Origin: an uncultured Bacilli bacterium
GTDB lineage: Bacteria; Bacillota_I; Bacilli_A; RF39; UBA660
Assembly: GCA_947631515.1 (NCBI GenBank)
Contig: CANRLP010000004.1
Coordinates: forward strand, 1 to 36,990
Length of the DNA stretch: 36,990 bases
Reading direction: 5' to 3'
This document shows, piece after piece, positions 1-36,990 of the stretch; positions within the stretch are counted from its first letter, which is position 1, and every line of letters begins with the position of its first letter. Below the pieces are notes generated by a model. That model made no database searches, was not told the DNA's origin, and worked only from the letters and a program-made list of their open reading frames with translations. The translations under genes were made by a program, and so were the position numbers.

Positions 1-2
1 AA

Positions 3-515
3 GAAGAAAATTTGCTAAAAAAATTACATATAAAAGATCATTATATTTATCTTAAAGCTAGTGAAGTATATGAAATATACTATAATATTAAAAAACAAAG
101 TCCTCTCCTTGAAAAATATATTACTATTAGCGGAGATGGAATTGATACCCCCCAAATCTTTAATGTTAAAATTGGTACTAAAGTATTAGATCTTATAAAA
201 ACTTATTTTGATATAAACTTCGAAGATTATGATATTTATGTAAATGGCCTTATGCAAGGAATAAAAATGAATATTGAAACATTAATTGTTACTCCTAATT
301 TAGCGGGAATAATGATTATGAAAAAAAGAGCAAATAAACCTCAGAAATGTATTAAATGTGGTAAATGTATCGAAGTATGTCCTATTCATTCTAATCCTTT
401 ACAAGCTTATTTAAAAAAGGAAAAAGTACCATGTATTAATTGTGGATTATGTACTTATATATGCCCAGCTTATATAAATTTACGAAAATATCTGACAGGT
501 GATGAAAATGAGTAG
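3..515 (+). CDS. RnfC-like electron transport subunit, C-terminal part (2x 4Fe-4S ferredoxin motifs), 5' truncated by window
   Basis: Frame stays open upstream of the listed TTG to the window edge; CIKCGKCIEVCP and CINCGLCTYICP motifs; preceding segment resembles the RnfC SLBB-like region (ITISGDGIDTPQIFNVKIGTKV). Confidence 0.7.
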   Translation, partial: EENLLKKLHIKDHYIYLKASEVYEIYYNIKKQSPLLEKYITISGDGIDTPQIFNVKIGTKVLDLIKTYFDINFEDYDIYVNGLMQGIKMNIETLIVTPNLAGIMIMKKRANKPQKCIKCGKCIEVCPIHSNPLQAYLKKEKVPCINCGLCTYICPAYINLRKYLTGDENE

Positions 516-1413
516 ATTACATAAAAAAATAAATAATTCCTTAACTTTTAAATATTATATCTTTTTCCTATTATTTATTTTATTTGGTCTTTATAAAAAT
601 GGTTTAGTGCCTTTTATTCACGGTTATAGTAATTTAAAAGATTTAATTATGGTATTTTTATATCCTTTATTAGGATTTGGTTTAGGAGTTTTTTTCGATT
701 ATATTTATCATAATGCTGAAATATTTAATAGTAAGTTTTTTGGATTACTATATATTATGATTTTACCAATATCAACTAATATATTATTAACTGCCATTTT
801 TATAAGTCTTTATTTATTTATTTATAATGAATTAGCCAAAAGAAAAATTAATCATTCTATTAATTTAATAGTAATATTTAAATTATTATTGGGAGGAATA
901 TTAGGACTTTTTCATTCTTATTTTTATGAAAATGCGCTAGAAAGTAGTAGTAACTTTCAATATTCTTTTTTAGATTTATTAATAGGGCATAATATTAGTG
1001 GTATTTTCACATCTAATATTATAATTATTTTTATTGCTTTTATTATTTTATGTTTTGATGAGTATTATAAAAAAGAAATTGTTTGGTATAGTTTAGGTAT
1101 TTATATAATTAATTTACTAATATATACAGTATTTAAAGAAAATTTAGGCTTTTTCTTAATTCATACATTTTCTAGTACCATTTTATTTGCTTTAGTCTTT
1201 ATAGCAACACTTTCTTATTATTCTCCTTATACTAAAAAAACAATATTTTTATATAGTATAATTTTAGGCTTATTAATTTTGCCATGTTCCATCTTAACTA
1301 ATTTTTATGAAGGAGTATATATAGCTATTCTTTTAGCTAATTTACTTAGTATAGGTATTTTTTTACTTAACGAAAAATGGAAAATTAAACTAAATTTAAA
1401 AAGGAATAAGTAA
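499..1413 (+). CDS. RnfD-like polytopic membrane protein
   Basis: Overlaps the RnfC-like ORF; multiple TM segments; DLLIGHNISGIFTSNIII and EGVYIAILLANLLS resemble conserved RnfD segments. Start may be 505 (second ATG). Confidence 0.5.
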   Translation: MMKMSRLHKKINNSLTFKYYIFFLLFILFGLYKNGLVPFIHGYSNLKDLIMVFLYPLLGFGLGVFFDYIYHNAEIFNSKFFGLLYIMILPISTNILLTAIFISLYLFIYNELAKRKINHSINLIVIFKLLLGGILGLFHSYFYENALESSSNFQYSFLDLLIGHNISGIFTSNIIIIFIAFIILCFDEYYKKEIVWYSLGIYIINLLIYTVFKENLGFFLIHTFSSTILFALVFIATLSYYSPYTKKTIFLYSIILGLLILPCSILTNFYEGVYIAILLANLLSIGIFLLNEKWKIKLNLKRNK

Positions 1414-1491
1414 AAAAAGCCTTTTTTTATTTTTTGTTTTTTGAAATTATTTGTGCTAGTCTAACAAATACCCTCCAAGAAAGGAGATATA

Positions 1492-1851
1492 ATGTTTGTT
1501 AAATATATCTTTATAATTATTCATTTATTAGTTCATTTAAGTTTTGATTGGCCAACGAAATTAGAATTTGTTATTCCAAAATTTGATTTTCGTGAAAAGT
1601 TAACATGGAAAGAAGCGAAAATGGAAGGAAAAGGGTTAAATATTAAGATTAAATTTAATAATAATCAATTAATAATTGTAACGCCAGAGGAAAATAACTT
1701 TCTTTTTACTATAAATGATAATGTGATAATAAAAAAGCAGAATAATATTTATTGTTATCGTATAATAAATGTAAATAAAATTCATTCCAAAACAAAAAAT
1801 CAAATTAAAATTATCGCCAATATTCAAGGAAAATTAGAGAAAAACTTCTAA
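1492..1851 (+). CDS. hypothetical protein
   Basis: ORF with good RBS (agaaaggagatataATG) and a terminator immediately after the stop. Confidence 0.5.
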   Translation: MFVKYIFIIIHLLVHLSFDWPTKLEFVIPKFDFREKLTWKEAKMEGKGLNIKIKFNNNQLIIVTPEENNFLFTINDNVIIKKQNNIYCYRIINVNKIHSKTKNQIKIIANIQGKLEKNF

Positions 1852-1887
1852 AATACGAAATTTACTGCCAATTTTCGTATTTTTTTG
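1851..1887 (+). terminator. Rho-independent terminator
   Basis: aaatacgaaa...tttcgtattttttt stem-loop followed by T run. Confidence 0.7.
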
Positions 1888-1945
1888 GCTAAAAAAAAGG
1901 AAATTAGTTATGTTGTCGTAATATATAAGATTAGGAGGCTTTTTT

Positions 1946-3682
1946 ATGGCGTTTATTTCACAAAAAGAAATCAATGATATTCGCAATGCTGTATCTATAG
2001 TTGATGTTATATCTTCTTATGTGCCTCTTACCCAAAAAGGTAAAAATTATTTTGGGGTATGTCCTTTTCATGAAGACCATTCTCCTAGTATGAGTGTATC
2101 TTTGGAAAAACAAATTTATAAATGTTTTTCTTGTGGAGCTACTGGGAATGTATTTACTTTTATTGAGAATTTCTTAAATATTTCTTTTAGCGAAGCTGTT
2201 GCACTCGTAGCTGATAAAGCAGGAATTACTTTAAAAACGCAAATAAAAATCGAAAAAGAAAATAAATTTCAAGAAGAATATGAAATAATGAATTTTGCAA
2301 TGAAATTTTATCAAAATAATTTAAATAGTGTAGCGGGGGAAAAAGCTAGTATTTATTTGCAAGAACGAGGCTTAGATTTAGAAACGCAAAAAAGTTTTGA
2401 TATAGGTTTATCTTTAGATAAGAATGTTTTAGGAAATCTTCTGGTCAAAAAAGGCTTTAAAGAAAAAATATTAGAAGATTTAGGACTTATAAATAATTCT
2501 GATAATAATATATATGATGTATTTCGGAATCGTATTATGTTTCCTATTCATAATTTAGATGGCCAAGTAGTAGGATTTACTGCTCGGTGCTATTTAGATG
2601 ATACTATCAAGCCAAAATATTTAAATAGCAAAGAAACTCATATATTTAAAAAGGGTAATATTCTATATAATTATCATCAAGCTAAAGATATTATTCGCTT
2701 GAAAAAAGAAGTTGTTGTCGTTGAAGGTAATATGGATGTCATTCGTTTATATGCAAGTGGTCTTAAAAATGTAGTAGCTTTAATGGGGACAAGCATAACT
2801 AAAGAGCAAATTGAAACTTTAAAAAAATTACGAGCTAAAATTATTTTAATGTTAGATAATGATGAAGCTGGCGAAAAAGCAACTTATTTAAATGGTAACG
2901 CTTTGGAAGAAAATGGCTTAGATATAGCAATCGTTCGTTTAAATGGGGCAAAAGATCCTGATGAATATACCTTAAAATATGGAATTTCTTCCATCGTCGA
3001 AAATATTAAAAATGCCATATCTTTCATTGATTTTAAGTTAAATTATCTAAAGAAAAATAAGAATTTAGACTCTTCGGCTGATTTAGCTGACTATATTAAA
3101 GCTGTTATTGAAAATTTAAAAAATACAGATGACGAAATTTTAAAAGAAGTTACTTTACAAAAATTAAGTAATGAATATAATATTTCTTATGCTGTTTTAA
3201 AAGAACAACTAGATCATAATAATAAAAAAGAAGCAAAGGAAGTATTGCCATCTAAGGAAAAAGAAAAAAAGAAAAAAAGTGGGTATCAAAATATGATTGA
3301 TGAAGTTTTATATTATATGATGAATGATCCCATTTATATTCGACTTTATCAGAATCATCTAGGTATTTTTCTCGAAAAAGAAAATCGAAGTATTGCTAAT
3401 GAAATACTTTATTATTACGAAACTAATAAAACTATTAATTTAGCTGATTTTATGACTTATTTAGAAACTATTCCGTTAAAAGCAGAAATAATGGATATAA
3501 TAGAAAATGTTAAAGTAAATGAATTAAGCGAAAATGACATGCTAGAATTATTGTTAAGAATTAAAAAACATATAAAAGAACAAGAAATAAAAGAGTTAAA
3601 AGAAGCTATTAAAGTAGAATTTGATATTCATAAAAAGATCGAATTGACCGAAAAAATTACCGAATTAAAAAAGGAAGTGTAA
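1946..3682 (+). CDS. dnaG: DNA primase
   Basis: N-terminal zinc finger (CPFHEDHSPSMSVS..YKCFSCGATGNVFTF), TOPRIM (VVVEGNMDVIRLYASG, MLDNDEAG); upstream of rpoD; RBS taggagg. Confidence 0.97.
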   Translation: MAFISQKEINDIRNAVSIVDVISSYVPLTQKGKNYFGVCPFHEDHSPSMSVSLEKQIYKCFSCGATGNVFTFIENFLNISFSEAVALVADKAGITLKTQIKIEKENKFQEEYEIMNFAMKFYQNNLNSVAGEKASIYLQERGLDLETQKSFDIGLSLDKNVLGNLLVKKGFKEKILEDLGLINNSDNNIYDVFRNRIMFPIHNLDGQVVGFTARCYLDDTIKPKYLNSKETHIFKKGNILYNYHQAKDIIRLKKEVVVVEGNMDVIRLYASGLKNVVALMGTSITKEQIETLKKLRAKIILMLDNDEAGEKATYLNGNALEENGLDIAIVRLNGAKDPDEYTLKYGISSIVENIKNAISFIDFKLNYLKKNKNLDSSADLADYIKAVIENLKNTDDEILKEVTLQKLSNEYNISYAVLKEQLDHNNKKEAKEVLPSKEKEKKKKSGYQNMIDEVLYYMMNDPIYIRLYQNHLGIFLEKENRSIANEILYYYETNKTINLADFMTYLETIPLKAEIMDIIENVKVNELSENDMLELLLRIKKHIKEQEIKELKEAIKVEFDIHKKIELTEKITELKKEV

Positions 3683-3685
3683 AGA

Positions 3686-4783
3686 ATGAAAGTAATTAAA
3701 ACATTAGAAGAAAGAAAAGAAGAATTATTAAAATTAGGTAAAGAAAAAGGTGTGATTACTTTTGAACAACTAGCTGAGGCATTAAAAGGATTGGATGTTG
3801 ACAATGATTCATTAGATGAATTATATAATTTTTTTGTTGAAAATGATATTGAAATTGTTGCTAGTGATGAAGAAAATGGGGATGATGGTGCTAAAAGCTT
3901 AACAAAAGATGAACCAATTATCTTAGATGATGCCGAAATAACTAAAGATGTTAATATTAATGACCCTGTTAGAATGTATTTAAAAGAAATTGGTAAAATT
4001 AGTTTGTTATCTGCTGAAGAAGAATTAGAACTTTCTAAAAAAGCTGCTACCGGAGATGAGATGGCCAAAAATATTTTAGCTGAATCTAATTTACGTTTAG
4101 TAGTTAGTATTGCCAAAAGATACGTTGGTCGTGGTTTATTATTCTTAGATTTAATTCAAGAAGGAAATATTGGCTTAATGAAAGCCGTTGATAAATTTGA
4201 TTACGATAAAGGATTTAAATTTTCGACTTATGCTACTTGGTGGATTCGCCAAGCTATAACGAGAGCCTTAGCTGATCAAGCAAGAACTATTCGGGTACCT
4301 GTTCACATGGTTGAAACTATTAATAAAATGGCTCGTATTCAAAGACAATTAACCCTAGAATTAAATCGAGAACCTAGCGAAGAAGAAATTGCCAAAAAAA
4401 TGGGTATTACCGTTGAAAAAGTCCGAGAAGTTATTAAAATTAGTCAAGATCCTGTATCTTTAGAGACTCCTATCGGGGAAGAAGACGATTCCCATTTAGG
4501 AGATTTCGTTAAAGATGAAAGTACAATGACACCAGAAGAATATGCTACTAATGAAATATTAAAAGAAGAAATTAAAGCAGTTTTACAAACTTTACAAGAA
4601 AGAGAACAAGAAGTTTTAGAGTTACGTTTTGGTTTAATAGATGGAACAAGTCATACTCTTGAAGAAGTTGGTAAAAAATTTAATGTAACAAGAGAGAGAA
4701 TTCGGCAAATTGAAGCTAAAGCTTTAAGAAAATTACGTCATCCATCTCGGGCTAAAAAATTAAAGGATTTTTTATCTGATTAA
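3686..4783 (+). CDS. rpoD: RNA polymerase primary sigma factor SigA/RpoD
   Basis: Region 2 ([32 protein letters not shown]) and region 4 ([30 protein letters not shown]). Confidence 0.98.
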
Positions 4784-5427
4784 TGAAAAGTTTACGTTTA
4801 AAAACTATTGCATCATTTATAAATTTGGAAGATAAAGTTGTCGATATCGGATGTGATCATGCTTATTTAGCTATTTACTTAGTTGAAAATGAATTATGTC
4901 AAAAAGTAATTGCTAGTGATATCAATCAAAATGCTTTAGATAACGCTAAGCAAAACATTATTAAAGCTAACTATCAAAATCAGATAAAAACTTATTTATC
5001 AGATGGTTTAACTAATATTTTAGAAACGGATATTGATACTTTAGTTATAGCTGGTATGGGTACTAGTACCATATTACATATTGTTAAAACAGCCAAAAAT
5101 TATCCTATTAAAAAACTGATTATTCAATCTAATAATGATTTAAGTAATTTAAGAAAACAATTACGCAAACAAAAATATTATTTACAAAAAGAAAGAGTAG
5201 TATATGAACATGGGCATTATTATGTAATAAATGTTTTTACGAAAAAACATACCCCATATTCTATTTCGGAGATTCTTTTTGGAAAATACGATTCTTTACA
5301 TAAAGAATATTACGTTTCTCTTTATAATGAATTGGAAAAAATTAATCAAAAATTATCATTTAAAAAAAATATTTGGGCTAAATTAAAAATATTTACTAAA
5401 AAAATTTTATTAAAAAAATATTTATAG
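4783..5427 (+). CDS. trmK: tRNA (adenine(22)-N1)-methyltransferase TrmK
   Basis: VVDIGCDHAYLAIYL SAM motif, AGMGTSTI, position directly after sigA as in B. subtilis yqfN. Confidence 0.9.
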   Translation: MKSLRLKTIASFINLEDKVVDIGCDHAYLAIYLVENELCQKVIASDINQNALDNAKQNIIKANYQNQIKTYLSDGLTNILETDIDTLVIAGMGTSTILHIVKTAKNYPIKKLIIQSNNDLSNLRKQLRKQKYYLQKERVVYEHGHYYVINVFTKKHTPYSISEILFGKYDSLHKEYYVSLYNELEKINQKLSFKKNIWAKLKIFTKKILLKKYL

Positions 5428-5703
5428 AAAGAAAGTGGGATTAGCTACCGCTTTTTTATTTTGCTCTTTTAACGTATTTACTTTATTTGAAGTTTTTTTA
5501 CTAGTACTATTTGTATTAACGGTAGAAACATCTTTTTTATTCATTTCTTTTAAAACACTAATCATATTGCGGGCATTAGCTATAGCGGGTTTAGCTCGTT
5601 GATATAAAGGAATAATTTGATTGGCGATTCGCAAAGTTTTAGAGATTCCTCCAATAATTTTGCCAATACTTAAACCTCGAGCAAGACCTGTAACATTAAA
5701 CAT
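5422..5703 (-). CDS. YqfQ/VrrA-like small protein
   Basis: KTLRIANQIIPLYQRAKPAIANARNMISVLKEM resembles the VrrA/YqfQ core; sits in the sigA-trmK neighbourhood as in Bacillus; RBS aggtgaag. Confidence 0.5.
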   Translation of the reverse strand: MFNVTGLARGLSIGKIIGGISKTLRIANQIIPLYQRAKPAIANARNMISVLKEMNKKDVSTVNTNSTSKKTSNKVNTLKEQNKKAVANPTFFL

Positions 5704-5808
5704 TTTACTTCACCTTGTTTTATTTTATGCTAAAGTACTAAATATTTTGCCAATTTAAAAATAAATGTGATATAATTTTAAGTAAGAAAATAGGAAAGGG
5801 AAGATGTT

Positions 5809-7305
5809 ATGGAAAATACTAGTAATATCATAAACGAAAAAAAATTACCTTTACCTATTTTAATCTTTCAATCATTTTTTCTAATTATGGGAGATATTAT
5901 TCATTATGCTGTAAAAGGCTTATCATTTATGACGATTGATATGTTCGGTTATCGTAAAAAAACTGGAACTACAATAAAAAAAAATATTCGCCTTAGTAAA
6001 AGCCAGTTGCAAAAATTACAGGCTAAGCAAGCGAATTTAAGTAAGGAATTACAAGCTGAAGGCAGTGTACGGAGTAAAAATCCTATTGTTTATTGGTATC
6101 GGGCTATGAATAAAGATGGAAAAATGGAAACTGGTACAATAAATGGTTATTCTAAGTTGGATGTAAATACTTTTTTACTTCAAGAATCATATACAGTTTA
6201 CGAAATAAAAAATGATAAATACATTGATTTTTTATATGGTGATTCAAGTATTTTTGCAACTAGAATGTCGAATAAAGACTTACTTTTTTGGTTAACTCAG
6301 CTTTCTACTTATATTAAAAGTGGTATACCATTAACTGATTCTGTTAAAATTCTTAATAATCAAATGAAAAGTAAAAAAAGATATCGTAAGGCTTTTCAAT
6401 CTATTGTGTACGAGTTAACTATGGGAGAAGCTTTTTCTAAAGCACTAGAAAAGCAAGGTTCGATGTTTCCACCTTTGTTAATTAATATGATTAGAGCTGC
6501 TGAAGCAACAGGGGAGTTAGAAGCCACTTTATCTGATATGTCTAATTATTATGAAGAAGTAGAGAAAACCCGAAAACAAATGATTAGTGCAATTATGTAT
6601 CCGGCAATTGTTAGTGTTTTTGCAACAGCCGTAATAACATTTATCTTGCTATACGTTATTCCACAATTTGTGCAAATATACGAAGAATCCGATGCTGAAA
6701 TCAATGGATTAACTTTATTTATTATTAATTTAAGTAATTATTTACAAACTCATATATGGAGCATTTTACTAATCATCGTTTTAGTAATCGGCACTATTTA
6801 TTTTTGCTATAAATATATCAAAGCTTTCCGAAGAAATTTTCAATATATTTTAATGCATTTACCTATTATAAAAAATGTTATTATATATAAAGAATTAACA
6901 ATTTTTACCAAAACATTTTCATCCCTTTTAGCTAATAACGTTTTTATTACAGATAGTATGGATATATTAAGTCGTATTACTAATAATGAAATTTACAAAG
7001 ACATTATGGAAGCGACAATTAAAAATATCGTCAAAGGAGATAAAATATCAGCGTCTTTTAAAGATCACTGGGCTATACCTGATATTGCTTATTATATGAT
7101 TGTTACTGGTGAATCTACAGGACAATTAGCTGAAATGATGAAAAGGGTTAGTGATTACTATGCTGAAATGCATCGTAGTATTGTTACCAATTTAAAATCA
7201 TTTATTGAACCAGTCCTAATTTCTTTATTAGCATTTGTCGTTGGAGCAATTATTTTAGCTGTTATAGTTCCAATGTTTGGTTTAGTAAATCAATTAGATA
7301 TGTAG
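5809..7305 (+). CDS. type II secretion/type IV pilus inner-membrane platform protein (GspF/PilC/ComGB)
   Basis: Two GspF domains (FWLTQLSTYIKSGIPLTDSVKIL; FTKTFSSLLANNVFITDSMDIL), ATGELE/STGQLAEM motifs, TM segments; extra N-terminal ~90 aa. Confidence 0.93.
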   Translation: MENTSNIINEKKLPLPILIFQSFFLIMGDIIHYAVKGLSFMTIDMFGYRKKTGTTIKKNIRLSKSQLQKLQAKQANLSKELQAEGSVRSKNPIVYWYRAMNKDGKMETGTINGYSKLDVNTFLLQESYTVYEIKNDKYIDFLYGDSSIFATRMSNKDLLFWLTQLSTYIKSGIPLTDSVKILNNQMKSKKRYRKAFQSIVYELTMGEAFSKALEKQGSMFPPLLINMIRAAEATGELEATLSDMSNYYEEVEKTRKQMISAIMYPAIVSVFATAVITFILLYVIPQFVQIYEESDAEINGLTLFIINLSNYLQTHIWSILLIIVLVIGTIYFCYKYIKAFRRNFQYILMHLPIIKNVIIYKELTIFTKTFSSLLANNVFITDSMDILSRITNNEIYKDIMEATIKNIVKGDKISASFKDHWAIPDIAYYMIVTGESTGQLAEMMKRVSDYYAEMHRSIVTNLKSFIEPVLISLLAFVVGAIILAVIVPMFGLVNQLDM

Positions 7306-7314
7306 GGGGATATT

Positions 7315-8064
7315 ATGTTAGGAGTACTTATATTTATTATTGGAACTATTTTTGGTTCATTCTTTTACGTTGTTGGTACTAGATTACCCAATCATGAATC
7401 AATAATTTCTCCAGGGAGTCATTGTACATATTGCAACCATCCTTTAAAATTTTATGATTTAATACCTATAATATCTTTTATATTCTTAAAAGGTAAATGT
7501 CGTTATTGTCATAAAAAATTAACCCATGAGTATCTGGTTTATGAAATATTTACAGGGACTTTATTTTTAGTCAGTTATTTAAAGTTTAATTTTAGCTATC
7601 AATTTTTCATATTATTAATTATTTCATCTTTAGTAGTTTTAATATTTATTACTGATTTTAAATATTTAATAATTTTAGATTCCCCTTTAATAATAGCAAT
7701 TGGTTTAGTTTTTAGTTTAAAATTGTATTATTTAGGTTGGCCAGAGGCTTTATTTAGCTTGCTTGATGGCTTATTAGCTTTCTTAACAATGTTACTCATT
7801 CGCCAAATTGGCAATATTATTTTTAAAAAAGAATCTTTAGGAGGGGGAGATATTAAATTTTCTTTTGTTACGGGTTTAATTTTAGGCTATAAATTTACCA
7901 TGATTTCTTTGATATTAGCTACTTTCTTAGCTTTACCATATGCTGTTGGAACTTTACTATTAAAGAAAAATAATGAAGTACCTTTTGGACCATTTTTAGT
8001 CAGTAGTTTATTTATAATTTATTTCTTTTTTGAAAAATTTCAATATGTAACTTATTTAATTTAA
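7315..8064 (+). CDS. prepilin peptidase (PilD/ComC, A24 aspartic peptidase)
   Basis: GSFFYVVGTRLP, double CxxC (CTYC, CRYC), GGGDIKFSF catalytic motif. Confidence 0.94.
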   Translation: MLGVLIFIIGTIFGSFFYVVGTRLPNHESIISPGSHCTYCNHPLKFYDLIPIISFIFLKGKCRYCHKKLTHEYLVYEIFTGTLFLVSYLKFNFSYQFFILLIISSLVVLIFITDFKYLIILDSPLIIAIGLVFSLKLYYLGWPEALFSLLDGLLAFLTMLLIRQIGNIIFKKESLGGGDIKFSFVTGLILGYKFTMISLILATFLALPYAVGTLLLKKNNEVPFGPFLVSSLFIIYFFFEKFQYVTYLI

Positions 8065-8089
8065 AAAAGTGATCGTAAAATCACTTTTT
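8064..8089. terminator. bidirectional Rho-independent terminator between convergent pilD and pilB
   Basis: aaaaagtgat-cgtaaa-atcacttttt perfect stem. Confidence 0.75.
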
Positions 8090-9536
8090 ATAATGTTTCA
8101 ATTTCGTTTTCCAATGTTTCTAAAGTATCTTGCGTATTTTGCTCTTCTAATTGATCAATTTCTAATTCTAAATTTTCAATTTCTGCCGTTTTTAATTCTT
8201 CACTTGGTTCATTATTTATATCAGTATCCGTTTCAGTTATAGTATTATCATTATCCGGTAATTCATCTGGTAATTCTTCTTTTTCTTCATTAGAATCTTG
8301 ATTTGTTTTACCCATTAAAGCGTTACGTATACCAACTTCTTCTGAACCGATATCATCTTCAATATCAATAACTCTTAATATTTCTTCAAAACTTGTCAAA
8401 CCTTCAACTACTTTGATTAAACCATCTTCTAGTAGAGTTGTAGTAGTTTCATCTGCATATACTAATTTACGTAATTCTTCTTTGCGAATATTATTAGTAA
8501 TTGCATCTCTAATAGATTGATTAATATCTAAGACTTCTTGAATAGCTATACGACCCTTATAACCTTTAAAACATTCGTCACAACCAACTGGAGTATAAAT
8601 ATCCGAAATATCCATGCCTAAAACTTCTTTGAAAACATTTTTTTCATAATCGGTTGCTGCTCGTGAACTTCGACATTTAGGGCACAATTTTTTTACTAAT
8701 CTTTGACTAATAACTCCAGCTAAAGCTGAACCTAATAAGTAACGTTCAACATCCATATCTAAAAGTCTTTCAATCGTATTTAATGAATTATTAGTGTGAA
8801 TAGTTGATAAAACTAAATGCCCAGTAATGGAAGCTCGAACGGCAATACGGGCTGTTTCATCATCACGAATTTCTCCGATCATAATAATGTCAGGGTCTTG
8901 CCGTAATATACTACGAAGAGCATTAGCAAATGTAAGACCAATCTCACTCATTGTTTGAACTTGATTAATACCAGAAAGTTTCATTTCTACGGGGTCTTCA
9001 ACTGTAATAATATTTCTTTCAGAAGTATTAAGAATTTGAAGCATAGAATAAACAGTTGTTGATTTACCAGTACCAGTAGCACCAGTGATTAAAATAATAC
9101 CACTGGGAATTTCAATCATTTTTTTAACTTTTTCTAAGTTTTTAGGAGAAAAACCTAATGATTCCAAACCATTATTACTCATACTATAATCTAAAATACG
9201 AATAACAACTTTTTCACCATAAACTATGGGAAGGGTAGAAACACGTAAATCTAAATTTTTCCCTCCGATATTTTTTATTGCTCCATCTTGAGGAAGACGT
9301 GATTCAGTAATATTCATGCCTGAAATAATTTTTATTCTGGTAATTAAAGGATTTTTAATTGATTCAGGGACAGTAGCATAATCAATTAATTCACCATCAA
9401 CCCGAATTCGAACTTTAATTGAGTTAGGGGTAGGATCAAAATGTATATCACTGGCATTTTTATTAGCAGCATCTATAATCATTTCGTTAACGATATCAAC
9501 TACAGGTGTGCGTTCGTAATTGAAGTCCTTAAACAT
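8088..9536 (-). CDS. type II secretion/type IV pilus assembly ATPase (GspE/PilB/ComGA)
   Basis: Walker A GATGTGKSTT, EDPVE, LRSILRQDPDIIMIGEIRDDETA, CPKC..GCDEC zinc motif. Confidence 0.95.
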   Translation of the reverse strand: MFKDFNYERTPVVDIVNEMIIDAANKNASDIHFDPTPNSIKVRIRVDGELIDYATVPESIKNPLITRIKIISGMNITESRLPQDGAIKNIGGKNLDLRVSTLPIVYGEKVVIRILDYSMSNNGLESLGFSPKNLEKVKKMIEIPSGIILITGATGTGKSTTVYSMLQILNTSERNIITVEDPVEMKLSGINQVQTMSEIGLTFANALRSILRQDPDIIMIGEIRDDETARIAVRASITGHLVLSTIHTNNSLNTIERLLDMDVERYLLGSALAGVISQRLVKKLCPKCRSSRAATDYEKNVFKEVLGMDISDIYTPVGCDECFKGYKGRIAIQEVLDINQSIRDAITNNIRKEELRKLVYADETTTTLLEDGLIKVVEGLTSFEEILRVIDIEDDIGSEEVGIRNALMGKTNQDSNEEKEELPDELPDNDNTITETDTDINNEPSEELKTAEIENLELEIDQLEEQNTQDTLETLENEIETL

Positions 9537-9565
9537 ACATTATCCTCCCTCTTTATTCTTCTTTT

Positions 9566-9594
9566 ATTATATAATAAGTTTCATAAACTTACAA
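9566..9594 (-). promoter_or_regulatory. promoter of pilB-like gene with palindrome in the spacer
   Basis: On - strand TTGTAA (9589-9594) - 17 bp - TATAAT (9566-9571); AAGTTTcatAAACTT palindrome at 9576-9590. Confidence 0.5.
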
Positions 9595-9702
9595 GGTAAA
9601 ATACTCGATTTATTCTAGGAGATTTCTTTGTCATATTGCTATATTTATGTTAAGATTATTTTAGATAAAAAAGATAGCATATTGTTTTAATTTGGTGATA
9701 TT

Positions 9703-10563
9703 ATGAGAAAAAAATTTATAATTATAATTTCCTTTTTATTACTGGTGTTATATGGTTCATTTTCTATCTATGCATGTATAGATTATATTAATGAACCAGA
9801 TATGAGGGATTATTTTAAAGAGGATTGTGAAAAATATTATTCTGGAGATAGAGAAGGACTGTCTTGGCAGGCATTAAAGTTTTGTGAAGAAAGATATTAT
9901 AAAAAAGATGGTTTTTTATCTATGCATTATTTACTTGTTTTGGACAAATATAGTTCTATAGCAGTAATCGTTGTAGCTATTACAATAGCAACCTCAGTAA
10001 TATGGCCTTGTTTATTTTGGAAAAACAAAATGTTACTCAATTACATAATAAGATTACCATATAAAAGTGTTCTAAAAAAAATATTAAAAGAAGCATATAG
10101 ATATATTTGGATTTTACCAACAATAATGTTACTTGTTTTTCTATTTGAAATACATTGTGAGGGACTAGATAATTCATATTCAATTATTATTCAAGATACG
10201 GGATGGCAAGATTCTATGCTAAAACATCCAATTTGTTTTATAGTTTTGTATTTAATCAATATGTTGCTTTATTTAAGTACATTCATAAATATAGGTTTAA
10301 TTTGCTCACGAAAAAATTTTAATTATTTTACATCAGTAATAGTAGCATTTTTAGTTATTATTTCTATTCAGATTTTCTTTGAATATGTAATTGATAGGAC
10401 ACAAATAATTAATTTATTAAATTTTTTCAGATTTAATGATATGTATGGTACATGGTTAACACTTGGTTTTGGAATGACCTGCTGTTTAATTTCATGCTTA
10501 GTTGTTTATTTAGCATTTAAAAATAAAGAAAAATTATATTTAGATATTAATAAAGAAAGGTAG
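9703..10563 (+). CDS. hypothetical polytopic membrane protein, putative ABC transporter-associated
   Basis: N-terminal TM, Cys-containing extracytoplasmic loop, several further TMs; directly upstream of ABC ATPase. Confidence 0.55.
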   Translation: MRKKFIIIISFLLLVLYGSFSIYACIDYINEPDMRDYFKEDCEKYYSGDREGLSWQALKFCEERYYKKDGFLSMHYLLVLDKYSSIAVIVVAITIATSVIWPCLFWKNKMLLNYIIRLPYKSVLKKILKEAYRYIWILPTIMLLVFLFEIHCEGLDNSYSIIIQDTGWQDSMLKHPICFIVLYLINMLLYLSTFINIGLICSRKNFNYFTSVIVAFLVIISIQIFFEYVIDRTQIINLLNFFRFNDMYGTWLTLGFGMTCCLISCLVVYLAFKNKEKLYLDINKER

Positions 10564-10570
10564 TATATAT

Positions 10571-11203
10571 ATGAAATTAGAAGTTAAAAATTTATGTAAA
10601 AATTTTAAAGATGCAACAATTTTAAAAAATGTTAATATGACTTTAGAAAGTGGTAAAATATATGGCTTTCGAGGAAGGAATGGTTCCGGTAAATCTGTAT
10701 TATTAAAAATAATATGTGATGTTTTAAAACCAAGTAGTGGCAAAGTTTTAATCAATGGTAATGAAATAAATGGCGATATTTATAAATATAATATTGGTGC
10801 TTTGATCGAACAGCCAAATTTCTTTGGTAGTCTTAGTGGTTTAGAAAATTTACAACTTTTAGCAGAATTACAAAAAAAGATTGGTAAAGAAAAAATCATT
10901 AATGTTTTAGAAGAAGTAAATTTAATAGAAGAAAAAGATAAAAAATATAGCAAATATTCATTAGGAATGAAGCAAAAATTAGGTATAGCTCAAGCTATTA
11001 TGGAAGATCAAGAGATAATTATCTTAGATGAGCCATTTAACGGAATAGAAGAGGCAAGTGTCAAAAAAATAAAGGAATTATTAAAAAAGTTACGGAAACA
11101 AGGAAAGTTAATTATTATTAGCAGTCATATAAAAGAAGATTTGGATGAATTGGCTGACGAAATTTATCTTTTTGTTGATGGCCAAGTAAAAAAAGAAAAA
11201 TAA
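10571..11203 (+). CDS. ABC transporter ATP-binding protein (BcrA/lantibiotic-export-like)
   Basis: Walker A GRNGSGKS, signature YSLGMKQKLGIAQAI, Walker B IIILDEPFNGIE. Confidence 0.92.
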   Translation: MKLEVKNLCKNFKDATILKNVNMTLESGKIYGFRGRNGSGKSVLLKIICDVLKPSSGKVLINGNEINGDIYKYNIGALIEQPNFFGSLSGLENLQLLAELQKKIGKEKIINVLEEVNLIEEKDKKYSKYSLGMKQKLGIAQAIMEDQEIIILDEPFNGIEEASVKKIKELLKKLRKQGKLIIISSHIKEDLDELADEIYLFVDGQVKKEK

Positions 11204-11224
11204 GTTAGAAACGAGGAAAATGAA

Positions 11225-11728
11225 TTGAATTATCAAATTACAGCTTTTATTACTAGTCTTAAAAAAACTATACCATGGTGTGTTATTTATATTCTGTTTT
11301 TAATCTTATATTGTTATTTAATTTTTAATTCTCCAAATGATATCACCAAATACGATATGGTAGAAGTTTTAGGTATTTTTTATGAAAATAATGCTTATTC
11401 TTTATTTGTTCTATATCAATTTTTTGTAATTTTATATATGATCCATACTTTCTTTATGTTTGAAAAAACGCATTCACTTGAATTTATAAATTGTCGAATA
11501 TCCAGAACTAAATCATTTATTTTAAAAGCAATTATTTCCTTTTTTAGTGTTTTACTAATAAGAATATTTTGTTTTTTTATAATTTATAACTTATTTTATG
11601 AATATGTAAATATTAAATTTAGTTATTTTTTAATAAATGTTATGGAATATTCAGTTATATGGCTAGTATATATTTTGATTTATATTTTATTTTCTTGGAT
11701 AATAAATAAAAATTTAAAAAATAATTAA
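11225..11728 (+). CDS. hypothetical membrane protein, putative ABC permease partner
   Basis: ORF immediately downstream of the ATPase, 4+ hydrophobic TM segments. Confidence 0.5.
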   Translation: MNYQITAFITSLKKTIPWCVIYILFLILYCYLIFNSPNDITKYDMVEVLGIFYENNAYSLFVLYQFFVILYMIHTFFMFEKTHSLEFINCRISRTKSFILKAIISFFSVLLIRIFCFFIIYNLFYEYVNIKFSYFLINVMEYSVIWLVYILIYILFSWIINKNLKNN

Positions 11729-11736
11729 ATTAAAAA

Positions 11737-11755
11737 CGAGTTTTTTTAACTCGCT
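11737..11755 (-). terminator. Rho-independent terminator (for the 33-aa - strand ORF)
   Basis: - strand gcgagttaaaaaaactcgttttt stem-loop with T run. Confidence 0.6.
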
Positions 11756-11847
11756 TGTAATATATAACCAATAATTGTAGCAAAAACACTACCAACCATT
11801 ACAAATACCATCAACCAGACAACAATTTTTCTAGTTCTTTTACTCAT
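11746..11847 (-). CDS. 33-aa single-TM miniprotein, Prli42/DUF4044-like (not in the supplied ORF list)
   Basis: Translation MSKRTRKIVVWLMVFVMVGSVFATIIGYILQAS; RBS agaggtgaaattcATG; basic N-terminus plus one TM; own terminator. Confidence 0.7.
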   Translation of the reverse strand: MSKRTRKIVVWLMVFVMVGSVFATIIGYILQAS

Positions 11848-11922
11848 GAATTTCACCTCTAATAAAATAAATTTAACATATTTTTAGCTTTTAGTAAATA
11901 TGATTTATAAAGGTGATTAGCA

Positions 11923-12489
11923 ATGAAAATTAGGACAAGCTTAAAAAAGCATAAAAATATTTTGTTATTTCTTTCTATTCTTTTTATATTTGGCATAATA
12001 ACCGGAATTTTATTTTATTTTAAACAAGATATTGGTCTTAAAAAAACAATTCTTTTAAATATAGATAATGTGTTTAAACATAATGTTTTTTCTCTAAAAA
12101 ATATATTTATTCATATTTGTTTAATTTTAATTATCATTGCTTCTTGTTTTTTATTTTTAGGGACATTAATCTTAATCGGCATTTTATTTTTAGAAGGAAT
12201 AGGGATTGGCTTTCTTATTCCTATGTTATTTTCTCTTTATAAATGGAAATTTATTTTGCATTTTAGTCTTTATTTTATTCTTATAAAAATGGTCTATATC
12301 TTACTTTTATTTTATCTATTTTACTATTTAATTCAATTTCTTAAAAATTATTTTTATTATCTTAAATCAAAGAAAATAAATTTCTTACCATTTTTAAAAA
12401 GAGCATTTTTAATTGGGATTTTTTTAATTATGAATGATTTATTTGTTTATTTTATTTCTAATAAGGTCCTTATTTTTATTTTTCACTAA
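11923..12489 (+). CDS. stage II sporulation protein M-like membrane protein
   Basis: SpoIIM-type pattern: FIFGIITG, then LFLGTLILIGILFLEGIGIGFLI. Confidence 0.65.
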   Translation: MKIRTSLKKHKNILLFLSILFIFGIITGILFYFKQDIGLKKTILLNIDNVFKHNVFSLKNIFIHICLILIIIASCFLFLGTLILIGILFLEGIGIGFLIPMLFSLYKWKFILHFSLYFILIKMVYILLLFYLFYYLIQFLKNYFYYLKSKKINFLPFLKRAFLIGIFLIMNDLFVYFISNKVLIFIFH

Positions 12490-12493
12490 AACG

Positions 12494-12502
12494 TGTTATA
12501 AT
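12494..12502 (+). promoter_or_regulatory. extended -10 promoter of mnmA
   Basis: TGTTATAAT 22 bp upstream of the mnmA ATG at 12524. Confidence 0.5.
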
Positions 12503-12523
12503 ACATGGCGAAAAGGTGATATT

Positions 12524-13627
12524 ATGACAAAAGTCATTGTCGGAATGAGTGGGGGAGTAGATTCAGCAGTTTCTGCCTATCTTTTAAAAAAAGAAGGATA
12601 TGAAGTAGAAGGTTTATTCATGCGCAATTGGGATTCAATGATAAATAATGATATTTCTGGTAATCCTAATTTAAATAATTATATTTGCCCTCAAGAACAA
12701 GATTATAATGATGCTTTAGAAACTTGTAAAATTTTAGGAATCCCTTTACATCGCATCGATTTTATTAAAGAATATTGGGATGATGTTTTCACCTATTTTT
12801 TAAAGGAATTAGAGCGTGGTCGGACTCCTAATCCAGATCTATTATGTAATAAATATATTAAATTTGATTTATTTAAAAAAGAAGCCCTAAAATTAGGAGC
12901 TGATTATATGGCAACAGGGCATTATGCTAGATGTATTGATAATAAATTATTACGCGGATTAGATCAAACTAAAGATCAAAGTTATTTTTTAGCTATGATT
13001 AGTAAAGAACAATTAAAGCAAGTATTATTTCCAGTTGGTAATTTAACTAAAAAAGAGGTTCGCCAAATAGCTATAGATATTGGTTTGAACGTTGCTAAAA
13101 AGAAAGATTCAACAGGGATCTGTTTTATTGGGGAAAGAAATTTTCAAGATTTTATCAAAAATTATTTAAAACCTAATCCTGGACCTATTATTGATGTTAA
13201 GACTGGAAAAGAAATTGGAACACATCAAGGTTTAATGAACTATACTATTGGACAAAGACGTAATGTAGGAATAAGTGGCGATACGCTAAGACATTATGTT
13301 TGTGGCAAAGATCCGAAAAAAAATATTTTATATGTAGCTTATGGCGATAGTGAATACTTATATAGCGATGCTTGTCTATTAGAAGATGTTAATTTTATTA
13401 GTGACAAGCGTCCCAAAAATTGCACAGCGAAGTTTCGGTACCGGGGAGATGACTATCCAGTATCATTAGAATATTTAGATCAAGATCATGTTAAAGTAAG
13501 TTATCCGGAAAAAGTAAAATCCGTTACTCCTGGACAAGCTTGTGTATTTTATGATAACGAAGAATGTTTAGGATGTGGCATCATTAAAGAAATTTATAAA
13601 AATGGCGAAAAATTATATTATTTATAA
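12524..13627 (+). CDS. mnmA: tRNA-specific 2-thiouridylase MnmA
   Basis: GMSGGVDSAVSAYLL PP-loop, GRTPNPDLLCNKYIKF, CFIGERNFQDFI; true start 12524 (RBS aaaggtgat) rather than 12434. Confidence 0.96.
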   Translation: MTKVIVGMSGGVDSAVSAYLLKKEGYEVEGLFMRNWDSMINNDISGNPNLNNYICPQEQDYNDALETCKILGIPLHRIDFIKEYWDDVFTYFLKELERGRTPNPDLLCNKYIKFDLFKKEALKLGADYMATGHYARCIDNKLLRGLDQTKDQSYFLAMISKEQLKQVLFPVGNLTKKEVRQIAIDIGLNVAKKKDSTGICFIGERNFQDFIKNYLKPNPGPIIDVKTGKEIGTHQGLMNYTIGQRRNVGISGDTLRHYVCGKDPKKNILYVAYGDSEYLYSDACLLEDVNFISDKRPKNCTAKFRYRGDDYPVSLEYLDQDHVKVSYPEKVKSVTPGQACVFYDNEECLGCGIIKEIYKNGEKLYYL

Positions 13628-13629
13628 TC

Positions 13630-13687
13630 TTTACATACATTTACACTTGACAAAAAAGTGTTAAATTGCTTATAATTTAAATGTAAA
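13630..13687 (+). promoter_or_regulatory. promoter/operator region of HTH regulator
   Basis: TTGACA (13647-13652) - 18 bp - TATAAT (13671-13676); ACACTTgacaaaaAAGTGT inverted repeat (13643-13661); outer TTTACAT (13630-13636)/ATGTAAA (13681-13687). Confidence 0.6.
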
Positions 13688-13706
13688 ATGCGAGAGGAGA
13701 TTACGC

Positions 13707-14483
13707 ATGGGAAGATTAAATGAATTATTACAAGAACTAGGAATATCAAAAGTAAGATTAGCTAAATATTTAGGAGTATCTCGCCAAATGGTCTATAATT
13801 ATTTAGAACTTGATGATATTAATAAATGGCCAAAAGAAAAGAAAATTTTATTATTTAAATTATTAGATATTGAAGACGGTGATGAAGGAACACTTAGCAA
13901 AATCAAAGTTACTACCGATTATTTGATGGCCGTAGAATCTCGTTTAAATCAAGGGGTTAAATCTTCAAGTGATATGGATAATTATTTTGATTTAAAAGGT
14001 TTAAATAAAGAAGAACAAACTTTATTAGGGGATATTACTTATTTATTAAAAGAAAAATTATTAGACGAAAGTAAAAAAGAAGAAAATTTTTATGCCATTG
14101 AATATTTATATCATTTATTGCAATCAATTGATAATGTCCCTGAAATTAAATATATTTTAGGTTATATGTCTAAGACTACCGGATTTACTAATCCTGAAGA
14201 ATATCGTTTTAATGAAGATAAACAATTTATTTTTGAAGGTATTTTATATTCTGCTCTAACTCTTTATAATAATGGGGGAGCAAGTCGTAGTAAATTAGCT
14301 GATAGTCATAAACGCTTTGTTCAAGAAATAGAACAAAAAAATGAAGAAAAATTAAGCCGTACGCAACAATTAAATACTATTCGTATCCAAGCTTTAAAAG
14401 AATTAGGTTATACTGAAATGACAGAAGCTAATGCTGCAGAAATAATTGAAAAAATCGCTGAAATAGAATCAAGAAAAGTTTAA
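13707..14483 (+). CDS. HTH-type DNA-binding protein
   Basis: N-terminal XRE-like HTH (MGRLNELLQELGISKVRLAKYLGVSRQMVYNYL) with a large C-terminal domain; RBS gagaggaga. Confidence 0.75.
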   Translation: MGRLNELLQELGISKVRLAKYLGVSRQMVYNYLELDDINKWPKEKKILLFKLLDIEDGDEGTLSKIKVTTDYLMAVESRLNQGVKSSSDMDNYFDLKGLNKEEQTLLGDITYLLKEKLLDESKKEENFYAIEYLYHLLQSIDNVPEIKYILGYMSKTTGFTNPEEYRFNEDKQFIFEGILYSALTLYNNGGASRSKLADSHKRFVQEIEQKNEEKLSRTQQLNTIRIQALKELGYTEMTEANAAEIIEKIAEIESRKV

Positions 14484-14498
14484 AGCTTTTCTTTTATT
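14471..14498 (+). terminator. Rho-independent terminator downstream of the HTH gene
   Basis: aagaaaag-tttaaag-cttttctt followed by ttatttt. Confidence 0.6.
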
Positions 14499-14505
14499 TT
14501 GAAAA

Positions 14506-15321
14506 ATGAAATTTAAAAAAATTTATATTGAAATAACCAATATTTGCAATTTGGCTTGTCATTACTGTGCTAAAACTACAAGAGAAAAACTTTTTATGTC
14601 TTATGATAATTTTAATTATATATTAGATCAAATAAAGCCTTATACTAGTTATATTTATTTACATGTTATGGGAGAACCTTTAATGCATCCATTAATAAAT
14701 GATTTTATAAAATTAGCTCATGAAAAAGGTTTTTATGTTAATATTACCACTAATGGCTTTTTATTAGATCGCTTAGATAAAAATAATATTATTCGCCAGA
14801 TAAATATTTCTTTACATGCTATAAAAGAACAAAATAATATTTCTTCTTCCAAATATTTAAATAAAACATGCCAAATATGTGAGGATTTAAGTAAAAAAGG
14901 TACTTATATAAATTATCGTTTATGGCGAAATGATACTTTAGATATTCAAAATTATCTTAATGAAAGGTATCAAAGTAATATAGATAGTACGACACATACT
15001 AAAACCTTAGCTAAGAATATCTTTTTTTCTAGGGAAGGGGAGTTTGTTTGGCCCAATGATAGAATAAAAGAGGGTAGAGTCCAAATTACGGGGACTTGCT
15101 TAGCTTTAAAAGATCATTTGGCTATCTTAGTAGATGGAAGCGTTGTTCCGTGTTGTTTGGATAATGACGGAAAAATAACTTTAGGCAATATTTTTCATAA
15201 TTCTTTAAAAGAAATTATGGCAACTCCCCTTTTTTTACGTTTGCAAAAAGGTTTTCAAGATAATAAAAGAATCCATCCTTTATGCGAGCATTGTACCTTT
15301 TATAATTCTAGAATAAATTAA
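14506..15321 (+). CDS. radical SAM protein with SPASM-like C-terminal cysteine cluster
   Basis: CNLACHYC motif, GEPLMHP, TTNGFLL; C-terminal Cys set (TCLAL..VPCCLDN..PLCEHC). Confidence 0.85.
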   Translation: MKFKKIYIEITNICNLACHYCAKTTREKLFMSYDNFNYILDQIKPYTSYIYLHVMGEPLMHPLINDFIKLAHEKGFYVNITTNGFLLDRLDKNNIIRQINISLHAIKEQNNISSSKYLNKTCQICEDLSKKGTYINYRLWRNDTLDIQNYLNERYQSNIDSTTHTKTLAKNIFFSREGEFVWPNDRIKEGRVQITGTCLALKDHLAILVDGSVVPCCLDNDGKITLGNIFHNSLKEIMATPLFLRLQKGFQDNKRIHPLCEHCTFYNSRIN

Positions 15322-15649
15322 ACTCCCCTTTTACCTTTTAAAGCCAAAAGAGGAGGGAGTATATATAATATATTGAATTAAAATAAAGATGTGTAGAAGC
15401 GTTCGAAAATAATTTAGATGGATAATTCATCATCTCAAATTCAAATACAGAACGTATAATAGTCTAAAATTTTTATATTTAAATTAATTTTTTTATAAGT
15501 TTAATATTTATATAAAGATGAATAAATAGTAAAATAAGTATAGTATATTAAGATTATATATAATAAATAATCCATAATTAATCAATCAAAAATCATATTT
15601 ATATAGTTTCATATAATATATGTTATGTTAACTTGTATAAAAACTAATA

Positions 15650-16276
15650 TTAAATACTATCTATAAAAGCATCAAATAATTGTTTAGAATAATAATCATG
15701 TAAAATACTCTCTGGATGCCATTGTACTCCAATAAAAAAACGTTTAGATTTGGCTTCCACACCTTCGATAACTAAATCTTCAGATACGGCTGTAATACTT
15801 AAATTAGTTTTTAAAATATGTTCTTTATGACGACTATTAACGGGAATATTATCTTTTTTTAATATGCTAAATAACTTACTATCTTTCTTTATATTAATAT
15901 CATGAACATATTTATTACTACTTTGATGAAAAGTATTTTCTAAATAATCAATCTTACCATCAAAAGCCATAGAAATCTCTTGCATACCTAAACATATACC
16001 TAGGGTTGGTAAATCTTTTTCATATAAATAATTGACAATTTTTAAATCGATTTCATGTAATTCTGAGCCACCTGGTAAAATTATGCCATCACAAAGACTA
16101 ATACTCTCCTCTACTCTCTTCAATTCTTCATATACATTATTATAAAAACAAATTGGTATAGCAATTACGTTTATTTCATATTGCCGAAGAAAAATTAATA
16201 AATCATCCCGAAAAGCTTGTAAAGAATTGTTATTTTCACTCTTATAATCTCTTAAAATAATTCCGATTGTTTTCAT
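15650..16276 (-). CDS. class I glutamine amidotransferase/gamma-glutamyl hydrolase-like peptidase C26 protein
   Basis: GIILPGGSE, GICLGMQ nucleophile elbow, NSRHKEHI, GVQWHPES. Confidence 0.88.
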   Translation of the reverse strand: MKTIGIILRDYKSENNNSLQAFRDDLLIFLRQYEINVIAIPICFYNNVYEELKRVEESISLCDGIILPGGSELHEIDLKIVNYLYEKDLPTLGICLGMQEISMAFDGKIDYLENTFHQSSNKYVHDINIKKDSKLFSILKKDNIPVNSRHKEHILKTNLSITAVSEDLVIEGVEAKSKRFFIGVQWHPESILHDYYSKQLFDAFIDSI

Positions 16277-16288
16277 TTTAGCTCCTAT

Positions 16289-17041
16289 CTATAAGAAAAA
16301 ATGATTAATTAAAATAAGTCCTATTCCTAATAAAAATCCTTTAATAATAGCATGTTTTTCTTGATATTTTAAAGTTTCAGGATAAATTTCTTCAATAGAA
16401 ATGGTAATCATTATCCCTGCTACTAATAATAAAACCATACTTATTAGTTCATTAGTAATATAATTTTTGAATAATAAATAAGCTAATATCGCTCCTAATG
16501 GTTCTGCAAAACCAGATATAAAAGTTTTGGTTAGAGCTTCACGCTTATTTTTAGTAGCATAATATATAGGTACGGCGATACTAATTCCTTCAGGAATATT
16601 ATGAAGCATGATCGCCAGTCCAAGATGCAAACCCATACTCATATCTTGATAGGAACTTAAGAATGTAGCAATTCCTTCGGGGAAATTGTGTAACATTAAA
16701 GCAATCATATTTAAAATACCTAACTTGTATAAATTACTACAATCTTCCTTAGCTTTTGATATTTTTGATATTAATATTTTTATAGCTATAATACCTGTAA
16801 AAATCGATAAAATAGCTAATAAAAGGCCTTTTTTTAAATCTTCATGAAGCAAAGTATTTAAGGAATTAGGTATTAAATCGGTAAGACTTATTCCAATCAT
16901 AATAGCTAAAGAAAAACTTAAACAAAACGTTATAAATTTATTAATATTTTCCTTTTTAATCTTTAAAAAGACAATAAATGCTCCAATTACCGTCGAAAGA
17001 CCAGCTATGGTAGAAACTAGTAAAGGACCAATTATTTCCAT
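16289..17041 (-). CDS. ZIP family divalent metal transporter (ZupT-like)
   Basis: HNFPEGIATF, LHNIPEGISIAVPIYYAT, SGFAEPLGA motifs. Confidence 0.9.
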   Translation of the reverse strand: MEIIGPLLVSTIAGLSTVIGAFIVFLKIKKENINKFITFCLSFSLAIMIGISLTDLIPNSLNTLLHEDLKKGLLLAILSIFTGIIAIKILISKISKAKEDCSNLYKLGILNMIALMLHNFPEGIATFLSSYQDMSMGLHLGLAIMLHNIPEGISIAVPIYYATKNKREALTKTFISGFAEPLGAILAYLLFKNYITNELISMVLLLVAGIMITISIEEIYPETLKYQEKHAIIKGFLLGIGLILINHFFL

Positions 17042-17112
17042 AGTATCACCCCTATACTTTATGAATTAAGTTTTATAAAAAGTACATAATATAAGTAGGA
17101 GGTAATAGATTT

Positions 17113-17262
17113 ATGAATAGAAATAGTAATAATAATTCTAGAAATAACTCTAGAAACAATCAAAAAGAACAAAATTCTAGAAATAACAGAAATAATAATC
17201 AAAGTAAAGAAAATTCTAGAAATAATAATAGTAGATCTAGCAGAAACGAACAAAGTCGTTAG
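17113..17262 (+). CDS. 49-aa Asn/Arg/Ser-rich low-complexity protein (not in the supplied ORF list)
   Basis: ATG with strong SD (gtaggaggtaatagatttATG); MNRNSNNNSRNNSRNNQKEQNSRNNRNNNQSKENSRNNNSRSSRNEQSR; followed by terminator. Confidence 0.7.
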   Translation: MNRNSNNNSRNNSRNNQKEQNSRNNRNNNQSKENSRNNNSRSSRNEQSR

Positions 17263-17275
17263 TTAGAAACTTAAA

Positions 17276-17308
17276 AAGGAAACTACTTAAGGTTTCCTTC
17301 TTTTTTTG
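17276..17308 (+). terminator. Rho-independent terminator
   Basis: aaggaaac-tacttaag-gtttcctt then cttttttt; overlaps the 3' end of the convergent recombinase gene. Confidence 0.75.
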
Positions 17309-18176
17309 CTCGAGGATGTTTTTCATATTCTTGTTTAATTTGTTCATTTAATAAATGAGTATATATTTGGGTTGTTGAGATATCACTATGTCCTAAAAGT
17401 TCTTGAATAATTCGTAAATCAGCTCCATGATGAAGAAGATGAGTTGCATAAGAATGGCGCAAAGTATGAGGACTAATATCTTTTTCAATTCCTTTACTCT
17501 TCGCAATTTGTTTTAAGTTTTTAAAAAAGCCTTGCCTAGATATTTTATTTCCAAAATTATTAATAAAAAGATACTCGCTATCTTTTTTCTTTAATAGTAG
17601 ATTACGATATTCGTTAATATAAATTTTTAAATATTTAACTGCTATATCCGAAATGGGACTGATTCTTTCTTTACTCCCCTTCCCTTCAACCCGAATAAAA
17701 TCTTCTTGTAAATCAATATTATTTAATTTTAAATTAATTAATTCGGAAACTCTAATGCCACTAGCATATAAAAGTTCTAACATTGCTTTATTTCGATAAT
17801 CATAAGGAGTATTTAAAGGAATATTTAATAAATTATCAATTTCTTCTTCAGTTAAATAATTAGGCAACTTTTTCGATATTTTAGGAGATTCAATAGTTTC
17901 ACAAGGATTTTCAGCTATTAAATTTTCTAAAACTAAAAAGGCAAAAAAGTTTTTAATAACGGTTAGATAATGGGCTCTACTCTTTTCAGCCATTTGATCA
18001 TTAAATTTTAAATAGTTCTCAATATCGCCTCTTTTTAAATCTTTGATTGATTTGCCATTTAAAAATATTTCAAAACGATTTAAATTGTCTTTATAAGATA
18101 AAATAGTATTCTTAGATAATTTTCGTTCAAACAATAAATAATCTAAATATTTATTATAATAATCTTCATTTGTCAT
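17283..18176 (-). CDS. xerD: tyrosine recombinase XerD/XerC
   Basis: N-terminal SAM-like domain, LYASGIRVSELINL, HTLRHSYATHLLHHGADLRIIQELLGHSDISTTQIYTH; RBS aggagtatcattATG supports start 18176. Confidence 0.9.
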   Translation of the reverse strand: MTNEDYYNKYLDYLLFERKLSKNTILSYKDNLNRFEIFLNGKSIKDLKRGDIENYLKFNDQMAEKSRAHYLTVIKNFFAFLVLENLIAENPCETIESPKISKKLPNYLTEEEIDNLLNIPLNTPYDYRNKAMLELLYASGIRVSELINLKLNNIDLQEDFIRVEGKGSKERISPISDIAVKYLKIYINEYRNLLLKKKDSEYLFINNFGNKISRQGFFKNLKQIAKSKGIEKDISPHTLRHSYATHLLHHGADLRIIQELLGHSDISTTQIYTHLLNEQIKQEYEKHPRAKKEGNLK

Positions 18177-18279
18177 AATGATACTCCTATAATTATTATA
18201 TAGAATTTTTGTGTTAAACAAAAGCCAAATCTCTTTATTTATGTCTAAAAAATGATATAATTATAGATGGTGATAAAAA

Positions 18280-19482
18280 TTGGAATTATTATCAAATAGT
18301 TTGAGGCCAACCAAGTTAGAAGATATAATCGGTCAAGAACATTTAATTGGACCTAATAAAGTATTATCTAATATGGTTCGAAATAATAAAATTTTTTCTT
18401 TTATTTTATATGGAAAACCAGGAACAGGTAAAACTAGTATAGCTAATGCTATCGTTAATGAATTAAATCGTCCTCACCGTTTTTTAAATGCGACAATTAA
18501 TAATAAAAAGGACTTTGATATAGTTATTGAAGAAGCTAAAATGGCAGGCGAAATGATTTTAATTATGGACGAAATCCATCGATTAAACAAAGATAAACAA
18601 GATTTACTTCTTCCTTATATAGAAAATGGTTTAATCATTTTAATTGGTCTTACAACATCTAATCCTTATCATAAAATAAATCCAGCTATTCGCAGTCGAG
18701 TGCAAATTTTTGAAGTTCATGATCTTACTTCTAAAGATATTGTTAAAGGTCTTAAAAAAGCTTGCGAGCATTTAGAAGATATTCAAATAGATCAAGAAAG
18801 TTTAGAATATATTGCCCAAATTTCTTCTGGAGATTTCCGAAGTGCTATTAATACTTTAGAAGTATGTTATTATTCAACTAGTGAAGATAAAAAAGTAGAT
18901 ATTAATTTAATAAAATCAATTAATAGTAAGCCCGTATTTTTTCATGATAAAAATGAAGATGGCCATTATGATGTTTTAAGTGCTTTTCAAAAGTCTATTC
19001 GGGGTAGTGATGTAGATGCCTCTCTCCATTACCTAGCTAGGCTTTTAGAAGCTGGGGATTTAGATAGTATTTATCGAAGAATGAGTGTTATTGCTTATGA
19101 AGATATTGGTCTTGCTAATCCTTCGATTGGTCCCAAAGTTATGGCGGCCATTCATGCTGCCGAATTAGTAGGATTGCCTGAAGCTGTTATTCCTCTGGGA
19201 ACAGTTATTACCGAAATGGCTTTATCACCTAAAAGTAATAGTGCTTATTTAGCCATTAACGCTGCTTTAAATGATATTAGATCTGGTAATACGGGAAATG
19301 TACCAAATCATATTAAAACATCTAGTACAACCTATAAATATCCTCATGATTATAAAAATGATTGGGTTTTTCAAGAATATTTACCAGAAAATTTAAAAGG
19401 AAAAAAATATTACCAAGCTAAAAATAATAAATACGAAGCTAATATAAATAAATTGTATAATGAAATGAAAGGTGGACATTAA
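18280..19482 (+). CDS. rarA: replication-associated recombination protein A (RarA/MgsA AAA+ ATPase)
   Basis: LRPTKLEDIIGQEHLIG, GKPGTGKTSIA, DEIHRLNK, YEDIGLANP; TTG start with RBS. Confidence 0.95.
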   Translation: MELLSNSLRPTKLEDIIGQEHLIGPNKVLSNMVRNNKIFSFILYGKPGTGKTSIANAIVNELNRPHRFLNATINNKKDFDIVIEEAKMAGEMILIMDEIHRLNKDKQDLLLPYIENGLIILIGLTTSNPYHKINPAIRSRVQIFEVHDLTSKDIVKGLKKACEHLEDIQIDQESLEYIAQISSGDFRSAINTLEVCYYSTSEDKKVDINLIKSINSKPVFFHDKNEDGHYDVLSAFQKSIRGSDVDASLHYLARLLEAGDLDSIYRRMSVIAYEDIGLANPSIGPKVMAAIHAAELVGLPEAVIPLGTVITEMALSPKSNSAYLAINAALNDIRSGNTGNVPNHIKTSSTTYKYPHDYKNDWVFQEYLPENLKGKKYYQAKNNKYEANINKLYNEMKGGH

Positions 19483-19484
19483 AA

Positions 19485-20462
19485 ATGAAAATAGGAATTA
19501 TTGGAACAGGAGCTTTTAGTACCTCTATCGCTTTATTACTTGCTTCTGATAAAAATAAAAACATTACAATGTGGAGTGAAAACGAAAAGTTAGTAGAAAG
19601 TTTTTTAGAAACTAAAAAATTAAATACAATATTTAAAGATAAAAGTATCCCTAAAAATATCAAGGTAACTAATAATTACGAAGAAACTTTAAAGGAAGCT
19701 GATGTAGTATTTTTATTAACTAGTATTAATTATTTAAACGATGTTTGTAAAGATATTAAGCATCTTATTTCTCCTAATATCCCAGTTTATATTGGAACTA
19801 AAGGTATTGCTGCTAATAGCAAAAAATTTGTCCCGGAAATAGTAACTAAACATTTAAAAAATAAAATAGCTTTATTTGGTGGTCCAACATTTGCAAATGA
19901 TGTGGTGGCAATCGACCCAATTGGTTTTGTTATTGCTAGTAAAGATAAAAAATGTCGTGCTATTTTTAAAAGTTTATTTGCAACAAATAATGTCCGGATT
20001 GAAGAATCTTCTGACTTAAATGGTGTTGCTTTATGTAGTTGCCTTAAAAATATTTATGCAATAGGTTCTGGTATCATAAGTGGTTTAAAATATCATGAAA
20101 GTACCAATGCCTTATATTTAACTTATGTTTATCAAGAATTATTTAATATTTTGTATAAAATGAATTCATCTTTAGAAACTTTAAATGGTTTAGGGGGCTT
20201 AGGAGATTTAATTTTAACATGTAATTCACCTCAAAGTAGAAATTATAGTTATGGAGAGAAAGTGGCTAAAAAGACTAGTAAAACAGCATTAGAAAAATAC
20301 TTAAAAGAAAACACAGTTGAAGGACTAAATACGTTGGAAGCTATTTATCCAATGTTCAAAAGAAAGCATCTTAAATGCCCAATAATTTACTCTCTTTACT
20401 CTATTTTATATCAAGATGAAAATCCTCAAAAATTAATTGATTTAATCATTAAAAAAGGCTAA
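19485..20462 (+). CDS. gpsA: glycerol-3-phosphate dehydrogenase (NAD(P)+)
   Basis: GIIGTGAFSTSIALLLA Rossmann motif, LKNIYAIGSGIISGL, GLGGLGDLILTCNSPQSRNYSYG. Confidence 0.95.
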   Translation: MKIGIIGTGAFSTSIALLLASDKNKNITMWSENEKLVESFLETKKLNTIFKDKSIPKNIKVTNNYEETLKEADVVFLLTSINYLNDVCKDIKHLISPNIPVYIGTKGIAANSKKFVPEIVTKHLKNKIALFGGPTFANDVVAIDPIGFVIASKDKKCRAIFKSLFATNNVRIEESSDLNGVALCSCLKNIYAIGSGIISGLKYHESTNALYLTYVYQELFNILYKMNSSLETLNGLGGLGDLILTCNSPQSRNYSYGEKVAKKTSKTALEKYLKENTVEGLNTLEAIYPMFKRKHLKCPIIYSLYSILYQDENPQKLIDLIIKKG

Positions 20463-21148
20463 GAAAAATTAGCCATTTTTTTTATATCTTCCAATATGTA
20501 ATAAGCAATTAACATTCCTGCCGTTGTAGGAACCATCATTAATGAACCGGGTGTTCTACTATTAGTTTTTAAAGGAAGTTCCCTACTCCATACTACCGGA
20601 ACTTTTAGAGATACTTTATTTTTCGTACAAATCGACCGCATAGCTTTAGCTAAAGGATCATTGTACGTTTTATCTAAAGAAGTTAAACAAAGTTCTTGAG
20701 GATTAAAACGATTACCTGTTCCCATCGAAGATATAATTTTAATACCTCTTTTTTCGGCTTCTCTAATTAATAAAAATTTAGTAGTAATAGTATCACAAGC
20801 ATCAATAATATAATCATAATGATTAGTTAATATTTCGTTAATATTATCTTCATTTACAAACTCGGCAATTGGTTTTATATTGAGTTTAGGATTAATACTC
20901 AAATATCTTTCTTGGGCTTCGTTAACTTTTAAATGCCCAAGATTTTTTTGATTGGTTATTATTTGGCGATTTAAATTGGAGTTGCTAATTGTATCATGAT
21001 CAACTATTGTTATATTATGAAATCCTAACCTAACTAAAGCTTCTAAAGAGGCTCCTCCTACTCCTCCTATACCGACTAGTAAAACGCTTTTATTTTTTAT
21101 AATATTTAAAATATTTTCATTTATTAAAAGTAATGTTCTATCAAACAT
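20459..21148 (-). CDS. tcdA: tRNA threonylcarbamoyladenosine dehydratase (ThiF/E1-like)
   Basis: VLLVGIGGVGGASLEALVRLGF, DHDTISNSNLNRQI, DACDTITTK, SMGTGNRFNP. Confidence 0.92.
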   Translation of the reverse strand: MFDRTLLLINENILNIIKNKSVLLVGIGGVGGASLEALVRLGFHNITIVDHDTISNSNLNRQIITNQKNLGHLKVNEAQERYLSINPKLNIKPIAEFVNEDNINEILTNHYDYIIDACDTITTKFLLIREAEKRGIKIISSMGTGNRFNPQELCLTSLDKTYNDPLAKAMRSICTKNKVSLKVPVVWSRELPLKTNSRTPGSLMMVPTTAGMLIAYYILEDIKKMANFS

Positions 21149-21164
21149 AAATACACCTCAAAAT

Positions 21165-21343
21165 AAAAACCCAAAGGAAAGTCTGCTTTGGATAAAAACC
21201 CGCTCACGCGAGGTGGGCATCACATGAACTGTTTTAGGATCCTAGCAACACTTAATGGGCTAGTATTCTACACCACAATCCAATTAGATTCCCAAGAATA
21301 TCCATAGTCGGTTTTATATAAAAACAAACTATATCCTTCAGGC
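21165..21343 (-). ncRNA. ssrS: probable 6S RNA (ssrS/bsrA-like) upstream of tcdA
   Basis: ~180-nt noncoding transcript unit: - strand TATAAT at 21350-21355 (TTGTAT 18 bp upstream), structured GC-richer sequence, GNRA-like hairpin (ccucgcGUGAgcgggu), GGAUA/UAUCC closing pairing, terminator CCAAAG..CTTTGG + T tract at 21161-21191; tcdA-adjacent location matches B. subtilis bsrA. Confidence 0.7.
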
Positions 21344-21390
21344 ATTATTATTATACCACATAAATAATTATTTATACAAGCTGATTATAA

Positions 21391-22143
21391 TTATTTTAAA
21401 CTAATAATTCTAGCTACTTCTTCATCTAAATATGGAGAAATACTACCATTATTACGTTCTTTAATCATTCGATAATATTCTTGTTTTTGAAGCTGTTTAA
21501 TTTCATTACACTTAGCTTTTCTCAATTCTTTAAAATTTTCTAAAGATTCATATTCATTTAAATCAATTATTTCCTCAATTTTAGAAAAATTCTTACCTCT
21601 AAATAATTTATTGCCTCGAATACTACCATCCATATTCAAAATCGCATAAAAAGTGCCATCTCGAACTTCAAACTTTTCTTGGACTTCTAATCCCGTAACG
21701 GGATTAGTATATTTTAATTCGTCATCTTCTTCTTGATCTGATGCAATAACAAAAGATGCCAAAATGCCATTATAATTTTCTAAATATTCGTTATTTAAAC
21801 CAAATTCTAACCTTCCCCATTTATCTAGTGGAATTACAAAAAAATCATTATGAAAATCATATAAACCATTAAATTGGCCTTGACTATTTTGGATTTTAAA
21901 TAAATGCTTATTCTTGATAACAGAACGGGAGTAGTTTCCTCCTAAATAATAGCTATTAAGACTCCAACTATTTATTTTCTTGAACATTCCATTTTGAATA
22001 CGAATATGAACCATTTCATATTTTTTTAAATTTTCGTCATATAAAACTAAAATAATATTTTCTGAATCTAAAATATAATAATATAAAGAATCTTGATATT
22101 CAGCATATTGCTTTAATAATAATAGATTATTTTTTGATTTCAT
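21391..22143 (-). CDS. hypothetical protein
   Basis: Long ORF with RBS (aaagaggtg) and TATAAT promoter downstream of the herA-like terminator; no family recognised. Confidence 0.6.
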   Translation of the reverse strand: MKSKNNLLLLKQYAEYQDSLYYYILDSENIILVLYDENLKKYEMVHIRIQNGMFKKINSWSLNSYYLGGNYSRSVIKNKHLFKIQNSQGQFNGLYDFHNDFFVIPLDKWGRLEFGLNNEYLENYNGILASFVIASDQEEDDELKYTNPVTGLEVQEKFEVRDGTFYAILNMDGSIRGNKLFRGKNFSKIEEIIDLNEYESLENFKELRKAKCNEIKQLQKQEYYRMIKERNNGSISPYLDEEVARIISLK

Positions 22144-22173
22144 TTTTACACCTCTTTAGATACCGAATTATTA

Positions 22174-22215
22174 TAGCATTTTTATTAAATAAAAAAAAGC
22201 TTTTTTAAGAAGCTT
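22174..22215 (-). terminator. Rho-independent terminator of the herA-like gene
   Basis: - strand aaaagcttcttaaaaaagcttttttttt. Confidence 0.65.
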
Positions 22216-23983
22216 TTGGTTGTTGGACATTCCATCTTCCTGATACATCACAATTGGAACTATATGGTAACGGATTAGGTAATTCTAGTTTGATAATCAT
22301 TGGTATTTTAAAAGCACTACCAAAACCAACACAATTTCCTGGTTGTAATGTTTTTTGCTTTTCAATTACATCTGCCGAAATATTAGGAAGCATTTCTTCA
22401 ATATATTTAATATCTTTAGGGTGAGTCATCTTAAAGATTAAAAAGTTAGAAACTTGAGATATAACCGTATCAGATATTTCAACCGGTCTTTGACTGATAA
22501 TACCTAAAAGAGTCCCATATTTACGCCCTTCTTTAGCAATCCGATCAAATATGTTATAACCAAGTAAATAGGTATCATTATCATGTTGAATATAACGATG
22601 GGCTTCCTCTAAGAATATATGAAAAGGAATACTAGCTCTTTGTTTTAAATTTTTACAAAAATCAAAGAACAAACGAGACATAATTTTAACAATAACTTTA
22701 GCATAAGTATCATCGATATCTTCCAAATTAATATTAATAATTTGGGCTTTTTTATTATTTTTGACTACTAAACTACTAACAAATTTATCAAGAGGTATAA
22801 AACCATTATTAGAAAAATATTTACCAACTTTTGTATTTAAAATCGTACTTAAACGAACCTTTAAAATCATCGCATCATTAAACATATTAGAATTATTTTG
22901 AAATCCTTCACTAATCATCGTAAATTCTAAAGCTTTGGCAAAATCAGCTAGAGAATAATTATACTCTTTTGGTTCAGCCATTTCTTCATACGAATCTTCT
23001 ATATGTTTTAAGATATATTCGGTAATTAAAACACTTTCACCAAAATTACCATTGGAATCTATTTCAAAACATTCACTAAAAGTTCTAGTGTAACCAAGGC
23101 CAGCAATTTGACTATCAAAATTAAATTCTTTAGTATGACAAACTTCAATAATTTGAAAAACTTCATTCTTTTTACGAGCCGTAGTTTGATTACTAAAAAG
23201 AATCGCAAGTAAGGCTTTCGCAATTAAATGGTTTTTATAGGCAATTGATTCGGTAGTTTCTTGACTAAATATTTTAGCTAACCGAATTGTTCGTTCAATA
23301 ATCGGTAATTGACTATGGTTAGTAGCTTGTAATAACAAAGCATAATCATCTAAAACTAGAAGATTAACTGGTATTTGTAATAAAAAGTCATCTGGATCAA
23401 TTGGATTAGTGGTAATAAATTTGTAATTATAATTAGGATTTATTTTGTTGATACTCCCAAAAGCATTTTTATACTCACCATAAGCATCAAAAACAAAAAC
23501 ATTGGCATTATAAGATAGCATATTAGGATTAGAAAAAACATTTTGAACTATTCTTGCTACCCCACAAGATTTTCCACTTCCAGAATTGCCAAAGATAGCT
23601 AAATGATTGGAAAAAAATTCATTAATATTAGGACAAATATGAAATTTTTTGTAGATAGCACTTTCGCCTAAAGTAAAAGCTTTATTACTTTGCGTACCTA
23701 CAAGTTCCATTAATTCTTCACTATTAATTATACGTACTTTACTAGATAATAAGGGTTTTCTAATTACACCATTAACATAACGATTATTAACGTATTCTCC
23801 TAAAAAACGGATTTTTATTTCAGTATTATTAAATTCCATTACTTCCCCTAATATTCTTTGATCGGGAGCTTCAAATATAACATTTATGTTCATTAAATCA
23901 GTGGAACCAGCATCGCCACCTAAATTTTCAATAACAGCTACATTTTCACTAATGTATTTAATCTTCCCAAACATGTCAAACAC
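22205..23983 (-). CDS. HerA-like hexameric ATPase/helicase (DUF87)
   Basis: N-terminal HAS-barrel-like region, Walker A GNSGSGKSCG, FVFDAYGEYKNAFG, IFLEEAHRYI, GIISQRPVEISDTVISQVSNFLIFK. Confidence 0.88.
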   Translation of the reverse strand: MFDMFGKIKYISENVAVIENLGGDAGSTDLMNINVIFEAPDQRILGEVMEFNNTEIKIRFLGEYVNNRYVNGVIRKPLLSSKVRIINSEELMELVGTQSNKAFTLGESAIYKKFHICPNINEFFSNHLAIFGNSGSGKSCGVARIVQNVFSNPNMLSYNANVFVFDAYGEYKNAFGSINKINPNYNYKFITTNPIDPDDFLLQIPVNLLVLDDYALLLQATNHSQLPIIERTIRLAKIFSQETTESIAYKNHLIAKALLAILFSNQTTARKKNEVFQIIEVCHTKEFNFDSQIAGLGYTRTFSECFEIDSNGNFGESVLITEYILKHIEDSYEEMAEPKEYNYSLADFAKALEFTMISEGFQNNSNMFNDAMILKVRLSTILNTKVGKYFSNNGFIPLDKFVSSLVVKNNKKAQIININLEDIDDTYAKVIVKIMSRLFFDFCKNLKQRASIPFHIFLEEAHRYIQHDNDTYLLGYNIFDRIAKEGRKYGTLLGIISQRPVEISDTVISQVSNFLIFKMTHPKDIKYIEEMLPNISADVIEKQKTLQPGNCVGFGSAFKIPMIIKLELPNPLPYSSNCDVSGRWNVQQPKAS

Positions 23984-24021
23984 CTCTTTATTTTCTTAAT
24001 TATTATATCATAATTCCCTAA

Positions 24022-24819
24022 TTACTTTCCACTATAAATTTCATACCATTCTTTTAAGTTACTAAGGCCTTTTTGGGCTAGATTTTTAATAAAATCCCAA
24101 GTAATTGTATAATATTTTTTCATATCTTGAAAGTCATTTTTAGCTGAAGTACAAGTTTCTTCATCCTTATTACATATTTTAGTAGTAATTTCAAAATATT
24201 TTGCTACAATTTTTTCTTTGCAATTAGTATAAATACGATTAGTAGTTGTCGATATTTTTTCTTTATAATCGGGAAAATAAGTATCAATTTTTTGATCAAC
24301 TGCTAAAGCTATTTTTAAAACTTTTAATTTTGCCGTATCACTTAATTCAGAAAAAGTAACGCCTTTTATCGTTCCATCATAAAACAAAAAGTCTATTAAC
24401 GTAACAAAGGTCGTTTTAAGTTTATTATCAGCATTTTCTTTGTCTAAATCAATTTCTACTTCATCAATATATGTATTTAGTTGTTCTTCTTTATTAGTTT
24501 TCTTACTTTCCTTTACTTCAATTTGCGAACTTTTTTCAGTATTTTTTGTTTCTTGGGAAGTATCGGAATCGAAAGTAGTTTTTGGCTGTTCAACATTTTG
24601 TTTTTCAACTTGCTTATTATCACTACTATTTATTTCTTGAGTTTCATTTATTACTTGACTATCACTAGTTGAATCTTTTTGAATATTATTAAGTTCTTTT
24701 TGATTAATAAACGTTAGATTATTTTGCTTAAACTTATGATTTAAATTTAAACCTATTCCTATAATACTTAAAATTAGAGCAACTACACTTAATATTAAAA
24801 TAACATTATTTTTTTTCAT
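24022..24819 (-). CDS. hypothetical single-TM anchored extracytoplasmic protein
   Basis: N-terminal TM (VILILSVVALILSIIGIGLNL), polar low-complexity linker, C-terminal globular region with 3 Cys; adjacent to the next ORF. Confidence 0.65.
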   Translation of the reverse strand: MKKNNVILILSVVALILSIIGIGLNLNHKFKQNNLTFINQKELNNIQKDSTSDSQVINETQEINSSDNKQVEKQNVEQPKTTFDSDTSQETKNTEKSSQIEVKESKKTNKEEQLNTYIDEVEIDLDKENADNKLKTTFVTLIDFLFYDGTIKGVTFSELSDTAKLKVLKIALAVDQKIDTYFPDYKEKISTTTNRIYTNCKEKIVAKYFEITTKICNKDEETCTSAKNDFQDMKKYYTITWDFIKNLAQKGLSNLKEWYEIYSGK

Positions 24820-24824
24820 TTTAA

Positions 24825-25763
24825 TTATTGCCCATTTTCACTAGGATCGGTGTTAGATTCAGTATTTTCTGTTTGGGTATCACCAGTTTGATTTGTATTT
24901 TCATTACTTCCAGTATTATTTTCTTCCACTTCTTGATCTGATACTTCTGGAGTTGACGGAGTTGGTTCAGGTGTTGGCTCTGGTTCACTTGGCGTTGGTG
25001 TAGGAGCTGGTTCTGTTGAAGGAGTTTCTTCAGTAGGAGTTGTTGGGGTTGGTTCGCTTTGAGAATTATTATCAGTACTACTGCTAGTATTATTATTGTT
25101 GTTACTAGTATTGTTATTAGTAGTTGTTTTATTATTAGTAGTATTATTCTTTTTAGAAGTAGATGTAGAAGATTGCTTATTAGTCGTAGTTGTTGTTTTT
25201 TTGTCATCTGTTTCTTCTTTTTCTGGAGTTTCCTCTTCTACTTGGCAATAATTTTCTTGATATTCCATATCTTTAGGACCAATATAAATATCATTATTTT
25301 CTTTTGATTCACTATTTACTTTATGACATTTAATAATAGCTAAACCATTATTAATATAATCAGAATCATCTTCCGAATTATAAATTACTGTTCCCCCATC
25401 GTTTAAGTTTGATTTAGTCGTTAATTCCTTAATAATTTCCGAGATAGTATTAGGATTATCTTTTAAATAATCTTTTAATTCTGTTTCCTTATCTTCAGTA
25501 ACAATTTTAATACTATTAAGACAGTAAGTATATATTTTATATCCTTCAGCTTCATAATATACGCTAGCTTCTTCTTGACAATTTTTTACTTCTTCAGTTT
25601 TAATAGTATAAGCATATTCTTCTTTTTCTTCAGAAACTGGTAAAACAATATTTTTCGAATTTTTATACTTATTAAAAAAGCATAGACAAACAATAATTAC
25701 TATTACTACCAAAGCGATATTAATTACAATAATTAATCCATTTTTCTCTTCTATATATTTCAT
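24825..25763 (-). CDS. hypothetical single-TM protein with T/N-rich and PT/PE-repeat C-terminal tail
   Basis: N-terminal TM, domain with 4 Cys, then TTTTTNKQSSTSTSKKNNTTNN..TPTPSEPEPTPEPTP; RBS ttggagg. Confidence 0.7.
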   Translation of the reverse strand: MKYIEEKNGLIIVINIALVVIVIIVCLCFFNKYKNSKNIVLPVSEEKEEYAYTIKTEEVKNCQEEASVYYEAEGYKIYTYCLNSIKIVTEDKETELKDYLKDNPNTISEIIKELTTKSNLNDGGTVIYNSEDDSDYINNGLAIIKCHKVNSESKENNDIYIGPKDMEYQENYCQVEEETPEKEETDDKKTTTTTNKQSSTSTSKKNNTTNNKTTTNNNTSNNNNNTSSSTDNNSQSEPTPTTPTEETPSTEPAPTPTPSEPEPTPEPTPSTPEVSDQEVEENNTGSNENTNQTGDTQTENTESNTDPSENGQ

Positions 25764-25856
25764 AAAAATCCTCCAATAAGATTTAAATTACTTTTTTATA
25801 CTTAATATTATATATGCTTTTTATCAAAAATTCTATGGTTTTAGGCGAAAAAATAA

Positions 25857-25905
25857 AAAGATAAATAAAAATTTACCTTTTTTAGACAATTTTTTATTTA
25901 TCTAA
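25857..25905 (-). terminator. Rho-independent terminator at end of the hisS-gatB operon
   Basis: - strand agataaataaaaaattgtctaaaaaaggtaaatttttatttatctttttattttt hairpin + T-rich tail. Confidence 0.7.
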
Positions 25906-27324
25906 TTCCTTTTTTAATATTTCTTTGGTTAACACTGGATTAGCTTTACCTCGAGTTTCTTTCATAACTTGACCTACAAAATAATCAAATAAGTTATCTT
26001 TACCATTTTTGTATTGTTCTACTTGAGTTTCATTTTGACTTAAAATAGTAGTAATGATTTTAGTTAGTTCTTCTTGATTAGAAATTTGAGCCATATCGCT
26101 ATTTATAAATGATTTAGGTTCCTTTTTTGCTTCTACGGCTTTATAAAAAATTTCTTTAGCTTGTTTAGATGAAATTGTTCCGGCATTTATTTCATCAATA
26201 ATTTGTTTTAAAAGAACTGGAGTTAAATAAAAATCTTTTAAAGATATTTCTTCGTGATTAATTTCTCCAAGAATTTGCGTAGTTAACCAATTACTAGCAG
26301 TTTTAGCATCTATTCCTAAATTAAGACATTCTTCAAAGTAAAGAGCATATTCTTTTTCTTTAACAATAACTCCCGCATCATATTCGCTTAGATTATAATC
26401 TTTCATATATTTATCTTTACGTTCTAGAGCAAGAAGCGGAATGTTTTTCCGAATTTCTTCTAACCAAGATTTTTCAATTTTAAATTTCGGAATATTAGGA
26501 TCAACAAAGTATTTATAGTCGATAGCATCTACTTTGCTGCGCATTCTAATAGTTGTCCCTGATTCTTCATCAAAACGTCTAGTTTCTTGTTCAACTTCAT
26601 CATATCTTCCTTGACTCTTTAACTCGCTTTGTCTTTTTATTTCATAATTAATAGCATCATAAACATTACCGAAGGAGTTAATATTTTTAACTTCTACTCT
26701 AGTTCCAAATTCTTTAGCATCCATGTCCATGATGGAAACGTTAACATCGCATCTTATTTGCCCTTTTTTCGTATCAGCTTCCGAAACATCACAGTATTTA
26801 TAAGCACTACGCATATGTTCAAGGAATGCTACCGCTTCTTCGGCACTAGAAAGACAAGGTTCAGTAACAAGTTCCAAAAGTGGTACTCCGGCGCGATTAT
26901 AGTCAATACAAGATGTATCAAAGTAGTGGTCTAGGCTAGCTGCATCTTCTTCTAAATGGATATCGTGAATTAAAACTGGCATGCGTTTACCATTCACTTC
27001 TATTTCAATATGGCCATCAACTCCTACGGGAGAAGCCATTTGGGTAATTTGGTATCCTTTAGGCAAATCTGGATAATAATAATTCTTCCGATCAAAATAC
27101 ATATATTCTGGTTGCTTACAATTTAAAACCATACTCATCATTAAGGCATCTTGCACACATTTTTTATTAACAACAGGAAGAGTTCCTGGGAAAGCCATAT
27201 CTACGGGACGAACATTATCATTAGGTATTTCATTATAAGAATTTCGAGCACTAGAAAAAACTTTAGAATTACTTTTTAATTCACAATGCATTTCTAGTCC
27301 AATAACTGCTCTATATTTACCCAT
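25894..27324 (-). CDS. gatB: Asp-tRNA(Asn)/Glu-tRNA(Gln) amidotransferase subunit B
   Basis: GLEMHCELKSNSKVFS, YYPDLPKGYQITQ, DYNRAGVPLLELVTEP. Confidence 0.97.
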   Translation of the reverse strand: MGKYRAVIGLEMHCELKSNSKVFSSARNSYNEIPNDNVRPVDMAFPGTLPVVNKKCVQDALMMSMVLNCKQPEYMYFDRKNYYYPDLPKGYQITQMASPVGVDGHIEIEVNGKRMPVLIHDIHLEEDAASLDHYFDTSCIDYNRAGVPLLELVTEPCLSSAEEAVAFLEHMRSAYKYCDVSEADTKKGQIRCDVNVSIMDMDAKEFGTRVEVKNINSFGNVYDAINYEIKRQSELKSQGRYDEVEQETRRFDEESGTTIRMRSKVDAIDYKYFVDPNIPKFKIEKSWLEEIRKNIPLLALERKDKYMKDYNLSEYDAGVIVKEKEYALYFEECLNLGIDAKTASNWLTTQILGEINHEEISLKDFYLTPVLLKQIIDEINAGTISSKQAKEIFYKAVEAKKEPKSFINSDMAQISNQEELTKIITTILSQNETQVEQYKNGKDNLFDYFVGQVMKETRGKANPVLTKEILKKELDK

Positions 27325-28781
27325 TATTTCACTTCCTTTGCAATTTGGTTTTTAAAGTTCATTTGAGATTCAATAGCATAAGCGATATTTAAAACATTCG
27401 CATCATCGTAAACATTACCTGTAATATTTAAAGCAACTGGTAAATCATTTATAAAGCCATCAGGAATTGTAATAGAAGGAAATCCTCCAAAATTACCAAT
27501 TTGCATATGTTCTTCTAAGACAGCAGTATCTTTAGTTAGAATATCTTTGGAACCATCTAAGTGTTTGGCAGGCCCACTACCAACCGGTAAAATTACGGCA
27601 TCATAAGTTTCATATAATTTTTTCCAAGTATCAACTAATAAACGTCTAACTCTTTGAGCATTTTTAAAATATCTCTCTTGATTTTCTTTTTGTAAGATAT
27701 AAGAACCAATTACAAAACGTCTTTTAATTAAAGGAGAAAATCCATGAGTCCGATGGTCCATCATAACTTCATTGATATTAGCACCACTTCCCCGTGGTCC
27801 AAAAATAATTCCCGTTAAATTTGACATATTGCTAGTAGCTTCAGCACAAGAAATAGCTACATAAACACTTGGTTCCGCATCTAAAAGCTTTTTATCAACG
27901 CTTACTTCTTCGACAACTATACCTAACTTTTTAATATTTTCTAAAACATTCATGAAGTTTTCTAAATGTAATTTTAATTCTTCGGTAGGATTTTCATAAT
28001 TTTTAATGTCACAAATTTCTTTGATATAACATACTTTTTTGCCCTTTACATCACCATTTAAAGACTCTAACAAATGAATATTACTAGAATCCCAACTAGT
28101 CATATCATTTTTATCGATTCCTTTCATTGCATCGACAACAATGGCAGCATCCCGAACGTTTCTCGAAAATACTCCACAATGATCTAGACTAGAAGCAAAA
28201 GGAAATAAGCCATAACGAGAAATTATGCCATAAGTTGGTTTATAGCCGACGATTCCACAATAAGCTGCCGGTTTTCTAATAGAGTCCCCCGTATCACTTC
28301 CTAAAGCATAAGGATAGACACCACTAGCTACCGCACAAGCACTACCAGCACTTGATCCGGCACAACTTCGTGATAAATCCCAAGGATTTTTGACAGCACC
28401 GGTGTGTCCAGTTGTTCCTGTACCACCCATACCAAATTCATCCATAACAGTTTTATTAACAGGAATGGCTCCGGCTTTATACAAATTTTCCACTGCCGTC
28501 GCATTAAAGAATGGAACATAATCTTTTAGCGTGTTAGAAGAACCCGTCGATAATATATCTTTCGTCGAATAATTATCTTTAATACCAAAAGGAATACCAG
28601 ATAATAAATTATCAGTAACATCGCCTGGTTTCGCATCATCTAAAATAGTTACGAAAGCATTACATTTTTCTTGAACTTCATGAGTTTTTTCTAATGCTTC
28701 TTTAACTAAATCTTCACTAGTTACTTGACCATTTATTAAATCTTCATGTAACTCTTCAATGGATTTATGCATATAATTCAT
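27324..28781 (-). CDS. gatA: Asp-tRNA(Asn)/Glu-tRNA(Gln) amidotransferase subunit A
   Basis: Amidase signature (GSSAGSACAVASGVYPYALGSDTGDSIRKPAAYCG..GYKPTYG). Confidence 0.97.
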   Translation of the reverse strand: MNYMHKSIEELHEDLINGQVTSEDLVKEALEKTHEVQEKCNAFVTILDDAKPGDVTDNLLSGIPFGIKDNYSTKDILSTGSSNTLKDYVPFFNATAVENLYKAGAIPVNKTVMDEFGMGGTGTTGHTGAVKNPWDLSRSCAGSSAGSACAVASGVYPYALGSDTGDSIRKPAAYCGIVGYKPTYGIISRYGLFPFASSLDHCGVFSRNVRDAAIVVDAMKGIDKNDMTSWDSSNIHLLESLNGDVKGKKVCYIKEICDIKNYENPTEELKLHLENFMNVLENIKKLGIVVEEVSVDKKLLDAEPSVYVAISCAEATSNMSNLTGIIFGPRGSGANINEVMMDHRTHGFSPLIKRRFVIGSYILQKENQERYFKNAQRVRRLLVDTWKKLYETYDAVILPVGSGPAKHLDGSKDILTKDTAVLEEHMQIGNFGGFPSITIPDGFINDLPVALNITGNVYDDANVLNIAYAIESQMNFKNQIAKEVK

Positions 28782-29074
28782 TCTCCCACCACCTTCGGTA
28801 CTTCAATTTCTCTTCCTTCTGTTTGATCTGAATTTCTAAGTAAATCTTCAATAGGAATAGATTCTTCGGCGATATCTTCTCGTAAAGTACAATAAAAATC
28901 ATCTAAACAGTGCGTCATTGGTTCAACATTTTCTAAACCATCTATTTCCAGTTTTCCTAAATTTTCATCAATAATAGCAAATTCATCTAATACCATTTGG
29001 TTTTCTTCTTCGGTTAATCCAATCAATAATTTTTCAGCTAGACTATCTACTAATTCTTTTGTAAAATTATTCAT
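28778..29074 (-). CDS. gatC: Asp-tRNA(Asn)/Glu-tRNA(Gln) amidotransferase subunit C
   Basis: LTEEENQMVLDEF..ENVEPMTHCLD..LREDI; start MNNFTKEL at 29074; stop TGA overlaps gatA start. Confidence 0.9.
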   Translation of the reverse strand: MNNFTKELVDSLAEKLLIGLTEEENQMVLDEFAIIDENLGKLEIDGLENVEPMTHCLDDFYCTLREDIAEESIPIEDLLRNSDQTEGREIEVPKVVGE

Positions 29075-30830
29075 CTTCTTCCTCCTTAATAACTGCAATA
29101 CCTAATTCTTTTAATTGGGCATCACTAACACTAGTTGGAGCTTCACTCATTAAGTCACTAGCACTTTGAGTTTTAGGGAATGCTATAACGTCTTTTATAT
29201 CATTAGTTCCTGTTAAAACCATTACTAATCTTTCTATACCTGGAGCAATACCAGCATGAGGAGGAACACCATATTTGAAGGCTTCTAAGATAAAACCAAA
29301 ACGCAATTTGGCATCTTCATCACTAATACTTAAAGCTTTAAAAATTCGTGCTAAATCTTGAGTTTTATGATTTCTTACGCCCCCACTTGCTAATTCATAA
29401 CCATTTACCACTAAATCGTAACTTCTAGAAATACAATGTTCGGGATCATCAATAGTATTGATATCCTTTACCATAGTGAAAGGATTATGTTCAGCTTTCC
29501 ATCTTCCTTCGGTCTCAGAATATTCAAAGAATGGGAAATCAGTAATCCATAAGAAATTTAATTTTTCTTCATCAATTAAATGTAATTCCCGAGCAATTTT
29601 ATTACGTAAAGCTCCTAAAGAAGCATAAACAATTTTTTTCGTATCAGCCACAATCAAAATCAAATCGTTATTGGTAATCCCAAATTTTTCTTTCATTGCT
29701 GCAAGTTTCTCATCTTCTAAATTTTTAGCAATAACACCATTAAATTTATCATCATCATATTTTAACCAAGCTAATCCTTTAGCACCATATATTTTAACAA
29801 AATCTGTTAAATGTTCGACGTCACTTCTAGAATATTTATCACCATTATTTTTAACAATTAAACATTTAACAATTCCACCCTTTTCGATAGCACTACGAAA
29901 AACATTCATATTAGTATCTTTTAAAATATCTGTTAAATCTAAAAGTTCCATTTCAAAACGAGTATCTGGTTTATCACTACCAAAACGATCCATAGCTTCT
30001 TGATAGGTAATTCGAGGGAAATCTGGTAAATCAATATTTTTAACATCTTTAACGATTTTTTTGATCATACCTTCCGTTACATTCCATACATCTTCTTCTT
30101 CGGCGAAACTCATTTCTAAATCAATTTGGGTAAATTCCGGTTGACGGTCACTTCGTAAATCTTCATCCCGGAAACTTCTAGCAATTTGATAATAGCGTTC
30201 AAAACCCGATACCATCAAAAGTTGTTTAAATATTTGCGGACTTTGAGGTAAAGCATAAAAAGAACCTTTATTAATCCGAGATGGAACTAAATAATCTCTT
30301 GCTCCTTCGGGGGTTGATTTACATAGAATTGGGGTCTCAATTTCCACAAAACCTAAATTATTTAAATATTCCCTGGCACTTTTACATACTTGATGACGGA
30401 TTAAAATATTATTTTTTAACTTTTCGCGGCGTAAATCTAAATAACGATATTTTAAAGCCACATTTTCGTTTACTTCTGCATCATTATCATAGACATTAAA
30501 TGGTAAAACATCGCATTCACTTAAAATTTCTAGATCTTCAACCATTAATTCGACTTCCCCGGTAGGAATTTTTGGATTAATCATATCAGGAGTACGAGCA
30601 ATTAGTTTACCAGTTGCCTTAATACAATATTCATTTTTTAAACTTTCAGCTAAACTAAAATCATTTTTTAAATAACTACGATTAAAAACAACTTGTAAAA
30701 AACCAGAGCGATCGCGCAAGTCGACGAATATAACTCCACCCATATCACGACGTTTATTGACCCAACCATATACGGTATACTCTTTATCTATATCTTTCTT
30801 TCTAAATTCTCCATTATTATATTGTTTCAT
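29067..30830 (-). CDS. aspS: aspartyl-tRNA synthetase
   Basis: VYGWVNKRRDMGGVIFVDLRDRSG, FRDEDLRSDRQPEFTQIDLEMSF, GIAPGIERLVMVL; start MKQYNNG at 30830. Confidence 0.97.
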   Translation of the reverse strand: MKQYNNGEFRKKDIDKEYTVYGWVNKRRDMGGVIFVDLRDRSGFLQVVFNRSYLKNDFSLAESLKNEYCIKATGKLIARTPDMINPKIPTGEVELMVEDLEILSECDVLPFNVYDNDAEVNENVALKYRYLDLRREKLKNNILIRHQVCKSAREYLNNLGFVEIETPILCKSTPEGARDYLVPSRINKGSFYALPQSPQIFKQLLMVSGFERYYQIARSFRDEDLRSDRQPEFTQIDLEMSFAEEEDVWNVTEGMIKKIVKDVKNIDLPDFPRITYQEAMDRFGSDKPDTRFEMELLDLTDILKDTNMNVFRSAIEKGGIVKCLIVKNNGDKYSRSDVEHLTDFVKIYGAKGLAWLKYDDDKFNGVIAKNLEDEKLAAMKEKFGITNNDLILIVADTKKIVYASLGALRNKIARELHLIDEEKLNFLWITDFPFFEYSETEGRWKAEHNPFTMVKDINTIDDPEHCISRSYDLVVNGYELASGGVRNHKTQDLARIFKALSISDEDAKLRFGFILEAFKYGVPPHAGIAPGIERLVMVLTGTNDIKDVIAFPKTQSASDLMSEAPTSVSDAQLKELGIAVIKEEEDE

Positions 30831-31629
30831 TTTCTTCTTCCTTTCTAATAATCTCATTAATTTTTTTTATTTGTTCTTCACTAAAATTGTCTTTTAGATA
30901 ATCATATCCACGGACAAGTTCTTGAAAAAATTTTAAATCGTGAGTTTCTCCAACTTTTTCAATTAATCTATCTTTGTCTAAGAATTCATCGGCAACGCTA
31001 ATTAGTTCCGTTAAATAATATGCATCTCTTTTTTCAATGAAATAATCCTCAATTAAAGACAAATCTTTATTATGTCCATTATAGTTGGCTGCTAATCGCC
31101 ACAAAGCTTCTCTTTTATCTTCTTTAATAGCAACATTTACTAAATCATTAAAGTCTTCTTGACTAATCATCGGAGGCATAGGAACTCTTATATATTGGGT
31201 AATAAAATTTAGTAATTCCTCATCATCCATCTTACGACAATAATTTATATACGTTTCACTATTCGTTAATAAAGAAAATATATTTTCGTATCGTTTACCG
31301 CAATCTCTTATCACTTTCTTATCTTCTAATAAACTATCATAACGTTCTTGTAAAAATTTTTGTTCCTTTTCATCTAATTTGTTATTTTTTAAAGTTTTTT
31401 CGATATCAGCAATAATCTTTTCAAGGTTAGCCATTCTTTTCTTTTCATAATCATCTATTTCATTAGGAACTGAAGCGATGATTTCTTTTAAATTTTTTAT
31501 TAACTCGTCAATTTCTTTATTTTCCGTATCAGTAAAAGTTTTATGCTCCATATTATTTAATAGTTCTAACAATTTTTCACTATTAATAAAACGATTTATA
31601 TAACGATAAACAATATTTACTAAATCCAT
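30817..31629 (-). CDS. hypothetical protein in aaRS operon
   Basis: SD gaggaggtttcaaATG supports start 31629; charged alpha-helical protein; overlaps aspS start. Confidence 0.75.
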   Translation of the reverse strand: MDLVNIVYRYINRFINSEKLLELLNNMEHKTFTDTENKEIDELIKNLKEIIASVPNEIDDYEKKRMANLEKIIADIEKTLKNNKLDEKEQKFLQERYDSLLEDKKVIRDCGKRYENIFSLLTNSETYINYCRKMDDEELLNFITQYIRVPMPPMISQEDFNDLVNVAIKEDKREALWRLAANYNGHNKDLSLIEDYFIEKRDAYYLTELISVADEFLDKDRLIEKVGETHDLKFFQELVRGYDYLKDNFSEEQIKKINEIIRKEEENETI

Positions 31630-31658
31630 TTGAAACCTCCTCAAATATCGTATTTATC

Positions 31659-32258
31659 TTATTTAAGATTTCTTCCAAAATTAATTTTTTTCTTCCGATT
31701 CAAAATATAACATTCTCCACAAACGGCTTTATAAGTTATTTCGTCTTGGGATCCGTCAATTAAAACTTGATCACCTTCGAATGTTGGAATATTATTTACA
31801 AATCGCATATTTTGGGTTGCTTTTTTACCACATTCACAAATGGTCTTAATTTCTTCAATCGTATCAGCAATTTGTAAAAGTCTATCAGAACCAGGAAAAG
31901 CATTCATGCGAAAATCACAACGTAAGCCATAACAAAGAACGGGAATACTAAATTCTTTCGTTAAAATATAGAAATCATCCACTTGTTCAGGAGTTAAGAA
32001 TTGCGCCTCATCTACTATAATGGCACTTAATCCATCAAAAGGAATTTTTTTAAAAACTTTATCATTAGGGTTTAAAACAACATCTACTGTCCTTTCTACT
32101 CCTAATCTACTAACGACTTTATCATTTCCTTTAGTATCTATCGCCGGTTTTACAAGGGCTACTTTCATACCTCGTTCTTCGTAATTATAAGCAACTTGCT
32201 GTAAAATAGTTGTTTTACCACAATTCATTGCTCCATAACGAAAATATAACTTTGCCAT
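31659..32258 (-). CDS. tdk: thymidine kinase (type II)
   Basis: YGAMNCGKTT P-loop, IVDEAQFL, GLRCDFRMNAFPGSDRLL, zinc ligands CECG..CGEC; start probably M4 (32258). Confidence 0.95.
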   Translation of the reverse strand: MAKLYFRYGAMNCGKTTILQQVAYNYEERGMKVALVKPAIDTKGNDKVVSRLGVERTVDVVLNPNDKVFKKIPFDGLSAIIVDEAQFLTPEQVDDFYILTKEFSIPVLCYGLRCDFRMNAFPGSDRLLQIADTIEEIKTICECGKKATQNMRFVNNIPTFEGDQVLIDGSQDEITYKAVCGECYILNRKKKINFGRNLK

Positions 32259-32271
32259 AACACTCATCTAC

Positions 32272-33636
32272 CTAAAAATCACAGTTTCCTGATGTTCTTG
32301 GGTATGGAATAACATCTCTTATATTATCGACCCCTGTTAAGTATATTAACAATCTTTCAAAGCCCATACCAAAACCAGAATGCGGACAAGTTCCATATTT
32401 TCTTAAATTTAAATACCATTCCATATCTTTAGTTTCCATTTGCATTTCTTGCATACGCTTCACAAGTTTATCGTAATCTTCTTCTCTTTGACTACCACCC
32501 ATTAATTCGCCAGCTCCTGGTACTTCTAAATCGACTGCAGCAACCGTTTCATTGTCAGGATTTAATTTCATATAAAAAGCTTTGATATCTTTCGGCCAAT
32601 TTTTAATAAATACGGGGCCATCAAAATATTCTGTTAAATACTTTTCATGTTCTTTGGCAATATCGCAACCATATTGAGGCTCAAATTCCCATTTAACATT
32701 AGCATCTTTCAAAATAGTGATTGCTTCTTCGTGACTAATGCGGGCAAATTGGCTTGTTACTAATTTTTGGAGTTTAGTAATAATTCCTTTTTCAACAAAC
32801 TCATCAAAAAATTTCATTTCATCCGGACATTTTTCTAAAACAGAAGAAACAACATATTTTAACATATCTTCCATAACTTGCATGTCACCTTCCAAATCAC
32901 AGAAAGCCATTTCCGGTTCTATCATCCAAAATTCGGCGGCATGAGTTTTGGTATTAGAATTTTCAGCTCTAAATGTTGGTCCAAAAGTATAGGTCTTTTT
33001 ATAAGCAGTAGCAAAAGTTTCCGCTTCTAATTGACCACTTACTGTTAAATTAGTCATTTTGCCAAAAAAGTCTTTACTATAATCTATTTCTTTTTGGCCA
33101 CTATTTAAAGGAAGAGTTGTTACTTGAAACATTTCTCCGGCTCCTTCACAATCACTAGAAGTTAAAAGAGGAGCATGAAAATATATAAACCCATGATTTT
33201 GAAAATATTCATGAATAGCAAAAGCTGCAACGCTTCTAACCCGGAATACTGCTTGAAAAAGATTTGTACGAGGGCGAAGATAAGCTACACTTCTTAAAAA
33301 CTCTCTTGTGTGATGTTTCGGTTGAATTGGGTAATCATCCGAACAAGTTCCGACAATTTCGATTTTTTTGGCTTGAACTTCTACTTCTTGATTACCTTTA
33401 GATTCAACTAATTTTCCTTCAATATGTAAGGCACTTCCTACTAGAACTTTACTAATTTCTTCAAAATTATCTAAGTTTGTATCATAAATAATTTGTAAAT
33501 GTTTAAAACAAGTTCCATCACTAAAATCAATAAAGCCAAATTCTTTTTGACGGCGATGATTACGTACCCAACCATCTAAAATTACTTCTTGATTTAAGTT
33601 TTTTTGAGTATTTGCAAATAAATCTTTTAAATCCAT
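32272..33636 (-). CDS. asnS: asparaginyl-tRNA synthetase
   Basis: VILDGWVRNHRRQKEFGFIDFSDG, FRAENSNTKTHAAEFWMIEPEMAF, GFGMGFERLLIYLTG. Confidence 0.97.
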   Translation of the reverse strand: MDLKDLFANTQKNLNQEVILDGWVRNHRRQKEFGFIDFSDGTCFKHLQIIYDTNLDNFEEISKVLVGSALHIEGKLVESKGNQEVEVQAKKIEIVGTCSDDYPIQPKHHTREFLRSVAYLRPRTNLFQAVFRVRSVAAFAIHEYFQNHGFIYFHAPLLTSSDCEGAGEMFQVTTLPLNSGQKEIDYSKDFFGKMTNLTVSGQLEAETFATAYKKTYTFGPTFRAENSNTKTHAAEFWMIEPEMAFCDLEGDMQVMEDMLKYVVSSVLEKCPDEMKFFDEFVEKGIITKLQKLVTSQFARISHEEAITILKDANVKWEFEPQYGCDIAKEHEKYLTEYFDGPVFIKNWPKDIKAFYMKLNPDNETVAAVDLEVPGAGELMGGSQREEDYDKLVKRMQEMQMETKDMEWYLNLRKYGTCPHSGFGMGFERLLIYLTGVDNIRDVIPYPRTSGNCDF

Positions 33637-33644
33637 ATTATCAC

Positions 33645-34901
33645 CTAACCATTAGAAACAATATAATCAATGATTTCATTTTCATCAATTTTTGTTTCTT
33701 CCTTTGTTTTATTATCTTTAACAGTTATTAAACCTTTATTCAAATCATCGCTATTTAAAATTATTAATAATTCGGCATTATTCCGATCAGCTTCTTTGAA
33801 TTGACTTTTTAGAGAACGTCCTGTTGTGTCATAATCAACTGATAAACCAGAAATACGTAAATCTTGAGCTAAAGTAATAGCTTTCATTTTTTCTTCTTCA
33901 TTGACATACAAAATATAGCAATTTAATGGCCGTTTTTCACTAAAATAATCATCTTCCATAGCCAGCATTACTCTCTCTAGCCCACTAGCAAATCCCATAC
34001 AAGGAATGCTTGGTCCTCCTAAAGACTCTACTAAATCATTATATCTACCACCGGCAGCAATCGTTGATGCTCCTCCTAAAATTTCTTTATCACAAACAAT
34101 TTCAAAAACGGTATAGTCATAATAATCTAAACCTCTTACTAATTTTTCATCTACTTCATAATCAACATCTAAAAAAGTTAAATACTCTAAAACTTTTTGA
34201 AAACGTTTTTTGGATTCTTCACTTTGATAGTCTAATATACTTGGAGCATTTTTTAATATTTCACTATCATGATCAACTTTACAATCTAATATACGTAAAG
34301 GATTGGTATTAAAACGATTTTGACAATCACTACAAAGTTCATGAATGTGAGGTTTCAAATAATTTACTAACTCATTACGATAACTTGCTCGATCTTCTTT
34401 AGCTCCTAAATTATTTATTTTAACTGTTAAATCTTTAAAACCTAATTCTTCAAATAAACGATATGGCATTGATATGACTTCAGCATCAGTAGCAGGATCA
34501 TTACTACCAAGGATTTCTAACCCAAATTGCGTAAATTCACGATTTCTTCCATTTCCAGGACGTTCATAGCGATACATTGTCCCATTATAAAAAAATTTTT
34601 TAGGTAAATTTTCGCCATACATTTTATTTTCAATGAATGAACGAACTACTCCTGCTGTGCCTTCGGGACGAAGTGTCAATTCCCGTTCACTACGATCTTT
34701 AAAATCATACGTTTCTTTGGTTACTATATCAGAAGTATCTCCAACAGTTCGATGAAATAATTCTTGCGACTCAAAGATAGGAGTTCTAATATAATCATAA
34801 TTATAAAAATCACAGAAATAATCAATTAAACGATTTATTTTTTGCAATTTTACTGCATCTTTTCCTACAACATCATAAGTTCCTTTAGGTTTCATTATCA
34901 T
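33645..34901 (-). CDS. hisS: histidyl-tRNA synthetase
   Basis: KPKGTYDV, LRPEGTAGVVRSFIE, MYRYERPGNGRNREFTQFGLE, GLDYYDYTVFE. Confidence 0.97.
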   Translation of the reverse strand: MIMKPKGTYDVVGKDAVKLQKINRLIDYFCDFYNYDYIRTPIFESQELFHRTVGDTSDIVTKETYDFKDRSERELTLRPEGTAGVVRSFIENKMYGENLPKKFFYNGTMYRYERPGNGRNREFTQFGLEILGSNDPATDAEVISMPYRLFEELGFKDLTVKINNLGAKEDRASYRNELVNYLKPHIHELCSDCQNRFNTNPLRILDCKVDHDSEILKNAPSILDYQSEESKKRFQKVLEYLTFLDVDYEVDEKLVRGLDYYDYTVFEIVCDKEILGGASTIAAGGRYNDLVESLGGPSIPCMGFASGLERVMLAMEDDYFSEKRPLNCYILYVNEEEKMKAITLAQDLRISGLSVDYDTTGRSLKSQFKEADRNNAELLIILNSDDLNKGLITVKDNKTKEETKIDENEIIDYIVSNG

Positions 34902-34917
34902 ACAAATTCCTCCTTTT

Positions 34918-35135
34918 TGATAATAAAAAAACCTAATAAATGTAAGGACGAACTCAAAGTCCGCGGTGCCACCTTACTTTACTAGGTACTCTCTAAAAAT
35001 TTATCGCATTTTTGCGTTCTATGTTACAAAAAGTTGTCTTTCTATTTAATTTCTTTTCGGCATTTCCATCAGACTAGCCTTCTCTGGTAAAAGAATTATT
35101 AAATATACTCTTCTTTTTCATAGAAATAACATATA
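34918..35135 (-). promoter_or_regulatory. T-box riboswitch leader upstream of hisS-asnS-tdk-orf-aspS-gatCAB
   Basis: T-box GGTGGCACCGCGG (34961-34973, - strand); Stem I UAUUUAAU-AA-UUCUUUU/AAAAGAA-AUUAAAUA; specifier loop AGUA/GAA; terminator cctagtaaagtaagg..ccttacatttattaggttttttt. Confidence 0.93.
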
Positions 35136-35140
35136 TTTGT

Positions 35141-35169
35141 ATTTTAGTACTTTTCATATTTGAAGTCAA
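35141..35169 (-). promoter_or_regulatory. promoter of the T-box/hisS operon
   Basis: - strand TTGACT (35164-35169) - 17 bp - TAAAAT (35141-35146). Confidence 0.7.
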
Positions 35170-35247
35170 GCAACAGTATTAATTTTTTACAGATAAAACT
35201 GTTTTAAAATCTAAAGAAAGCCTTATCCTAAATCAGCTATTAATACA

Positions 35248-35288
35248 AAAAAAGTTAACGGATTATTACAATGCGTTAATTTTTTTTA
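35248..35288. terminator. terminator downstream of dtd
   Basis: ttaacg (35255-35260)..cgttaa (35274-35279) flanked by A/T runs. Confidence 0.6.
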
Positions 35289-35722
35289 TGAGAATCCAAA
35301 CATATAGTAACTGGACCATCATTATTGATTGATACTAATATGTCCGTCCCAAATACTCCAGTCGCAACAGGAACAAATTTTTTTAATTGGTGATTGAAAT
35401 AATCATATAAGCTTGCCGCTTCTTGCCCTTTCATAGCGTTTATATAAGACGGGCGATTACCTTTTTCGGTATTAGCTAAAAGAGTAAATTGACTTATTGA
35501 TAATACTTCTCCATTAGTTTCTAAAATATTTTTATTCATAATACCATTTTCATCTGGAAAAATTCGTAAATTAATAATTTTATTAATCATATAATCAATA
35601 TCTTTAAGAGTATCAGATTGCGCAACACCAACTAAAATAACCATCCCATAATTTATCTTACCAACTACTTTATTATTTACTGCTACTTGGGAATTTTTAC
35701 TTCTTTCGACAATTACTTTCAT
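35276..35722 (-). CDS. dtd: D-aminoacyl-tRNA deacylase
   Basis: MKVIVERSKNSQVAVN, LSISQFTLLANTEKGNRPSY, GVFGTDILVSINNDGPVTI. Confidence 0.95.
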   Translation of the reverse strand: MKVIVERSKNSQVAVNNKVVGKINYGMVILVGVAQSDTLKDIDYMINKIINLRIFPDENGIMNKNILETNGEVLSISQFTLLANTEKGNRPSYINAMKGQEAASLYDYFNHQLKKFVPVATGVFGTDILVSINNDGPVTICLDSHKKN

Positions 35723-36990
35723 ATTTTCCGACCAACTTTTTTGACAAATCTCATATTATATAAACTATTTAAAAAGTTATTTAATACTGTAACATTCTTG
35801 ACTTTAATTGTTAAAGTATACAAAGCTATATTATTAGTTTCCGAAGAATGAAGAGAAATAACATTAATATTTTTACTTGTGGCATTATTTATTAAATCGG
35901 CGATATAATTTTTATCATTTAAACATTCAATATAAATATCTGTTAAATATTCATTTTCGTTATTTTCATCCCATAAAACTGGTATTAGTCTTTCCTTCTT
36001 GGAAATGATATTAGAACAATCACATCGATGGACAGTAATTCCTTCCCCTTTGGTAATGTATCCAATTACTTTATCCCCTTTAACGGGTTTACAACATTTA
36101 GCCAAGGTTATTAATATATCATTATGTCCTCCAACAATAATATCATTTTTATTATTAGTTTTCGGAATGTTATGATTTTGAGTTACTTTAAAAGTTAAAG
36201 CATCTGTTACATCTTGTTTTTCTTCTTTGGAAAGACGAATGACATAACCTGGAGTATAACGAAATGACCCCAAAGCTAAATAAATATCATCTATATCGTT
36301 AAACTTCAAATCTTTTTGAATTTTGGCTAAATGCTCATCATTAAATACTTCATTAAAAGCTAAATGTTGTTTACGTAATTCTTTTTCTAAAAGCATTTTG
36401 CCATCTTCAATATACCGAGTGCGATCTTGTTTGCTAAAGTAAGCTTTAATTTTACTTTTAGCTGAACTGGTTTTAACAAAATTCAACCATTCTTGACTTG
36501 GAGTCGAATTTTTATTGGTATTAATTTTAACTACATCATTATCTTTTAATTCATAAGATAAAGGAACGATTTCATCATTAACAATGGCTCCTACTGTTGT
36601 ATCTCCTACTTTCGAATGGATACGATAAGCAAAATCGACGGGCGTTGAACCTTTCGGAAGTTCTAAAACGTCACCATTAGGAGTAAAGACATAAATAAAT
36701 TCTCCTAAAACATCATTATTGACATTAGAAACAAAATCTTCTTCGTCATCATTTTCTTTATAAGAATCAATTATATTCCGAAATATTTCTAATTTTTGTT
36801 CCATCATGCTTTGAATTTTTTTCGTACCTTTTTCTTTATAAGACCAATGAGATGCAATACCTTTTTCTGCTAATTCATCCATTTCTGGTGTTCGAACTTG
36901 AATTTCAAAAATATGACCATCATTATCAAAAACTCCCGTATGTAAAGATTGATACATATTTTCTTTTGGCATTGCTATATAGTCTTTAAA
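35719..36990 (-). CDS. rel: RelA/SpoT-type (p)ppGpp synthetase/hydrolase, N-terminus truncated by window
   Basis: Frame open to window end (FKDYIAMPKENMYQSLHTGVF); TGS domain (VFTPNGDVLELPKGSTPVDFAYRIHSKVGD), CCKPVKGDKVIGYITKGEGITVHRCDC, C-terminal ACT. Confidence 0.95.
   Translation of the reverse strand, partial: FKDYIAMPKENMYQSLHTGVFDNDGHIFEIQVRTPEMDELAEKGIASHWSYKEKGTKKIQSMMEQKLEIFRNIIDSYKENDDEEDFVSNVNNDVLGEFIYVFTPNGDVLELPKGSTPVDFAYRIHSKVGDTTVGAIVNDEIVPLSYELKDNDVVKINTNKNSTPSQEWLNFVKTSSAKSKIKAYFSKQDRTRYIEDGKMLLEKELRKQHLAFNEVFNDEHLAKIQKDLKFNDIDDIYLALGSFRYTPGYVIRLSKEEKQDVTDALTFKVTQNHNIPKTNNKNDIIVGGHNDILITLAKCCKPVKGDKVIGYITKGEGITVHRCDCSNIISKKERLIPVLWDENNENEYLTDIYIECLNDKNYIADLINNATSKNINVISLHSSETNNIALYTLTIKVKNVTVLNNFLNSLYNMRFVKKVGRKI

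Follow-up and report, generated by a model that had tools for sequence, protein, structure and literature searches.

The window, the whole 36,990-nucleotide stretch that was analysed, carries on its minus strand eight genes that are spaced by a few bases or overlap: hisS (33645–34901; TIGR00442, 454 bits), asnS (32272–33636; PRK03932, 632 bits), the thymidine kinase gene tdk (31659–32267; NF003300, 230 bits), orfX (30817–31644; 275 aa, no NCBIfam match), a bacterial-type aspS (29067–30857; TIGR00459, 741 bits), gatC (28778–29098; TIGR00135, 42.7 bits, just under the cut-off of 47.1), gatA (27324–28781; TIGR00132, 423 bits, under the cut-off of 481) and gatB (25894–27324; NF004012, 572 bits). 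These profile matches agree with the hisS-asnS-tdk-aspS-gatCAB operon proposed in an earlier sequence-only reading. A crude scan gave no convincing internal terminator on the coding strand of the operon, and the eight genes are presumably co-transcribed. Homologues of orfX were found between tdk and aspS at the same operon place in locus L040, and in L051–L053 without tdk. In the genome from which the window derives (980 kb in 99 contigs, assembly approximately 90% complete), no glnS match reached the cut-off and two partial, low-scoring matches were obtained; as asnS is present, GatCAB here probably makes Gln-tRNA-Gln.

A T-box leader extends ahead of hisS from Stem I to the antiterminator (34941–35130, minus strand). 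In a 421-base search RF00230 covered it over its full length (model positions 1–219; 77.1 bits, E 4e-17), so the match is not due to chance and the leader is a genuine transcriptional T-box, as had been proposed for this operon. The score lies below the RF00230 gathering score of 93, which is a curation threshold and not a structural feature, and a default Rfam scan of the window consequently missed the leader and listed 6S RNA only (RF00013, 59.9 bits; 21164–21347, minus strand). The genome contains nine T-boxes, of which the hisS leader is the eighth by score and two others likewise score under the threshold. A promoter-like site, TTGACT-17-TAAAAT (35141–35169, minus strand), was found by consensus scan with 10 of 12 matches; such sites are no commoner in the region than expected by chance, and this one is well positioned.

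The leader shares with class I (transcriptional) T-boxes of RF00230 a Stem I with loop-E specifier bulge, AG-rich bulge and distal loop, the UGGN bulge and the terminator/antiterminator arrangement. Stem I (35017–35125) is closed by a base helix that is kept in relatives (UUCUAUG, 35125–35119, with CAUAGAA, 35023–35017), followed by a lower stem (AAAAAG, 35118–35113, with CUUUUU, 35033–35028) and an upper stem (UAUUUAAU, 35105–35098, with AUUAAAUA, 35050–35043). Sequence and automatic parse place the specifier loop between the two stems, with AAGAGUA (35106–35112) as 5' strand and GAAAGACAA (35034–35042) as 3' strand; the latter consists of GAA (35042–35040), A35039, GAC (35038–35036), A35035 and A35034, and C35033 is already paired. 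The earlier hand-folded Stem I was thus correct, and GACAAC was indeed present at 35038–35033. Support for this structure comes from the covariance model and from relatives; the minimum-energy fold of Stem I alone from the single AU-rich leader sequence did not recover the model stem. Stem I is followed by a short CGC/GCG hairpin, probably Stem IIA/B (35005–35016). Most Stem II columns are empty in the RF00230 alignment of the leader; Stem II proper is missing, in which it differs from the RF00230 class, and this absence suggests itself as the reason for the low score. The conserved T-box GGUGGNACCGCG is present as GGTGGCACCGCGG at 34973–34961, with the bulge UGGC at 34968–34971, complementary to tRNA ends reading GCCA (G73). 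The intrinsic terminator ACCUAGUAAAGUAAGG ... CCUUACAUUUAUUAGGU with its U run occupies 34925–34987, and its arms (34987–34972 and 34947–34931, then the U run) compete with the antiterminator.

The specifier was located by comparison with the other T-boxes of the same genome that lie ahead of recognisable genes, these genes being identified by eye from open reading frames. In ileS (GAA-A-AUC-A), metG (GAA-G-AUG-G), pheS (GAA-U-UUC-A) and tyrS (GAA-AA-UAC-A), the codon sits one or two bases past the loop-E GAA, and a purine comes after it. By this placement rule the hisS leader reads GAC (Asp), one base past GAA within the AGUA/GAA loop and with A as the next base, as proposed previously. The AAC triplet that had been put forward as a second, overlapping register (35035–35033) is present; it adjoins GAC without overlap, starting three bases after it, is followed by U instead of a purine and is not wholly in the loop, its C opening the lower stem by pairing with G35113. 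In the genome, tRNA-Asp (anticodon GUC), tRNA-Asn (GUU) and tRNA-Gln carry G73, and tRNA-His carries C73. The UGGC bulge therefore argues against tRNA-His and cannot tell Asp from Asn, so that the codon must decide.

For conservation analysis, hisS loci were collected from 80 contigs of genome collections and the window's family, and specifiers were read by a stem-pairing parse with manual reading of about ten leaders, a first regular-expression parse having picked Stem II sites. The set held 86 distinct T-box leaders before hisS (64 GAC, 1 GAU, 17 AAC and 4 ultrashort), to which a later search added more. On the HisS protein tree the window falls into a supported clade of 14 leaders, in which GAC and the following A are invariant (0 changes). 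Within this clade the supposed AAC varies: its second base (A, G or C) has changed at least five times and its third once, giving AAC in seven leaders, AAU in one, AGC in two and ACC in four; the nearest relative, L040, has GACAGC, with 87% identity in hisS and the same operon, tdk and orfX included. Of 88 leaders parsed by structure, 86 have an A immediately 3' of the codon. The pair that closes the stem, from which the would-be second codon takes its third base, is G-C or A-U in 86 of the 88, its two partners changing together; because the parser is biased towards pairing the first position, this alternation weighs more than the percentage. The covarying pair explains the apparent AAC or AAU, as well as the apparent His codon of relatives that read GACAC or GACAU.

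Taken together, the leader is most probably a transcription-terminating T-box with the single Asp specifier GAC that senses uncharged tRNA-Asp, and the AAC triplet is judged incidental, being made up of two bases of a free A-rich linker and the C that closes the lower stem. The presence of aspS within the operon and the match of tRNA-Asp G73 to UGGC speak for aspartate; hisS instead of aspS as first gene and the score under the gathering threshold speak against this explanation. The loop also has one extra base 3' of the codon relative to the simplest leaders (a gap of two, not one), which leaves space for slippage and counts against a single-codon reading. In the proposed mechanism, uncharged tRNA-Asp would pair through its GUC anticodon with GAC in the Stem I loop and through its GCCA end with UGGC in the antiterminator bulge. 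Binding would stabilize the antiterminator and block the terminator (34987–34925), and hisS-asnS-tdk-orfX-aspS-gatCAB would be transcribed as aspartate charging drops; the level of aspartate charging would thus stand in for the whole gene cluster.

In about 80 leaders of the family the canonical codon itself is either GAC or AAC, and it has switched at least nine times on the hisS tree; L059 (GAAAGACAGC) and L055 (GAAAAACAAC) are examples inside a single clade. In all loci whose operon could be followed far enough, AAC was seen only ahead of asnS and/or gatCAB: it occurred in the leaders of 16 operons that contain asnS or gatCAB and of none of the 17 hisS-AspRS operons scored as GAC or AAC (at least 6 kb seen). 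The Fisher test gave p = 0.007, although the tree holds only two changes of operon type and a comparison of independent pairs was not significant; since operon types are clustered on the tree, the association of AAC with asnS/gatCAB operons is only suggestive. Several hisS operons (L054, L011, L044, L110 and others) contain as second gene a 430-residue archaeal-type aspartate--tRNA(Asn) ligase (PRK05159), beside or replacing the bacterial AspRS and often alongside asnS and gatCAB. One reading of the at least nine Asp/Asn flips is that they occur because the two tRNAs share G73 and the codons lie one base apart, and that GACAAC leaders with the one-base longer loop, such as the window's, serve in some species as two-tRNA intermediates; we consider this doubtful.

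The dual Asp/Asn sensing that the sequence-only reading had called plausible for the window itself would require a three-base slip of the loop, such that tRNA-Asp reads GAC and tRNA-Asn reads AAC and both amino acids are coupled to the operon. Both codons are there, UGGC suits the G73 of tRNA-Asn as well as that of tRNA-Asp, asnS and aspS are both in the operon, and AAC or AAU is kept in 8 of the 14 clade leaders. The remaining six, the nearest relative included, have AGC or ACC, and in the comparison of orthologous leaders, which had been set beforehand as the refuting test, a single codon was conserved and the second was not. Two-codon sensing does have a published precedent, which the earlier reading had invoked: according to the review PMC4052509 (citing Saad 2013), a T-box over the Clostridium acetobutylicum transamidation operon, like the present one over gatCAB with an Asn codon near a second codon, senses through overlapping Asn and Glu codons. 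The geometry of that case, as given there, is different, since the window's GAC and AAC are adjacent, not overlapping, the last C is helical (C35033-G35113) instead of lying in an open loop, and of the two codons only GAC is conserved. An AA followed by C is, moreover, what an A-rich linker ahead of a C-G pair would be expected to give. With the second codon unconserved, its C paired and U next to it, dual sensing by the window's leader is improbable.

Two-codon sensing would rather be sought in the GAAC leaders, in which Glu GAA and Asn AAC overlap in the specifier loop; these make up 8 of the 17 AAC leaders and belong to distant relatives (L012, L057, L064, L065, L067, L068, L073 and L137). 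In the hisS leader of L259 (minus strand) the loop reads UUGACAACA before the lower stem, with Asp and Asn codons unpaired and a purine after AAC, which makes this leader a better dual-codon candidate than the window.

Sensing of tRNA-His through an overlapping CAC or CAU was also considered, both for the GACA-Y leaders found in relatives and, by extension, for the window's operon. In favour of this, hisS is the first gene, and GACAC, GACAU or GAUAC is present in all 18 long-Stem-I leaders of hisS-AspRS operons that were seen over 6 kb or more. In the relatives, however, Y belongs to the closing stem pair, G occurring with C and A with U, and UGGC mismatches C73, although the TBDB database exempts His from such a test; the idea is very improbable. 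For the window, which reads GACAA and, as noted earlier, has no CAC or CAU in the specifier loop, tRNA-His sensing was ruled out by this absence together with C73. Equally improbable is a decayed, non-regulatory relic, to which the sub-threshold score and the missing Stem II might point, as T-box motif, terminator, promoter-like site and specifier are all intact and conserved in the clade.

Seven hisS leaders lacked the upper Stem I altogether (L016:813–1039, L019, L115:9792–10018, L125:752–978, L223, L230 and L231). In these a loop of 8–11 nt with UGAC sits directly on the base helix and a short stem, as in L125 (GUAAG-AGUGACAG-CUUAC), so that the Asp codon GAC lies in an apical hairpin loop (mostly RGUGAC); Stem II proper is absent and an intrinsic terminator is present. 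RF00230 scores were 29–37 bits in the three listed. On the HisS tree this form involves no fewer than three changes, although two of the branches are long, and the base helix shows a compensating pair within one genus (UUCUAUG/CAUAGAA in L016, UUCUGUG/CACAGAA in L223). The same architecture was seen in the tyrS leaders L302, L303 and L304 with a UGGU bulge, the loop of L303 and L304 holding UAC (Tyr) in GAGAA-AUUUACAAC-UUCUC. Among 23 Gly-type loci with a UGGA bulge, mostly ahead of glyS, 20 were ultrashort, with GGA or GGC in the loop (L309–L331 except L318, L323 and L329; T-box at about 1500 in most loci); these leaders have a K-turn-like GAUGA, a covarying stem of 3–4 bp, the loop UGGA/UGGC and the UGGA bulge, and L318 and L329 are long-Stem-I homologues. 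The glyS of the window's own genome is cut by a contig end. In the Gly stems 77 of 88 cells were paired, as against 28–46 when slid, with the stems picked for pairing and two long-Stem-I loci included in the count; the variety of pair types (G-C, U-A, A-U) is better evidence for the stem than the count.

Those of the ultrashort leaders that were read individually end in a hairpin followed by a U run. Specifiers in apical loops belong to short Stem I T-boxes, which are mostly translational, and transcriptional T-boxes are reviewed as generally requiring a long Stem I in contact with the tRNA elbow (PMC7583486). The leaders found here resemble the ultrashort Stem I T-boxes of Actinobacteria in the apical position of the specifier; the actinobacterial forms are translational (PMC7583486), whereas the present leaders have intrinsic terminators and specify Asp, Tyr or Gly. 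No description of transcriptional ultrashort Stem I T-boxes was found, the key primary literature lying outside the search. Ultrashort transcriptional forms for Asp (hisS), Tyr (tyrS) and Gly (mostly glyS) are possibly newer than the main result, and they bear on the view that transcriptional T-boxes need a long Stem I (PMC7583486).

The leader of the window is thus an ordinary T-box, most likely with one aspartate codon, which settles the tempting dual-sensor reading. As G73 is common to tRNA-Asp and tRNA-Asn, a single point mutation can retarget a multi-synthetase operon between aspartate and asparagine, and the case shows how T-box specificity evolves.
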